Under the pieces are notes generated by a model. That model searched no databases, was not told the DNA's origin, and worked only from the letters and a program-made list of their open reading frames with translations. From Janthinobacterium sp. TB1-E2 (GTDB lineage Bacteria > Pseudomonadota > Gammaproteobacteria > Burkholderiales > Burkholderiaceae_D), in contig NZ_CP142523.1 of assembly GCF_036885605.1 (NCBI RefSeq), positions 434,001 through 498,000 on the forward strand: DNA of 64,000 nt. The letters run 5' to 3'. The translations under genes and the position numbers were made by a program. This document shows positions 1 to 64,000 of this stretch, piece by piece. Within the stretch, counting starts at the first letter, position 1, and each line of letters starts with the position of its first letter.

Positions 1-627
1 TGGGATGTCGATGCCCTGAGTTTCCAGGCCACGGGCCAGCAATGTCCGCGCTTCGGCTTTGACGCCACCGTCTCGCCCGGCGACACGTTGACCTTGGCCG
101 ACATGCGCTGGCAAGCGCTGGGCGCGCCGGGCCATGATCCGCACTCGCTGATTTTTTACTGCGCTGACGAGGGCATCCTGATCTCCGCCGACGCGCTGTG
201 GGAAAACGGCTTTGGCGTGATCTTCCCCGAACTCGATGGCGGCTCCGGCTTTCCTGAAGCGCGCGCCACCCTGGACTTGATCGCCGGCCTGGATGTGCGT
301 GTGGTGATCCCCGGCCATGGGCGGCCGTTCCAGGATACGGACGGCGCTTTGCAGCGCGCCTATTCTCGCCTCGATTACCTGGCGTCCGATCCCGTGCGCA
401 ATGCGCAGAACGCCGTGAAAGTGCTGCTGAAATTCCTGCTGCTTGAACGCCAGCGCATCGCCCTCGCCGAGATACCGGCCCTGCTGCGCGGCATGCCCGT
501 CTTCGAAGAGGCGAACCGGCGCTTCCTGCGCCAGGAGGCGGCCGCGCTGGCCGAGTGGGCCGTTTCCCAATTGATGAGGGCCACGGCGGCACGCGTCGAG
601 GGTGAGTACTTGCTTAATGAGGGTTGA
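1..627 (+). CDS. MBL-fold metallohydrolase, 5' end outside window
   Basis: The frame is open from base 1, so the start lies upstream; 208 residues are visible. GAPGHDPHSL (visible residues about 40-49) looks like one histidine segment of a metallo-beta-lactamase fold, SADALW supplies the following acidic position, and VVIPGHGRPF (about 101-110) fits the late metal-binding histidine. The N-terminal HxHxDH motif must be off the window. The last ~80 residues are helical and resemble the C-terminal extension of glyoxalase II-like/LACTB2-like hydrolases. A hydrolase acting on a thioester or phosphoester is likely; the substrate is not visible. The stop lies about 100 bp before the nitronate monooxygenase start. 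Confidence 0.75.
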   Translation, partial: WDVDALSFQATGQQCPRFGFDATVSPGDTLTLADMRWQALGAPGHDPHSLIFYCADEGILISADALWENGFGVIFPELDGGSGFPEARATLDLIAGLDVRVVIPGHGRPFQDTDGALQRAYSRLDYLASDPVRNAQNAVKVLLKFLLLERQRIALAEIPALLRGMPVFEEANRRFLRQEAAALAEWAVSQLMRATAARVEGEYLLNEG

Positions 628-725
628 GGAGTAGGCGTGATAAATTCAGCACGATCGTACTTTTTCTGAACTATAATCAAGCTCAGTGTGTTTCTCATCC
701 CGATCAACTTTCCAGCGAGTCCGCC

Positions 726-1679
726 ATGGCATTGCCTGTTGCGTTGCAAAACCTCTCCTTACCCGTTATCGCTTCGCCGATGTTCATCGCCAGTGGCCCG
801 GCCCTCGTCGCGGCGCAGTGCAAGGCCGGCATCGTCGGTTCCTTCCCGGCCCTGAACGCGCGTCCCGCTGAATTGCTCGACACGTGGCTCACGGAGCTGC
901 AGGCCGAACTGGCCGCCTTCCAGGCCGCCAATCCGGACAAGAAAGTCGGGCCGATCGCCGTCAACCAGATCGTGCACCAGTCGAACGACCGCCTCGCGCA
1001 TGACGTGGAAGTGTGCGTCAAACACCAGATCCCCATCATCATTTCCTCGCTGCGCGCGCCACCCAAGGAAATGCTCGACGCCATCCACAGCTATGGCGGC
1101 ATCGTGCTGCATGACGTGATCTCGATCCGTCACGCGAAAAAGGCGCTGGAAGCCGGTGTCGATGGCTTGATCCTGGTGGCCAGCGGCGCCGGCGGCCACG
1201 CGGGCACCCTGTCGCCATTCGCGCTGGTGGGCGAAGTGCGCAAATTCTTCGACGGTCCGCTGGCCCTGTCCGGCTCCATCGCCACGGGCGACGCCGTACT
1301 GGCCGCGCAAGCGATGGGCGCCGACTTCGCCTACATCGGCTCGCGCTGGCTGGCAACCAAGGAATCGAACGTCAGCGACGGCTACCGCGACGCCATCGTC
1401 GATTCCAGCGCGGCCGACATCGTCTACACGAACCTGTTTACTGGCGTGCACGGCAATTACCTGAAAAAATCGATCGAAGCGGCCGGACTCGATCCGGAAG
1501 CCCTGCCCGAAGCGGACAAGAGCGCGATGAATTTCGGCTCGGGCAGCGCCAAGGCCTGGCGCGACATCTGGGGCGCGGGCCAGGGCGTGGGCTTGATGGA
1601 TGACGTGCCGAGCGTGGAAGAGATGGTGGCGCGCCTGAAAGCCGAATACGATGCGGCGCGCGCGCGGTTGAAGCTGTAA
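726..1679 (+). CDS. Nitronate monooxygenase (2-nitropropane dioxygenase family)
   Basis: 317 residues. The TIM-barrel flavoprotein pattern is clear: LPVIASPMFIASGP near the N-terminus, GLILVASGAGGHAG around residue 150-165 (phosphate-binding and the family's active-site His region), LSGSIATGDAV and ADFAYIGSRWLATKE towards the C-terminus. The family oxidises alkyl nitronates with FMN and oxygen, detoxifying nitro compounds such as propionate-3-nitronate. The ATG at 726 is chosen because homology begins there; the frame is open further upstream but that part does not resemble the family. The Shine-Dalgarno sequence is weak. Related proteins in fatty-acid gene neighbourhoods are sometimes called enoyl reductase-like, so the exact substrate is open. 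Confidence 0.88.
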   Translation: MALPVALQNLSLPVIASPMFIASGPALVAAQCKAGIVGSFPALNARPAELLDTWLTELQAELAAFQAANPDKKVGPIAVNQIVHQSNDRLAHDVEVCVKHQIPIIISSLRAPPKEMLDAIHSYGGIVLHDVISIRHAKKALEAGVDGLILVASGAGGHAGTLSPFALVGEVRKFFDGPLALSGSIATGDAVLAAQAMGADFAYIGSRWLATKESNVSDGYRDAIVDSSAADIVYTNLFTGVHGNYLKKSIEAAGLDPEALPEADKSAMNFGSGSAKAWRDIWGAGQGVGLMDDVPSVEEMVARLKAEYDAARARLKL

Positions 1680-1691
1680 CGCTGGTGGTAG

Positions 1692-1778
1692 TTGTCGGAT
1701 TACGGCCTTTGGCCTAATCCGACCTACGCCGCCGGGCAGTGGTAGGTCGGATTAGCGCGCAGCGCGTAATCCGACAAC
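1692..1778. repeat. Pair of inverted REP-like palindromes (GTAGGTCGGATTA type)
   Basis: Two units lie in opposite orientation between the convergent ends of the nitronate monooxygenase and hpt genes. Unit 1 (1692-1727) reads TTGTCGGATTA...TAATCCGACCTAC; unit 2 (1742-1778) reads GTAGGTCGGATTA...TAATCCGACAAC, the reverse complement layout. Each can fold into a hairpin with a GTAG-type head. The paired arrangement is like a BIME. Related units occur at about 4.9, 7.5, 32.8 and 37.2 kb. Confidence 0.85.
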
Positions 1779-1785
1779 ACCTCCA

Positions 1786-2379
1786 TCACTCCTGCTTCAG
1801 ATCCTCAGGCTTGATGGCCCACAGCCCCGGCAGGTTGCGCCAGTAGCCATACGCATCCATGCCGAAGCCGACGACGAAACGGTTCGGGATGACCAGGCCG
1901 ACGATGTCGGCTTGCACAGGCTTTTTCTTACCGATGGCCTTGTCGGCGAACACGGCCAGGATCACTTCCGAAGCACCCATGTCCAGCAAGCGCTGCTTGA
2001 CGTGCGCCAGGGTTTCGCCTTCGTCGAGAATATCGTCGAGCACGATGACGGTGCGGCCCGCAACGTTCGAGCGGGGGATGACTTTCCACACCACTTCGCC
2101 ACCCTTGTCGTCGTCGCCGTAGCGGCTCACGTGGATGTAGTCGAATTCGAGCGGAAAGCTCAGTTGCGGCAGCAGGCTGCCCGTAAACACGACGGCGCCG
2201 CCCATCACGCCCAGCACCAGCGGGAACTCTTTCGAGTCCTCGGCGTTGAAGCGCGTGTTGAGCACATCGGCCATGCGTGTGATCGACGCCTGCACGGCGT
2301 CTTGGTCGAACAGCAGTTCCGCGTTCTTGATCAGGTCACGGGCACGATTGTGATGAAATTCTTGCATGGACTCTTGCAT
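1786..2379 (-). CDS. hpt: Hypoxanthine-guanine phosphoribosyltransferase
   Basis: 197 residues, the normal size for a type I phosphoribosyltransferase. The PRPP-binding loop VIVLDDILDEGETL is at residues 111-124, preceded by the VMGGAVVFTGSLL loop (58-70). The protein salvages hypoxanthine and guanine to IMP and GMP in the cytoplasm using PRPP. An alternative start is Met5 (2367). It is convergent with the nitronate monooxygenase and separated from it by a pair of repeat palindromes. It is not obviously in an operon: the next minus-strand gene upstream ends at 2444 after a 64-bp gap. Confidence 0.93.
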   Translation of the reverse strand: MQESMQEFHHNRARDLIKNAELLFDQDAVQASITRMADVLNTRFNAEDSKEFPLVLGVMGGAVVFTGSLLPQLSFPLEFDYIHVSRYGDDDKGGEVVWKVIPRSNVAGRTVIVLDDILDEGETLAHVKQRLLDMGASEVILAVFADKAIGKKKPVQADIVGLVIPNRFVVGFGMDAYGYWRNLPGLWAIKPEDLKQE

Positions 2380-2443
2380 GGCGATGAATGGGGCTGATGA
2401 TGAATGCGGGTATTATCCCGCAAACGCCATCCGTGCGCTACGC

Positions 2444-3700
2444 CTAGCTGTAATCGCGCACGTCGTCGATTATTTTCCCATCCTGCGCCAGGCTGCCCAC
2501 GGCCACCAGCACCACGTCGCCGCGCAGCTTGGTCAGTTCGCGGATCGAGCCGATGATGGCCTCGGTGCCGCTGGCATCATGGGGATTATCGACTTCGCAA
2601 TGCAAAGCCATCTCGTCGTTGGCCATGCGTCCCGATACCACCAGCCGCGCCTTCTTGATCTGCGGGTGGCGGCGCGCGATTTCATGCACTTGCGACGGAT
2701 GCACGAACATGGCGCGCACCTTGGTGGTCTGGTCGGCGCGTCCCATCCAGCCTTTGATGCGCGTATTCGTGCGCCCGCACGGCGACTCCGGCGTATCGAC
2801 CAGCACGGCCGACAGATCGCCCGTGGCAAAGCGGATCAGCGGATAGTCGGCATTGAAGACGGTGACGACGACTTCGCCCACTTCACCCGGCGCGACGGGA
2901 ATGCCGCTGCCCGGATGGACGATTTCCAGCAGTATGTTTTCGTCAACGACCATGCCCGGATTGAGTTTGCCATTGCTGGCCGTCTCATAGGCGATGCTGC
3001 CGATATCGGCCGAGGCATAGGTCTGGAACACGTGCGGCACGCCGTTTGCGGCAAACCAGCTGCGCAGGGATTCAGGCAGGGCTTCGGCGCCCATCACTGC
3101 CTTGGTGACGCTGCTGATGTCGGCGCCCATTTCGCGCGCTTTTTCGATGATCAGTTTCAGGAACGACGGCGTGCCGATATACGTATCCGGCTTCAGGTCG
3201 ACCATCGCCTGCACCTGCATTTCCGTCTGGCCGATGCCGGCCGGGATGACGGTGCAGCCGATGCGCGCGGCGCCCCCTTCGACCATGAAGGCGGCCGGCG
3301 TGAAGTGATACGAAAAGCAGTTCTGCAGCAAGCCGCCGGCGCGCACGCCGGCCGCATACATGGGCCGCGCGAAGCGCCACCAGTCGGGGCCGCGGCCTTC
3401 CGGATCGAAGATGGGACCGGGCGAAACGAAGACGCGCGACAGGGCGTTCTTCGGCGTCGTGTTCAAGCCGCCGAACGGCAGCGCGCCGTGCTGCAATTGC
3501 TTGAGGTCGGACTTGCGCGTGACGGGCAGCTGCGCCAGCGCGGCGCGGCTGGTGATGTCGGCCGCGTTGACGCCATCGAGGATGCGGGCCCAGCCCGGCG
3601 CCTGTTGCGCGCGCGCGATCAGCTGCGGCAGGCCGGCCATCAATTCGCGTTCGCGCGCTTCGGGGGCGCGTGCTTCCAGACTGTCGAGCGTATCGGTCAT
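2444..3700 (-). CDS. PaaK-like (phenylacetate-CoA ligase family) protein with altered phosphate loop
   Basis: 418 residues. The overall plan is that of the PaaK branch of adenylate-forming enzymes: YASADIGSIAYE (228-239), RFATGDLS (290-297), GRADQTTKVRAMFVHPSQV (320-338) and an ACT-like C-terminal region ending in DGKIIDD with the candidate catalytic lysine. The Ser/Thr-rich phosphate-binding loop expected near residue 95 (SSGTTG type) is instead SPGPIFDPEG (93-102), so adenylation may be altered or lost. Its ATG overlaps the TGA of the upstream YjbR gene (ATGA), and it is the last gene of the importer operon. An acyl- or aryl-CoA ligase role is inferred from family and neighbours only. Confidence 0.75.
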   Translation of the reverse strand: MTDTLDSLEARAPEARERELMAGLPQLIARAQQAPGWARILDGVNAADITSRAALAQLPVTRKSDLKQLQHGALPFGGLNTTPKNALSRVFVSPGPIFDPEGRGPDWWRFARPMYAAGVRAGGLLQNCFSYHFTPAAFMVEGGAARIGCTVIPAGIGQTEMQVQAMVDLKPDTYIGTPSFLKLIIEKAREMGADISSVTKAVMGAEALPESLRSWFAANGVPHVFQTYASADIGSIAYETASNGKLNPGMVVDENILLEIVHPGSGIPVAPGEVGEVVVTVFNADYPLIRFATGDLSAVLVDTPESPCGRTNTRIKGWMGRADQTTKVRAMFVHPSQVHEIARRHPQIKKARLVVSGRMANDEMALHCEVDNPHDASGTEAIIGSIRELTKLRGDVVLVAVGSLAQDGKIIDDVRDYS

Positions 3701-4056
3701 GTTGCGGATTCTCCAATGTCACGTTGCATTTTTTTCGTCAGCCCCGCAAAAATCAGGCTGTATGAGCGGTGCAGCAGGGCGGCCATTTCGTCGTCGTCGA
3801 GGGCGTCGGGACTGGCGACGAGTATCCATTTGGCCCGCGCCAGGTAGGGCGCCGGGCGAAAACCGGGACGGTCCGTCAGTTCCAGGAAGCGCTCCGCATC
3901 GACCTTGAAGCTCATGCCGCGCGTGCTGTGCGCTTCCGCGCCGCATAGCGCGAACAGGCGGCCACCGACAGAAAACGCCAGCACGTTGCTCCATTTGATG
4001 TCTTCTGTTGCGCCGGGAAAGCCGCGGCACACTTGCTTCGCCCGTTCCAGGTCCAT
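3697..4056 (-). CDS. MmcQ/YjbR-family protein
   Basis: 119 residues, standard length for the YjbR/MmcQ fold. The order C..FPGATEDIKWS (residues 9-23), then a small beta core, then YLARAKWILV (about 70-80) and a C-terminal helix LIFAGLTKK matches the family, which has a CyaY-like or double-wing fold. Its biochemical role is unknown. It lies 16 bp after livF and its stop overlaps the start of the PaaK-like gene, so the three are probably co-transcribed. Why a YjbR protein sits in an importer operon is not evident. Confidence 0.8.
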   Translation of the reverse strand: MDLERAKQVCRGFPGATEDIKWSNVLAFSVGGRLFALCGAEAHSTRGMSFKVDAERFLELTDRPGFRPAPYLARAKWILVASPDALDDDEMAALLHRSYSLIFAGLTKKMQRDIGESAT

Positions 4057-4072
4057 GACGGCAGCTCCGATA

Positions 4073-4909
4073 TCAGGCCAGCCAGCGCTTGCGGCGGCGG
4101 TAGAACTTCATGTCGCGGAAGCTCTTGCGCCCGGCGCTGGACACGCCCAGGTAAAACTCTTTGACGTCTTCGTTGCTGGCCAGTTCCTGCGCTTGCCCTT
4201 CCATCACGACTCTGCCGTTTTCCAGGATGTAGCCGAAGTCGGCGTAGCGCAGCGCCACGTTGGTGTTCTGTTCGGCCAGCAGGAAAGAGACGTTTTCCTT
4301 GTGGTTCAAATCCTTGACGATGCCGAAGATCTCTTCGACGATCTGCGGCGCGATACCCATCGAGGGCTCGTCCAGTAAAATCATCGACGGCTTGGCCATC
4401 AGCGCGCGGCCGATGGCGCACATCTGCTGCTCACCACCCGAGGTGTAGCCGGCCTGGCTGCTGCGCCGCGTTTTCAGGCGCGGGAAGTAGTGGTAGACCT
4501 TGTCCAGCGCGTCTTTCAGTTCGCCGCGCGACAGGCTGCGCGTGTAGGCGCCGGTCAAGAGGTTTTCCTCGATAGTCAGGTGGCCGAAACAGTGGCGCCC
4601 TTCCATCACTTGCGACAGGCCCCGCTTGACCAGTTCATTCGGCGTCAATTGGTCCACGCGCTCGCCCTTGAACTGGACTTCGCCCTTGGTGACGTCGCCC
4701 CGTTCGCCGCGCAGCAGGGTCGAGATGGTTTTCAGGGTGGTCGACTTGCCGGCGCCGTTGGCGCCCAGCAGCGCCACGATCTTGCCCTGCGGGACTTGCA
4801 GCGACACGCCCTTCAGGACCAGGATCACGTGGTCGTAGATGACTTCGATGTTGTTGACCGACAGGTAGGGCGGCGCGGTGTCTGGTGTTTGCGTGGCAGT
4901 GGGTGTCAT
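4073..4909 (-). CDS. livF: Branched-chain-type ABC transporter ATP-binding protein (LivF)
   Basis: 278 residues. Walker A GANGAGKSTTLKTIS lies near residue 48, signature SGGEQQMCAIGRAL near 159, Walker B MILLDEPSMGI near 178, and the H-loop/switch region reads LLAEQNTNVALRYAD. It is one of two ATPases of the HAAT-class importer here. A ~30-residue C-terminal tail rich in Arg/Lys (SFRDMKFYRRRKRW) exceeds the E. coli LivF length. It is separated from the binding-protein gene by 124 bp containing two repeat palindromes, which may alter expression of this distal part of the operon. Confidence 0.9.
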   Translation of the reverse strand: MTPTATQTPDTAPPYLSVNNIEVIYDHVILVLKGVSLQVPQGKIVALLGANGAGKSTTLKTISTLLRGERGDVTKGEVQFKGERVDQLTPNELVKRGLSQVMEGRHCFGHLTIEENLLTGAYTRSLSRGELKDALDKVYHYFPRLKTRRSSQAGYTSGGEQQMCAIGRALMAKPSMILLDEPSMGIAPQIVEEIFGIVKDLNHKENVSFLLAEQNTNVALRYADFGYILENGRVVMEGQAQELASNEDVKEFYLGVSSAGRKSFRDMKFYRRRKRWLA

Positions 4910-4940
4910 GGCTGCTTCGTTTTCATGTGATGTTGGTGCT

Positions 4941-5017
4941 TGTCGGATTACGCTACGCTAATCCGACCTACGTGGATGCGGCGTAGGTCGGATTAGGCCG
5001 CAGGCCGTAATCCGACA
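4941..5017. repeat. Pair of inverted REP-like palindromes inside the importer operon
   Basis: Unit 1 (4941-4971) is TGTCGGATTA...TAATCCGACCTAC and unit 2 (4983-5017) is GTAGGTCGGATTA...TAATCCGACA. The two face each other across 11 bp, as in the copy at 1.7 kb. They sit between the stop of the periplasmic binding protein gene (5034) and the start of livF (4909). Transcribed, they would form two stable hairpins, which could protect the upstream mRNA or reduce read-through. Confidence 0.85.
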
Positions 5018-5033
5018 CCACCCCGAAAGCCGC

Positions 5034-6353
5034 TTACTTCATGCACGCCGGCGTGATCTTTTTCTCTTCGGCGTACTTGCCCGACGATTCCTCGACCAGC
5101 TTGCGCACCAGGGCCTTGTCGCCGACGATCCATTTCGGCGTGATGGCGGTCCACTTCTTGCCATCCCACTGCTGCACTTTCACGGCGCCCGAACCTTCAT
5201 GGTCGTCGCAGCTGGTTTTCACGGTCGGGAACATGCCCAGCGCACCGACGGCCTTCTGGCGCGCGTCGTCGACGTTCAGGTTTTCCAGGCCCCAGCGCAT
5301 CTGCTCGCCCGTGATCGGTTTGCCCTTGCCGAATTTTTCCTGCGCCACGCGGATCGCTTCCACCCACAGGATGCCGGCCGTCACGCCGCGCATGTGGTAG
5401 ACGGAGCCGATGCGCGACTGGTCGGACAGGTTGCCCTTGCCGGACGCGTAGAGTTTCTTGCGGATGTCGTCGAGCACGGGGTAGTTGCCCGGGGTATTGA
5501 ACGTCATCGCCGTGTAGCCCTTGGCCGCGTCGCCCGATGGAATCGTGTCTTCCTCGGAGCCGGCCCACCAGACGCCCAGCATTTTGTCGCGCGGGAAGCC
5601 GTTGCGCTGCGCCGTCTTGATGGCAACGGAATTCATCACGCCCCAGCCCCACAGGATCACGTGGTCCGGCTTGGCCTGGCGGATTTGCAGCCATTGCGAT
5701 TGCTGTTCGCTGCCTGGCGGCGCGACGGGAATTTTCACCAGCTCGAAGCCGTACTGTTTCGACAGCGCTTCGAGCACGGGCAGCGGCTCCTTGCCGAAGG
5801 CCGAATCGTGGTACAGGTGGACGATCTTCTTGCCCTTCAGCTTGTCCATGCCGCCATCCTTGTCGCCCAGGTACTTGATCATGGCAGCGGCCTGGCTCCA
5901 GTAGCTGGAGATCAGCGGATACACATACGGGAAGACCTTGCCGTTGGCGGCGTCCGAGCGGCCGTAGCCGATCATCGTCATGGGGATCTTGTCCTGCGCC
6001 ACGCGGTCGAGGATGCCGTAGGCGACGCCCGTGGACAGGGTTTCGACCAGGGTGGCGCCGCCCTGCTTGGTTTTCAGGCGCTCATAGCATTCGACGCCGC
6101 GCGACGGGTTGTATTCGGTTTCGCATTCTTCCCAGCTGATTTTCACGCCATTGACGCCGCCGGCCTGGTTGACCAGGTTGAAGTAATCGATGATGCCGCC
6201 GTAGAAACCGGAGCCGCCGGCCGCGTAAGGACCCACGCGATAGGACGGCAGGGCGATGTACTGTTCCTTGTCCTGCGCTTGCGCGCTGCCGGCCATGGTG
6301 AGTGCGGCACTGGCGATGGCGGCGGCCAGCATGAGCGATTTGATGTGTTTCAT
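5034..6353 (-). CDS. Periplasmic substrate-binding protein of a branched-chain-type ABC importer
   Basis: 439 residues with a Sec signal peptide ending near residue 27 (AGSAQA followed by QDKEQ). The mature protein has the type I periplasmic binding fold of LivK/AmiC-like proteins (Peripla_BP_6): GGIIDYFNLVNQAGGVNG, then HLYHDSAFGKEPLPVLE and the hinge segments that follow. It is longer than E. coli LivJ/LivK (about 370), typical of the subgroup linked to acyl-CoA ligases and aromatic or fatty acid uptake. It captures the substrate for LivH/LivM. The gene lies 58 bp after livM. The ligand cannot be read from sequence; an organic acid rather than leucine is suggested by the flanking CoA ligases. 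Confidence 0.88.
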   Translation of the reverse strand: MKHIKSLMLAAAIASAALTMAGSAQAQDKEQYIALPSYRVGPYAAGGSGFYGGIIDYFNLVNQAGGVNGVKISWEECETEYNPSRGVECYERLKTKQGGATLVETLSTGVAYGILDRVAQDKIPMTMIGYGRSDAANGKVFPYVYPLISSYWSQAAAMIKYLGDKDGGMDKLKGKKIVHLYHDSAFGKEPLPVLEALSKQYGFELVKIPVAPPGSEQQSQWLQIRQAKPDHVILWGWGVMNSVAIKTAQRNGFPRDKMLGVWWAGSEEDTIPSGDAAKGYTAMTFNTPGNYPVLDDIRKKLYASGKGNLSDQSRIGSVYHMRGVTAGILWVEAIRVAQEKFGKGKPITGEQMRWGLENLNVDDARQKAVGALGMFPTVKTSCDDHEGSGAVKVQQWDGKKWTAITPKWIVGDKALVRKLVEESSGKYAEEKKITPACMK

Positions 6354-6411
6354 TGTGTGTCTCCTCTTGTTTTATTTGGTATTCAAGTGAACCGACATCG
6401 ACTGCAAAAAC

Positions 6412-7470
6412 TTAATGGGGGAAGGGCCAGAGTCTCAGCTTTTCCTTGGCGATCTGCCACAGCCTGGCCAGGCCGTGCGGCTCGACGATCAGGAAGAAAA
6501 TGATCAGCGCGCCGAACACCATCAGTTCCAGGTTCGAAGCCACGCTGGTCGGCAATGCCAGGCCATGCGCGATGGTGTTCAGGAAGACGGGCAGCAGCAC
6601 GATGAAGGCCGCGCCGAGGAAGGAACCGAGAATCGAACCGACGCCGCCGATGATGATCATGAACAGGATGCGGAAGGACAGGTCCAGGTTGTACGCTTCC
6701 GGCTCCACCGTGCCCAGGTAGGCATACGCATACAGGGCGCCGGCCACGCCGCAGTAGAAGGAGCTGACGGCAAACGCCAGCAGCTTCGTGCGCATCAGTC
6801 TGAAACCGATCACTTCGGCCGCCATGTCCATGTCCCGCACGGCCATCCACGAGCGGCCCACGTTCGAGCGGATCATGTTCTTGGCCAGCAGCGCCATGCC
6901 GGCGACAATCGCCAGTACCAGTAGGTATTTGCTTTGCGGCGTGTCGAACTGGTAGCCGAGGATGGTCATCTTCTGCACCGTGATCACGCCCGAGGAGCTG
7001 TAGTTGGTCAGATACGGAATCTTGGTCAGGCACCAGACGACAAAGAACTGCGTCGCCAGGGTGGAGGCGGCCAGGTAAAAGCCGCGAATGCGCAAGGACG
7101 GCAGGCCGAAGGCGATGCCCACCATGGCTGCGCACAGACCGCCGAGGATGAAGGACACGAGCAGCGGCAAGCCAGGCAGGCGGGCCATGAAGTTATACGA
7201 GGCAAAGGCGCCCACGGCCATGAAGGCGGCCGTGCCCAGCGACAGCTGGCCCGCGTAACCGGTCAGGATGTTCAGGCCCAGCGCCGCCAGGGCAAAGATC
7301 AGGAAGGGGATCAGGATCGCCGACAGCATGTAGGGCGAGGCGAAATACGGCAGGAGGAAGACGGCGACGAGCAGCGTGGCCGTCAGCGCCAGGCGGTCTT
7401 GCCTGATCGGGAAAATCTGGTTGTCAGCCTGGTAGCTGGTCTTGAATTGTCCTGCTTCACGGTAAATCAT
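6412..7470 (-). CDS. livM: Branched-chain-type ABC transporter permease (LivM)
   Basis: 352 residues with about nine hydrophobic segments. The LivM signature GLNILTGYAGQLSLGTAAFMAVGA (given here in part: LTGYAGQLSLG) is at about residues 69-80, and the EAA-like cytoplasmic loop is near AAEVIGFRLMRTKLLAFAVS. The inner-membrane permease pairs with LivH and is driven by LivG/LivF. It follows livH after an 84-bp gap that contains one repeat palindrome (7502-7536). Confidence 0.9.
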   Translation of the reverse strand: MIYREAGQFKTSYQADNQIFPIRQDRLALTATLLVAVFLLPYFASPYMLSAILIPFLIFALAALGLNILTGYAGQLSLGTAAFMAVGAFASYNFMARLPGLPLLVSFILGGLCAAMVGIAFGLPSLRIRGFYLAASTLATQFFVVWCLTKIPYLTNYSSSGVITVQKMTILGYQFDTPQSKYLLVLAIVAGMALLAKNMIRSNVGRSWMAVRDMDMAAEVIGFRLMRTKLLAFAVSSFYCGVAGALYAYAYLGTVEPEAYNLDLSFRILFMIIIGGVGSILGSFLGAAFIVLLPVFLNTIAHGLALPTSVASNLELMVFGALIIFFLIVEPHGLARLWQIAKEKLRLWPFPH

Positions 7471-7501
7471 GGGATGGTCCTTTGCTCGCTGTTTTGGCTG
7501 T

Positions 7502-7536
7502 TGTCGGGTTACGCGCCATGCGCTAACCCGACCTAC
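7502..7536. repeat. Single REP-like palindrome, GGGTTA variant
   Basis: Reads TGTCGGGTTACGCG...CGCTAACCCGACCTAC. The third base of the core differs from the copies at 1.7 and 4.9 kb (GGGTTA instead of GGATTA), and the opposite arm carries the matching change (TAACCC), so pairing is kept. It lies between livH and livM. Confidence 0.8.
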
Positions 7537-7554
7537 GGTGCTGTGACGGTGGCG

Positions 7555-8457
7555 TTATATTCGTCGGATGATCTTCTCGCCGAACAGGCCTTCCGGGCGC
7601 ACCAGCAGGAACAGCAGGGCCAGCACATACGGGAACCAGCCTTCGATGCCGCCGCCCACCATGGGACCGAGGTAGACTTCGGCCAGCTTTTCCGACGCGC
7701 CGATGATCAGGCCACCGACGATGGCGCCCGGCACCGACGTAAAGCCGCCGAGGATCAGTACCGGCAGCGCTTTCAGGGCGATGAAGGTGAGAGCGAACTG
7801 CACCCCGTTGCGCGCACCCCACAGCAAGCCGGCCACCATGGCCACCAGGCCCGCCACGCCCCACACGACGGCCCAGATGCGCTGCAGCGGAATGCCCACG
7901 GCCAGCGCCGCCTGGTGGTCGTCGGCGACGGCGCGCAGGGCGCGGCCCACCTTGGTTTTCGAGAACAGCAAGGCCAGACAGATCACCAGCAGCGCGCAGA
8001 TGCCGGCCGCCACCACGTCGAACTGCGAGATGATGATGTTGAAATGGTCCATCAGGAAGGGCATCGGCACGTCTTCGATGGGCAGGTCCAGCTTGTGCAC
8101 CTGCGAGCCCCACATCAGCTGCGCCAGGCCTTCGATGAAGAAGGTCAGGCCGATGGTGGCCATGAACAGCGTGATTTCGGGCTGGTTGACGAGGGGTCGC
8201 AGCACGACTTTTTCAATCGCCATGCCCAGCACGATCATGGTCACCATCGTCAGCGGGATGGCCAGCCACAGCGACAGGCCGAACTTGTCCATGATGCCGA
8301 CGCAGGTGAGGGCGGCGAAAAACACCATCGCGCCCTGCGCAAAATTGAATACGCCCGACGCCTTGTAGATCAGGACGAAGCCGATCGCCACCAGCGCGTA
8401 CATGACGCCCGACAGCAGGCCGCCGATCAGCACTTCAAAGAAAAAATTGATATTCAT
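7555..8457 (-). CDS. livH: Branched-chain-type ABC transporter permease (LivH)
   Basis: 300 residues from the ATG at 8457, where the family's N-terminus starts (MNINFFFEVLIGGLLSGVMY); upstream in-frame codons are not conserved and would overlap the spacer. There are eight or so membrane segments with the LivH landmarks YALVAIGFVLIYKASGVFNF (about 20-39), GRALRAVADDHQAA (EAA loop) and LGGFTSVPGAIVGG near the end. It forms the inner-membrane channel with LivM. It lies 13 bp downstream of livG. Confidence 0.9.
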   Translation of the reverse strand: MNINFFFEVLIGGLLSGVMYALVAIGFVLIYKASGVFNFAQGAMVFFAALTCVGIMDKFGLSLWLAIPLTMVTMIVLGMAIEKVVLRPLVNQPEITLFMATIGLTFFIEGLAQLMWGSQVHKLDLPIEDVPMPFLMDHFNIIISQFDVVAAGICALLVICLALLFSKTKVGRALRAVADDHQAALAVGIPLQRIWAVVWGVAGLVAMVAGLLWGARNGVQFALTFIALKALPVLILGGFTSVPGAIVGGLIIGASEKLAEVYLGPMVGGGIEGWFPYVLALLFLLVRPEGLFGEKIIRRI

Positions 8458-8470
8458 TGCTATTCCTCGT

Positions 8471-9286
8471 CTAGTGCGCCACGCCGAGATAGGCGTTGAT
8501 GACATCCTGGTTGCTGCGCACCTCGTCGGGCGTGCCGTCGCCGATCTTCTTGCCGTAATCGAGCACCACCACGCGGTCGGAGATATCCATCACCACGCCC
8601 ATGTCGTGTTCGATCAGCACGATGGTCGTGCCCAGCTGGTCGTTGACGTCGAGGATGAAGCGGCACATGTCCTGCTTTTCTTCCACGTTCATGCCGGCCA
8701 TCGGTTCGTCCAGCAGCAAAATTTCCGGTTCGGCCACCAGCGCGCGGCCCAGTTCCACGCGCTTTTGCAGGCCGTAGGGCAGGCGCCCCACGGGCGTCTT
8801 GCGGATGGCCTGGATTTCCAGGAAGTCGATGATCTCTTCTGCCTTTTTGCGGTGCTCGATTTCCTCGCGCCGCGCCGGGCCCCAGTACAGGGCTTGCAGC
8901 AGGAAATTCGACTTCATCTTGAGGTTACGCCCCGTCATGATGTTGTCGAGCACCGTCATGCCCTTGAACAGGGCGATGTTCTGGAAGGTGCGCGCGATGC
9001 CGGACTTGGCGGCCGCATAGCAGTCCATGCCGCGCCGGTGCTCGCCCCGGTAGATGATTTCGCCCTGCTGCGGGCGGTACACACCGTTGATCACGTTCAG
9101 CATCGAGCTTTTGCCGGCGCCGTTCGGGCCGATGATGGCGCGGATTTCATGCTGCTTCACGTCGAACGAGATGTCGGTCAGCGCTTTCACGCCGCCGAAC
9201 GACAGCGAGATGTTCTTCAGGTCGAGGATCACGGGGCCCGCCTTGCGGGCCGTGCCGAAATGGGCGTCGGGTTCGTTCATTTGCAT
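8471..9286 (-). CDS. livG: Branched-chain-type ABC transporter ATP-binding protein (LivG)
   Basis: 271 residues from the ATG at 9286, chosen because GGAG lies about nine bases upstream; a start at 9304 is also open and would overlap the end of the ligase gene. Walker A GPNGAGKSSMLNVIN, signature-like LPYGLQKRVELGRAL (as in LivG, without a strict LSGGQ), and Walker B ILLLDEPMAGM are present, followed by the LivG C-terminal segment DYGKKIGDGTPDEV. It powers the importer together with LivF. Confidence 0.9.
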   Translation of the reverse strand: MQMNEPDAHFGTARKAGPVILDLKNISLSFGGVKALTDISFDVKQHEIRAIIGPNGAGKSSMLNVINGVYRPQQGEIIYRGEHRRGMDCYAAAKSGIARTFQNIALFKGMTVLDNIMTGRNLKMKSNFLLQALYWGPARREEIEHRKKAEEIIDFLEIQAIRKTPVGRLPYGLQKRVELGRALVAEPEILLLDEPMAGMNVEEKQDMCRFILDVNDQLGTTIVLIEHDMGVVMDISDRVVVLDYGKKIGDGTPDEVRSNQDVINAYLGVAH

Positions 9287-9300
9287 CGTGCTGTGCTCCA

Positions 9301-11256
9301 TCATGCGGCCAGGCCCTGGGGCCGGTACGTTTTGCTGTCCCAGATCTGCAGGTCGGCACTGGTCGAACCGGTGCGGCCATCCTCGAATTTCACCTGGGTC
9401 TCGATGTATTGCGTTGTCTTGCCTTCATACAGGGCAGAAATGAGCACCGCGTACTTTTCAGCGATGAATTTGCGGCGGACCTTGCGCGTGCGCGTCAGCT
9501 CGTCGTCGTCCGGGTCGAGTTCCTTGTGCAGCACGAGGAAGCGGTGCACCTGCGTGCGGTCCATCAGCGGGTCGGCCGCCAGTTCCGCGTTGACCTGCTC
9601 GATGCAGTCGCGGATCAAGCCATAGGTCTCGGCGCGCGCCGCCAGATCCGTGTAGCCGGAGTAGGCGATGCCGCGCCGCTCGGACCAGTTGCCCACCGCT
9701 TCGATGTCGATGTTGATGAAGGCGCACACTTGGTCGCGCGCATGGCCGAAGGCCACCACTTCCTTGATGAAGGGGAAGAACTTGAGCTTGTTTTCGATGT
9801 AGTTGGGCGCGAACATGGCGCCGCAATTCATCTTGCCCACGTCGGCCGCGCGGTCGATGATTTTCAGATGGCCTTCGCTGTCGAACACGCCCGCGTCGCC
9901 CGTATGGAAGTAGCCGTGATCGTCGATCACTTCGGCCGTGGCGTCAGGGCGCTTGAAGTAGCCGCTCATGGTGGCGGGCGACTTGACCAGCACTTCGCCA
10001 TTGGCCGCCAGCTTGACTTCCACGCCCGGCGCGGGCAAGCCGACGCTGTCGAACTTGATATTGCCGTCCGGTTGCAGACACACATAGGCGCAGGTTTCGG
10101 TCGAGCCGTACAGCTGCTTGAGGTTGACGCCGATGGAGCGGTAGAAGCGGAACAGGTCGGGGCCGATGGCGGCGCCGGCCGTGTAGGCGACGCGCACGCG
10201 CGACAGTCCCAGCACGTTTTTCAGGGGGCCGTAGACGAGCAGTTCGCCCAGCTTGTAGCTGATGCGGTCCGCCAGTGGCACGGGCTTGCCGTCCAAAATC
10301 TGCGCGCCGCAGCGCTTGGCCACGTCCATGAAACGGCTGAACATGTGGCGCTTGATACTGCTCGCGTCTTCCATGCGTATCATCACGCTGGTGAGCATGT
10401 TCTCGAACACGCGCGGTGGCGCAAAGTAGCAGGTGGGGCCGATTTCGCGCATGTCGATCATCACCGTGTCGCCCGATTCGGGGCAGTTGACGGTGAAGCC
10501 GGCCACCATGGCTTGCGCCAGCGAGAACAGGCAGTCGCCGACCCACGCCATGGGCAGGTAGGACAGGATGTCTTCATTGTCGGTCAGCTTGTCGAAGGCG
10601 ACGCCGCCTTCGCCGGCTGCCAGCAGAGCCGTATGGCTCTGGCACACGCCCTTCGGCTTGCCCGTGGTACCCGAGGTGTACAGGATCACGGCCGAGTCGC
10701 TGCCTTGGCCCGCTGCCACGGCGGCGTCGAAAAAGCCCGGGTGTTCGCGGTCATAGGCCCGGCCCAGCGTCTGCAGGGCGGCAAAGGACGTCAGCTCCGG
10801 CTGGCGGTAATGGCGCATGCCCCGTTCATCGTCATAGGCGATGTGGGCGACGTGCGGATACAGGGCCTTGAGTTCGAGCAGCTTGTCGACCTGCTCCTGG
10901 TCTTCGACGATGGCGTAGCGGATTTCCGCATCTTGCAGCACATAGGCCATGTCGGCGGCCGGCGCGTCCTGGTACAGTGGCACGGGCACGCCGCCCAGGC
11001 TTTGCGCGGCCAGCATGGCCCAGTACAGGCGGGGACGGTTGTCGCCGATGATGGCCAGGTTCATGCCGCGCTGGAAGCCGATGGCGGCCAGGCCGCAGGC
11101 CAGCGCGCGCACTTCCTCGTTCACCTCGGACCAGGTCCAGGTTTGCCAGATGCCCAGGTATTTTTCGCGAAAGGCGGGCTTGTCGGACCGTACTGTCCCG
11201 TGTTGCAATAAGCGCCGCGGAAAAGTCGGCATTGCTGCTGTGGTATTCGTTTGCAC
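9301..11256 (-). CDS. AMP-dependent acyl-CoA synthetase (long-chain fatty acid-CoA ligase type)
   Basis: 651 residues from a GTG at 11256, preceded by GGGAG with a six-base spacer; a Met eight codons in is an alternative. The canonical adenylation motifs are present: YTSGTTGKPKG near residue 193, the QLYGSTETCAYV region, the GYFHTGDAG segment and a C-terminal domain. The enzyme makes an acyl-AMP and then an acyl-CoA. It belongs to the long eukaryote-like group of fatty acyl ligases (FAA1-like insertions) and is the first gene of the importer operon, so it probably activates the acid brought in by the transporter. It is divergent from the Crp/Fnr-type regulator, with 141 bp between the starts. 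Confidence 0.88.
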   Translation of the reverse strand: MQTNTTAAMPTFPRRLLQHGTVRSDKPAFREKYLGIWQTWTWSEVNEEVRALACGLAAIGFQRGMNLAIIGDNRPRLYWAMLAAQSLGGVPVPLYQDAPAADMAYVLQDAEIRYAIVEDQEQVDKLLELKALYPHVAHIAYDDERGMRHYRQPELTSFAALQTLGRAYDREHPGFFDAAVAAGQGSDSAVILYTSGTTGKPKGVCQSHTALLAAGEGGVAFDKLTDNEDILSYLPMAWVGDCLFSLAQAMVAGFTVNCPESGDTVMIDMREIGPTCYFAPPRVFENMLTSVMIRMEDASSIKRHMFSRFMDVAKRCGAQILDGKPVPLADRISYKLGELLVYGPLKNVLGLSRVRVAYTAGAAIGPDLFRFYRSIGVNLKQLYGSTETCAYVCLQPDGNIKFDSVGLPAPGVEVKLAANGEVLVKSPATMSGYFKRPDATAEVIDDHGYFHTGDAGVFDSEGHLKIIDRAADVGKMNCGAMFAPNYIENKLKFFPFIKEVVAFGHARDQVCAFINIDIEAVGNWSERRGIAYSGYTDLAARAETYGLIRDCIEQVNAELAADPLMDRTQVHRFLVLHKELDPDDDELTRTRKVRRKFIAEKYAVLISALYEGKTTQYIETQVKFEDGRTGSTSADLQIWDSKTYRPQGLAA

Positions 11257-11397
11257 CAGTGTCTCCCTGTTGCTTGTCTCAGGCCCCACCTCGTTGGATG
11301 GCGCTCTGTGTTTTTTATGTGTAAGGCGTTTGTGCAATGATAGTAGCTTGCGTTAGTTTGCCAAGTTGTCTTTTCGGGGACATTTACCCACTTTTCG

Positions 11398-12111
11398 ATG
11401 GTGCATCGCACAATGATCAATCCTGATATCAGCCTCAAGGATGCCGTGCGCGCGGCCCACTGGGCGCAATTGCTCGACCCCGTGCAAATGGCCCGGGTCG
11501 AGGCCGATGTGTTCGAGACTTTCGTGCCGAAAGGCGGCTTTGTCTGCCGCAAGGGCGAGCCGGTGGACAACTGGATCGGCGTCATCAGCGGCATGGTCAA
11601 GATGAATAATTTTTCCGCTTCCGGCAAGGCCATGACGTTTACGGGCTTGTCACCGGGCAGCTGGTTTGGCGAAGGTTCGCTGCTCAAGCGCGAGATGCGC
11701 AAATACGACACCATCGCCGTGCGCGATACGCGCGTGGCGCGCCTGCCTGCCAGTACCTTCCACTGGCTGCTGGAAACGAGCCTGCCATTCACGCGCTTCC
11801 TGCTGATGCAGCTCAACGAGCGCCTGGGCCAGTTCATCGGCATGATGGAAAACGAGCGCCTGCTCGACCTGAACACGCGTGTGGCGCGCTGCCTGGCGTC
11901 GATGTTCCATTCGCATCTGTACCCGAGCGTGGACACCCTGGTGCAACTGTCGCAGGAAGAAATCGGCCTGCTGTCCGGTTCCTCGCGCCAGCGCGCCAAC
12001 CAGGCCTTGCAGGTGCTGGAAAAAAAGGGTTTATTGCGACTCGATTACGGCGGCATCCGCGTGCTGGACCTGGAAGGCTTGCGCCGCTACGAGGCCGATG
12101 ATGGCGAATGA
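11398..12111 (+). CDS. Crp/Fnr-family transcriptional regulator without the canonical cAMP pocket
   Basis: 237 residues: an N-terminal cyclic-nucleotide-binding-like barrel (about 30-135), a long dimerisation helix and a C-terminal winged helix with LSQEEIGLLSGSSRQRANQA (183-202) as the recognition segment. The phosphate-binding cassette reads GEGSLLKREMRKYD (91-104); the Arg-Ser pair that binds the phosphate in CRP is replaced by Lys-Tyr, so another ligand or none is likely. There are no FNR-type N-terminal cysteines. It is divergent from the ligase-liv operon and probably regulates it. A start at 11413 is possible. Confidence 0.85.
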   Translation: MVHRTMINPDISLKDAVRAAHWAQLLDPVQMARVEADVFETFVPKGGFVCRKGEPVDNWIGVISGMVKMNNFSASGKAMTFTGLSPGSWFGEGSLLKREMRKYDTIAVRDTRVARLPASTFHWLLETSLPFTRFLLMQLNERLGQFIGMMENERLLDLNTRVARCLASMFHSHLYPSVDTLVQLSQEEIGLLSGSSRQRANQALQVLEKKGLLRLDYGGIRVLDLEGLRRYEADDGE

Positions 12112-12817
12112 GGTGTCGATGGATGACGTACGGCACTTGACGGAGCAGCACTACCAGTCATTCCTGCAGGCGCGTCTGGCTGGCGCCAAGGCGCTGGCGC
12201 GGCTGGATGCTGCCATGCAGGCACGCCACGCCTTGCTGCCGATGCCGCTGACCTTGCGCGAACTGGCCTTGCTGCCGCAACTGTGCGATGCCTCCTTGCT
12301 GGCGCTGGCCCGTTCGCCGCACGGCGGGCACTGGAGCCGCGACGACATCGGCGACATGGATCCCGCGATGGCGCTGGCCGGCGACGCCGCGTATGCCGAC
12401 TTTTCGCGTGCCATCCTGAAAGACGCGGCTGCGCACATCGCCGCCATCCATGCCGGCCAGCTGCCGTATGTGGCTGATGCGGCCTTTGCCACGGCCGATT
12501 CCGGCGTGCTGGCGCGCGCCGCGCGGGTGGCCTCCTACCGCGATGACGCATGGTTCGCGCCCGTCATCGCCACCTTGCTGCCGCAGGTGTGCGTGGCGCC
12601 GGGCACGGCGAAAAGCGCGCCGTCGCAGTCGCTGGCCATGGCGCTCGGCCATGGCGTGGAAACCATCCCCACCCAGGCAAGCCTGGCAGCCCTGCGCACG
12701 GCGCTGGAGCAGGTGCGCCATGCGGGCGTCCGTAAAAAACTCGAACGCAACCTGAAACCGGCGGAAAAGGCGTTGCGGGCACGCAGTGCCTTACCCGGCC
12801 TAATCGGGGTATCATAG
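12101..12817 (+). CDS. Unrecognised protein co-transcribed with the Crp-type regulator
   Basis: 238 residues from the ATG at 12101, which has GAGG six bases upstream and overlaps the regulator's stop by 11 bp; 12119 is an alternative. The sequence is alanine- and leucine-rich and mostly helical, without a signal peptide or membrane segment. No family motif is recognised. The tail from about 205 (GVRKKLERNLKPAEKALRAR) is strongly basic. Translational overlap suggests it is made with the regulator. The coding pattern matches its neighbours, so it is probably real. Confidence 0.65.
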   Translation: MANEVSMDDVRHLTEQHYQSFLQARLAGAKALARLDAAMQARHALLPMPLTLRELALLPQLCDASLLALARSPHGGHWSRDDIGDMDPAMALAGDAAYADFSRAILKDAAAHIAAIHAGQLPYVADAAFATADSGVLARAARVASYRDDAWFAPVIATLLPQVCVAPGTAKSAPSQSLAMALGHGVETIPTQASLAALRTALEQVRHAGVRKKLERNLKPAEKALRARSALPGLIGVS

Positions 12818-12847
12818 GCACTTCCCAGCACCGCTCTTTTCGTCCCC

Positions 12848-14659
12848 ATGCAGACACCTGACCAAGCCACTCCCGCCTCCCGTTTGTCGCAACTGCGCGC
12901 CGCCATGCGCGCGCAGCATATCGATGCGCTGATCGTGCCATCGGCCGATCCGCATTTGTCCGAGTACCTGCCGGCCCGCTGGCAGGGCCGCGAGTGGCTG
13001 TCGGGCTTTACGGGTTCCGTCGGCACCCTGGTCGTGACGCAGGATGTCGCTGGCGTGTGGACCGATGGCCGCTACTGGGAGCAGGCGGAAGACGAGCTGG
13101 CCGGCAGCGGCATCGTCCTCAAGAAAATCCCGTCCGGCGCCAGCGTGCTGTATATCGACTGGCTGGGCGAGACCATGCGGCCGGGGCAGACTGTCGCCGT
13201 CGACGGCGCCGTGCTGGGCCTGGCCAATGCGCGATTGCTGCAGCAGGCGCTGGGTGAGCAAGTGACCCTGCGCACGGACACCGACGTGCTGCAAGCCGTC
13301 TGGCCCGATCGTCCGGCCATGCCCGCCGCGCCCGTCGTTGAGCATGCGGCCGCCTATCCGTCGCTGTCGCGTACGCAAAAACTGGCGGCCCTGCGCGCCA
13401 GCATGACCGTCCACGGCGCCAGCCACCATGTGATTTCCACCCTCGACGATATCGCCTACCTGTTCAACCTGCGCGGCGCCGACGTCAGTTACAACCCCGT
13501 CTTCCTCGCGCATGCGCTGGTGGGTCCCGAGCGCGCCACGCTGTTCGTCGCCGACGGCAAAGTCGCCTCCGCCCTGCGCGCCACCCTGGAAAGCGAAGGC
13601 GTGGACGTGGCCGCGTATGACCGCACGGCGGCCGCGCTGGCCGCCTTGCCGGCCGGCGCCACCTTGCTGCTGGACCCGCGCCGCATCACGTTCGGCACGC
13701 GCCAGGCCGTGGCCGAGGGTGTGCGGGTGGTCGAATCTATCAACCCGACCACCCTGGCCAAGTCGCGCAAGACGGACAGTGAAGCGGCCCACGTGCGCGC
13801 CGCCATGGAGCAGGATGGCGCCGCCCTGTGCGAGTTTTTCAGCTGGCTGGACGCCACCCTGGCCGACCCGCAGCGCGCGCCGTTGACGGAAATCGGCGTC
13901 GACGAGCACCTGACGGCCGCCCGCGCCCGCCGCGCGCACTTTGTCAGCCCCAGCTTCGGCACCATCGCCGGCTTCAATGCGCATGGCGCCATCATGCATT
14001 ACCACGCGCATGCGGATTCGGCCGCCACCATCGAAGGCGACGGCTTGCTGCTGATCGACTCGGGCGGCCAGTATTGGGGCGGCACCACGGACATCACGCG
14101 CGTGGTCCCCGTCGGCACGATCACGGCCGAGCACAAGCGCGATTTCACCCTGGTCTTGCGCAGCATGATCGCCCTGTCGCGCGCGCAGTTCCCGCGCGGC
14201 GTGAAGTCGCCCATGCTCGACGCGATTGCCCGCGCGCCGCTGTGGGCCGAAGGCATCGACTTTGGCCACGGCACGGGCCACGGCGTGGGCTTTTTCCTAA
14301 ACGTCCATGAAGGACCGCAATCGATTTCGCAGTCCGCCATGCCGGAGCCGCAGACGGCCATGGAAGCGGGCATGATCACGTCCATCGAACCGGGCATCTA
14401 CCGTCCCGGCCAGTGGGGCATCCGCATCGAGAACCTGGTGCTGAACGTCGCGGCGGAAACGACGCAGTTCGGCGAATTCCTCCGCTTTGAAACCTTGACC
14501 CTGTGCCCGATCGATACGCGCTGCGTGGAACGCTCGCTGTTGCGCGATGACGAGGCGGCTTGGCTCAACGACTATCACGCCACCGTGCGCGCGCGCCTGG
14601 CGCCGCACCTGGCCGGCGGTGCGCTGGCGTGGCTGGAACAGCGCACGGGAGCCATCTGA
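12848..14659 (+). CDS. Aminopeptidase P family protein (Xaa-Pro aminopeptidase, M24)
   Basis: 603 residues: two creatinase-like N-terminal domains, then an M24 pita-bread domain, as in the longer eukaryote-type aminopeptidase P (XPNPEP1-like) rather than E. coli PepP (about 440). The metal ligands are visible: DSGGQYWGGTTDITR (two Asp), HGTGHGVG (His), SIEPGIY (Glu) and GIRIENLVL (Glu). It removes an N-terminal residue before proline, using two Mn ions, in the cytoplasm. It starts 30 bp after the preceding gene and its TGA overlaps the next ATG. Confidence 0.9.
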   Translation: MQTPDQATPASRLSQLRAAMRAQHIDALIVPSADPHLSEYLPARWQGREWLSGFTGSVGTLVVTQDVAGVWTDGRYWEQAEDELAGSGIVLKKIPSGASVLYIDWLGETMRPGQTVAVDGAVLGLANARLLQQALGEQVTLRTDTDVLQAVWPDRPAMPAAPVVEHAAAYPSLSRTQKLAALRASMTVHGASHHVISTLDDIAYLFNLRGADVSYNPVFLAHALVGPERATLFVADGKVASALRATLESEGVDVAAYDRTAAALAALPAGATLLLDPRRITFGTRQAVAEGVRVVESINPTTLAKSRKTDSEAAHVRAAMEQDGAALCEFFSWLDATLADPQRAPLTEIGVDEHLTAARARRAHFVSPSFGTIAGFNAHGAIMHYHAHADSAATIEGDGLLLIDSGGQYWGGTTDITRVVPVGTITAEHKRDFTLVLRSMIALSRAQFPRGVKSPMLDAIARAPLWAEGIDFGHGTGHGVGFFLNVHEGPQSISQSAMPEPQTAMEAGMITSIEPGIYRPGQWGIRIENLVLNVAAETTQFGEFLRFETLTLCPIDTRCVERSLLRDDEAAWLNDYHATVRARLAPHLAGGALAWLEQRTGAI

Positions 14660-14907
14660 TGCGCTCGACCCGCGCCACCTCCGCCATCGAACGGCTCAAG
14701 GAACGCACCGGCAACCGCCTCTACACGATGGCGCGCACGGGCGATGAACTGTTTTTCCTCACCGAAGGCCCCGGCTTGCCGCCTTTGTGCCCGCCGCTGG
14801 AACTCGATGCCTTTGTCGCCTTCGTCAATGGCCTGGGACCGCAAAAGGCGCGCCGCGTCAGCAAGCTCGATGTGGCGTTTGAAAAGCAGCTGACGAAAAA
14901 GCCCTAA
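14659..14907 (+). CDS. Small unrecognised protein (82 aa)
   Basis: The ATG at 14659 overlaps the stop of the aminopeptidase gene (TGATG), and its TAA abuts the ATG of the MgtC gene at 14908, so it is embedded in a translationally coupled operon. The residues RLYTMARTGDELFFLTEG and the absence of membrane segments suggest a compact cytoplasmic protein. No family is recognised. The tight fit between two genes is the main evidence that it is real. Confidence 0.6.
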   Translation: MRSTRATSAIERLKERTGNRLYTMARTGDELFFLTEGPGLPPLCPPLELDAFVAFVNGLGPQKARRVSKLDVAFEKQLTKKP

Positions 14908-15648
14908 ATGCCGACCATCGACTTCCTGCGCGCCTACTGGTCGCCGGCCGAGCTGGCGACGAATGGCGTGATCCTGCTGAACCTGCTGGGCGCGCTGCTG
15001 CTGGGTTTGCTGGTGGGTTACGAGCGTTCGTATCACGGGCGCGCGGCGGGCATGCGCACCTACAGCCTTGTCTGCATGGCCTCGGCCGCGCTGACGGTGC
15101 TGGGCGGCTATCCCGAGTTCTGGTACGGCGGCCATGGCGCCATCGTCGGCAGCGACCCCACGCGCGTGATCCAGGGCATCGTCACGGGCGTGGGTTTCCT
15201 CGGCGCCGGCGTCATCATGCGCGAGGGGTTCAATATCAGCGGCCTGACGACGGCCGCCTCGATCTGGGCTTCGTCCGTGATCGGCATCATGGTCGGCATC
15301 GGCTTTTATCTGTCGGCCATGGGCCTGGCCTTTTTGTGCGCGATGGCGATGATTTTTCTGTCAAAATTGGAGAACTGGCTGCCGTCGCGCCACGCCGTGG
15401 CCATCACCATGCGCTTCAAGCAAGGATTCATTCCCCGTGAAGATGCGCTGCGGCGCATGGCCGCCAAGCGCGGCTACGACATTGCCGGCGGCTCGCTGAC
15501 CATCGGCAGCAACGAAGGCATGCAGGAATGGCGCTTTGTCGCCATCGCGCATGGCAAGAACACGGGCGCCAGCCTGTCGGCCATGTCGGCCGAACTGGCC
15601 GCCTTCGAAGGCATCGCCGGCTTCCAGCTGTCGCATGCCCGCAATTGA
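14908..15648 (+). CDS. MgtC/SapB family inner-membrane protein
   Basis: 246 residues. Four to five N-terminal membrane helices hold the family signature LLVGYERSYHGRAAGMRTY (about 32-50) and GFLGAGVIMREGFNISGLTT (about 97-116); a soluble C-terminal ACT-like domain follows. MgtC proteins modulate ATP synthase or magnesium homeostasis in pathogens; in environmental bacteria the role is less clear. The ATG directly follows the preceding stop, without room for its own Shine-Dalgarno outside the upstream gene, which suggests coupling. Confidence 0.85.
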   Translation: MPTIDFLRAYWSPAELATNGVILLNLLGALLLGLLVGYERSYHGRAAGMRTYSLVCMASAALTVLGGYPEFWYGGHGAIVGSDPTRVIQGIVTGVGFLGAGVIMREGFNISGLTTAASIWASSVIGIMVGIGFYLSAMGLAFLCAMAMIFLSKLENWLPSRHAVAITMRFKQGFIPREDALRRMAAKRGYDIAGGSLTIGSNEGMQEWRFVAIAHGKNTGASLSAMSAELAAFEGIAGFQLSHARN

Positions 15649-15670
15649 CATGGATGCTGAGAGGATGGAC

Positions 15671-16252
15671 ATGGATGCACAGGCCCAAGAGGTACTCGAT
15701 TTCTGGTTCCTGCCGCCGGATAACCCAGACTATGGCCAATCGCGCGCGGAATGGTTCCGCAAGGATGATGCTTTCGACGCGCAGATACGCGCGCGTTTCG
15801 GCGCGCTGATCGATGCCGCCATCGACGGCGGCTTGCGCGAATGGGATGCGACGCCGCACGGCGCGCTGGCGCGCCTCATCGTGCTCGACCAGTTCACGCG
15901 CAATGTGTATCGCGGCACGTCGCGCGCCTTTGCCGGCGACGCTCAGGCGCTGGCGCTGGCCATCGCCTTGACGCACGCGGGGCAGGATGGACAACTGCCG
16001 CCGATGCTGCGCGCTTTTGCCTACCTGCCGTTCGAACACGCGGAAGACCTGGCAATGCAGGCGCGCGCCGTCGAGCTGTTCCAGCTGCTGTCGCAGGCGC
16101 AGCCCGGTTTTGACGGCATGCTCGACTATGCCGAGCGCCACCAGGAAGTGATCGCCCGCTTTGGCCGCTTCCCGCACCGTAACGCCATCCTCGGCCGCGC
16201 GTCCACGCCGCAAGAGCTGGAATTTTTGCGCCAGCCGGGATCGAGCTTTTAG
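15671..16252 (+). CDS. DUF924 family protein
   Basis: 193 residues. The family pattern is clear: VLDFWFLPP at the start, LARLIVLDQFTRNVYRG (about 60-76), LPFEHAEDLAMQ and the terminal HRNAILGR motif. DUF924 proteins are all-helical TPR-like proteins of unknown function. The ATG at 15671 is preferred because AGAGG lies six bases upstream; ATGs at 15650 and 15665 are also in frame. It follows mgtC by about 20 bp in the same direction. Confidence 0.85.
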   Translation: MDAQAQEVLDFWFLPPDNPDYGQSRAEWFRKDDAFDAQIRARFGALIDAAIDGGLREWDATPHGALARLIVLDQFTRNVYRGTSRAFAGDAQALALAIALTHAGQDGQLPPMLRAFAYLPFEHAEDLAMQARAVELFQLLSQAQPGFDGMLDYAERHQEVIARFGRFPHRNAILGRASTPQELEFLRQPGSSF

Positions 16253-16261
16253 AAAATCATC

Positions 16262-17104
16262 ATGAACGTCACACTCAATATCATCGGCGCCGGCCACGTG
16301 GGCCGCGTGCTGGGCAGGCTGTTTGCGCAAACCGAGGGGACGCATGGTGGAAAAATCCTGGTGCAGGATGTGCTGACGCGGTCGATGGCCTCGGCGCAAG
16401 CGGCCGTCGCTTTCATCGGCGCCGGTACGCCCGTCGACAGCTATGCTGCCTTGCGCCACGCCGACGTCACCATGCTGGCCGTCTCCGACGACCAGATCGG
16501 CCCGGCCTGCGCGGCGCTGGTGGCCGAAGGACGGCAGGCGGGCGCCATCGTGTTTCACTGTAGCGGCGCGCTGGCCTCGAACGTGCTGCTGGCGGCCACG
16601 CAGGCCGGCGCGTTTGTCGCCAGCGCCCACCCGATCCGCAGCTTTGCCGATCCGGCACAGGTGGCCGCCACCTTTGACGGCACGTTTTGCGGCGTGGAAG
16701 GCGACCCGCTGGCGCTGGCCTTCCTCACGCCCGCCTTGAATGCCATCGGCGCGCGCCCCGTGCCCATCGATCCGGCCGCCAAGACCCTGTATCACGCCGC
16801 TGCCGTCTTCGCCAGCAATTACCTGGTGACGGTGCTCGACGCGGCCTTGCGCGCGTATCAGGCGGCAGGCATTCCCGAGCCGGTGGCGCGCGAACTGGCG
16901 CAGCCGCTGGTGACGGAAGCGGTGGCCAATGTATTCCGCTTGGGCGCCGCGCCGGCGCTGTCCGGCCCCATCGCACGCGGTGATTCGGCTACCGTGCAAC
17001 GCCAGCAGCTGGCCGTGCAAAGCTGGGATGCCGCCACGGGCGAGCTGTACCGGGCGCTGGTGGCGCCCACGCAGGACCTGGCCAGGCGCAAGCGCGGTGG
17101 ATGA
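16262..17104 (+). CDS. Rossmann-like and DUF2520 domain protein
   Basis: 280 residues. The N-terminal dinucleotide-binding fold starts NIIGAGHVGRVLGRLF (about 6-21), and VFHCSGALASNVL (about 97-109) and ASAHPIRSFAD follow, as in the Rossmann-like/DUF2520 pair. The helical C-terminal half resembles the 6-phosphogluconate dehydrogenase-like dimerisation domain. It is probably an NADP-dependent oxidoreductase related to ketopantoate reductase-like enzymes; no substrate is known. It starts 9 bp after the DUF924 stop. Confidence 0.85.
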   Translation: MNVTLNIIGAGHVGRVLGRLFAQTEGTHGGKILVQDVLTRSMASAQAAVAFIGAGTPVDSYAALRHADVTMLAVSDDQIGPACAALVAEGRQAGAIVFHCSGALASNVLLAATQAGAFVASAHPIRSFADPAQVAATFDGTFCGVEGDPLALAFLTPALNAIGARPVPIDPAAKTLYHAAAVFASNYLVTVLDAALRAYQAAGIPEPVARELAQPLVTEAVANVFRLGAAPALSGPIARGDSATVQRQQLAVQSWDAATGELYRALVAPTQDLARRKRGG

Positions 17105-17105
17105 C

Positions 17106-18560
17106 TCAGGCCGCGTGCACGCCGTTGCGGCCGTGATGCTTGGCCTGGTACAAGGCGCTGTCGGCACGTGAAAAGAAGGCCGATTCGCTTTCCTCCGGCC
17201 GGTACTCGGCCACGCCCAGGCTGATCGTTACGGGTAGCTGCGGCGCGGGCAGGCCGAAATCGTGGCCTTCGATGGCGGCGCGCAGGTTTTCCGCCACTTC
17301 CGCCGCTTGCGCCAGGCTGCAGTTATTCAGCAGTACCAAATACTCCTCGCCGCCCCAGCGCGTGATGACGTCGCTTTCGCGCACGGTGGCGCGCGCCACG
17401 TCGGCTACGCCACGGATGACCTTGTCGCCCCACAGGTGGCCGTGCGTATCGTTGACGCGCTTGAAGAAATCGATGTCGAACAGGATGGCGGACATCGGCT
17501 GCTCGTTGCGTCTGGACAGAAGCATGGCGCGCTGGAACAGCAATTCCAGCGATTGGCGGTTCAAGAGCCCGGTCAGCGCATCCGTCGAGGCGATGCGCTC
17601 GATGCGGCGCTGGTAGCGGTTCACCGTCAGCAAGGTCAGCCCCAGTACCAGCAGGGTGACGCCAAAGCTGATGGCCAGGTTGAAGATGAACACGCGCTGC
17701 AGCGACTGGACTTCGTCGCTGACATTCTGCTCGACCACCAGGTACCAGCCCAGTTCGGGAATGAAGCGCGAATTGACAAGGATTTCCGCGCGGCCCAGCT
17801 GGTACGACAGATGCGTCGGTTCGCTTCGGTGGTTGATGATCTGCCCGGCAATGGCGCTCACGCCGGGCAGGCTGCGGATGTTGCCACGCCCATTGCGCAT
17901 GGTCTTGCCCGCCAATACCAAGGTGCCGGCGGCATCGACAAAATAGATGTTGCGGTGGAAGCGCGCCTGGTAGCGGTCGATGATGTGGCTCATGGTGTCC
18001 AGGGTCAGGCCGATGCCGGTGGCGCCGATGAACCGGCCGTCGTAGTCAACCACGCGGTGGTTGATGAAGATGGTCATGCTGTCGCGGTTGGCCATGTCGA
18101 TATCGACGTTCGTTTCATAATCGGTCTTGTCCATGGCGCGCACGCGGTAGTACCAGATGTCGCGCGTCTCTTGCGGGCTGACGGATTTCAAGGTGCCTTC
18201 CGCGTAATAATATTTGCTGCTCTTGTCCGAGACGAGAAAGCTGGTGATGGCGCCGTACTTCTTCTTGACCTCGGCCAGGTAGCGCACGATCTGTTCCGGC
18301 TTGTTTTCGCCGGCCAGTATCCAGTCGCGCACGAAGGTGTCGTGCGCCATCAGCGACGAGATGAAGACGGGGCGCAGCATGTCCTTCTGGATTTCCGAAT
18401 AAATATTGTCGCCCGTCAGGGGCAGGGTCTGGTCGGCGATGCCGTGTTCGATGGCCTGGCGCGAGGCCAGGTAGCTGGCCAGGCTGGTCGCCATGAAGCC
18501 CGCCCCCAGGATCAGGGTCAGGAGGATGAGCAGGCGGTATTTGATCGACAGAAGACGCAT
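17106..18560 (-). CDS. Membrane-bound diguanylate cyclase with periplasmic Cache-like sensor
   Basis: 484 residues from the ATG at 18560, where a positively charged N-terminus leads into the first membrane helix (LLILLTLILGAGFMATS). A periplasmic region with a dCache-like segment (IWYYRVRAMDKTDYETNVDI) is followed by a second membrane helix and a GGDEF domain. The active site reads GGEEY, with the primary inhibitory site RESD five residues upstream, so product inhibition is expected. It makes c-di-GMP in response to a periplasmic ligand. A longer open frame upstream to 18638 is not needed. It is convergent with the DUF2520 gene, 1 bp apart. Confidence 0.88.
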   Translation of the reverse strand: MRLLSIKYRLLILLTLILGAGFMATSLASYLASRQAIEHGIADQTLPLTGDNIYSEIQKDMLRPVFISSLMAHDTFVRDWILAGENKPEQIVRYLAEVKKKYGAITSFLVSDKSSKYYYAEGTLKSVSPQETRDIWYYRVRAMDKTDYETNVDIDMANRDSMTIFINHRVVDYDGRFIGATGIGLTLDTMSHIIDRYQARFHRNIYFVDAAGTLVLAGKTMRNGRGNIRSLPGVSAIAGQIINHRSEPTHLSYQLGRAEILVNSRFIPELGWYLVVEQNVSDEVQSLQRVFIFNLAISFGVTLLVLGLTLLTVNRYQRRIERIASTDALTGLLNRQSLELLFQRAMLLSRRNEQPMSAILFDIDFFKRVNDTHGHLWGDKVIRGVADVARATVRESDVITRWGGEEYLVLLNNCSLAQAAEVAENLRAAIEGHDFGLPAPQLPVTISLGVAEYRPEESESAFFSRADSALYQAKHHGRNGVHAA

Positions 18561-18827
18561 GGAGACGAGGGGAGTGGCCGGCGGGAAGGCTATCGTGACG
18601 CAAGCCAAAAGTATGCAGCAGGGTAGGTATTGGCGCAATGATAACTGGTTTTATTGATAATTTACCCTGGCGAACGCGACAAGATAACCACGACTTACCA
18701 AATAAAAGTGCCGATTTGTCGACAAAGATGCCAATTAGCAATAAGATTTGATGAGGGGAATCATTGCGCACCGCCCCTGTCTTGCCGCCCGTTTCAGGCG
18801 CAGGATATTACGCGCAGGGAGTGTTGC

Positions 18828-19190
18828 ATGTTATTTTTAAAGAGTACGTCCGTCAGCAAGGCCCCCGGCATCTACGAGGTCGACATCGCCGCCAAGCCGC
18901 CTGGCAAGACCTTCGGCATTTTTCTCGCCACCGATCCCGACCATCCGCCATCAGCTTTGCTGGGGCAATTGAAGGCGCTGGGCTTCGAGAACACCTATAG
19001 TTCGCCTTATCTGCACAAGGATGGGGGCAAAGTGCTGGACCTGCATTTCCAGAAGGATGGCACGGATATCTTCAAGGGCTGGAAAACCGAAGAGTGCACG
19101 CAGAACGTGGCGGCCATCACGGCGCTGTTCGAAGAGCATGGCATCACGATCTCCCCACGGGTGATGTCGATGGCGGAAGCCTACGCTTAA
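18828..19190 (+). CDS. Unrecognised small protein (120 aa)
   Basis: The ATG at 18828 has GGGAG seven bases upstream. The protein is soluble, with KTFGIFLATDPDHPPSALLG and a C-terminal TQNVAAITALFEEHGITISP. The alternating strand-helix pattern might be a small ferredoxin-like or RraB-like alpha/beta fold, but this is a guess. It stands alone, divergent from the diguanylate cyclase by 267 bp and convergent with the exported protein ending at 19206. Confidence 0.65.
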   Translation: MLFLKSTSVSKAPGIYEVDIAAKPPGKTFGIFLATDPDHPPSALLGQLKALGFENTYSSPYLHKDGGKVLDLHFQKDGTDIFKGWKTEECTQNVAAITALFEEHGITISPRVMSMAEAYA

Positions 19191-19205
19191 TCTGCCTCAA
19201 CCGCG

Positions 19206-19787
19206 TCAACCCGCTTCCACGCCGATGTGATACAGCGCCCAAGGGCAGCTGGCAAAACGTTCGGCCAGGGGCAGGGCCGCCACGGCCGCGATGCGGTCCG
19301 CGTCATGGATCGCCCATAGCGGCCCCAGCCCGCCCAGCGCCATCGCCTGCCCGTCCAGGTGGGTGGCGACAATAAAACGCTGCGCGCGCGCCTGCGCCAT
19401 GGTCAGCGCCGCCGCATAGCCATCGACGGCGCGCAGCAGCAAGCGAATCTCACCTTCCTCGGGCGCACCCGCCGCCTTCAAGACATCGACCAGCAATGGT
19501 CCGCGCAGGGCATGCGCCTTGCCGTCGTATTCCAGAGTGGGGTGGATTGTGCGCGCCGGCAAGTTCGCCAGCGCCGCAAAGTCGAATGCCCGCGCCCGCT
19601 CAAAACTGATCTTTTGCTTGTGCATCATCTGGTCGCGCACGGCGTCGAACGGACCCCGGTTCGGCTTGTCGATGCTGCCCGTGATGGTCAGCAAGGCCGG
19701 ACCGCGCAGGCCGGCGGGCGCCGCCCGGGCGATGGCGGGCAGGGCCGCGCCGGCCATGGCGGCGGCGAGAAACTGGCGTTTATGCAT
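19206..19787 (-). CDS. Exported small molybdopterin-binding-domain-like protein
   Basis: 193 residues with an N-terminal export signal (HKRQFLAAA...AIARA); the KRxFL arrangement resembles a Tat signal with Lys in place of the first Arg, but Sec export is equally possible. The mature part (LLTITGSIDKPNRGPF, then LRGPLLVDVLKAAGA and GYAAALTM) matches the small sulfite-oxidase-fold proteins annotated as molybdopterin-dependent oxidoreductase-like. The usual cofactor-ligating cysteine is not evident in the core; the only Cys is near the C-terminus. It is probably a periplasmic ligand-binding or redox accessory protein. Confidence 0.65.
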   Translation of the reverse strand: MHKRQFLAAAMAGAALPAIARAAPAGLRGPALLTITGSIDKPNRGPFDAVRDQMMHKQKISFERARAFDFAALANLPARTIHPTLEYDGKAHALRGPLLVDVLKAAGAPEEGEIRLLLRAVDGYAAALTMAQARAQRFIVATHLDGQAMALGGLGPLWAIHDADRIAAVAALPLAERFASCPWALYHIGVEAG

Positions 19788-19820
19788 GCACTTCTCCTCT
19801 GACTGAAAATCGATAATGTC

Positions 19821-19838
19821 CTTAAGTCTATCTTAAGT
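19821..19838. promoter_or_regulatory. Tandem CTTAAGT repeats upstream of the outer-membrane protein gene
   Basis: CTTAAGT occurs at 19821-19827 and again at 19832-19838, an 11-bp period, about one helical turn. This is the pattern bound by OmpR/PhoB-type response regulators. It lies between the exported protein gene (minus) and the barrel gene (plus, 20023) and could serve either. Confidence 0.4.
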
Positions 19839-20022
19839 TCGCTCAACGGTGCGCATTTTACGGTTATTGTCAGTTTGCAATGTTGACTTACATCTTGTCA
19901 CAGTTCTTACGGAATGGCGAAAGACGTAGCTTTTTTCGGCTGTTATTGTGTCCTCATCGCACTTCGCTGAACTGCGAATCCAGGCATGAATCTAGGAACA
20001 TCCACCAATTAAGAGAGAGAAC

Positions 20023-20604
20023 ATGATGAAGAAGAAAATCCTGTTTGCAATGATCGCTTCCGTTACCGCACTGACCGGTATGAGCGCCGCACACGCCGAG
20101 GGCGCCTATGTGGGTGCCGGCGTCACGGGCAACCGCTACAACTTCGATATTCCTGGCGCCACCAGCGCGGATAATCATAGCGGCTACAAGGCTGGCGCCA
20201 AGATCTTCGCCGGTTACGATTTCGATAAGACCTGGGCGGTCGAGGGTGGCTATGCCGATTTCGGCAGCAAGGATTACAGCTATGTCACCGGCGCCGGCAA
20301 CGGTTCCGTGAAAAGCGATTCGCACGGCTACTACCTGGCCGGCAAGGCCACCATGCCCGTGACCGACAAGGTCGGCGTGTTCGGCAAGCTCGGTGTGGCC
20401 AAGGTCAAGAACAGCTTGAGCGGCACGGGCCTGTCGACCGGCATCAGCGGCAACGACAAGACGGGTGTGTACGCTTCCGTCGGCGCCCAGTACGCGATCA
20501 ACGAGAAAGTCTCGCTGACGGCGGAGGTGGAACACTTCGGCAAGAGCGCCGACCAGGGCCGCAAGGCTACGGGCCTCGCTTTAGGTGCACGCTACAACTT
20601 CTAA
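20023..20604 (+). CDS. Outer-membrane beta-barrel protein (OmpX/OmpA-barrel type)
   Basis: 193 residues. The Sec signal peptide ends SAAHA before EGAYVG (about residue 26). The mature chain alternates as in an eight-strand barrel (GAYVGAGVTGNRYNF, KIFAGYDFDKTWAVEGGYAD, ALGARYNF) and ends in phenylalanine, the usual BAM recognition residue. It resembles OmpA-like transmembrane or surface-antigen barrel families; no pathogenicity role is implied. ATG 20026 is an alternative start. AGAGAGAGA precedes it. A strong terminator follows at 20623. Confidence 0.85.
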   Translation: MMKKKILFAMIASVTALTGMSAAHAEGAYVGAGVTGNRYNFDIPGATSADNHSGYKAGAKIFAGYDFDKTWAVEGGYADFGSKDYSYVTGAGNGSVKSDSHGYYLAGKATMPVTDKVGVFGKLGVAKVKNSLSGTGLSTGISGNDKTGVYASVGAQYAINEKVSLTAEVEHFGKSADQGRKATGLALGARYNF

Positions 20605-20622
20605 TCACCTGGAAGCTTGCTG

Positions 20623-20659
20623 AAAAAAAAGGCAGTTACCGCGAGGTAACTGCCTTTTT
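20623..20659. terminator. Bidirectional Rho-independent terminator
   Basis: A perfect 10-bp stem (GGCAGTTACC / GGTAACTGCC) with a GCGA loop is flanked by eight A on the left and five T on the right. It lies between the convergent outer-membrane protein gene and ettA and can serve both. Confidence 0.93.
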
Positions 20660-20676
20660 GCATGGCCAGACCGAAA

Positions 20677-22344
<1,668 letters not shown>

Positions 22345-22431
22345 TAGAAATCTCGGGTGATATACAAAGACGGACAGGATACGGTAAACGCCCGCTTCCG
22401 GCCAGCGCTGTGCGCTGCCGGAACGGGCCGG

Positions 22432-23316
22432 TCAGGCAGCCAGCCGCGCGCGGCGGCTGCTCCACAGGCCTTCGGCCGCATACAGGCCCAGCGCCGTCCA
22501 GATGACGAGGAAGCCCAGCATGCGCTCGGGGGTGAACGATTCGTGAAAGACCCATACGCCGATCAAGAGCTGGCCCGTGGGGGCGATGTATTGCAATAGC
22601 CCCAGCACGGCCAGCGGCAGGCGGCGCGCGCCGGCGGCAAACAGCAGCAGGGGAATGGCCGTGATGGGGCCGGACGCCAGCAGCAGCGCGCGCGTGGCGG
22701 TGGAATCTGTATTGACGAAGCCGCTCTGGCCATGCCAGGCCAGCCACAGCATATAGGCCAGCGCCAGGGGGAACAGAATCAATGTTTCGAACGACAGGCC
22801 TTCCAGCGCGCCCAGCGCGGCTGTCTTGCGCAGCAAGCCATAGCCGCCGAACGAGGCCGCCAGCAGCAGGGCGATCCACGGCACTTGCCCCGCCTGCCAG
22901 GTGAGCCAGGCCACGCCGCAGGCGGCCAGGCCGATGGCCAGCCACTGCAGGCGGCGCAGGCGTTCGTGCAGCAGCAAAAAGCCCAGCATGACATTGATCA
23001 GGGGCGTAATGAAGTAGCCGAGGCTGGCATCGACCACGTGGCCGTTGTTGACGGCCCAGATATAGATGAACCAGTTGGCCGAGAGCAAAAACGCACTGGC
23101 CACGAAACTGGCCACGACCCTGGGCTGCGCTTTCAGGCTGCCCAGCCAGCTCCACTGGCGGCGCACGGTCAGCACGATGCCGAGGAACAATAGCGACCAG
23201 ACCATGCGATGTGCGAGGATTTCCTGCGGCGCGATCTCGCCGATGGCATGAAAGTACAGGGGGAACAGGCCCCAGCACAGGAAGGCGAGGGAGGCGTACA
23301 ACATGCCTGGATTCAT
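22432..23316 (-). CDS. rarD: EamA family transporter RarD
   Basis: 294 residues with ten membrane segments. The RarD opening LCWGLFPLYFHAIGEI (about 13-28) and EILAHRMVWSLLFL match this branch of the drug/metabolite transporter superfamily, as do LSANWFIYIWAVNNGHVVDA and YIAPTGQLLIGVWVFHE. The substrate is not established for the family. It is upstream of ettA with an 87-bp gap and possibly co-transcribed. Confidence 0.9.
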   Translation of the reverse strand: MNPGMLYASLAFLCWGLFPLYFHAIGEIAPQEILAHRMVWSLLFLGIVLTVRRQWSWLGSLKAQPRVVASFVASAFLLSANWFIYIWAVNNGHVVDASLGYFITPLINVMLGFLLLHERLRRLQWLAIGLAACGVAWLTWQAGQVPWIALLLAASFGGYGLLRKTAALGALEGLSFETLILFPLALAYMLWLAWHGQSGFVNTDSTATRALLLASGPITAIPLLLFAAGARRLPLAVLGLLQYIAPTGQLLIGVWVFHESFTPERMLGFLVIWTALGLYAAEGLWSSRRARLAA

Positions 23317-23554
23317 GATGGGCTTCGCAGGAGAGTAGACAGTCTGTCATTATGGCTGAAAACATCGGGGGCTGCCCGGCGCCGCTGGCGAGGCGTAGAA
23401 TGGCAACAAATCAATGGCCGCAAGCCCGCGCAGCAAGGCGGAGCGGCACAAAACCACGACTTTGGGGCAGCTGCGGAACCATGCAAAAATACTCTTGCTA
23501 TTTGCTAATACCTATCATATTGTGCGATGCAACAAAACAAAAACGGGTGCAATC

Positions 23555-25432
23555 TTGACGTCGGAACATAAAAAAAGCGGCCTGGCCGGCATGACCCTGG
23601 CGGCCGTAGGCATCGTTTACGGCGATATCGGCACCAGTCCGCTGTACACCTTGAAGACCGTCTTCGACCCGGCCCACGGCCTGATGCTCTCGCCCGAGAA
23701 CTTGCTGGGCATCGTCTCGCTGATCTTCTGGGGCCTGACCCTGATCGTCTCGCTCAAGTACGTGACTCTGGTGTTGCGCGCCGATAACCGCGGCGAGGGC
23801 GGCATCATGGCCCTGATGGCGCTGGTGCTGTCGTCCGTCAGCCGCCTGTCGCGCTGGCATTTCCCGCTGATGGTGATCGGCGTCTTCGGCGCCACCCTGT
23901 TCTATGGCGACAGCGTGATCACGCCGGCCATCTCCGTGCTGTCGGCCATCGAAGGCCTGGAAGTGGCCACGCCCGCCTTCAGTCCGTACGTGGTACCGCT
24001 GACGATCGTCGTGCTGGTGGCGCTGTACTCGGTGCAATCGCACGGCACGGCCGGCATCGGCCGCTATTTTGCGCCCATCATGGTGCTGTGGTTTGCCGCG
24101 CTGGCCGGCATGGGCGTGGTCAACATCATCAAGTCGCCAGCCATCCTGGCCGCGCTCAATCCCCTGCACGCGGCCACTTTCCTGATGAATAACGGCTTCG
24201 TTGCCTTCGTTGCCCTGGGCGCCGTGGTGCTGGCGCTGACGGGCGCCGAGGCGCTGTACGCCGACATGGGCCATTTCGGCAAGAAGCCGATCCGCCTGGC
24301 CTGGTTCCTGATCGCCTTTCCCGCGCTGGCGCTGAATTACCTGGGCCAGGGCGGCTTGCTGCTCGCGCATCCGGAAGCCGTCACGAATCCGTTTTACCAG
24401 CAGCTGGGCGCGTGGAGCGTGTACCCGCTGGTGATCCTGTCGACCATGGCCACCGTGATCGCCTCGCAGGCAACCATTTCCGGCACCTTCTCGATGACCA
24501 AGCAGGCGATCGCGCTGGGCTTCTTGCCGCGCATGCGCGTGCGCCACACGTCGGAAAGCGAAATCGGGCAGATCTACATCCCCGCCGTGAACTGGCTGCA
24601 ACTGGCCGTGGTGCTGCTGGCCGTCATCGGCTTCGGTTCTTCGGAAAACCTGGCCGCCGCCTACGGTATCGCCGTGACGGCCACCATGCTGTCGACCACG
24701 ATCCTGACGTTCTTCGTCATCCGCTACCGCTGGAAGATGAACCTGGCCCTGTGCTGGGCCGCCACGGGCTTTTTCCTGATCATCGACGTCAACCTGGTGT
24801 CGGCAACTGCCCTGAAACTGTTCCATGGCGGCTGGTTCCCGCTGCTGCTGGGCTCGATTTTGTTCATCGTCATGCTGACCTGGAAGCGCGGCCGCCAGCT
24901 GGTGTTTCAGAACCTGGAAAAGCATGCGATCCCGCTCGACGATTTCCTTTCGTCGCTGTTCATCGCGCCGCCGCTGCGCGTGCCGGGCACGGCCATTTTC
25001 CTGCGCGGCGAAACGGATGGCGTGCCGCATGCGCTGCTGCATAACTTGCTGCACAACAAGGTGTTGCATGAGCGCGTCATTTTCCTCACCGTCTTCATGC
25101 ATGAAGAGCCGTGGGTGGCGCCATCGGAGCGCGTGCGCGTGGTGGACCTGGGCCATCAGTGCTACCAGGTCAATGTGCATTACGGCTTCAAGGATGAACC
25201 GGACATTCCGTCCGCGCTGGCCCAGTGCGCGCAGCAGGGACTGGATTTCGAGATGATGGAAACGTCGTTCTTCATCGCGCGCCAGACCATCATTTCGACG
25301 CCGGGCGCCGGCATGATGCCGTGGCGCGAGCACCTGTTCGTCACCATGTCGCGCAATGCGCGCACGGCGGCCGACTACTATCAGATCCCGAGCAACCGGG
25401 TGATCGAACTGGGCACGCAGGTGGAAATCTAG
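23555..25432 (+). CDS. kup: Low-affinity potassium transporter Kup
   Basis: 625 residues from a TTG at 23555 (TTG ACG TCG GAA), which gives the usual Kup length (622-628); the frame is open upstream to 23414 but that part is not conserved. LAAVGIVYGDIGTSPLYTLK is the Kup signature near the N-terminus; GIMALMALVLS, FGATLFYGDSVITPAISVLS and ALTGAEALYADMGHFGKKPI are also typical. Twelve membrane helices precede a soluble C-terminal domain. It brings in K+ with protons. A weak GGGTG precedes the TTG. Confidence 0.9.
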   Translation: MTSEHKKSGLAGMTLAAVGIVYGDIGTSPLYTLKTVFDPAHGLMLSPENLLGIVSLIFWGLTLIVSLKYVTLVLRADNRGEGGIMALMALVLSSVSRLSRWHFPLMVIGVFGATLFYGDSVITPAISVLSAIEGLEVATPAFSPYVVPLTIVVLVALYSVQSHGTAGIGRYFAPIMVLWFAALAGMGVVNIIKSPAILAALNPLHAATFLMNNGFVAFVALGAVVLALTGAEALYADMGHFGKKPIRLAWFLIAFPALALNYLGQGGLLLAHPEAVTNPFYQQLGAWSVYPLVILSTMATVIASQATISGTFSMTKQAIALGFLPRMRVRHTSESEIGQIYIPAVNWLQLAVVLLAVIGFGSSENLAAAYGIAVTATMLSTTILTFFVIRYRWKMNLALCWAATGFFLIIDVNLVSATALKLFHGGWFPLLLGSILFIVMLTWKRGRQLVFQNLEKHAIPLDDFLSSLFIAPPLRVPGTAIFLRGETDGVPHALLHNLLHNKVLHERVIFLTVFMHEEPWVAPSERVRVVDLGHQCYQVNVHYGFKDEPDIPSALAQCAQQGLDFEMMETSFFIARQTIISTPGAGMMPWREHLFVTMSRNARTAADYYQIPSNRVIELGTQVEI

Positions 25433-25601
25433 ACGTGACAATGGGACGGAATGGCTATTATGGCAATGTTGTATTGTTGCGTAATCTTCCGTCGCGCTTA
25501 CGTCTGCTTACAAATTGGCTGCGCGACTCCTGTTAAACTGCTGCTCGCACCGGTCCGCACCGTACGGGCCTCAGCCACACACCAATATTTAAAGGGAAAC
25601 C

Positions 25602-26063
25602 ATGAAATCGGTATTTCAAATGATCGCCACCCTCGCTTGTGCCGTGGCCCTGACCGCTTGCGGTGCTGCTGCCAACACCGAGAAGCCGGTCGTGCTCGAC
25701 CCGAATACGCAAGTGAAAGAACTGACCATTACCGATCCGGTGGTCGGCACCGGTACGGCAGCGGCGGCGGGCGACACCCTGCTGGTGACTTACACGGGCT
25801 GGCTGTATGACGCAAGCAAGCCGGGCAACAAGGGCGTGCAGTTCGATGCGAACCAGACTGGCGCCGGTTTTAGTTTCCCTCTCGGTATCGGCCAGGTCAT
25901 CCTGGGCTGGGACCGCGGCCTGGTCGGCATGAAGGTCGGCGGCACGCGCGTGCTGGCCATTCCGTATGACCTCGGTTATGGCAAGGCGGGCAGCGCGCCG
26001 AAGATTCCTGGCTATGCCGGCTTGCTGTTCGAGATCAAGCTGGTGAGCGTGACGAAAAAGTAG
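25602..26063 (+). CDS. FKBP-type peptidyl-prolyl isomerase, lipoprotein
   Basis: 153 residues. The signal peptide ends in the lipobox LTAC (Cys20), so the protein is probably lipid-anchored. The FKBP domain follows: DTLLVTYTGWLYD, GFSFPLGIGQVILGWDRGL, GMKVGGTRVLAIPYDLGYG. It accelerates prolyl isomerisation in the cell envelope. ATTTAAAGGGAAACC provides a strong ribosome-binding site. It stands alone and ends at a strong terminator. Confidence 0.92.
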   Translation: MKSVFQMIATLACAVALTACGAAANTEKPVVLDPNTQVKELTITDPVVGTGTAAAAGDTLLVTYTGWLYDASKPGNKGVQFDANQTGAGFSFPLGIGQVILGWDRGLVGMKVGGTRVLAIPYDLGYGKAGSAPKIPGYAGLLFEIKLVSVTKK

Positions 26064-26087
26064 GCACGCGCAGGGCAGCAAACAAAA

Positions 26088-26115
26088 GGGCGATTCCACG
26101 GAATCGCCCTTTTTG
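26088..26115. terminator. Rho-independent terminator between FKBP gene and PP-loop gene
   Basis: A nine-bp stem (GGGCGATTC / GAATCGCCC) with a CACG loop is followed by a T run and preceded by an A-rich stretch. It lies between two convergent genes and can act in both directions. Confidence 0.9.
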
Positions 26116-26129
26116 CTTTGGCGGGCCCT

Positions 26130-26807
26130 TTACGCCTTGGGCGGGGCCAGCTCCTGGAAGTAATACGTGGCGCCGCCCAGGTTGGCCGGCGCGTCATATT
26201 GCAGCACTTGCGTGCGGCGCAGCGCCACCGGTGCGCTGAAGGCGGGACCGTCGTAGACGAAGGTGTGGAATTCGCCGTTTTCGCCGCAGGCGTCGACGCC
26301 GGGCGGCAGGTCGGCGAGGAAGGAAGCGTCGAACTCGCGTCCGCAAAATGCGCGCGGCAGGTGCCGGCCATTGATGCACACGACGATGGCCTTGAAGCCG
26401 GCGGCGAGAAATTCGTCGACCAGCGCGCGGCGATCCCCGCCCCACAGGGGCAGGTGCGCCGTCAGGCCGGCGACCGCGCAGACTTTTTCTTCCCAGTCGC
26501 GGTGCGGCTGCAGGTCGATGTCGCCAAACAGCGCGTGATCGATGCCCTCGGCCTTGGCCGCGCGCAGCATGGCGATGAATTGCTCTTCGTAGCTGGCCCA
26601 GCTGGCGTGATAGCGCTGCAGGCGCGCGCCCAGGCTGGCCGCCTGCGCGGCGAGCAGCTCGGGCGGCACGCCGTGCGAGCGCGATTTGCGGCCATCTTCA
26701 TCCATGGCCGTGATCAACAGCGGCACGTCCATGCCGGCGTTGCGCGCGCGCCACAGGGCCAGGCAGGAATCCTTGCCGCCGCTCCAGGAAATCAGGGCCG
26801 TCGTCAT
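26130..26807 (-). CDS. Dph6-related PP-loop ATP pyrophosphatase
   Basis: 225 residues. The PP-loop SGGKDSCLALWRA is at residues 8-20, and ALFGDIDLQPHRDWEEKVC and GENGEFHTFVYDGP are the conserved family segments. Eukaryotic and archaeal relatives amidate diphthine on elongation factor 2, which bacteria lack, so the bacterial members adenylate some other carboxylate before amidation. The start overlaps the stop of elaA by four bases (ATGA), indicating one transcript. Confidence 0.85.
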   Translation of the reverse strand: MTTALISWSGGKDSCLALWRARNAGMDVPLLITAMDEDGRKSRSHGVPPELLAAQAASLGARLQRYHASWASYEEQFIAMLRAAKAEGIDHALFGDIDLQPHRDWEEKVCAVAGLTAHLPLWGGDRRALVDEFLAAGFKAIVVCINGRHLPRAFCGREFDASFLADLPPGVDACGENGEFHTFVYDGPAFSAPVALRRTQVLQYDAPANLGGATYYFQELAPPKA

Positions 26808-27274
26808 GCCGCTTGCTCCACCGCGCGCAGCATGTCGACGTGCTGTATGCCGTCTTCGTCGTACGGTGCGCTGACGGTGACAAAGCCGAAGGATTGATAG
26901 AAGCGCTCCAGATACTGCTGTGCGCCGATGCGGATGGCGTGGCCGGGGTGCCGGCGTTCGGCGCGCGCGATGCCTTCCGTCAATAGCTGTTTGCCGGCGC
27001 CCGTGGTGCGCGCTTCGGGCGCCGTCAGCACGCGGCCCAGCGACATTTCCACATACTTGGCGCCCGGTGCCAGCACGCGCAGGTAGGCGGCCAGACGACG
27101 CTGGCCATCGACCGTTTGCCAGCCCAGCAAATGCATAGCTTGCTGGTCATGGCCGTCCAGGTCCGGGTAAATGCACTGCTGTTCGATGACGAACACGCGC
27201 TGGCGCAAGGCCAGCACCTGGTACAAATCGTGGGGGCCGAGTTCGTCGAACGTGTTCCATTGCCAGCTGATCAT
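26804..27274 (-). CDS. elaA: GNAT family N-acetyltransferase, ElaA type
   Basis: 156 residues, matching ElaA in length and order: LYQVLALRQRVFVIEQQCIY (17-36), DLDGHDQQAMHLLGW, then the acetyl-CoA loop region SLGRVLTAPEARTTGAGKQL and YQSFGFVTVS near the end. The acceptor is unknown. It is the first gene of a two-gene unit with the PP-loop protein. Confidence 0.88.
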   Translation of the reverse strand: MISWQWNTFDELGPHDLYQVLALRQRVFVIEQQCIYPDLDGHDQQAMHLLGWQTVDGQRRLAAYLRVLAPGAKYVEMSLGRVLTAPEARTTGAGKQLLTEGIARAERRHPGHAIRIGAQQYLERFYQSFGFVTVSAPYDEDGIQHVDMLRAVEQAA

Positions 27275-27313
27275 GGGTCATCCTTGATTGAGAGTGGCGT
27301 GATTTTACCGGCT

Positions 27314-28222
27314 TCACGCGGCCGGCGTGGGATAGCGCTGCGCATACCACTGCTTCAGGTGCTCGATGCAGCGCGTCACGCGGGGCGCGACCAGCTGGCG
27401 CGACGGATAGATGGCGAACAGCGCCAGACTGGGCCGCTCGATGTCCGGAAACAGCTCGACCAGGGCGCCGCTGGCCAGTTCCTCGCGGCAGACAAAGGTG
27501 GGCAGGATGCCGATGCCCAGGCCGCGCAGGATCAGGCTGCGCATGAACAGCGTGTTGTTCGTGCGGACCCAGTTCGGCACTTCGATGTCGCTGTGCGGTC
27601 CCGCATGGCGCAGCGGCCAGCGGCTGCCGAACAGCGCGTGACTGTAGATGAAGCAGCGCTGGCGCGTCAGGTCCGTGGCTTCCCGCAAGGGACCGTGGCG
27701 TTCCAGGTAGGCGGGCGCGCAGCAGATGTGCAGGCGGTAGTCGTGGATATGGCGCGCCACGTAGCTCGAATCGTTGAGCGCGGTGGTGACGCGAAAGCCC
27801 AGGTCGTAGTTGGCGGCCGCCAGGTCGACATATTCATCCTTCAGGTCGACGTCCAGGCGCAAGGCTGGCCAGTCGGCCATGAAATCGGCCAGGCCTTCGG
27901 CCAGCTCGCCCACGCCCAAGGTCAGCGGCGCGTTGATGCGCAGGCGGCCCGTCACGTGCGCCGTCGAGTGTGCCACCATGTCTTCCGCTTGCGCCAGCTC
28001 GTCGAGCAGCTTGCGGCAGTGCTCGAGGTAGGCGGCGCCCGTTTCCGTCAGGGCCAGCTGGCGCGTGGTGCGCGTCATCAGGCGCCCGCCCAGTTCCTGC
28101 TCCAGCTGGCCGATGCGCCGGCTCACATATGACGCCGACAGGTCCAGTTCATCGGCGGCGCGGCGAAAGCTGCCCAGCTCGGCCACGCGGCGAAACAGCT
28201 GCATCGCCTGCAATTTATCCAT
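27314..28222 (-). CDS. LysR family transcriptional regulator
   Basis: 302 residues. The N-terminal winged helix reads MQLFRRVAELGSFRRAADEL then DLSASYVSRRIGQLEQELGG, the classic LysR layout, followed by the two-lobed effector domain. It is of the CrgA/AaeR-like group that regulates redox and quinone or aromatic responses. It is divergent from the exported PfpI-like gene at 28343, with 120 bp between them that hold repeated ATTCGG motifs, so that gene is the likely target. Confidence 0.9.
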   Translation of the reverse strand: MDKLQAMQLFRRVAELGSFRRAADELDLSASYVSRRIGQLEQELGGRLMTRTTRQLALTETGAAYLEHCRKLLDELAQAEDMVAHSTAHVTGRLRINAPLTLGVGELAEGLADFMADWPALRLDVDLKDEYVDLAAANYDLGFRVTTALNDSSYVARHIHDYRLHICCAPAYLERHGPLREATDLTRQRCFIYSHALFGSRWPLRHAGPHSDIEVPNWVRTNNTLFMRSLILRGLGIGILPTFVCREELASGALVELFPDIERPSLALFAIYPSRQLVAPRVTRCIEHLKQWYAQRYPTPAA

Positions 28223-28230
28223 TTCATTCC

Positions 28231-28306
28231 TATTCGGCGCTTCTATTCGGTCTTATTCTGCATCAGTGCTGTGCATTATTCATCATTTTTCCCCATTTTG
28301 ATTCGG
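28231..28306. promoter_or_regulatory. Repeated (T)ATTCGG motifs in the lysR / pfpI-like intergenic region
   Basis: TATTCGG occurs at 28231-28237 and 28244-28250, 13 bp apart, and ATTCGG again at 28301-28306. They lie between divergent starts at 28222 and 28343. They may be binding sites for the LysR regulator, but they do not form an obvious T-N11-A palindrome. Confidence 0.35.
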
Positions 28307-28342
28307 AATATGCTGGTGACCTCTCTACAGAAAGGCCACACC

Positions 28343-29176
28343 ATGAAAAAATTACTGATCAGCAGCCTGTTGCTCGCCGCCTTTTCCAACGCCCAGGCGG
28401 CCGAGGTCCTCGTCGTGCTGTCGGACGCCAATCACCTCGAGCTGCGCGACGGCAAGGTCTTTTCGACGGGTTTTTATCTGAATGAACTGATGCAGCCCGT
28501 GAAAAAGCTGCTCGACGCGGGCCACACGGTGACGTTCGCCACGCCGCAGGGCAAGGCGCCCACCCTGGACGCCAGTTCGGATACGGTCGATTACTTTGGC
28601 GGCGACGCCGCCGCGCACGCGGCGCACAAGGCGCTGCTGGATCAGCTGGCGCTGACGGTGCCGGGCCGCTCGCCCGTGATCAGCCTGAAGCGCGTGGAAC
28701 AGATCGGTTATGGCCACTACGCGGCCGTGCTGGTGCCGGGCGGCCACGCACCGATGCAGGATCTGTTGAAGGATGCCAGCCTGGGCGCCTTGCTGCGCCA
28801 GTTCCACGCGGATGGCAAGCCGACGGCGCTGCTGTGCCATGGCCCCATCGCCCTGCTGTCGGCCTTGCCGCAGGCGGCAGCGTTTGCGGCCGCGCTGGAA
28901 GCGGGCCGCACGCCTGCCAAGCCGGCGGACTGGATCTACAGCGGCTACCGCATGACGGTGATCAGCAATCAGGAAGAACTGGCGGCGCAAGGCGCGCTGA
29001 AGGGCGGAACGATGAAGTTCTATCCGCAGTCGGGCTTGCAGGCGGCCGGCGCGCGGTATGTGCAGAACCAGGCGCCGTGGACCAGCAACGTCGTGGTCGA
29101 CCGCGAACTGATCACGGGACAGAATCCCGCCTCGGCGCCGGCCCTGGCGGACAAGCTGCTGCAGGCGCTGCGCTAA
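28343..29176 (+). CDS. Exported DJ-1/PfpI family protein (type 1 glutamine amidotransferase-like)
   Basis: 277 residues from the ATG at 28343 (AAAGG upstream). A Sec signal peptide (LLISSLLLAAFSNAQA) precedes a DJ-1/PfpI domain: VLVPGGHAPMQDL with the acidic partner region, then ALLCHGPIALLSAL with the nucleophilic cysteine of the elbow. Homologues are glyoxalase III-like or chaperone-like (Hsp31 group); an exported form is less common. The divergent LysR gene suggests it is induced by a small reactive compound. Confidence 0.85.
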   Translation: MKKLLISSLLLAAFSNAQAAEVLVVLSDANHLELRDGKVFSTGFYLNELMQPVKKLLDAGHTVTFATPQGKAPTLDASSDTVDYFGGDAAAHAAHKALLDQLALTVPGRSPVISLKRVEQIGYGHYAAVLVPGGHAPMQDLLKDASLGALLRQFHADGKPTALLCHGPIALLSALPQAAAFAAALEAGRTPAKPADWIYSGYRMTVISNQEELAAQGALKGGTMKFYPQSGLQAAGARYVQNQAPWTSNVVVDRELITGQNPASAPALADKLLQALR

Positions 29177-29183
29177 AGCAAAA

Positions 29184-29217
29184 ATCCCCGGCGGCGCCTG
29201 GTGGCGCGGCCGGGGAT
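29184..29217. terminator. GC-rich hairpin between convergent genes
   Basis: ATCCCCGGC pairs with GCCGGGGAT around a GGCGCC...GGCGC inner stem. AAAA precedes it but no T run follows on the plus strand; read on the minus strand the hairpin is followed by TTTTGC. It is more likely the terminator of the ohr gene than of the PfpI-like gene. Confidence 0.6.
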
Positions 29218-29238
29218 GTGCGACTCATGCGGCGGGGA

Positions 29239-29664
29239 TTAGACGATCGTCAGGGTGACGTCGATGTTGCCGCGCGTGGCGTTCGAGTATGGGCAGACGA
29301 TGTGGGCGGCGGCGACCAGTGCTTCGGCGGCGGCGCGTTCCATGCCTGGCAGCGAGATTTTCAGTTCCACTTCGATGCCGAAGCCCGTTTCGATGGCACC
29401 GATGCCGACGTTGCCTTCGATGGACAGGTCCGCTGGTACGGCGATCTTGTCGCGGCCGCCGACGAATTTCATGGCGCCGATGAAGCAGGCCGAGTAGCCG
29501 GCGGCGAACAGTTGTTCCGGATTGGTACCGACGGCGCCATTGCCGCCCAGTTCTTTTGGCGTGGTCAGCTTGACGTCCAGCACATTGTCGGACGACACGG
29601 CACGGCCTTCGCGGCCTCCGGTGGCGGTGGCTTGAGCGCGGTACAGGACTTGTTTGATCGACAT
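29239..29664 (-). CDS. ohr: Organic hydroperoxide resistance protein, Ohr (OsmC family)
   Basis: 141 residues from the ATG at 29664, which has AAGGAAA upstream; a longer open frame to 29808 is unsupported. The two redox cysteines are in [20 protein letters not shown] and [15 protein letters not shown]. The family reduces organic hydroperoxides with dihydrolipoamide as reductant. No ohrR gene is adjacent; regulation must come from elsewhere. The 285 bp upstream are AT-rich and hold no clear gene. Confidence 0.93.
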
Positions 29665-29949
29665 GATGGTTTCCTTTAGGTATATAAATAGGTGACTACT
29701 AAATAGTGTACTACTTGTTTCGTGAGCTCTCGCCCCAGGATCTCCGTCTGCAGAAGCACTTGCCGGCGTCCATGTACATAATATATATCGCGTGCTATTT
29801 AATTGCAAGCGATTTTATTTCGGGGTGGCGCGAATTGATGCTTTATTTTGCAGCCTTTGTCGCCACTACCTGGCTTCCATCGCATAATGGCCACCGCCGC
29901 CGGGACCGATGGTTATGCTTGGCCCACTTCACACCCCCAAGGAAAAATC

Positions 29950-31215
29950 ATGACTAGCCTCTTCTTTATCCTGCGCATCACCGTGGCCACGATGCTCACC
30001 TACATCATCGCCACGGCGATCCTGGTCGAGAACTTCCTGCGCTATATCTTCGGGAATACGGAAGGCTTCTTTGTCATCGTCGGCGCGCTGCTGGCCAGCG
30101 CCGTCATCACGAATGCGTTTTCGCACGTGCGGCGCGTGCGCCTGATCGCCGGCGCCGTCAATGCCGGCACCCTGTCGAGCCGCCAGCGGCGCCAGATCGA
30201 GATCCCGTTCGAAGCGGGCGAAACGTTCGACATGATCGACGCGGCCATCCGCGAATTGCCGGGCAGCGAAGTGGTCGAAAGCGCGCGCGACAGCCTGCAG
30301 GTGCAGGCTAGAGTGCGCCGCGCCGCGCCCTATACGCACACGGGTTTGCCCCGCATGCGCGTGCTCGGTTTCCTCGAGCCGCGGCCGAACCAGATCCTCG
30401 CCACCGTCACGCCGAATGGCGAGGCGGGCAGCGTGACCCTGATCTGCGAACCGGCGCGCAATGCCTGGACCGACTGGTTCCTCGTCGACCATGGCAGCAA
30501 CCTGGAAAACGCGGAAGCGGTGACGCGGGCGATGACGCGCCGCGTGGCGCAGCGCCGGCGCGGCGAGCAGGCCGAGGCGCGCCAGACGGTGACGGAAAAG
30601 GAACTCACGGTGGCCAAGCTGAGCCTGCTGCATGCGCAGGTCGAGCCGCACTTCCTGTACAACACCCTGGCCAGCGCGCAGCTGCTCACGCGCAGCGACC
30701 CCGTGCGCGCCGATGAAATGCTGGGCAACCTGATTTTGTACCTGCGCCACTCGCTGCCACGCACGGAGCAAGCGATGTCGACCCTGGGCACGGAGCTGGA
30801 ACGGGCGCGCGCCTATCTCGATATTTTGAAAATCCGCATGGGCGGGCGTTTGAACCTGCAGATCGAAGTGCCGCAATACCTGCGTCAGGTGGAGCTGCCG
30901 CCGATGATGCTGCAAACCCTGGTGGAAAACGCCATCAAGCATGGCCTGGAGCCGAAAAGCGGCGGCGGCACCATCTGGATCATGGCGCGCAGCGGCGATG
31001 GCACGGTGATCGTCACGGTGGCCGACGACGGCAAGGGTTTCAGCGACGATGGTGCCGGCACGGGCATCGGCCTGCGCAATGTGCGCGAACGCCTGCGCCT
31101 GACCTACGGCAATGCCGCCGCGTTTGCCATTGTCGCCAATTTTCCCGATGGCGTGACAGCCACCATCACGGTGCCGGACAGCACGGCGCAAGGAGTGTCG
31201 TATGCATCAGCCTGA
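29950..31215 (+). CDS. LytS/YehU-type sensor histidine kinase
   Basis: 421 residues from the ATG at 29950, with AAGGA upstream. There are two N-terminal membrane helices (about 8-28 and 40-57) without a large sensor domain, a middle region of unknown fold (80-200), then a His_kinase domain with H234 in VEPHFLYN and a HATPase domain with ENAIKHG (326-332), DDGKGF (359-364) and GTGIGL (370-375). It probably phosphorylates the LytTR regulator whose start overlaps its 3' end by 14 bp. Confidence 0.9.
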   Translation: MTSLFFILRITVATMLTYIIATAILVENFLRYIFGNTEGFFVIVGALLASAVITNAFSHVRRVRLIAGAVNAGTLSSRQRRQIEIPFEAGETFDMIDAAIRELPGSEVVESARDSLQVQARVRRAAPYTHTGLPRMRVLGFLEPRPNQILATVTPNGEAGSVTLICEPARNAWTDWFLVDHGSNLENAEAVTRAMTRRVAQRRRGEQAEARQTVTEKELTVAKLSLLHAQVEPHFLYNTLASAQLLTRSDPVRADEMLGNLILYLRHSLPRTEQAMSTLGTELERARAYLDILKIRMGGRLNLQIEVPQYLRQVELPPMMLQTLVENAIKHGLEPKSGGGTIWIMARSGDGTVIVTVADDGKGFSDDGAGTGIGLRNVRERLRLTYGNAAAFAIVANFPDGVTATITVPDSTAQGVSYASA

Positions 31216-31984
31216 GATGACTTGCGTCATTGCCGAAGATGAAACCCTGCTGCGCGACGCGCTCGTGGCCCTGCTGACCGAAGAGTGGCCCTACTTGCGC
31301 ATCGTCGCCGCCTGCGACGACGGCGGCACGGCGCTCGAGGCCATCGCCACGCACAAGCCCGACGTCGCCTTCCTCGATATCCGCATGCCGGGCCTGACGG
31401 GGCTGGAAGTGGCGGCCGGCGCGCTCGAAGCGAGTCCCGCCACGCAGGTGGTGTTCGTCACGGCCTACGACCAGTACGCGATCGATGCCTTCGACAAGGG
31501 CGCCGTCGATTATCTGTTGAAACCGATTGGACGCGAGCGCCTGCAAGCGACCCTGCAGCGTGTGCAGGCGCGGGCCGGCAAGGCCCGGGCGGGCGACGGC
31601 GGGCTGGCCGGCTTGCTGCAGCAATTGAGCAGCGCCTTGCCTGCGGCCGCCAAGTCGCCGCCGCTGGTGTGGCTGACGGCCAGCAGCGGCAAGGATACGC
31701 GGCTGATCATGGTGGAAGACATCGCCTATTTTCAGTCCGATACCAAGTACACGGCCGTCATGACGGCGGACGGCGAGGCGCTGCTGCGCAAGCCGATCCG
31801 CGAACTGCTCGACGTGCTCGATCCTGCCATCTTCAAGCAGATCCACCGCTCCACCATCGTCAACATGAAGATGGTGGCGTCAGTGACGCGCGACGAGGTG
31901 GGACGCGGCGCCTTGCGCCTCAAGACGCGGCCGGAAACGCTGGCCGTGAGCCAGCCGTTTATGGCGCTGTTCCGGAATATGTAG
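31202..31984 (+). CDS. LytTR family response regulator
   Basis: 260 residues. The receiver domain has acidic AEDE (11-14), phosphoacceptor D59 in FLDIRMPG and Lys in LLKPIGRERL. A LytTR DNA-binding domain occupies about 157-258 (IAYFQSDTKYTAV, FKQIHRSTIVNM). It overlaps the kinase gene by 14 bp, with AAGGAG just upstream, so the two are translationally coupled. Its last 13 codons are present a second time, with only synonymous changes, at 32787-32827, beyond the PEP-CTERM gene. Confidence 0.92.
   Translation: MHQPEMTCVIAEDETLLRDALVALLTEEWPYLRIVAACDDGGTALEAIATHKPDVAFLDIRMPGLTGLEVAAGALEASPATQVVFVTAYDQYAIDAFDKGAVDYLLKPIGRERLQATLQRVQARAGKARAGDGGLAGLLQQLSSALPAAAKSPPLVWLTASSGKDTRLIMVEDIAYFQSDTKYTAVMTADGEALLRKPIRELLDVLDPAIFKQIHRSTIVNMKMVASVTRDEVGRGALRLKTRPETLAVSQPFMALFRNM
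31942..31982 (+). repeat. Direct repeat copy 1: 3' end of the LytTR regulator gene
   Basis: 41 bp inside the regulator gene, coding VSQPFMALFRNM. It matches 32787-32827 at 38 of 41 positions. The three differences are synonymous in this frame (Phe TTT/TTC, Ala GCG/GCC, Leu CTG/TTG). Confidence 0.9.
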
Positions 31985-32048
31985 CCGCTATTGCGCCCTT
32001 TCAAAACCGTCGCACACACTTTTTTCATACTTTCTTCGCCCATAGTTA

Positions 32049-32076
32049 TTATCATAATTATATTTAATTATGATAA
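32049..32076. promoter_or_regulatory. Perfect AT-rich palindrome upstream of the PEP-CTERM gene
   Basis: TTATCATAATTA (32049-32060), a TATT spacer, then TAATTATGATAA (32065-32076): a perfect 12-bp inverted repeat made of A/T except for one pair. It lies about 85 bp upstream of the PEP-CTERM start and 65 bp after the regulator stop. It could be an operator or a promoter UP-like region; no T run makes it a terminator. Confidence 0.6.
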
Positions 32077-32161
32077 AATTAACATGACGGCATGCCGTGA
32101 GACGTGATGGGTACGTCTCCTGAAGCGCTTTTTTAACGCTCTGCAAAAATATGAGGAAACC

Positions 32162-32743
32162 ATGAAAAAGAACCTGTTGTGCGCCGCCTTACTTGTCGCC
32201 GGAATATCTACTGTCCATGCGCAGCCGACGACGTGGGATTTTACTTATCGAGGCTTTGTCGACGCGGCTACCGGCGTATTCGATTCTCGCCGGGAGTTCG
32301 GGGGCAGTTTTGTCGGGGAGGACAGTAATCAGGACGGTGTGATTGTGTTGGATGAGTTGAGCTATTTCAGCTCCGGGGGCTACCTGTTTTTCCCTGTCAC
32401 GCCAGGCAGCTATGGATGCAATACTTCCTCCTACCTCCGGTGTGAAGTAAAAAATTTCAGTTATACACTGACAGGTAAACTTCAATATGAAGCCAGGACC
32501 TACGGCTATGACGAAGGTTCCATGTCCTGGTATAGCAATGACGTTATCGGCAGTCACCTCCTCCGCGGTGGAGGAGATTTTATGCGGGGCACAAGATGGG
32601 AAAATCGTTATAACTGGTCCGATCAGACGACCTTCACGATTTCCCCGGCGCCCGTTCCTGAGCCAACGGTCGCGTTGATGCTGCCCGCCGGCCTGGCACT
32701 CATGTACCTTGCGCGGGTACGCCGCCGTAAGACTTCAGCATAA
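32162..32743 (+). CDS. PEP-CTERM sorting domain protein
   Basis: 193 residues. A Sec signal peptide (LLCAALLVAGISTVHA) is followed by an unrecognised mature domain rich in Tyr, Ser and Gly, then the sorting tail: VPEPTVALMLPAGLALMYLA (about 167-186) and the basic RVRRRK end. Such proteins are processed by exosortase (XrtA) and usually reach the outer surface or matrix. TGAGGAAACC gives a good ribosome-binding site. The coding sequence looks less GC-rich than its neighbours, and it is bracketed by two copies of the LytTR gene's 3' end, suggesting acquisition. Confidence 0.88.
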   Translation: MKKNLLCAALLVAGISTVHAQPTTWDFTYRGFVDAATGVFDSRREFGGSFVGEDSNQDGVIVLDELSYFSSGGYLFFPVTPGSYGCNTSSYLRCEVKNFSYTLTGKLQYEARTYGYDEGSMSWYSNDVIGSHLLRGGGDFMRGTRWENRYNWSDQTTFTISPAPVPEPTVALMLPAGLALMYLARVRRRKTSA

Positions 32744-32786
32744 TCCCGCCTTGTCCGCTGCGCCGGAAAACGCACTTGGCAGTTTG

Positions 32787-32827
32787 GGCCGTGAGCCAGC
32801 CGTTCATGGCCTTGTTCCGGAATATGT
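32787..32827 (+). repeat. Direct repeat copy 2: remnant of a LytTR regulator gene 3' end
   Basis: 41 bp, 38 identical to 31942-31982, still reading VSQPFMALFRNM then a stop. A looser match extends upstream (CCGGAAAACGC compared with CCGGAAACGC). It is not part of any intact gene and is best read as a fossil of the regulator's original 3' end. Confidence 0.85.
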
Positions 32828-32835
32828 GAGGTCGG

Positions 32836-32885
32836 GTAGGTCGGCTTAGCGGGGCCGCCGAGGCCCGCCAGGGCGTAAGCCGACA
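32836..32885. repeat. REP-like palindrome, GGCTTA variant
   Basis: GTAGGTCGGCTTAGCG...GCGTAAGCCGACA with a longer GC-rich inner stem. Compared with the other copies, the core is GGCTTA and the opposite arm TAAGCC, again a paired change. It lies 8 bp after the remnant of the regulator gene. Confidence 0.8.
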
Positions 32886-32896
32886 TCACTACAGGC

Positions 32897-33940
32897 CTAT
32901 TCCGCCGTCTCGAACCCTTCGAGCACATTGACGACATTGATGCCGATTTCCTTCACCGCATAGCCGCCTTCGAGGATGAAGGCGGTGGGCAGGTTCAGGT
33001 GCGCGAGGCGCTCGCCCACGCGCAGGTAGTCGCCGCTTTGCAGGGCGAAGTGCGATAGCGGGTCGCCGGCGAAGGTGTCGACACCGAGCGACACCACCAG
33101 CGCGTCGGGCGCGTACATATTGATGCGCAGGCAGGCCGTTTCCAGCGCGGCGAACCAGCTGGCCGTGGTGCTGCCGGCCGGCAGCGGCAGGTTGACGTTG
33201 TAGCCGAGCCCCGCGCCGCTGCCCGTCTCGTCGGCGTGGCCCAGATAAAATGGATACTCATTGCGCGGGTCGGCGTGGATGGAGGCGAACAGCACGTCGT
33301 CGCGCTGGTAAAAGATGCTTTGGGTGCCGTTGCCGTGGTGGTAGTCGATATCGAGGATGGCGACCTTGCGGGCGCCATCGTCGAGCAAATGCTGTGCGGC
33401 CAGGGCCGCGTTGTTCAGAAAACAGTAGCCGCCAAAAAAGTCGCTGCCCGCGTGGTGGCCCGGTGGGCGCGTGAGGGCGAACGTGGCGCGCTCGCCCAGG
33501 CGCAGCGCGTGGGCCGCGTTGACGGCGCAGTCGGCGCCCGTCTTGGCCGCCGTCCACGTGCCGGCCGTCAGCGGCGTGCCGTTGTCCATCGAGTACAGGC
33601 CCAGCTTGGCCGTGAAGTCGTCCGGTTCGATATCGCTGCGCAAGGTGCGCACGGGCCACACGGATGGCAGTGCATCCTTGCCCGCGTTGTCGGGGTCGAG
33701 CGCCAGCCAGTCATGCCAGGCGTGGCGCAAAAAATGCAGGTAACGGGGCGTGTGGATGCGCTCTAACGACGTCAGCGGCACGCCGTGCGGCGTGACGATG
33801 CGGCCCAGGTTGCGCCGTCCCAGCTCGGCCACCACCATGTCGGCCCGTTCGGGCGTCTCGAAGCAGGGCACCATGGTCCCGCGAAACATCTCGAAGCGGC
33901 CCCGGTGCTGGCCGTGCAATTCATTGTAGAAGGTCAGCAT
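32897..33940 (-). CDS. Histone deacetylase family protein, acetylpolyamine amidohydrolase type
   Basis: 347 residues from the ATG at 33940. The class motifs are present: RPPGHHAG (158-165) with the catalytic His pair, AILDIDYHHGNG (194-205) with zinc ligands D199 and H201, HADPRNEYPFYLGHADE (as in bacterial acetylpolyamine amidohydrolases), the third zinc Asp in SLGVDTFAGDPL, and ILEGGYAVKE at the end. It probably deacetylates an acetylpolyamine or similar small amide in the cytoplasm. It starts 28 bp after the gshA stop, on the same strand. Confidence 0.9.
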   Translation of the reverse strand: MLTFYNELHGQHRGRFEMFRGTMVPCFETPERADMVVAELGRRNLGRIVTPHGVPLTSLERIHTPRYLHFLRHAWHDWLALDPDNAGKDALPSVWPVRTLRSDIEPDDFTAKLGLYSMDNGTPLTAGTWTAAKTGADCAVNAAHALRLGERATFALTRPPGHHAGSDFFGGYCFLNNAALAAQHLLDDGARKVAILDIDYHHGNGTQSIFYQRDDVLFASIHADPRNEYPFYLGHADETGSGAGLGYNVNLPLPAGSTTASWFAALETACLRINMYAPDALVVSLGVDTFAGDPLSHFALQSGDYLRVGERLAHLNLPTAFILEGGYAVKEIGINVVNVLEGFETAE

Positions 33941-33968
33941 GGGGTGCCAGGCGAAAAGTCGGGCAGGA

Positions 33969-35570
33969 TCAGGTGTGCGAACACAGGGTGCTGGCGCGGT
34001 AGGCGGCGACGAAATCGTCGAAGCTGCCGGCCGGTGCCGCTTCCATGGCGCGCTGCTCGGCCAGCGAGCTGGCGGCCATCGCGTCGAAATACGCACTTTG
34101 CTCGGGTGTGGGCGGATGCGCGCGGAAAAACGCCGCATGGCGTTCGCTTTGCTGCAGGCCGAAGGCGGCAAACGAGCCGCCGTTGGCGCGCAGCTCGGCC
34201 AATACCTTCGCCGATGGCGTGGCATCCGGGTTGGCCAGTTTGACGGCTTGTGCCGCCAGGCTGTCCGCGTGCTGCGTGCCGCCATGGCGAGAGTCGAGCA
34301 AGGCTGCCACCGGTGCGATGCGTGCCAGCAATTCCTCGCCCCAGGCCTGCAGGGTGATCTCCTCGCCGTCGCGGCGCAGGGTCAAGCCCGGCTTGCGGCC
34401 TTCCTTGACGGTGCGCGCGAAATTGTTCGTGTAGCAGGCGCTTTGCTCGGCCGAGATGGGACCGCTGTCGTCGAGCGCGCAGAACAGCAGGAACGCGTCG
34501 AGGAAACGGCCCGTTTCCAGGCTGATGCCGACCGGTTCGAACGGGTCGACGTCCATGCAGCGCACTTCGATGTATTGCACGCCGCGCAGGCACAGAGCCT
34601 GGATCGGGCGCTCGCCCGTGCGGATCACGCGCTTCGGGCGGATGGTCGAATAGTATTCATTTTCGATCTGCAGCACGTTGGTGGACAATTGAATCCACTC
34701 GCCATCCTTCTTGGTGCCCAGCGCCGCATATGGCGGATACGGGTCGTTGACGGCGTGCGTGAGCGCGTTGACGTAGTCTTCCAGGCTGTTTTCGTGCGGA
34801 CGCAGGCCCGACTGGGCGTCGTTCTGGTAGCCGAGGTCGCTCATGCGCAGGCTGGTGGCGTACGGCAGGAACAAGGTGTCGTCGGACAAGGTGTCGAGCT
34901 TGTGCGCGCGGCCGCGCAGGAAACCGGCGGACAGGGCCGGCGAAGCGCCGAACAGGTACATCAGGAGCCAGCTGTAGCGGCGGAAATTGCGGATCGTCGC
35001 CAGATAGCTTTCCGACTGCACGTCTTTCGGCGTGGCTGCTGCTTGCGTGGCGCTGGCGCTGGTGTCCGGATTGCTGGCCAGCACTTGCCACAGCTGCTCG
35101 TCGAGCGAGTAGTTGTAATGGATGCCGGCGATGCATTGCATGGCTTTGCCGTAACGCAAGGCCAGGCCGCGCCGGTAGACGTGCTTGAGCATGCCCATGT
35201 TCGAGGTGCCGTAGTTGGCGATCTCGATGTCCGCTTCGGGCGGCAGCTGGCATGGCATCGACTGGCTCCACAGCAACTCGTCGCCGAGGCGGCTGTAGGC
35301 GTGGCGGTGCACGGTGTCGAGCTTGTCGAGCGTGACGCCGATGTCGGCTTCGGCCGGGGTGATGAATTCGAGCAGCGCCTCGGCGTAATCGGTGGTGATT
35401 TCAGGGTGCGTCAGCGCCGAGCCCAGAGCGGCGGGATGGGGCGTGGAAGCCAGATGGCCGGCGTGGTCGACGCGCAGGGTTTCACGTTCGATGCCGCGCA
35501 AGCCGCCCAGCAGCGCGCGGTTGGCATCTTCGGTCAGCAATGCCAGGCGGCGAGTCAACAGGTTGGGCAA
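33969..35570 (-). CDS. gshA: Glutamate-cysteine ligase
   Basis: 533 residues from a TTG at 35570, preceded by AAGGAAG with a six-base spacer; the frame is open to 35654 but the upstream part is not conserved. [13 protein letters not shown] is the N-terminal ATP/substrate segment of the proteobacterial type, with [36 protein letters not shown]-like [18 protein letters not shown] and [16 protein letters not shown]. It makes gamma-glutamylcysteine, the first step of glutathione synthesis. It precedes the deacetylase gene in a likely two-gene unit. Confidence 0.92.
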
Positions 35571-35786
35571 TTTGAGCTTCCTTTCTTGTGCAGCATATAA
35601 ATAATTTGTGCTGAGATTAACCGAATTTTGGCAAATGCGTCGGCGCCGGCCCAAAAAACGCCGCGTCGCCAGCGTCCGTCCCGGGCAACGGGGACGGCGC
35701 TTCGGTCAGGAATTCGCTTGATAGTTTAACAAACTGCGGGGGGATCTGGCGCGCTGCCGGGTCAAGCTTTGCGCACGTGGCGGCCG

Positions 35787-36617
35787 TCAGCCCAGGCGGG
35801 CGCCGCTGACCCGTTCGATGCCGGCCAGGTCGCGCCAGCTTTGCACTTTGTTGTAGCCGGCGTCGGCCAGCAAGCCGCGCACGGATGCCGCCTGGTCGTA
35901 GCCGTGCTCCATCAGCAGCCAGGCGCCTGAGGCCAGGTGGCGCGCGGCGCCGGAGACGATGGTGCGCAGGGCCGACAAGCCGTCCGCGTGGTCGGTCAGC
36001 GCGCCCGTCGGTTCGAAGCGCAGATCGCCTTCGGCCAGGTGGCGGTCGCCGCTGGCGATGTAGGGGGGATTCGAGACGATCAGGTCGAATTTCTCCGTGC
36101 CCAGCGCTTCGAACCAGTCGCTGGCCATGAAGGTGATGTTGACGCCGTTGGCGCTGGCGTTGCGGCGCGCCACGGCCAGCGCCGCGCTGCTCACGTCCAG
36201 GGCCGTGACGACGGCGTCGGGCCGCGTGTGCGCGAGCGCAACGGCGATGGCGCCGCTGCCCGTGCCCATGTCGAGCACCCGTCCGCCCGGTGGCAGGCGC
36301 TCTAGCGCCAGTTCCACCAGCACTTCCGTGTCGGGGCGGGGGATCAGCACGGCGTCGTTGACTTCGAACGGCAGGCCGAAAAATTCACGCTGGCCGACGA
36401 TGTAGGCGATCGGCTCGCCCTGCAGGCGGCGCGCCAGCAAGTTCGACAGCCGTTCCGTTTCGTTGGGAGTGAGTACACGCTCCGATTGCGTGATCAGGCT
36501 CACGCGCGACAGGCCCAGCGCGTGGCCGAGCAAAATGCGGTTATCGAGCGGATCGAGCAGCGGACGGATTTGCAGGGCGCCGACAGTGCTGCCGGCGGGA
36601 ATCAAGGTTTCTGGCAT
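35787..36617 (-). CDS. prmC: Peptide chain release factor N5-glutamine methyltransferase
   Basis: 276 residues from the ATG at 36617. The N-terminal helical domain is followed by a class I methyltransferase: VLDMGTGSGAIAVALAH (SAM-binding) and the catalytic NPPYIASGD. It methylates the Gln of the GGQ motif of release factors PrfA/PrfB. It lies in the hemA-prfA-dsbB-prmC block, 11 bp after dsbB, next to the gene for its substrate. Confidence 0.94.
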   Translation of the reverse strand: MPETLIPAGSTVGALQIRPLLDPLDNRILLGHALGLSRVSLITQSERVLTPNETERLSNLLARRLQGEPIAYIVGQREFFGLPFEVNDAVLIPRPDTEVLVELALERLPPGGRVLDMGTGSGAIAVALAHTRPDAVVTALDVSSAALAVARRNASANGVNITFMASDWFEALGTEKFDLIVSNPPYIASGDRHLAEGDLRFEPTGALTDHADGLSALRTIVSGAARHLASGAWLLMEHGYDQAASVRGLLADAGYNKVQSWRDLAGIERVSGARLG

Positions 36618-36628
36618 GGTGCTTTCAA

Positions 36629-37099
36629 TTATTTCTGACGGCGCAGCAAGGTCCACAGCATGGCGATGGCGAAGATGGCGAACCAGGCGAATGCCCATTG
36701 CGGGATCGACAGGCCGAAAAACGGCTCGCCAGCGCTTTCGCAGGCGCCGTACGATTCAAACATGAAGGGCATGAGTTCGGCCGTGAAGACCTTGTTCAGT
36801 GCCGTTTCCACCGGATCGATGCCGCACGAGAAGCCGGGATTGGCCAGCACGTACAAATGCTTGGCGCCCACGCCCAGGCCGCCCAGGGCTGCCAGCAAGC
36901 CGGCGCTGGCGCCAATTTTCGGCCGGTTGGCCACCGCGCCGGCCAGGCAGGCGATGCCGATGGCGAGGAACAGGTAGCGCTGGATCACGCACAGCGGGCA
37001 CGGCGCCATGTTCATGGCATGCTGCAAATACATGGCCACGCCCAGCATCAGGAAACACAGGGCGGCGGTCAACAGGAGGACGGTGCGTGAATTTTTCAT
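36629..37099 (-). CDS. dsbB: Disulfide bond formation protein B
   Basis: 156 residues from the ATG at 37099. There are four membrane helices; the first periplasmic loop has CPLC (about 35-38) and the second has the paired Cys in GFSCGI and YGACES. It re-oxidises DsbA and passes electrons to quinone in the inner membrane. It is inserted between prfA and prmC and separated from prfA by 184 bp that contain repeat palindromes. Confidence 0.93.
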   Translation of the reverse strand: MKNSRTVLLLTAALCFLMLGVAMYLQHAMNMAPCPLCVIQRYLFLAIGIACLAGAVANRPKIGASAGLLAALGGLGVGAKHLYVLANPGFSCGIDPVETALNKVFTAELMPFMFESYGACESAGEPFFGLSIPQWAFAWFAIFAIAMLWTLLRRQK

Positions 37100-37182
37100 G
37101 GGCGACACGGTGAGGTGGATGGAATCGAGCTGGTCATTTTCGCACAAGGGCCGATTTTTATTGCTTAGCCGCTACTTAAAGC

Positions 37183-37266
37183 TGTCGGCTTACGCGCTGC
37201 GCGCCAAGCCGACCTACAAATCGCGGCGTAGGTCGGCGTAGGTCGGCTTAGCGCAGCGTAAGCCGA
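37183..37266. repeat. Pair of REP-like palindromes, GGCTTA variant, with internal 10-bp duplication
   Basis: Unit 1 (37183-37217) is TGTCGGCTTACGCG...AAGCCGACCTAC; unit 2 (37228-37266) is GTAGGTCGGC repeated twice in tandem, then TTAGCGCAGCGTAAGCCGAC. The two face each other as at 1.7 and 4.9 kb. They lie between prfA (minus, ends 37284) and dsbB (starts 37099). Confidence 0.85.
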
Positions 37267-37283
37267 CGCAACGGCGCCAGCAT

Positions 37284-38360
37284 TTAGTCACCGAGTGCCG
37301 CCAGCAATTCCGCCTGATGCTCAGCCGCCAGCGCATTCGTCAACTCCGTCAAATCCCCATCCATGATGAAGTCGAGCTTGTACAAGGTCAAATTGATGCG
37401 GTGGTCCGTCAGGCGGCCTTGCGGGAAATTGTACGTACGGATGCGCTCGCTGCGGTCGCCCGAGCCGATCAGGCTCTTGCGGGTGGCCGCTTCCTTCGAC
37501 TGCTGTTCGCGCAGCTGCACGTCCTTGATGCGCGCGGCCAGCACTTTCATCGCTTGCGCCTTGTTCTTGTGCTGGCTGCGGTCATCCTGGCATTCAACCA
37601 CGATGCCGGTCGGCAAGTGGGTGATGCGCACGGCGGAATCCGTCTTGTTGATGTGCTGTCCGCCCGCGCCCGAGGCGCGGTAGGTGTCGATGCGCAGGTC
37701 GGCCGGGTTGATGTTGACGTCTTCGACTTCATCGGCTTCCGGCATCACGGCCACCGTGCAGGCCGAGGTGTGGATGCGGCCCTGCGTTTCCGTGGCCGGC
37801 ACGCGCTGCACGCGGTGGCCGCCCGATTCGAACTTCAGCTTTGAATACGCGCCATTGCCGACCACGCGCACGATCACTTCGCGGTAGCCGCCCAGGTCGG
37901 AATCGGATGAGGACACGAGTTCCACCTGCCAGCGGTTGCGCTCGGCAAAGCGCGTGTACATGCGTAATAAATCGCCGGCGAACAGGGCCGATTCGTCGCC
38001 GCCCGTGCCGGCGCGAATTTCCAGGAAGATGTTGCGCTCGTCATTGACGTCCTTCGGCAGCAGCATGGTCTGCAGTTCGCGCTCCAGGCGCGCCATGGTG
38101 GTTTTCGCCGCCTCGATTTCTTCCTGGGCGAATTCCTTCATGTCCGGATCGCCGAGCATCTCTTGCGCCGTCGTAATATCGTTGCCCGCTTCCTGGTAGG
38201 AGCGGTACAGGGCCACCAGCGGGCCCAGTTCGGCGTGCTCGCGTGTCATCTTGCGGTAGCTGTCCATGTTCGACGTGGCGTCCGGGTGCATCAGCAATTC
38301 GTCGAGTTCGACCAGGCGGTTCGCCAGTTGATCGAGTTTGGCCAGCATGGATGGTTTCAT
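37284..38360 (-). CDS. prfA: Peptide chain release factor 1
   Basis: 358 residues. The catalytic GGQ is in [19 protein letters not shown] (about 227-245). The codon-recognition region of RF1 carries a P-A/V-T type motif; here [12 protein letters not shown] is visible (about 185-196), consistent with UAG/UAA recognition. It triggers peptidyl-tRNA hydrolysis on the ribosome. It sits downstream of hemA as in most proteobacteria, and prmC, which methylates it, follows two genes later. Confidence 0.96.
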
Positions 38361-38455
38361 AGCGATTCGCGGTAAAGAGTGTAGGGATGGTGCAGGTTCT
38401 GCAACTACGGCAGGCGGGCAGGGGCGGCCGCGCGCGGGCGGCCTGCGGGGCTGCG

Positions 38456-39730
38456 CTAACGGCGGGGGCGGAACAGTTTCGGCAGCAGGGTGACCAGCTG
38501 CTTGCGCTCGTCGCCTTGCGCGTGGTGCAGCGCCTGCTGCGGGCCGTGCAGGAACTTGGCCGTCAAGCCTTTCGACAGCGCTTCGAGGACGGCATCGATG
38601 TCGGCGCCCTTGGCCAGCATCTTGCGCGCCCGTTCCACTTCCATCAGGCGCAACGATTCGCTGTTTTCATGCAAATGCTGGATGACGGGTACCATGGCGC
38701 GGTCGTCGACCCAGCTCATGAACGATTGCACGCGCGTCTCGATGATGGCTTCGGCTTGTGCCACAGCCGCTTGCCGGCTTTCCAGGCCCGTCTGCACGAC
38801 CTTGCCCAGGTCGTCGACCGTGTACAGGAAAATGTCGTTCAAACGGCCCACTTCCGCTTCGATGTCGCGCGGCACGGCCAGGTCGACCATGAACATGGGC
38901 TTGTGGCGGCGTGCCTTGATGGCACGCTCGACCAGGCCCAGGCCCAGCAGCGGCAACGATGAGGCCGTGCACGAGATGACGATGTCGAACTGGTGCAGCT
39001 GCTCGGGCAAGTCCGCCAGGCGGATGGCCTTGCCGTTGAAGCGGTGCGCCAGTTCCTCGCCCCGTTCCATGGTGCGGTTGGCAATGGTGATGCTTTTCGG
39101 GTTTTGCGCCGCAAAGTGCGTGGCGCACAATTCGATCATTTCGCCGGCGCCGATGAACAGCACGTTCTGCTCGGCGATCTTGTCGAAGATGCGCTGCGAC
39201 AGGCGCACGGCGGCCGCCGCCATGGACACGCTGTGGGCGCCGATTTCCGTGCTGCTGCGCACTTCCTTGGCCACCGAAAAACTGCGCTGGAACAACTGGT
39301 GCAGATACGTGCCCAGGCCGCCCGCCTCGTCGGCCGTGCGGATCGCATCCTTGATCTGTCCGAGGATCTGCGTTTCGCCCAGCACCATCGAATCGAGCCC
39401 GGAGGCGACGCGGAAGGTGTGGCGCACGGCATCGTGCTGCGGCAGCATATACAAGTGGGGGCGCAGCTCGCTGTAGTTGAGCTGGTGGTAGTCGGCCAGG
39501 AAATGCGCGCCCGCGTCGAGCGGATTGGGCACGTGGCTGGCCGCATACAGCTCGGTGCGGTTGCACGTCGACAGGATGGCCGCTTCGTCGTTGTCGCGCA
39601 AGTCGATGCGCTGGAACCAGGTACGCGCCGCCATCACCGCCGAACCCAAGTGCTCAGGCGCAAACGCCAGCTGTTCGCGAAGCGACACTGGAGCGGTGGT
39701 ATGGTTGAGGCCGACGGCGAGCAGTTGCAT
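38456..39730 (-). CDS. hemA: Glutamyl-tRNA reductase
   Basis: 424 residues. The catalytic cysteine is in [12 protein letters not shown] (about 47-58), the NADPH-binding domain starts [18 protein letters not shown] and [18 protein letters not shown] follows. It reduces glutamyl-tRNA to glutamate-1-semialdehyde, the first committed step of tetrapyrrole synthesis. The extended V-shaped dimerisation helix lies at the C-terminus. It leads the hemA-prfA-dsbB-prmC block. Confidence 0.96.
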
Positions 39731-39811
39731 TTCAGGGCTGTTGGGGTTACTTATGCTGACATTATAGCGCTTTGTGCCCGCGCTTTGAGCAGGTCAGCCA
39801 TTTGCCGCCAT

Positions 39812-40501
39812 TCAGCCGCCCAGTTTTTCCAGGCGATAACCGTAGCTGTAGACGGGCACGAGCCGGTAGCCATGTTCCGGTTTCAGCTGCAGCTTGTTGC
39901 GCACGCGCGAGACATGGGTATCCATGGTGCGCGAAGGCAGGGCCGTGTCGCGCTGCCACACGGCTTCGTGGATGTAGGCGCGCGACAGGGGACGGCCCAG
40001 GTTGCGGAAAAACAGCAGCGCCAGGGCGAATTCCTTGTGCGTCACGTCCAGCACTTCGCCATCGCGCAGCAGGCGGCCGGGGCGGGTTTCAAACGTGTAG
40101 GACCCGAATTGCAAGTACTCGGCGCCATTCTGGGCCGGATAGGCCACGCGCAACAGCGCCTGGGTGCGCAAGGTCAGTTCGCTGCGCCGCAGGGGCTTGA
40201 TCATGTAGTCGTCGGCGCCTGCCGTCATGCCCGCTACTACATCGTCTTCGCCGGAACTGTTGGTCATAAACAACACGGGCGCCTTCGGCGCCAGTTTTTC
40301 GCGGGCACGGCGCAAGACTTCCGCGCCGTCCAGATCGCTCACATGCCAGTCGAGGATGAGCATGTCGCAACTGTCCTTGCGCAGTTGCCCCAGCATTTCC
40401 TTACCACTCTGAAACTCGTGGCAAGCGTGGCCGGCGGCGGTGAGCACCTGGCAGATCAGCTCTGCCTGGCTATGGTCGCTATCGAGTACGGCAATTCGCA
40501 T
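39812..40501 (-). CDS. OmpR-family response regulator, no adjacent kinase
   Basis: 229 residues. The receiver has phosphoacceptor D51 (ILDWHVSDLDG), T80 and K102 (YMIKPL). The acidic pocket is DSD (7-9). The C-terminal winged helix matches the OmpR/PhoB type (VTHKEFALALLFFRNLGRPL, RTMDTHVSRVRNKLQL). No histidine kinase gene lies within reach on either side, so it is an orphan. It is upstream of hemA in the same direction, with an 81-bp gap. Confidence 0.88.
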   Translation of the reverse strand: MRIAVLDSDHSQAELICQVLTAAGHACHEFQSGKEMLGQLRKDSCDMLILDWHVSDLDGAEVLRRAREKLAPKAPVLFMTNSSGEDDVVAGMTAGADDYMIKPLRRSELTLRTQALLRVAYPAQNGAEYLQFGSYTFETRPGRLLRDGEVLDVTHKEFALALLFFRNLGRPLSRAYIHEAVWQRDTALPSRTMDTHVSRVRNKLQLKPEHGYRLVPVYSYGYRLEKLGG

Positions 40502-40669
40502 AATTGGCTGGAGTGTGTAGCAACAAACAGACGGTCTGCTCTGCTTATCGTAATGTTAAGGAATGCTCAAGTGAAATATAACAGAGATTGCAACTGTGTC
40601 CAGTGAAATCGGAGGGCGGAGCCTTTACGTTACACTTGTTCATCTACCCCCTACTGTGGAGAAGCGGCC

Positions 40670-41173
40670 ATGTCAGACAAGAGCACTACCGATTGGACAC
40701 TGATACCGGCCAGTCGTGCGGAAATCGAGCAAGTGCGCGAGCGTTGCCGGCGCCTGGTGCAGCGGCGCGCGATGATGTCGGCGGGCGCCTCGGCCATTCC
40801 CATTCCCGGCGTCGACCTGATGTCCGACGTGGGCCTTTTTTCCATGCTGATCAACGATATCAACCACGAATTCGGCCTGACGCCCGAGCAGATCGAGCGC
40901 CTGAACCCGCAGTTCAAGATGATGGCCTACCGCGCGGCGGTGGGCATGGGCGGCATGCTGGTGGGAAAGCTGGTGTCGCGCGAACTGATCCTCCACCTGC
41001 TCAAGCGCAGTGGCGTCAAGATAGCCACCAAGCAGGTGGCGCGCTTCGTGCCGTTTGCCGGCCAGGCGGTGGCGGCAGCCATCGGCTACGCCGTGTTCCG
41101 CCAGATCGGCAACCAGCACGTGAACGCCTGCGCCGCGGTGGCGCAGGAATTGCTCACGGTCAGGCCGGATTAA
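40670..41173 (+). CDS. DUF697-like helical membrane-associated protein
   Basis: 167 residues with GGAGAAG six bases before the ATG. SAGASAIPIPGVDLMSDVG (about 37-55) and the glycine-rich helix GMGGMLVGKLVSRELIL (about 96-112) resemble the DUF697 domain found at the C-terminus of some GTPases, here standing alone. RFVPFAGQAVAAAIGYAVF is a second amphipathic or membrane segment. The function is unknown. It is convergent with minE, 3 bp apart. Confidence 0.7.
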   Translation: MSDKSTTDWTLIPASRAEIEQVRERCRRLVQRRAMMSAGASAIPIPGVDLMSDVGLFSMLINDINHEFGLTPEQIERLNPQFKMMAYRAAVGMGGMLVGKLVSRELILHLLKRSGVKIATKQVARFVPFAGQAVAAAIGYAVFRQIGNQHVNACAAVAQELLTVRPD

Positions 41174-41176
41174 CTA

Positions 41177-41428
41177 TTACGCGTCCGGCAGCACCACGTT
41201 GACGTCGAGCACTTCCAAGTTGCCCTGGCGGTCCAGCGAAATCTTGATGTCGTCGGCGTTGACCTTGGTGTACTTGGAAATGACGGCGATCAATTCCTTG
41301 TGCAGGGCGGGCAGGAAGTCCGGACCATCGCGTCCGCTGCGTTCGCGGGCGATGATGATCTGCAGGCGTTCCTTGGCCGCGGTGGCCGTCTTCGGCTTGG
41401 GGGGGAAGAGGAAAGAAAGCAAGGCCAT
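41177..41428 (-). CDS. minE: Cell division topological specificity factor MinE
   Basis: 83 residues, typical MinE length. The N-terminal MinD-contact and membrane region [20 protein letters not shown] is followed by [10 protein letters not shown] and the dimerisation domain with [20 protein letters not shown]. It stimulates MinD ATPase and drives pole-to-pole oscillation. It starts 1 bp after the minD stop. Confidence 0.95.
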
Positions 41429-41429
41429 A

Positions 41430-42245
41430 TCACTTCGCCCCAAAAATGCGCTGGAGTAATCCAGGCTTTTCATAGTTGGTAAAGCGCAACTCGACTTCTT
41501 CGCCGAGGAAACGCGAGACCACGTCTTCATAGGCTTGCGCCACGTCCGTGCCCGTGAAATGGATGGCCGGGTTGCCCTGGTTCGAGGCGGCCAGCACTTG
41601 CTCCGACTCCGGAATGATGCCCACCAGCGGGATGCGCAGGATTTCCTGCACGTCCTGGTAGGACAGCATTTCATCCGATTCCACGCGTTTCGGCGAGTAG
41701 CGGGTGATCAGCAAATGTTCCTTGACCGGCTCGCCGCCCGTCTGCGCGCGGCGCGACTTGGCTTGCAGGATGCCGAGGATGCGGTCCGAATCGCGCACAG
41801 ACGACACTTCCGGGTTGGTGACGATGATGGCTTCGTCGGCGAACGTCAGCGCCATCAGCGCGCCATGCTCGATACCGGCCGGCGAATCGCAGATGATGAA
41901 CTCGAAACCCATGTTGATCAGGTCGTTCAACACGCGTTCCACGCCTTCTTCCGACAAGGCATCCTTGTCGCGCGTTTGCGACGCGGGCAGGATGAACAGG
42001 TTGTCGCAGTGCTTGTCCTTGATCAAGGCCTGGTTCAGCGTGGCCTCTTTATTGATCACATTGATCAGGTCGTAGACGACGCGGCGCTCGCAACCCATGA
42101 TCAGGTCGAGGTTACGCAGGCCCACGTCGAAGTCGAGCACGGCTGTCTTGTGGCCGCGCATGGCCAGGCCAGTGGAAAAACTGGCGCTAGAGGTCGTCTT
42201 GCCGACACCGCCCTTGCCGGACGTCACAACAATAATTCTTGCCAC
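41430..42245 (-). CDS. minD: Septum site-determining protein MinD
   Basis: 271 residues. The deviant Walker [18 protein letters not shown] (about 7-23) and the C-terminal amphipathic helix that binds membrane ([20 protein letters not shown] region, [10 protein letters not shown] at the end) are present, with [10 protein letters not shown] as Walker B region. The ATPase recruits MinC and is released by MinE. It lies between minC and minE. Confidence 0.96.
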
Positions 42246-42282
42246 AAATAATCCTTTTCAGATATCTCTTGAATTGTGCAGC

Positions 42283-43038
42283 TTAAGAGCGGTTCACGGG
42301 AGTGACCGGATTGACAGAGTGTATATCGATTCTGTCTCCAGCCAAACGAATTTGCGCGGGTCCGCGCGCCATTTCTGCGGGGAAACCATCCTCGAACGTG
42401 CGGTACACGCCGGCGATCGAGACCAGTTCCGGTTCCATCGCCAGCGCGAAGATGCGCGCCTGGGGATTGCCCGAGGCGCCGGCCAGCGCGCGGCCGTACA
42501 GCGAGGAGTACACGTGGATGCTGCCGTCGGCGATGATTTCGGCGCCATTGTTGACGACGGCGGTGATGATCAGGTCGCAGCCGCGCGCATAAATGCGCTG
42601 GCCGGCCCGCACGGGCGTGTCGATCACCATCACCTGGGCGTCGGCGCCCGACTGGGCCGCCGCCGTGGGCGTATCCTTGGGGCCATCCTTGGGCGGCGCA
42701 TCGTCGCGCGTCTTGCCGCTGTCGAGGCTCAAGCCTTGCGCAAGGATGGCGTCATGCATGTCGGCCGGCGCATTGCGCACGGCCACGGCATTCAAACGGT
42801 ATTTCTTCAGCAGGGCCACGAGGGCGGCCCAGTCGATGGGCACGCTGCCGGGCGGCAAGGCCGCCACGTCCAGCACGGCCAGGTCGTCCTCGAAAAAGTC
42901 GGCCACGCCTCCCGTCATGTCGCGCAAGGCGGCATCGAGGGCCTGTGTATCGGCGCTATGCATGATGGCGGAGACAGCAACGACGGTGGAAATCTTGATT
43001 TCGATAGGCTTCTGCGACGGGCTTTTGGACATAAACAT
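42283..43038 (-). CDS. minC: Septum site-determining protein MinC
   Basis: 251 residues. The N-terminal FtsZ-antagonising domain spans about 8-105; a variable linker rich in Asp, Pro and Ala (about 110-145) is followed by the C-terminal beta-helix with VRAGQRIYARGCDLIITAVV and DGSIHVYSSLYGRALAG. Met3 (43032) is an alternative start. It is the first gene of minCDE, with 37 bp before minD. Confidence 0.94.
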   Translation of the reverse strand: MFMSKSPSQKPIEIKISTVVAVSAIMHSADTQALDAALRDMTGGVADFFEDDLAVLDVAALPPGSVPIDWAALVALLKKYRLNAVAVRNAPADMHDAILAQGLSLDSGKTRDDAPPKDGPKDTPTAAAQSGADAQVMVIDTPVRAGQRIYARGCDLIITAVVNNGAEIIADGSIHVYSSLYGRALAGASGNPQARIFALAMEPELVSIAGVYRTFEDGFPAEMARGPAQIRLAGDRIDIHSVNPVTPVNRS

Positions 43039-43180
43039 TTATCAAAGTGAAACTGCGGCAGGCCAGATGTTCCGTACGGCAACAATGGAAGCAGTAAATT
43101 TCTTGCATTCTACTGCAAAAAAATCGGCGTCAGGGGCCTGGCGCGTGCTATTCCGCAGGGCAACACCTACTTCATGTCAA

Positions 43181-43219
43181 AAAAAACGGGCGGCGCCCCG
43201 GAAAACCGGTGCGCCGCCC
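43181..43219 (-). terminator. Rho-independent terminator of metE
   Basis: The stem GGGCGGCGC / GCGCCGCCC with an inner CCGG/CCGG pairing is followed, read on the minus strand, by eight T (plus-strand A run at 43180-43187). It lies just after the metE stop (43257). Confidence 0.88.
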
Positions 43220-43256
43220 TGAAAGCAGCCCTGCATGCGGCCTGGGTCGGCTTATG

Positions 43257-45569
43257 TCATGCCGCCGCGCGCATCTGCCGCGCCGCCGCGACCATATTCT
43301 TTAAAGCCGCTTCCGTTTCCACCCAGCCCCGCGTTTTGAGGCCGCAGTCCGGGTTGACCCATAAATGGGCCGGTGGAATCACGGCGCTGGCTTTTTGCAG
43401 CAATGCCACCATGTCGGGTGTCGAGGGGATGCGCGGCGAGTGGATGTCATACACACCGGGGCCGATTTCGTTCGGATATTGAAATTGGCCAAAGCCCGTC
43501 AGCAGTTCCATGTCCGAGCGGCTCGTCTCTATCGTGATGACGTCGGCATCCATGGCGGCGATCTGCGGCAGGATGTCGTTGAACTCGGCATAACACATGT
43601 GGGTGTGGATCTGTGTCGCGTCGCTGACGACGGACGCGGCGATGCGGAAGGCGCGCGTGGCCCAGGCCAGGTAAGTATCCCACTGGCCGCGGCGCAGCGG
43701 CAAGCCTTCGCGGATGGCCGGCTCGTCGATCTGGATGATGCCGATGCCGGCCGTTTCCAGGTCGGCCACCTCGTCGCGGATGGCCAGGGCGATCTGCAGC
43801 GCCGTGGTGGCGCGCGGCTGGTCGTCGCGCACGAACGACCATTGCAAGATTGTCACCGGCCCCGTCAGCATGCCCTTCACCGGTTTATGCGTCAGGCTTT
43901 GCGCGTGCACCGTCCAGGCCACCGTCATGGCGGCCGGGCGCTGCACGTCGCCATAGATGACGGGCGGCTTGACGCAGCGCGAGCCGTACGATTGCACCCA
44001 GCCGTGACGCGTGAAGATAAAACCGTCCAGCTGCTCGCCGAAGTATTCGACCATGTCGTTGCGTTCCGCTTCGCCATGCACGAGCACGTCCAGGCCCAGC
44101 GCTTCCTGGCGGCCCACGGCGTGGGCGATTTCGGCGCGCATCTGCTGTTCGTAATCGGCGATGGCCAGTTCGCCCCGTTTATAGCTGGCGCGGGCGGCGC
44201 GGATGGCTGTCGTCTGCGGGAAGGAACCGATGGTTGTCGTCGGGAAGTCGGGCAGCTGGAAACGCGCGCGCTGCACGGCCTGGCGCAGCGGGAAGCTGGA
44301 ATCGCGGCGGTCCACGGTGGGCGTCAGCGCTTGCAGGCGCTGCGCCACTTGCGGGCGATGCACGCGGGCGCTGGCACGGCGGCCGGCAATGGCCTGACGG
44401 GAAGCGGCCAGTGCGCTGTCATCAGGATGGCCTGCGAGCGCGCCCTTGAGGATGGCGATCTCCGCCAGTTTTTCCGTGGCGAACGCCAGCCAGGTCCGGA
44501 TTTCACCGTCGAGCTTCGTTTCCGCTTCCAGACTGAACGGCACGTGCAGCAAGGAGCACGACGGCGCCAGCCACAGCTGGCCGTTGCGCTTGGCCGCCAG
44601 CGGCTGCAGCACGGCCAGGGCCGCGTCAAGGTCGGTGCGCCAGATGTTGCGCCCGTCGACTATGCCGATCGACAAGACTTTATGCGCGGGCAGCCAGTCC
44701 GTCACGCTGACCAGTTCATGCGGCGCGCGGATGCCGTCCACGTGCAGGCCGGCCATGGGCAGGCGGCAGGCGAGGCTGAGGTTTTCTTCCAGCGGCGAGA
44801 AATACGTGGCCAGCAAGATATTCACGCCTACCTGGTTCAGCTGCCAGTAGGCGCTCTCGAAGGCGCTGCGCCACGCGGTGGGCAAGTCCAGGCCCAGGAT
44901 CGGTTCGTCGACCTGCACCCACGCCACGCCTTGCTGTTTCAGGCGGTCGAGCAGGGCGCCGTAGACGGGCAGCAATTGTTCCAGCAGGGACAGGCGGTCG
45001 AAGCCGTGTGTCTTTTCCTTGCCCAGCCAGAGGAAGGTGAGGGGGCCGATCAGGGCCGCCTTGACCTGGTGGCCCAGCGCCTGCGCTTCGGCCACTTCCG
45101 CCAGCAAGCGCTCGCAAGCGAGAGAAAACCGGGTCTGCGGCGACAATTCGGGCACCAGGTAATGGTAATTGGTGTCAAACCACTTGGTCATTTCCAGCGC
45201 GGCAGTGCCTGCGGCGTGTGCATGGCCGCAGTCCGCGTGCTCCGTATGCGTGCCGGTCTCTGCACCGCGCGCCATCGTGAAATAGCGCGACAGCGGCGAC
45301 TGCTCTGGCGCAAAGCTGAAACGGGGCGGTTCGCAGCCCAGCAGCTGGATATGGTTGGCCACCTGGTCGTAAAAGGCGAAGTCGCCCACGGTAACGTAGT
45401 CGAGCCCTGCATCGCGTTGCAGCGCCCAGTGGCGTGCGCGCAATTGCCGGCCCGTCGCTTCCAGCGCTGTTTCGGACAGTTCGCCGCGCCAGTGGCTTTC
45501 CAGCGCCAGTTTCAGTTCGCGCGCGGCGCCGATACGGGGAAAGCCAAGGATGTGAGTATGAATGCGCAT
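43257..45569 (-). CDS. metE: Cobalamin-independent methionine synthase
   Basis: 770 residues from the ATG at 45569 ([14 protein letters not shown]); the open frame extends upstream to 45767 but would run through the regulatory region. The zinc ligands are visible in the C-terminal barrel: [10 protein letters not shown] and [11 protein letters not shown]. The N-terminal barrel carries [20 protein letters not shown]. It transfers a methyl group from 5-methyltetrahydrofolate-triglutamate to homocysteine. It is divergent from metR, with a perfect MetR-type box between them. Confidence 0.96.
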
Positions 45570-45653
45570 GATGTCATCGAGATTTAATGTGAATGCGCTA
45601 GAGTGTGCGGCAACTTGGTCTATAATCAAAACGAAACATTTTGACGAATAACA

Positions 45654-45666
45654 TGAAAATAATTCA
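45654..45666. promoter_or_regulatory. MetR-type binding site
   Basis: TGAAAATAATTCA fits TGAA-N5-TTCA exactly, the consensus for MetR. It lies between divergent metE (start 45569) and metR (start 45688), 84 bp from the former and 21 bp from the latter, where it could serve both activation of metE and autoregulation. Confidence 0.85.
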
Positions 45667-45687
45667 CGTACAGCCCCCAATTTCCCG

Positions 45688-46596
45688 ATGCTAGAAATCC
45701 GCCACCTGCGCACCCTGAGTGCCCTGCGTTCGTCCGGCAGCCTGGTGCGCGCCGCGCAGCTGCTCAACCTGACCCAGTCGGCCCTGTCGCACCAGATCCG
45801 TTTGCTCGAAGAGCGCTACAAGGCGCCCCTGTTCGAGCGCAAGTCGATGCCGATCGCGTTTACGGCCACCGGCAGCCGGCTGCTGGAGCTGGCCGACAAG
45901 TTGCTGCCCGAGATCGAGCTGGCCGAGCGCGACGTGGCGCGCCTGTCGCAGGGCGACCAGGGGCAGTTGAGGGTGGCGCTCGAATGCCATACCTGCTTCG
46001 ACTGGCTGATGCCCGTGATGGATGCGTTCCGCCAGCGCTGGCCGGAAGTGGAAATCGATCTTGTTTCCGGCTTTCACAGCGAACCAGCCGACTTGCTGCG
46101 CTCGGGCGAGGCGGACCTGGTCATCGGCTCGCCGTATGGCCCCGATTTCACCGTGTTTCCCCTGTTCCGCTTTGAAATGCTGGTGGTGATGGCGCAGAAG
46201 CACCGGCTGCAGGCGCAGCGCCGGCTGGCGGCGGCCGACTTTACGGGCGAGACCTTGATTACCTATCCCGTACCGGAAGAGCGCATCGACCTGATCCGCG
46301 AAGTGCTGCGGCCGGCCGGCATCCAGTTCGAGCGCCGCACGGCCGAATTGACGGTCGCCGTGCTGCAACTGGTGGCGAGCCGGCGCGGCATCGCCGCCTT
46401 GCCGAACTGGGCCATCAAGAATTACGTCGATTACGATTATGTGGTGGCGCGCCCGGTGGGCGAGCATGGCCTGTGGAGCGACCTGTATGTCTCCGTGCCC
46501 GAGCAGTTGCAGGACAAGGCGTACGTGCGCGATTTCGTCAGCGTGATACGCGAGCAGTGCGCGGCCTCGCTCGATGGTATCAAGTTGTTGTCTTGA
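45688..46596 (+). CDS. metR: LysR family regulator MetR
   Basis: 302 residues. The helix-turn-helix [19 protein letters not shown] with [13 protein letters not shown] matches MetR (about 13-43), and the effector domain has [20 protein letters not shown], a segment typical of MetR. The co-effector is homocysteine. It is divergent from metE, its usual target. A CPT-like absence of T-rich terminator is noted downstream; the next gene is a phasin 130 bp away. Confidence 0.93.
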
Positions 46597-46631
46597 TCAA
46601 CGTTGAGTTGGAAACAAACCAACAGCAAAGC

Positions 46632-46645
46632 TTGATAAATATCAA
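46632..46645. promoter_or_regulatory. Perfect FNR/ANR-type box upstream of the phasin gene
   Basis: TTGATAAATATCAA is an exact match to TTGAT-N4-ATCAA, extended by C and G to a 16-bp palindrome. The centre (46638.5) is 41.5 bp upstream of 46680, and TACAGT at 46668-46673 would be a -10 for a start there: the arrangement of a class II FNR-activated promoter. The phasin ATG is at 46726. Confidence 0.75.
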
Positions 46646-46725
46646 GGTTCAGCAATGAACCACCGCTTACAGTTGAGCACTGTGCGGCGCAACATGGCGC
46701 TGCCTACTCTTTGGGGAGGAACGAC

Positions 46726-47211
46726 ATGTTTTCATTTTCCGAACAATGGGCACTGGCTGGCAAGGCCGTGGTGGAAGCGCAGTTGATCAGCGCGCAAGCG
46801 TATGCCCAGGCCGCCGTCGACAGCGGCGCCAGCGTGCTGGACTTGCAGCTCGATGCGGCCCGCGCAGCGCTGGCCGCCGCTACGGTGGCGGGCAATCAGC
46901 TGCTGTCCGTGAAGGACCCGCAAGCGCTGCTGCAACTGTCGCGCACGCAGTCGCAACTGGCCATCGAGCGCATCGGTGCATATGGCCGCCAGGCAAAGGA
47001 TGTTGCCCAAGAAACCCAGGAGAAATTCGAGACTGTGACAAAGGGTGAGTTTGCTGCATCGCGTCAAAAATTTGGCGAGCTGTTGCAGGTGGTAAAGCAA
47101 ACCCCCGTACCCCTGATTATTCCCTTCAATAATTTTCTAAAAACCACTTTCGGCAGCGCAGATGAAGGGTATGATAAAAATAAAAACACGCGTCCTGCGC
47201 GCCAGGCGTAA
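46726..47211 (+). CDS. Phasin family protein
   Basis: 161 residues from the ATG at 46726, with GGGAGGA upstream. It is an amphipathic, alanine- and glutamine-rich helical protein ([20 protein letters not shown] then repeated helices with [20 protein letters not shown]) typical of phasins that coat PHB granules. There is no signal peptide. It is slightly shorter than the usual 180-190. It precedes phaA and phaB on the same strand, supporting the assignment, and has an FNR-type box 80 bp upstream. Confidence 0.85.
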
Positions 47212-47424
47212 GCGTTTTGCGGCCCGGCAGCGGCTATCCGCCGCGCCTGGCCGCCCGCCGCCACCGCAAGCAGGCTGTCATCGCCGCCGCCTGCGGTGCG
47301 GCGCTGGAACTGCGGCGCATGCCGCGCTAGAATGAAACGCAGCTTGCTGTGTCTTCCCGGATTCTCATTGGATTCTATTAACACCTTGACCTTGGCCCTC
47401 GTGGCCTGCATATCGGAGAAATAA

Positions 47425-48603
47425 ATGGATGATGTCGTAATCGTGGCCGCTGGCCGTACCGCAGTCGGCAAATTCGGTGGCAGCCTGGCCAAGATTCCTG
47501 CGTCCGAACTGGGCGCGCATGTAATCAAGGGCTTGATGGCACAAACCGGCATCGACCCGAACCTGATCGGCGAAGCGATCCTGGGCCAGGTGCTGACGGC
47601 CGCCGTCGGCCAGAACGCCGCGCGCCAGGCCGTCATCAAGGCTGGCCTGCCCAGCGCCATCCCGGCATTTACCATCAACAAGGTTTGCGGCAGCGGCCTG
47701 AAGGCCACGCACCTGGCGGCGCAAGCGATCAAGTGCGGCGACGCCAACATCATCATCGCCGGCGGCCAGGAAAACATGAGCGCGTCGCCGCACGCGATGA
47801 ACGGCTCGCGCGACGGTTTCCGCATGGGCGACTTCAAGATGATCGACACCATGATCGTCGACGGCCTGTGGGACGTATACAACCAGTACCACATGGGCAT
47901 CACGGCGGAAAACGTCGCCAAGAAATACGAAGTGACGCGCGCCGAGCAGGATGAATTCGCGCTGCAGTCGCAACTGAAGGCTGAAGCGGCGCAAAAAGCG
48001 GGCAAGTTCAAGGATGAAATCCTGCCGCTGGAAATCGCCAACAAAAAAGGCACCGTCGTCTTCGACAGCGATGAATACATCAAGCCCGGTTCGACCCTGG
48101 AATCGCTGTCCGGCCTGCGCCCCGCGTTTGCCAAGGACGGTACTGTCACGGCTGGAAACGCCTCGGGCCTGAACGACGGCGCCGCCGCCGTCATCATGAT
48201 GTCCGCTTCGCAAGCGAAAGAACTGGGCTTGAAGCCCCTGGCGCGCATCAAGGCTTACGCGTCGTCGGGCCTGGACCCTGCCGTCATGGGCATGGGCCCC
48301 GTCTCCGCATCGCGTCTGTGCCTGAAAAAAGCCGGCTGGACGCATGAAGAGCTGGACCTGATGGAAATCAACGAAGCGTTTGCCGCGCAAGCGATTGCCG
48401 TCAACAAGGAAATGGGCTGGGATACCAGCAAGATCAACGTGAACGGCGGCGCGATCGCCATCGGCCACCCGATCGGCGCGTCCGGCGCGCGCATCCTGGT
48501 CACCCTGATCCACGAAATGATACGCCGCGACGCCAAGAAAGGCCTGGCAGCACTGTGCATCGGCGGCGGCATGGGAGTCGCTTTAGCGATCGAGCGGGAT
48601 TAA
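47425..48603 (+). CDS. phaA: Acetyl-CoA acetyltransferase (beta-ketothiolase)
   Basis: 392 residues, standard for biosynthetic thiolases. The acylated cysteine is C88 in [28 protein letters not shown] holds the His and CIGGGMGVA the second Cys. It condenses two acetyl-CoA to acetoacetyl-CoA. GGAGA lies six bases before the ATG. The neighbours (phasin, acetoacetyl-CoA reductase) point to PHB synthesis, although such an enzyme may also act in beta-oxidation. Confidence 0.93.
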
Positions 48604-48612
48604 GTAGCTGGC

Positions 48613-48731
48613 ACCGCACCCAAGCTACTGCGCGGCGCGCTTTGCGGCCTGCGATGCTCACCGTGCTAGAGCACGGTTGCGCTTCTTAGCCACAAATCAT
48701 CGCCGCTCGCTACGCTTGGATACGGTGCGGT
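48613..48731. repeat. Long imperfect palindrome between phaA and phaB
   Basis: An imperfect inverted repeat with arms of about 58 bases centred on CCGTGCT-AG-AGCACGG (48661-48676). Outer arms pair ACCGCACCCAAGC (48613-48625) with GCTTGGATACGGTGCGGT (48714-48731), and middle arms pair GCGCGGCG with CGCCGCTCGC. No open frame is inside. It may be a small non-autonomous mobile or REP-like element, or a transcribed structure in the phaA-phaB mRNA. Confidence 0.7.
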
Positions 48732-48814
48732 ACGGCGCTGTGGTTCAACGGTTGTGGACTAATTTCACTAAATAATTAACTTTTTAGCAATAGAACGACA
48801 CTGAGGGGATGAAA

Positions 48815-49555
48815 ATGGCAAGAGTTGCATTGGTAACTGGTGGCATGGGCGGTCTGGGCGAAGCGGTGTGTTTCAAGCTGGCGGCGCTCGGCTATCGCGT
48901 GGTGACCACATATTCCCCAGGCAATCCGAAGGTCGCGGAATGGCTGGCGACGACGAAGGACATGGGCTATGACTTCAAGGCGTATCCATGCGACGTGGCC
49001 GACTACGATTCGGCGGCTGCCTGCGTGGCGGCCGTGGAAGCGGAAATCGGTCCTGTCGACGTGCTGGTGAATAACGCCGGCATCACGCGCGACATGACGT
49101 TCAAGAAGATGGACAAGCCGAACTGGGACGCCGTGATGAGCACCAACCTCGATTCCGTCTTCAACATGACCAAGCCCGTCTGCGACGGCATGGTGGAACG
49201 CGGCTGGGGCCGTATCATCAATATCTCGTCCGTCAACGGCCAGAAGGGCGCCTTCGGCCAGACCAACTATTCGGCCGCGAAAGCCGGCATGCATGGTTTC
49301 ACCAAGTCGCTGGCGCTGGAAGTGGCGCGCAAGAACGTCACCGTCAACACCATCTCGCCAGGGTACATCGGCACCAAGATGGTCATGGCGATTCCACAGG
49401 AAGTGCTCGACAGCAAAATCATCCCGCAAATTCCGATGGCGCGCCTGGGCAAGCCGGAAGAAGTGGCCGGCCTGGTCGCTTACCTGGCCTCCGATGAAGC
49501 GGCGTTCGTCACGGGCGCTAACATTTCCATCAACGGCGGCCAGCACATGTCGTAA
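48815..49555 (+). CDS. phaB: Acetoacetyl-CoA reductase
   Basis: 246 residues from the ATG at 48815, which has GAGGGG six bases upstream; ATG 48809 is too close to it. Short-chain dehydrogenase motifs: TGGMGGLGEA (7-16), NNAGITRD, the Ser-Tyr-Lys triad in ISSVNG and TNYSAAKAG, and VNTISPGYIGT. It reduces acetoacetyl-CoA to (R)-3-hydroxybutyryl-CoA with NADPH. No PHB synthase (phaC) gene is in the window. Confidence 0.95.
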   Translation: MARVALVTGGMGGLGEAVCFKLAALGYRVVTTYSPGNPKVAEWLATTKDMGYDFKAYPCDVADYDSAAACVAAVEAEIGPVDVLVNNAGITRDMTFKKMDKPNWDAVMSTNLDSVFNMTKPVCDGMVERGWGRIINISSVNGQKGAFGQTNYSAAKAGMHGFTKSLALEVARKNVTVNTISPGYIGTKMVMAIPQEVLDSKIIPQIPMARLGKPEEVAGLVAYLASDEAAFVTGANISINGGQHMS

Positions 49556-49574
49556 TCGTTGTTGAGGTAAAACA

Positions 49575-49601
49575 GAAAGACAGCTTCGGCTGTCTTTTTT
49601 T
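49575..49601 (+). terminator. Rho-independent terminator after phaB
   Basis: AAAGACAGC / GCTGTCTTT stem with the stable TTCG tetraloop (49585-49588) and a seven-base T run. It closes the phasin-phaA-phaB unit. Confidence 0.93.
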
Positions 49602-49672
49602 ATGCTTGCCAGCAAAACAAGGGGATGGCCGGATTTGCCTTAAAATCAGCATTTCTCCACTGCATCATTTCC

Positions 49673-51097
49673 ATGACCCTTGTTTCCGCCTTGCGCCGCG
49701 CCAGCGTGGCCGCCATCCTTTTCCTGGGCGCCAGCGCGGCCCAGGCCAGCGTCGCGTTCCACATCACGGTGACCACCGAGCGCGTCAACAAGCCCGGCGT
49801 GAAAACCAGCCTGCCCGCGCGCACTACGCAGGAAAGCGATGTCGTGCTGGGCGAACAGTACCTGAGCGTGCGCGATGGCAAGGCCTTGTCCGTGTTGGAC
49901 TTTGCCACGCGCCGGCGCCACGTCATCGATATGGCGGCGTCCACCTACGACACGTATTCGCTGTTCGACGTGGCGGGTTTTCGCGTCTTCGAGCTGCGCC
50001 ACCGGCAGGGGATCGCCGGCATGTTGAAGGCGGGCGGCCTTGAGCAGCACGCAACGCTGCCCGTGTATGAGGAGCAAGCTTTGTCGGTGCTGGACAACAA
50101 GCGGCGCGGCGCGCTGCTACCCCAGCTGCTCGATGGCGCCGTGCTGTGGTCGCTCGATAAGCACCCCCTGCTGCGCCTGGGCATTGCCGGCAGCCCCGTC
50201 AGCGGCGACGACGCGACGGCGTTTGCCCAGTATGTGCGCTACAGCTGGGGCGGCCATCCGCTGGTGCTGAAGCTGCTGGCCGACGGCAACCGTATTCCCG
50301 CCGACTTCACCTTGCACTACGAGGAAGTGGGCGGCAAGGTCGCGCGCCATTTCCGCATCAGCGCCTTGACGGCGGGGGCGCCCGCCACCTATTCGCTGGC
50401 TACCTACCGGCCCCGTCCGCTGGCGGCCGCCGCGCCGCCGCTCGAACGGGTGCTGGCGCAGGCGGCGCTGTTGCCGCCGTTGAGCCCCCAGGCGCATCCC
50501 GCGCTGCGCGCCGAAGCGGAAAAGCTCTTTGCCGCGGAAAAGCCCTTCGAGGCTTTCTTGACCATGCTGGAAGACCATTTTTCCACGGGCGCGCTGGTCG
50601 AAAAACTGTCGCTTCAGCAACAACGGGCCATGCAGGAGTGCCAGCCCATCCACGATTTGACGCGGGGATTGCAGGCCAAGGACAAGGAGGGCATAGCGGA
50701 CGCGCTGGCCACCGTGCAGGAATTGAGGAAGCGAACGGGGCTGGAGCAGCCCGTCCTGGCCTTGTTCGAAGGGAATTTGCGCGCCAAGCTGGGACAATGG
50801 CCGGAAGCGACGGCCTTGTATCTGCAAGTGCTGCAGGCAAAGCCGCAGATGGCGGCCGTGTATCAGGATCTGGGCGACGCCTTGCTGGCGCAATTCGATG
50901 CGCCAAATGCATGGCGCAGCTGGGATGCTGGCCGGGCCATGGCGCCGTCGCTACGGCAATTTCGCAAGGTCAACGACCTTGAGCGCAGCCTGCTGAACGA
51001 TTATCCTGCCTTCTTTGCCGACGCTAAAGCAGTTCAGCCCAGCACCAGCCGTCCGGCCAGCAGCACGAAGACGGAGGGCAGCACGAACTTGCCGTAA
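49673..51097 (+). CDS. Unrecognised exported protein with TPR-like C-terminus
   Basis: 474 residues from the ATG at 49673; a start at 49625 is also open. The Sec signal peptide (SVAAILFLGASAAQA) is clear. The first ~250 mature residues are beta-rich (FHITVTTERVNKPGVKT, YEEVGGKVARHFRISAL), and the C-terminal part is helical with TPR-like spacing (KLGQWPEATALYLQVLQAKP, AVYQDLGDALLAQFDA). No family is recognised; a periplasmic scaffold or binding protein is possible. Its last 64 bases overlap the 3' end of the convergent LysE-type gene. Confidence 0.7.
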   Translation: MTLVSALRRASVAAILFLGASAAQASVAFHITVTTERVNKPGVKTSLPARTTQESDVVLGEQYLSVRDGKALSVLDFATRRRHVIDMAASTYDTYSLFDVAGFRVFELRHRQGIAGMLKAGGLEQHATLPVYEEQALSVLDNKRRGALLPQLLDGAVLWSLDKHPLLRLGIAGSPVSGDDATAFAQYVRYSWGGHPLVLKLLADGNRIPADFTLHYEEVGGKVARHFRISALTAGAPATYSLATYRPRPLAAAAPPLERVLAQAALLPPLSPQAHPALRAEAEKLFAAEKPFEAFLTMLEDHFSTGALVEKLSLQQQRAMQECQPIHDLTRGLQAKDKEGIADALATVQELRKRTGLEQPVLALFEGNLRAKLGQWPEATALYLQVLQAKPQMAAVYQDLGDALLAQFDAPNAWRSWDAGRAMAPSLRQFRKVNDLERSLLNDYPAFFADAKAVQPSTSRPASSTKTEGSTNLP

Positions 51098-51654
51098 GGC
51101 GAAGGCTTGCCGCGCAGGCGGCGCGCCAGGCGTGCGGCCAGCACGGCGTAGATGGCGTCGAACAGCAAGCCCATCAGCACCAGGACGGCGCCCAGGCGCA
51201 GGTATTGCATGCCGACCTGTTCGCTGCCGGCGACGAATTGTGGCAGGAACATGCTGCAAAACAGCAGTGCCTTCGGATTGAGCAGATTCGTCAGGAAGCC
51301 GCGCACCAGGCTGGCGCGGGCGCTGTGCGCCGTGGCGGGTGCCGCTTCTTCCTGCGCCGTTTTGCTCGACAGGGCCGACTGCAGCAAGCGCAGCGCCAGG
51401 TACAGCAGGTAGGCGGCGCCCGCCCATTTGACCCACTGCAAGGCTTGCGGATGCGTCACCATCAATGCCGCCAGGCCCGCGCCCGACAGCGCCACGTGGA
51501 CGGCGCGCGCGCCGGCGATGCCCACGGCCGTCACCAGTGCCGTGGCCACGCCGCGCGCGGCGCCCGTGGCCAGCACCAGCGCCATGTCGGGGCCCGGTAA
51601 TAAAAAGGCGCCGGCCAGTGCCAGCAAGTACATCAGGAAGGTAGAATCGGACAT
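51034..51654 (-). CDS. LysE/RhtB family translocator
   Basis: 206 residues from the ATG at 51654. Six hydrophobic helices with FLLPGPDMALVLATGAARG (about 16-34), the LysE/RhtB signature, and GFLTNLLNPKALLFCSMFLP in the middle. It exports amino acids or similar metabolites. It is divergent from the Lrp/AsnC regulator at 51807, a common regulator-exporter pair. Its 3' end overlaps the convergent gene by 64 bp. Confidence 0.9.
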   Translation of the reverse strand: MSDSTFLMYLLALAGAFLLPGPDMALVLATGAARGVATALVTAVGIAGARAVHVALSGAGLAALMVTHPQALQWVKWAGAAYLLYLALRLLQSALSSKTAQEEAAPATAHSARASLVRGFLTNLLNPKALLFCSMFLPQFVAGSEQVGMQYLRLGAVLVLMGLLFDAIYAVLAARLARRLRGKPSPYGKFVLPSVFVLLAGRLVLG

Positions 51655-51806
51655 GGGCCAGTCGAAAAGAAAGCGGGAGCATGCGCACGGTGCAGCCTGC
51701 TCGCCGGGCCCCATTATGTTCTTGCGGCGATGAAATGTGCTTGCTTTTCCTGCCCTGCATGCCCTAGTATTCGGGTAGATTCCACTCGTATAAAAACAAA
51801 AATTAG

Positions 51807-52289
51807 ATGAAAATTTCAGAAGTTAGCCTCGACGCCACCGATTTGCAGATACTCAGGCTGTTGCAGGATGAAGGAAGGCTGTCGAATGCGCGCCTGGCCG
51901 AGCGCTTGAAACTGAGCGAAACCCCCGTCTGGCGCCGTCTGCGCCGCCTGGAAGAGGAAGGTTTTATTACCGGCTACCAGGCTTTGCTCAACCGCAAGAA
52001 GCTGGGCATCGGCCTGGTCGCGTTCGTACGGGTCGTGTTCGCCAACCATGGCGGCGAGCAGCCGTCGCAGTTCGAACAAGCCATCGCGACGATTCCCGAA
52101 ATTCTGTCCTGCCACAACGTGGCGGGCGAAGCCGATTATTTCCTGCAAGTGGTGGCGCGCGACCTGGAAGCGTATGGCGAATTCGTCTCGACCGTGCTGC
52201 GCCGCCTGCCTGGCGTGGCGGAAATCCAGTCCAGCCTGTCGATGCGCGAAATCAAGTCGTCGAACCGCCTGCCTTTGCTGCTGGCCTGA
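51807..52289 (+). CDS. Lrp/AsnC family transcriptional regulator
   Basis: 160 residues. The winged helix reads LDATDLQILRLLQDEGRLSN with RLKLSETPVWRRLRRLEEEG (about 5-50); the C-terminal RAM domain contains VVARDLEAYGEFVSTVLRRL and GVAEIQSSLSMREIK. It binds an amino acid effector. It is divergent from the LysE-type exporter, its likely target. Confidence 0.92.
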   Translation: MKISEVSLDATDLQILRLLQDEGRLSNARLAERLKLSETPVWRRLRRLEEEGFITGYQALLNRKKLGIGLVAFVRVVFANHGGEQPSQFEQAIATIPEILSCHNVAGEADYFLQVVARDLEAYGEFVSTVLRRLPGVAEIQSSLSMREIKSSNRLPLLLA

Positions 52290-52367
52290 GGCGCCGGGCG
52301 CGCACTATAATTGGAACAGTTGCCAGGACTCGTGCCTGGCGCCCTGACCGCCACTCCAAGGACCGCC

Positions 52368-53324
52368 ATGCCCGATTCCCTGTCTCCTTTGTTCCCCGCC
52401 CTGTCGCCGAACCGGCACGGCATGCTGGCGGTCGATGACATCCACACCATTTATTGGGAAGAGTGCGGCAATCCCGACGGCATTCCCGTGCTGTTCCTGC
52501 ATGGCGGCCCCGGCGCGGGCCTGTCGCCGCAGCACCGCCGCTTTTTTGACCCGCAGCGCTACCGCGTGATCCTGTTCGACCAGCGTGGCGCCGGCAAGTC
52601 CACGCCGCTGGGCGAATGGCGCAACAACACGACGCAGTTGCTGATCGAAGACATCGAACGCTTGCGCGCCCAGTTCGGCATCGCCCAATGGCTGGTGTTT
52701 GGCGGCTCCTGGGGCTCGACCCTGGCGCTGGCGTATGGCCAGGCGCATCCTGATGCCTGTCTCGGTTTCGTGCTGCGCGGCATTTTCCTGTGCACGCAGG
52801 CGGAAATCGACTGGTTCATCGAAGGCGTGCGCTGGTTCTATCCGGAACTGTACGCGGAATTCGCCGCGCCGATACCGCCGGAAGAGCGGGGCGACCTGCT
52901 GGCGGCCTACGTGCAACGCATCCTCAGCAGCGATCCAAACGTGTACTGGCCGGCCGCGCGCGCCTGGAGCCGCTTCGAAGGCCGCCGCGTCTACCTGATG
53001 CCACAACCGGAAGATGCGCCGAACGATGCGCTGGACCTGGGCGTGGGCCGGCTTGAATCGCATTACATGGCCAATCTCGGTTTCTTCGAGGAAGACCAGC
53101 TGATCCGCAACATGGGACGCATCGCGCATTTGCCGGCCGTTATCGTGCAAGGACGCTACGACGCCATCTGTCCGCCGCTGTCGGCCTACCGCCTGCAGCA
53201 GGCATGGCCAGGCGCGCAGCTGGAAATGATCCCGGACGCGGGCCATGGCGCGCTCGAGCACGGCATCGCTTCGGCGCTGGTACGCGCCACCGAGCGCTTC
53301 GTACCGGGACGCGGCTTCGCATGA
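52368..53324 (+). CDS. pip: Proline iminopeptidase
   Basis: 318 residues from the ATG at 52368. An alpha/beta hydrolase of the S33 family: FLHGGPGAGLSP (oxyanion region), FDQRGAGKSTP, the nucleophile elbow GGSWGSTLAL (Ser about 114), Asp in VQGRYDAICPP and His in DAGHGALEH. It removes N-terminal proline from peptides in the cytoplasm. The gene is alone, 79 bp after the Lrp-type gene. Confidence 0.93.
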   Translation: MPDSLSPLFPALSPNRHGMLAVDDIHTIYWEECGNPDGIPVLFLHGGPGAGLSPQHRRFFDPQRYRVILFDQRGAGKSTPLGEWRNNTTQLLIEDIERLRAQFGIAQWLVFGGSWGSTLALAYGQAHPDACLGFVLRGIFLCTQAEIDWFIEGVRWFYPELYAEFAAPIPPEERGDLLAAYVQRILSSDPNVYWPAARAWSRFEGRRVYLMPQPEDAPNDALDLGVGRLESHYMANLGFFEEDQLIRNMGRIAHLPAVIVQGRYDAICPPLSAYRLQQAWPGAQLEMIPDAGHGALEHGIASALVRATERFVPGRGFA

Positions 53325-53436
53325 TCTTGCAACATGCCGGTTGGCAAAGCGGCCAGCCGGCGTGCGCCACCTGCTACACTATGGCCTGTGCTGGCGCCAC
53401 GGTCGGGCGCCGGTGTGAACCCACGACTTTTTATCC

Positions 53437-53877
53437 ATGAACATACAGATCGGCGACATCGGCCATATCATCCAGCTGGCGATTGCGCCGGTTTTCCTGT
53501 TGACCGGTATCGGCACCATGCTGGTGGTGCTGACCAACCGCCTGGGCCGCATCATCGACCGCACGCGCGTGCTGGAAGACCGGCTCGACATCGGCTACAA
53601 CGATTTCTATATGGATGAGCTAGATACCCTGTATCGGCGTACCCATCTGATCAATTACTCGATTTCGCTGAGCACGGCGTGCGGTTTCTTCGTCTGCGTC
53701 ATCATCGCCATGCTGTTTTTGGGCGATATTCTGAACCTGACCCTGGACAGATACATCGCGGCCTTCTTTGTGCTGGCCGTGATTTGCCTGATCGGCTGTT
53801 TTATTTATTTACTGCGCGAAATTTATCTGGCCGCGACGGCCCAGCGCATCCGGCGCCATATCCGCCCGCCACGTTAA
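53437..53877 (+). CDS. DUF2721 membrane protein
   Basis: 146 residues with three membrane helices. HIIQLAIAPVFLLTGIGTML and the conserved RLGRIIDRTRVLE (about 34-48) define DUF2721. The function is unknown. It begins 112 bp after the iminopeptidase stop. Confidence 0.85.
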   Translation: MNIQIGDIGHIIQLAIAPVFLLTGIGTMLVVLTNRLGRIIDRTRVLEDRLDIGYNDFYMDELDTLYRRTHLINYSISLSTACGFFVCVIIAMLFLGDILNLTLDRYIAAFFVLAVICLIGCFIYLLREIYLAATAQRIRRHIRPPR

Positions 53878-53919
53878 GCGGCGCGCCGGTTTACCCTACT
53901 ATTGAAGAACGAGTCCAGC

Positions 53920-54375
53920 ATGCACGATTACAAACGTCCCCCCACCCTGCACCGCTACGGCCAGCGCAGCGAACTCGAGCTGGCGTTGAGCCTGGGCCAG
54001 TTTCGCCTGGCGCCTGCGGGCAATTGTTTGACCCTGAGCTTTTCGCAAGTGTGGGACAAGCAACTGTTCGACCTGTTCGCTCCGGCCGACGCTTGTTTGA
54101 TCATCCACAATACGGAAGAATTCGGCGAACGCCTGCACCGCGCCGTGCAGCGCACCTTGCCCAGCTGGGCAGGCATCGATGGCCTGGTCGAATACGGCCA
54201 GCGCGCCGCCCTGGGCGCCGCCTTTACCAAGACGCGCGCCGAAGCGCCCGAGCAGGAATGGCTGTTCGCCTGGCGCTCAATGCAGCCGCAGGCCAGCCTG
54301 AATCCCGTCACGGTGAAGCTGGGCAGCCTGGAAAATTTCGCGGAAATCCGCGACCGCGATACCTACTTGGCGTAA
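53920..54375 (+). CDS. Unrecognised protein (151 aa)
   Basis: The ATG at 53920 is preferred; an in-frame TTG six codons upstream (53902) is possible. It is soluble, with LTLSFSQVWDKQLFDLF, LIIHNTEEFGERLHRAVQR and no membrane segment. No family is recognised. It is convergent with the SRPBCC gene, 2 bp apart, and 42 bp after the DUF2721 gene, so perhaps co-transcribed with it. Confidence 0.65.
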   Translation: MHDYKRPPTLHRYGQRSELELALSLGQFRLAPAGNCLTLSFSQVWDKQLFDLFAPADACLIIHNTEEFGERLHRAVQRTLPSWAGIDGLVEYGQRAALGAAFTKTRAEAPEQEWLFAWRSMQPQASLNPVTVKLGSLENFAEIRDRDTYLA

Positions 54376-54377
54376 TT

Positions 54378-54959
54378 TTAGCCGGATTTATCGGCGTACT
54401 GGCTGTCGATGCGGGCCAGCACGGCGGCCATCATGCGCTCGATATCGCCGCGTATCATGGTCGTGCCCAGCATGCCGGGCACATAGAAGCCCGGCATCAG
54501 CCGGCTGGAAAAGACGATGCGCGTGCCGCCCGTCTCGGGCACGGGATATAAATTCCAGCGCGATTCGTAATGCCGCATGTCGCCGGAGATCAGGGCGATG
54601 TCGATGGACGTCAACGGCGTTTCCGTGGCCCGCACCACCAGATGGATGGGGTGGTTCATGAACAGGAAGCGCGCCATGCCCTGCTGCTCGATGATGACTT
54701 CATTGCCGTTGCGCGACAGCACGCGGCAGGAGCTGAGGTCGGGCACGAATTCACTCATGCGCTCGTAAGTGGTCAGGGTCTTCCACACGGACGCCGGCGG
54801 CGCCTGCACGCTGGCGCTGGCATCGACTTCATACATGCGCTGCCCGTCGACCTCGATGCGCTTGACCTCGACCTTGAGCTTGTCCAGGCGTATCGCCTGT
54901 GCCAGCGCGGTAGCGGGGACGGCGCACAGCATCAGCAGGCAGAGGAAGAGTCGCTTCAT
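54378..54959 (-). CDS. Exported SRPBCC (START/polyketide cyclase-like) protein
   Basis: 193 residues from the ATG at 54959. The Sec signal peptide (LFLCLLMLCAVPATALAQA) precedes a START-like domain: ASVQAPPASVWKTLTTYERM, VLSRNGNEVIIEQQG, SRWNLYPVPETGGTRIVFSS. SRPBCC proteins bind hydrophobic ligands; export to the periplasm is unusual for the family's better known members. It is divergent from fadH. Confidence 0.82.
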   Translation of the reverse strand: MKRLFLCLLMLCAVPATALAQAIRLDKLKVEVKRIEVDGQRMYEVDASASVQAPPASVWKTLTTYERMSEFVPDLSSCRVLSRNGNEVIIEQQGMARFLFMNHPIHLVVRATETPLTSIDIALISGDMRHYESRWNLYPVPETGGTRIVFSSRLMPGFYVPGMLGTTMIRGDIERMMAAVLARIDSQYADKSG

Positions 54960-55047
54960 GCCAGCTAGCCTACGGGAAAGTACCGCCCTGCACAAGCTGT
55001 ACCCATCGCCGGCCGCTGCGCCGGGCGATTTAGAACTCCCGGTCTAG

Positions 55048-57165
<2,118 letters not shown>

Positions 57166-57166
57166 A

Positions 57167-57199
57167 AAGAAAGCCTGCCGGCTGGGTAGAGGGCAGGCT
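57167..57199. terminator. Terminator between fadH and the cation antiporter gene
   Basis: AGCCTGCC / GGCAGGCT stem (57172-57179, 57192-57199) with an 11-12-base loop. Read on the minus strand it is followed by TTTCTTTTT, so it mainly ends the antiporter gene. Confidence 0.8.
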
Positions 57200-57222
57200 T
57201 GCTGGACGGAAAGGGCGCTGGC

Positions 57223-58935
57223 TTAATGCCCGCCATGCCCCTTCTTCGCCGTCTCAAAACTTTGCAGCACGTGCTCGGCCATGCCATTGGCCAGCTCGTG
57301 CTCGCCAATGAAGACTTTGCCCGCGTTTTCCGCGCGCAGCAATTCCGCCTCTTCTTCGCTGTGCGTGCGCACCACCGTCAGGATGGCGGGGTTCAGCGCG
57401 CGCGCCGTCTCGATCATGGCGCGCACGTGGAAGGTGTCCGGCGTGGCGATGACGAGCATGGTGGCGTGCGTGATGTGCGCCTGGATCAGCACGGCCGGTT
57501 CGCCCGCATTGCCGGCCACGGCCGGAATGCCCTGCTTGCGCAGCTGGTCGACGATTTCGCGGTTTTCCTCGGCCACGACAAAGTGGATGCCCCGCTCCAT
57601 CAGGGCGGCGGCGATGCGCCGGCCCACGCGGCCATAGCCGACGAGCACGATCTGGCCCGACAGTTTTTCCTGCGGCACCGTCATCGGCAGCTCGGCCAGC
57701 GGGTCGGTCGTGCGTTCGAACTTGCGCGCGAAATCGCTGTTGTTCATCACGCGCAGCAGCGGCTTGGCCATGCTGAAGACGAGCGGGTTGAGGGCGATCG
57801 ACAGGATGGCGCCGGCCAGGATCAGGCTTTGGCCTTCCTGCGGCATCAGGCCCAGGGACAGGCCCAGCGCGGCCAGGATGAACGAGAACTCGCCGATCTG
57901 CGCCAGGCTGGCCGAGACGATGATGGCCGTCTTTGGCGGATAGCGCAGCGCCATCACGAGCAAAAAGGCGGCGATCGACTTGCCGAAGATAATGATGGCG
58001 CACACGGCCAGCACTTGCAGGGGCTTGTCGATGAGGATGTTCGGCTCGAACAGCATGCCGACGGAAACGAAGAACAGCACGGCGAACGCGTCGCGCAGGG
58101 GCAGGGACTCTTCCGCGGCGCGGTGACTGAGTTCGGACTCGCGCAGCACCATGCCGGCGAAGAAGGCGCCCAGCGCGAATGACACGCCGAACAGCTTGGT
58201 CGAAGCGTAGGCGATGCCGACGGCGGCGGCGATCACGCACAGGGTAAACAGCTCACGCGAGCCGGTGCGCGCCACTTGCCACAAAATCCACGGGAACAGC
58301 TTGCGGCCGACGACCAGCATGAAGATGATGAAACCGGCCACTTGGCCCAGGGTCACGGCCAGGGTCTGCCACAGGCTGACGGATTCGGCGCCAGGAGCGA
58401 CCTTGCCGCCCAGCGCGCCGGCAAACGCCGGCAGCAGCACCAGCACCAGCACGGTGACGAGGTCTTCCACCACCAGCCAGCCGACGGCGATGCGGCCATT
58501 GAGCGAGTCGAGGATGCCCCGCTCTTCCAGCGCGCGCAGCAGCACCACGGTACTGGCCACGGACAGGGCCAGGCCGAAGATCAGCCCGCCACCGAGGGTC
58601 CAGCCCCACCAGTGGGCCAGGCCCATGCCCATCGCCGTGGCGACGCCGATCTGCAGGATGGCGCCGGGCAGCGCGATCTTGCGCACGTCCCATAAATCTT
58701 CGATGGAAAAGTGCAGGCCGACACCGAACATCATCAGCATCACCCCGATTTCCGCCAATTGTCCCGCTATTTCCGCATCCGCCACAAAACCGGGCGTGGC
58801 CGGTCCGATGATGATGCCGGCGGCCAGATAGCCGACCAGTGCCGGCAGTTTCAGGCGCGCGGCGATGAAGCCGAAGATGAGGCCGAACCCGAGGGCGGCG
58901 GCGATGGTGGTGATCAGGCTGATGTCATGGGGCAT
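57223..58935 (-). CDS. ybaL: CPA2 family cation:proton antiporter (YbaL/KefB type)
   Basis: 570 residues. There are about 12 membrane helices, with LKLPALVGYLAAGIIIGP (about 28-45) and ALSVASTVVLLRALEERG, followed by a TrkA-N/RCK domain beginning VLVGYGRVGRRIAAAL (about 425) that binds a nucleotide. It exchanges K+ or Na+ for protons. The C-terminus (KKGHGGH) is His-rich. It is convergent with fadH. Confidence 0.88.
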   Translation of the reverse strand: MPHDISLITTIAAALGFGLIFGFIAARLKLPALVGYLAAGIIIGPATPGFVADAEIAGQLAEIGVMLMMFGVGLHFSIEDLWDVRKIALPGAILQIGVATAMGMGLAHWWGWTLGGGLIFGLALSVASTVVLLRALEERGILDSLNGRIAVGWLVVEDLVTVLVLVLLPAFAGALGGKVAPGAESVSLWQTLAVTLGQVAGFIIFMLVVGRKLFPWILWQVARTGSRELFTLCVIAAAVGIAYASTKLFGVSFALGAFFAGMVLRESELSHRAAEESLPLRDAFAVLFFVSVGMLFEPNILIDKPLQVLAVCAIIIFGKSIAAFLLVMALRYPPKTAIIVSASLAQIGEFSFILAALGLSLGLMPQEGQSLILAGAILSIALNPLVFSMAKPLLRVMNNSDFARKFERTTDPLAELPMTVPQEKLSGQIVLVGYGRVGRRIAAALMERGIHFVVAEENREIVDQLRKQGIPAVAGNAGEPAVLIQAHITHATMLVIATPDTFHVRAMIETARALNPAILTVVRTHSEEEAELLRAENAGKVFIGEHELANGMAEHVLQSFETAKKGHGGH

Positions 58936-59145
58936 GCGTGTGGGGTTCCTTATGGGGACGTGCGGGTAGAAAAAGATGTTGCTCAGCGACCAAGTATAAA
59001 CGCATCAAAGCCCCTGCCGGAAAATTTCCTGCGGCTTTATTGCAAAAAACCTGTGCTATATCTTCGTCCAGGTGGCCACGAACGCATGCCTATCCACCTT
59101 GAACATCGCCTAATTCAGGAGTCAGGCGATGTTACACCCATGCGC

Positions 59146-60267
59146 TCAGAGCTTGCGCACGACCACGCAGCCGATGGAATAGCCGGCGCCGAACGAGCAG
59201 ATGACGCCGGTGCTGCCTGCCGCCATGTCATCCTGATATTTATGGAAGGCGATGATGGAACCGGCCGACGAGGTGTTGGCGTAGGTGTCGAGGATCACGG
59301 GCGCCTCATTGGCTTGCGCGTCGCGGCCCAGGATCAGGCGCGCGATCAGCAGGTTCATGTTCAGGTTGGCCTGGTGCAGCCAGTAGCGGGAGACTTGCGC
59401 CACTTCCACGCCGGCCTTGGCCAAGGTCGCCTTGATCATCTCGGCCGCCATCGGGCATACTTCCTTGAAGACCTTGCGGCCTTGCTGGCGGAACAGTTTA
59501 TCGGCCTGGCCCACGCCGGACTCGTCAAAACGGTTGAGGAAGCCGAAATTGTTGCGGATGGCATTCGAGAAACGCGTTTTGAGTTCCGTGCCGATGATCT
59601 CGAACTGGTGCTGGGACACGGCCGTGTCTTTCGCTTCGACGATGATGGCGGTGCAGGCGTCGCCGAAAATGAAATGGCTGTCGCGGTCGCGCCAGTTCAG
59701 GTGGCCGCTGGTGATTTCGGGATTCAGGACCAGCACGGCGCGCGCCTGGCCGCTTTGCACGGCTGCCACGGCTTGCTGGATGCCGAAGGTGGCCGACGAG
59801 CACGCCACGTTCATGTCAAAACCATAACCATCGATGCCCAGCGCATCCTGCACTTCCACGGCCATGGCCGGGTAGGCGCGCTGCATGTTGCTGCAAGCGA
59901 CCAGCACCATGTCGATATCGGCTGGCGTGCGGCTGGCGCGCGCCAGCGCGTCGCGCGCGGCGGCGACCGCCATTTCCGCCTGCAGGGACAGTTCGTCATC
60001 GCCCCGTTCCGGGATGCGCGAGACCATGCGCGCCGGATCGAGGATGCCTTCCTTTTCCATCACGAAGCGCGACTTGATGCCGGACGCCTTTTCGATGAAG
60101 GCCACGCTCGACAGGTCCAGCGCCGTCACCGTGCCTGCGGCGATCGCGTCGGCGTTGTCGGCATTGAACTTTTCCGCGTAGGCATTGAAGCAGGTGACCA
60201 GCTCTTCGTTGGAGATCGAAAATGGCGGCGTGTACAGTCCGGTACCGCTGATGACGACTTGTTTCAT
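59146..60267 (-). CDS. Beta-ketoacyl-ACP synthase III-like protein
   Basis: 373 residues from the ATG at 60267; longer than classical FabH (about 317). The catalytic triad of KAS III is visible: C156 in NVACSSAT, His in WLHQANLNMN and Asn in DTYANTSSAGS. The extra N-terminal segment (ISNEELVTCFNAYAEKFN) and the overall sequence resemble the Pseudomonas PA3286-type enzyme (from memory), which uses medium-chain acyl-CoA from beta-oxidation rather than acetyl-CoA. It condenses an acyl-CoA with malonyl-ACP. Confidence 0.88.
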   Translation of the reverse strand: MKQVVISGTGLYTPPFSISNEELVTCFNAYAEKFNADNADAIAAGTVTALDLSSVAFIEKASGIKSRFVMEKEGILDPARMVSRIPERGDDELSLQAEMAVAAARDALARASRTPADIDMVLVACSNMQRAYPAMAVEVQDALGIDGYGFDMNVACSSATFGIQQAVAAVQSGQARAVLVLNPEITSGHLNWRDRDSHFIFGDACTAIIVEAKDTAVSQHQFEIIGTELKTRFSNAIRNNFGFLNRFDESGVGQADKLFRQQGRKVFKEVCPMAAEMIKATLAKAGVEVAQVSRYWLHQANLNMNLLIARLILGRDAQANEAPVILDTYANTSSAGSIIAFHKYQDDMAAGSTGVICSFGAGYSIGCVVVRKL

Positions 60268-60430
60268 GGTTAAACTTTCAAATTTGGCAATCGACGTGGC
60301 GCCGATAAGTGAAGCAAATTTTACACAAACAGGCTCGACTGTAGAGAGTTTCGTGTTGCGGGGCAGGGCGATGTGTGGCGGAAGATTGATTTTTGTCGCG
60401 TGGAGCGGTGCTGGGGGTATTGCGTGTGAT

Positions 60431-60457
60431 GGGGTCAGACCCGCCGGGTCTGACCCC
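60431..60457. repeat. Perfect palindrome GGGGTCAGACCC-GCC-GGGTCTGACCCC
   Basis: A 12-bp perfect stem with a three-base loop (60443-60445). It sits 8 bp beyond the stop of the S41 protease gene (minus) and has no following T run. Similar GGGTCTGACCCC palindromes are scattered in many betaproteobacterial genomes (recalled, not searched). It is a terminator or repeat element. Confidence 0.75.
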
Positions 60458-60464
60458 AAACTGC

Positions 60465-61907
60465 TTACTTCTTCTGCTCTTTCTTGACGTCGGCCTGCAC
60501 CACCACCGGTTCGGTCTTGGCCAGTTGCACCGGCAAGCCCTTCAGGTGATTGAGCGCCTGGTGCAACTGGAAATCGTCCTTGCTGCCAAATTCCAGCGGC
60601 TTGCGGGTCTTTTCCAGGGCGATGATGCGCAATTGCTCTTCCATCTCGTCGTTGACGGGGGCGGCCTTGGTGCTTTCCTTGTCGCGGTCGTTGCTCAGGT
60701 GCTTGGTCAGGTCCGCTTCGCGGATGCGCAAGCCGTTCAAGCCGTCGCCATCCGCATTTTCATCGACCAGCAGGTCGGGCACGATACCTTTGGCCTGGAT
60801 CGAGCGGCCGTTCGGCGTGTAGTAGCGGGCCGTCGTCAGCTTGACGGCCGTGTCGGCTGTCAGCTGGCGGATGGTTTGCACGGAACCCTTGCCGAAGGTT
60901 TGCGTGCCGATGATGGTGGCGCGCTTGTAATCCTGCAGGGCGCCGGCGACGATTTCCGAGGCCGAGGCCGACCCCGTGTTGACGAGCACCACCAGCGGTA
61001 CTTTCTTGATGGCGGCCGGTAATTTCGCCAGCGCGTCGCCTTCCGAGCGGAAAGTATAGTATTCGGCGCGGCCGTAGAACACCTGTTTCGAGTCCGGCAG
61101 CTGGCCGTTGGTCGAGACGATGGCCGCGTCCTTCGGCAGGAAGGCGGCCGAGACGCCGATGGCGCCCTGCAGCACGCCGCCCGGATCGTTGCGCAGGTCG
61201 AGCACCATGCCCTTGATGTTCGGATCTTGTTGATATAGCGCCGTGATCTGCGCGGCCATGTCGTCGACGGTTGGTTCCTGGAATTGCGACACGCGCAGCC
61301 AGGCGTAGCCCGGCTCGACCATCTTCGCCTTCACGCTTTTTTGATGGATTTCCTCGCGCGTGATGGTGAAGGCCAGCGGCTGCGCTTCATCCTTGCGGGC
61401 AATGGTCAGCGACACCTTGGTGCCCGGTTCGCCGCGCATGCGCTTGACGTTGTCGTCGAGGCTGACGCCTTTCACGGGCTGGCCATCGAGGCGGGTGATC
61501 AGGTCGCCGGCCTTGATGCCGGCGCGGTAGGCGGGCGAATCCTCGATGGGCGAGACGATCTTGATGTAGCCGTCTTCGCTGAGGCCAATTTCAATGCCCA
61601 GGCCGACGAACTTGCCTTCGGAGCCTTCGCGCAGCTCGGCGTAGGCTTTCTTGTCCAGGTAGGCGGAATGGGGGTCGAGCGAGGCAACCATGCCGGAAAT
61701 GGCGTCTTCCAGCAGTTTCTTGTCTTCGACGGGCTCGACGTAATCGGACTTGATCAGGCCAAACACGTCGGCCAGCTGTCGCAGCTCTTCCAGCGGCAGG
61801 GGCGGCTCGACGGTCTTTTGCGCCATGGCGGAAAATTGCAGCGACACGGCGACGCCGGCCACCACGCCCAGGCCGATCAAGCCGGTATTTTTGAGTTTGC
61901 CCATCAT
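60465..61907 (-). CDS. Carboxyl-terminal processing protease (S41, CtpA type)
   Basis: 480 residues; Met2 at 61904 is about equally likely as start, since AAAGGTG lies just upstream. An N-terminal signal/anchor (LIGLGVVAGVAVSLQFSAMA) is followed by an S41 N-terminal region, a PDZ domain (VGLGIEIGLSEDGYIKIVSP) and the catalytic core with Ser in GSASASEIVAGAL and Lys in TFGKGSVQTIR. It cleaves envelope proteins near their C-termini in the periplasm. The last 35 residues are charged and Lys-rich. Confidence 0.93.
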   Translation of the reverse strand: MMGKLKNTGLIGLGVVAGVAVSLQFSAMAQKTVEPPLPLEELRQLADVFGLIKSDYVEPVEDKKLLEDAISGMVASLDPHSAYLDKKAYAELREGSEGKFVGLGIEIGLSEDGYIKIVSPIEDSPAYRAGIKAGDLITRLDGQPVKGVSLDDNVKRMRGEPGTKVSLTIARKDEAQPLAFTITREEIHQKSVKAKMVEPGYAWLRVSQFQEPTVDDMAAQITALYQQDPNIKGMVLDLRNDPGGVLQGAIGVSAAFLPKDAAIVSTNGQLPDSKQVFYGRAEYYTFRSEGDALAKLPAAIKKVPLVVLVNTGSASASEIVAGALQDYKRATIIGTQTFGKGSVQTIRQLTADTAVKLTTARYYTPNGRSIQAKGIVPDLLVDENADGDGLNGLRIREADLTKHLSNDRDKESTKAAPVNDEMEEQLRIIALEKTRKPLEFGSKDDFQLHQALNHLKGLPVQLAKTEPVVVQADVKKEQKK

Positions 61908-62274
61908 TGCACCTTTGCAGCTAGCGTGTCTTGCACAAGCGCCAGTCCCCGTGGAGCGGCGCTTTGTTGAAAGTATAGACCTGAATCTCTGCCGGCGTGG
62001 GCCGGCCGTAGAAAAAGCGTGCCTGGGTCCAGTCTACGCGCGAAAACGGGGCTGCCAGCTTGCCATATGTTGCGGTTTTGTATGCGATGTATAGGGAGTC
62101 TTGAGGGGAGTAAGCATTTGTAAGAGTCGAAAAAAAGCGTGTGCGGCGGCCCTATAGTGGACTCGCATTCTCGACCCGAAGTGGTTTTGCCTGCGTCCGC
62201 GGACGCAGGCTTTTTTTTATCCGCGGGCTCCGGCTCATTTAGACTGGAGCTTCTTTCTTCCCAGCAGATAAAAA
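61908..62274. other. Intergenic region, 367 bp: promoter of the protease gene and an orphan terminator
   Basis: It separates the S41 gene (minus, starts at 61907) from the small protein gene at 62275 (plus). It holds a GCCGGC-GTGG-GCCGGC hairpin at 61991-62006 and the strong terminator at 62189-62218. No convincing protein-coding frame is seen; a 160-codon minus frame across it looks like a shadow. Confidence 0.6.
62189..62218 (+). terminator. Strong orphan Rho-independent terminator
   Basis: GCCTGCGTC / GACGCAGGC with a CGCG loop (62198-62201) and an eight-T run (62211-62218). No plus-strand gene precedes it: upstream is the divergent protease gene. TATAGT at 62153-62158 could be a -10 box for a transcript of about 50-55 nt ending here, though no good -35 is seen. 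It may end a small RNA or act as an attenuator for the gene at 62275. Confidence 0.85.
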
Positions 62275-62496
62275 ATGTTAACTGATTTGCAGGCACGTGT
62301 CTCGCTCGAAGCGCTGATTGAAAAGTATCTGAGGGGGCGGGATCCTGATGCCGGCCTGCTGATCGACATCGTTCAGGATCCGTCACGGCAAGTGCCGATT
62401 AGAGGTGTGCTCGAAGCTATCGGTCAGTTCAACAACACGCAGTTCACGCAACAGGAACTGACGCTGATCGACGACCTGCTTTATCTGTATGGATAA
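62275..62496 (+). CDS. Small unrecognised protein (73 aa)
   Basis: The ATG at 62275 is about 55 bp after the strong terminator. The sequence MLTDLQARVSLEALIEKYLR with the C-terminal NTQFTQQELTLIDDLLYLYG is soluble and helical, without cysteines. No family is recognised. The base composition fits the coding pattern of its neighbours. It lies between a CtpA-type protease and an M13 peptidase. Confidence 0.6.
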   Translation: MLTDLQARVSLEALIEKYLRGRDPDAGLLIDIVQDPSRQVPIRGVLEAIGQFNNTQFTQQELTLIDDLLYLYG

Positions 62497-62670
62497 ACGC
62501 TGCATGCGCTGTTCCAGCCCACGCCATGCTCGCCGGACTGGACAATGAAAGCCCCTTGAGCTTGGCCGAACTGAGCGGCGCGTGCTACATTCCTGCAGCG
62601 CCTGGCGCGGCGGGCTATCCGCCCGCAGCTATCTGCCCGGTCTTTTTGACATGCCCCATAAGGACAATTC

Positions 62671-64000
62671 GTGAATCGCTATCTCTTGAGCAGTCTGACC
62701 CTGACCCTGTTGGCTGCGTTTGCCCATGCCGCCGAACCCGTATCCGCCGCTGCCGCTCCGACCGTGGCCTCAGGCGCCGCGCCTGCCGCCGCTGGCGTCG
62801 TTTCCGGCATCGATGTGCAGTACATCGACCCCGCCGTGCGCGTGCAGGACGATTTCTTCACCCATTTGAACGGCAAGTGGCTGGCGACGGCCGAGATCCC
62901 TGCCGACAAGTCGAGCTGGGGTTCGTTCGCCAAGCTGCGCGATGACACGACGCCGCAATTGCGCGGCATCATCGAATCGACGCAACAGGACAAAAACAAG
63001 AAGGCCGGTTCCGAAGCGCAGAAAATCAGCGACCTGTACGCCAGCTACATGGATGAAGCCAAGCTCGATGCGCTGGGCACGAAGCCGCTGGCCGGCGAAC
63101 TGAACCGCATCCGCTCGCTGCGCGACAAGAAAGGCGTGCCGGCCCTGATCGCCCACCTGAGCCAGACGGGCGTGTCGACTCCCTATGCCGTCTACGTGGG
63201 CCAGGATGCGCGTGCCTCGACGAAATATGCGGCATATGTCAGCCAAAGCGGCCTGGGTATGCCAGACCGCGATTACTACCTGGAAGCCAAGCAGGCTGGC
63301 GTCAAGGAAAAATACCAGGCGCACGTGGAAAAAATGCTGGCCATGGCCGGCGACAAGAACGCCGCGGCGCGCGCCAAGGCGGTTGTTGCGCTGGAAACGG
63401 CCCTGGCCGAAGTGCAATGGACCAAGGTCGAGAACCGCGACCCCGTCAAACGCTACAACAAGACCGACATCAATAAGCTGAACGACCTGACCCCGGGCTA
63501 CGACCTGAAGTCGGGCCTGGCCGCGCTCGGTATCGCCAACAAGGTCGATTACGTCATCGTCAACCAGCCAAGCTACCTGGCCGGCTACAACAAGGTGCTT
63601 GCGTCCGCCGACCTGGACACCGTGAAAGCGTATTTCGAATGGCAGTTGCTGCGCAGCTATGCCAGCTACCTGTCGAAAAACTTCGTCGATGAAAGCTTTG
63701 CCTTTTACGGCACGGTACTCAGCGGCGTGACGGAAAACCAGCCGCGCTGGAAGCGTGGCGTGGGCGCCGTCGAAGGCGTGCTGGGCGAAGCCGTCGGCAA
63801 ACTGTATGTCGCGCAATATTTCCCGGCAGAGCGCAAGGCGCACATGCAGGAACTGGTGAAAAACGTGCTGGCCGCCTACAAGGACAGCATCGATACCCTG
63901 GACTGGATGAGCCCGGAGACCAAGAAGGAAGCGCAAGCCAAGCTGGCCAAGTTCACGCCGAAGATCGCGTATCCGAACAAATGGCGCGATTATTCGAAGC
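62671..64000 (+). CDS. M13 family metallopeptidase (neprilysin/PepO type), 3' end outside window
   Basis: 443 residues are visible from a GTG at 62671, with AGGA eight bases upstream. The signal peptide (LLSSLTLTLLAAFAHA, cleavage before AEPVS) indicates export. The M13 N-terminal domain is evident: VQDDFFTHLNGKWLATAEIP, DKSSWGSFAKLRDD, GMPDRDYYLE, and KRYNKTDINKLNDLTPGYD. The zinc-binding HExxH lies beyond the window. It degrades peptides in the periplasm. Confidence 0.93.
   Translation, partial: MNRYLLSSLTLTLLAAFAHAAEPVSAAAAPTVASGAAPAAAGVVSGIDVQYIDPAVRVQDDFFTHLNGKWLATAEIPADKSSWGSFAKLRDDTTPQLRGIIESTQQDKNKKAGSEAQKISDLYASYMDEAKLDALGTKPLAGELNRIRSLRDKKGVPALIAHLSQTGVSTPYAVYVGQDARASTKYAAYVSQSGLGMPDRDYYLEAKQAGVKEKYQAHVEKMLAMAGDKNAAARAKAVVALETALAEVQWTKVENRDPVKRYNKTDINKLNDLTPGYDLKSGLAALGIANKVDYVIVNQPSYLAGYNKVLASADLDTVKAYFEWQLLRSYASYLSKNFVDESFAFYGTVLSGVTENQPRWKRGVGAVEGVLGEAVGKLYVAQYFPAERKAHMQELVKNVLAAYKDSIDTLDWMSPETKKEAQAKLAKFTPKIAYPNKWRDYSK

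Follow-up and report, generated by a model that had tools for sequence, protein, structure and literature searches.

A PEP-CTERM gene lying between a LytTR regulator and a partial second copy of the regulator's 3' end in Janthinobacterium sp. TB1-E2

The locus and its PEP-CTERM gene

The window, the whole 64,000-nucleotide stretch analysed here, comes from the 6.31 Mb chromosome of Janthinobacterium sp. TB1-E2. At the locus of interest the genes are arranged in the order LysR, DJ-1/PfpI, OsmC, histidine kinase, LytTR regulator, PEP-CTERM gene, deacetylase-like gene and glutamate-cysteine ligase. The features relevant to this study are the following.

29848..31215, + strand: gene for a sensor histidine kinase (coordinates of the listed ORF; the real start may lie further in); Pfam His_kinase 4.3e-19, HATPase_c 6.6e-9
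31202..31984, + strand: LytTR response regulator, 260 aa; Pfam Response_reg 1.1e-23, LytTR 2.5e-18
31942..31982, + strand: copy 1, the regulator's native 3' end (repeat core); the longer duplicated stretch is 31913-31982
31985..32161, + strand: A+T-rich spacer with the PEP-CTERM promoter region, 177 bp, 39.5% GC
32162..32743, + strand: PEP-CTERM protein gene, 193 aa, with a VPEP tail, a hydrophobic stretch and RRR; TIGR02595 match
32758..32786, + strand: probable worn old layer of copy 2, colinear with regulator 31913-31941
32787..32827, + strand: fresh layer of copy 2, 38/41 against copy 1 and 41/41 against the regulator ends of G016 and G032
32828..32896, no strand: some 10 additional bp followed by a REP element and the end of the intergenic region, near-identical to the empty allele of G024; REP motif at 32837-32851
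32897..33940, - strand: histone-deacetylase-like gene, right flank; Pfam Hist_deacetyl 5.5e-71

The first-pass annotation had remarked that the PEP-CTERM gene is less GC-rich than its surroundings, and this is so: it has 53.4% GC against 66.0% for the regulator, 66.5% for the deacetylase gene and 62.9% for the window. No other gene-like ORF lies between the two regulator ends; the four further ORFs that overlap this stretch match no Pfam family. The 3' part of the spacer aligns with the upstream regions of six other close PEP-CTERM genes. Within the spacer lies a perfect palindrome with 12-bp arms (TTATCATAATTA/TAATTATGATAA, 32049-32076), the right half of which is mostly kept in the other close PEP-CTERM genes; it is a possible operator. 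Consensus scans of 31900-32950 revealed three promoter-like sites (shuffle mean 1.0), one of them at 32024-32052 upstream of the PEP-CTERM gene, and three terminator-like sites (shuffle mean 1.1), none of which falls between that gene and copy 2. No RNA family matched 31850-33000 at E values up to 1, and folding of the PEP-CTERM leader barely beat shuffled sequences (z -0.96; 37/200 shuffles as good). The REP motif (TAGGTCGGNTTAGCG) occurs 68 + 69 times in the window's genome, the reversed control giving 0; the REP element is a member of a large family in this genome.

The tail of the PEP-CTERM protein scores 18.1 bits against TIGR02595 (PEP_CTERM; cut-off 16), while the protein as a whole matches no Pfam family and no other named family above cut-off. 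The exosortase family PF09721 has two matches over cut-off in the window's genome (G000) and a match in 39 of the 40 genomes of the genus set. Since the tail passes TIGR02595 and the genome has two exosortase-family matches, the host exosortase probably directs the product to the envelope or further out. The predicted structure (seven sequences; mean pLDDT 35.7) was too poor to be of use.

Across the 40 genomes, all seven close copies of the gene (at least 57% identity) are found at the kinase-regulator locus. Five lie behind the regulator and two beside OsmC in G013, at distances of approximately 3 and 4 kb upstream of the regulator's end. The latter are tandem PEP-CTERM paralogues (L130, 3376-3963 and 4367-4951), 57-58% identical to the window's gene, the second being flanked by a 40-bp imperfect direct repeat. 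A self-moving cassette is unlikely, since copies elsewhere would be expected and all seven are at one locus. More distant homologues occupy four loci in the genus (31-35% identity across most of the length), and no LytTR neighbour was seen by eye among the ORFs listed there. A family-wide search found a homologue at E 1e-10 or better in 60 of 392 genomes, and the plasmid and phage collections gave no match at E 1e-5. A tail pattern applied to 80 regulator loci flagged eight, of which two have real PEP-CTERM genes nearby, both in Janthinobacterium; on inspection by eye, L048, L051, L069, L085, L093 and L104 were judged to be frames lacking a genuine PEP-CTERM tail and were discarded.

Control by the neighbouring LytTR pair is hinted at only by the position of the gene; a search with a LytTR half-site for paired sites upstream of the seven close PEP-CTERM genes and of the kinase found none better than in shuffled sequences, and so gave no support.

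Empty and filled intervals in the genus

The genus set comprises 40 genomes, one per species, 39 of which match the window stretch. The region was extracted from 36 relatives and the window (G028, G031 and G037 were left out). With a 55% identity filter, five slices (G001, G002, G010, G021 and G022, the last cut by a contig end) had no regulator beside the deacetylase gene, so that the comparison of intervals covers 32 genomes, namely the window and 31 relatives. In G002 (L162) and G010 (L163) the deacetylase gene adjoins OsmC with no kinase-regulator pair between them. G002 has a regulator-like match (81% over 283 bp) on another contig, and we therefore take the position of the pair to be variable.

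A single regulator end and no PEP-CTERM gene were found in 27 of the 32 intervals, in agreement with the first-pass annotation's view of the gene as an addition and contrary to the case it had set against itself, in which all relatives carry both copies and the gene. It had also expected empty relatives to carry one regulator end followed directly by the REP element. The single end held for all 27, whereas the REP element begins at the regulator stop in five (G038, G024, G014, G029 and G011) and does not do so in the other 22. Its suggestion that other cargo might occupy the site proved right, the occupants being an IS110-type transposase, a peptide-like ORF and a palindromic element. The interval is shorter than 10 bp in seven of the 32 genomes. 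A palindromic GGGGTCAGACC-type sequence, recognised by a simple text rule, was present in nine (eight of 81-95 bp, and 23 bp in G012); an element with such ends occupies the interval in eight relatives, for example G017 (L138). The IS110-family transposase lies in G033. In G027 (L160) the only cargo noticed in a 432-bp interval is a 47-aa ORF whose leader resembles the double-glycine type, with a weak ComC match below cut-off. Four intervals hold other sequence (G004, G008, G023 and G035), that of G035 appearing by eye to be a worn palindrome.

The PEP-CTERM gene is present in the other five intervals, those of the window, G013, G007, G019 and, in diverged form, G036. Thus both an empty allele with one gene end and a filled allele with its cargo between two are found. 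In G007 (L131) and G019 (L132) the gene is present and copy 2 absent, so that a separate deletion or an origin free of duplication is needed for them. Their genes have lost the stop codon, the frame continuing into sequence antisense to the 3' end of the deacetylase gene (217 and 214 aa), and between the two dN (0.074) exceeds dS (0.051). The G036 gene sits behind what appears by eye to be a worn palindromic element and has an upstream region closer to that of the G013 pair than to the window's; for these reasons we take it as a separate placement.

Against G013, the dS of the window was 0.232 for the PEP-CTERM gene, 0.221 for the regulator and 0.293 for the deacetylase gene. The corresponding values were 0.229, 0.293 and 0.250 against G007; 0.303, 0.263 and 0.250 against G019; and 0.770, 0.397 and 0.340 against G036, the gene of which belongs to another branch than the window-type gene. 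Among the four window-type genes dN ranged from 0.07 to 0.19, far above the flanks. Since the dS of the PEP-CTERM gene is about that of its flanks, the gene is no new arrival: its time in the genus roughly equals the divergence time of the flanks.

The right-flank tree groups the window with G017 and G006, neither of which has the gene (support 100/99). The left-flank tree groups it with the same two plus G009 and G018 (86/98), although here the bootstrap had not settled. G013 and the G007/G019 pair are placed elsewhere on these trees. The four carriers need three changes, counted against the five REP-type genomes only, where shuffled labels need a mean of 3.2, and the well-supported branches force just one change on the left and two on the right. 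Because shuffled labels do equally well and so few changes are forced, the flank trees are compatible with one origin of the gene followed by losses. Sliding identities revealed that the flanks are mosaic. The right side of the window allele resembles G024, but SNPs near both flank ends are common variously to G017, G013 and the REP-type strains, so that breakpoints could not be placed.

These data bear on the view that the gene is ancestral in the species group and has mostly been lost, REP-type empty sites perhaps being deletions between regulator ends. The agreement of dS between gene and flanks in the window-G013 comparison fits such a history, as do the flank trees, and a deletion between the repeats would yield precisely the REP-type empty site. 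We nevertheless find it improbable, because the deeper branches (G008, G015, G023, G026, G027 and G033) are without the gene and have intervals that are bare or hold unrelated sequence, and because a PEP-CTERM gene accompanies only two of the 80 regulator loci listed.

The second regulator end

As the first-pass annotation had stated, the end of the regulator gene (31942-31982) recurs 845 bp downstream (32787-32827) with 38/41 identical positions. No longer direct repeat is listed for 30500-34500. Read in the frame of the regulator, the copies differ by three synonymous changes (TTT/TTC, GCG/GCC and CTG/TTG), and both translate as AVSQPFMALFRNM. Each of the 32 intervals was then scored by its best ungapped match to the final 41 nt, stop included, of the genome's own regulator gene. 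Only two intervals gave a second regulator end, the window's with 38/41 and that of G013 with 30/41; none of the remaining 30 exceeded 22/41.

The outer 41 bp of the window's copy 2 are identical (41/41) to the regulator ends of G016 and G032 and match their own regulator at 38/41, and 32787-32896 differs from the empty allele of G024 by one 10-bp insertion and two substitutions. The first-pass annotation's suggestion of exchange between strains is supported. The same annotation took the synonymous differences to mean that copy 2 had been under coding selection; recent copying from another strain's working regulator end explains them better than selection in the place where the copy now lies. 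A local tandem duplication of the regulator end together with the PEP-CTERM gene, one of the two genes being lost afterwards, is hardly credible. Tandem PEP-CTERM paralogues do exist nearby in G013; in the window, however, the regulator end alone is doubled, copy 2 is closer to other strains' alleles than to its own, and it is followed by an allele-specific REP element.

Judged from the alignment, copy 2 seems to be longer than 41 bp, with colinear similarity extending leftward to 32758. At the same 845-bp offset, 32758-32786 matches 31913-31941 at 15/29 positions, a value reached by 0.4% of the 29-mers in 10 kb. The equivalent 29 bp of G013 match its own regulator at 20/29 and the best of the 32 regulators at 22/29, which is the single best value among 1878 offsets. 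The worn left part is short, was spotted post hoc and is weak when the window is considered alone: the best-of-32-regulators test gave 18/29, a score matched or exceeded at four further offsets (20 at one of them), and a shuffle test with gaps allowed gave p 0.056. At six of the 29 positions the window and G013 agree on a base absent from all 32 regulators, as would be expected if both descend from a single worn copy, or if the stretch they share was never regulator sequence. The two parts are unequally worn in the window (15/29 left vs 38/41 right, Fisher p 1.3e-4), while wear in the G013 copy is even (left 20/29, right 30/41, Fisher p 0.79). Copy 2 of the window thus looks like two layers of different age. 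Our reading, supported though not proven, is that copy 2 goes back to an ancient second regulator end and that its outer 41 bp were later overwritten when it recombined with an empty allele.

Another reading has a single layer, in which the repeat is 41 bp long and the PEP-CTERM gene was added directly, in one step, to a REP-type empty site, the G013 copy having decayed and the similarity on the left being due to chance. Copy 2, the REP element and the flank do resemble a single empty allele, and the left extension is weak in the window both in the gapped test and by the rival offsets. This reading must, however, treat as accidental the left part of G013, which ranks first of all offsets, and leaves the even wear of the whole G013 copy to be accounted for; we consider it unlikely, though the most serious of the alternatives. 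The recent addition of some 845 bp in one piece, as originally proposed for this locus, agrees neither with the equality of dS between gene and flanks nor with the apparent two layers of copy 2.

Repeats were also scored within 700 bp on either side of 36 PEP-family loci. The window scored 32, G013 scored 20 and 32 other loci at most 14; the two G013 paralogue loci scored 44 and 19, from repeats around or belonging to the neighbouring PEP-CTERM units. Since 300 mismatched control pairs reach 22, the G013 value is unexceptional by score alone. Of these 36 loci, the window and G013, the latter in worn form, are the only ones where the regulator-end repeat was seen, and no att-like repeat was found at further insertions.

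The first-pass annotation had also entertained an element able to regenerate the end of the gene it targets; if this were an integrative element, the two regulator ends would be att sites. The geometry, with a restored gene end and a displaced copy, fits. No recombinase family was found, however, in 14 scanned window proteins, among them the four other ORFs overlapping the inserted stretch; the 32 intervals hold no longer relative except the one IS110-type transposase in G033; the gene-end repeat is absent from other PEP-CTERM loci beyond G013; and there is no plasmid or phage match. We regard such an element as very improbable.

A proposed history and its relation to known systems

We favour, with moderate confidence, a history in which the PEP-CTERM gene is an accessory gene of the variable interval between the LytTR regulator and the convergent deacetylase gene, gained and spread by exchange through the flanks, with a later overwrite. 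The repeated regulator end most likely records an ordinary exchange of DNA between strains, a scar that was in part overwritten later. First, in the ancestor of the window and G013 alleles, DNA with the gene already behind a regulator would have been joined to an allele without it, leaving approximately 70 bp of a second regulator end behind the gene. In the alignment, the join after the gene is common to the window and G013. It might have arisen by a homologous crossover combined with an illegitimate join, or a circularised fragment might have entered by a single crossover; either type fits, with either the PEP-CTERM side or the empty side as recipient. Second, comparison of the alleles suggests that this second end decayed, evenly so in G013. 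Third, in the lineage of the window, the outer 41 bp and the REP element would have been overwritten through an empty REP-type allele, which would account for their fresh look and for differences that are synonymous only. Fourth, allelic exchange at the conserved flanks presumably accounts both for transfer of the gene from strain to strain and for its loss, the gene having no mobility of its own. We suggest spread by flanking homology because there is no recombinase in the scanned genes and no plasmid or phage match, and because the seven copies share one locus.

A more speculative proposal, to which we give little credence, is that copy 2 serves as a homology decoy shielding the gene. Incoming alleles without the gene would pair with copy 2 rather than copy 1, and the gene would survive exchanges that otherwise remove it; pairing of copy 1 with copy 2 would, conversely, allow its clean loss. 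Moreover, this PEP-CTERM subfamily appears to have been placed in at least three ways at one two-component pair (the window type, G036 and the G013 pair beside OsmC), a hint that the regulator may control it.

The locus offers a readable case of how a small accessory gene, bringing no mobility genes, can enter a chromosome and persist there, a single genus providing empty, filled, worn and refreshed versions of the site. A warning follows as well: a repeat may look fresh and differ only at synonymous positions without showing when the insertion took place, and in this case what it dates is probably the later overwrite. That a fast-evolving PEP-CTERM subfamily clusters around one LytTR pair is a lead that can be tested.

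Chromosomes contain sites whose gene content varies and which are exchanged through conserved flanks. The present interval resembles them in being bare or in holding, according to species, a PEP-CTERM gene, an IS110-type transposase, a peptide-like ORF, a REP element or a palindromic element; unlike such sites generally, it is very small, has a single accessory gene and bears a gene-end scar. The protein resembles those sorted by the PEP-CTERM/exosortase system (TIGR02595, PF09721) in its tail and in the two exosortase-family matches of its host; as a point of difference, the whole sequence reaches no other named family above cut-off. The arrangement of cargo between a gene end and a partial copy of that end is like the products of homology-facilitated illegitimate recombination or of a single crossover of a circularised molecule (PMC3240628). 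In the Escherichia coli assay described in that source, 56 of 60 clones gave a PCR product for a partial duplication of the homologous end, making such duplications the commonest product of that one assay, and 14 sequenced clones had duplications of 109-950 bp, which its authors ascribed to single crossing-over (PMC3240628). Unlike the products described there, ours are old natural alleles from which the event is reconstructed, with a duplicate of approximately 70 bp that is worn and appears to have been overwritten in part later. The mechanism is ordinary and the example well resolved, a case of gene gain and no new system.
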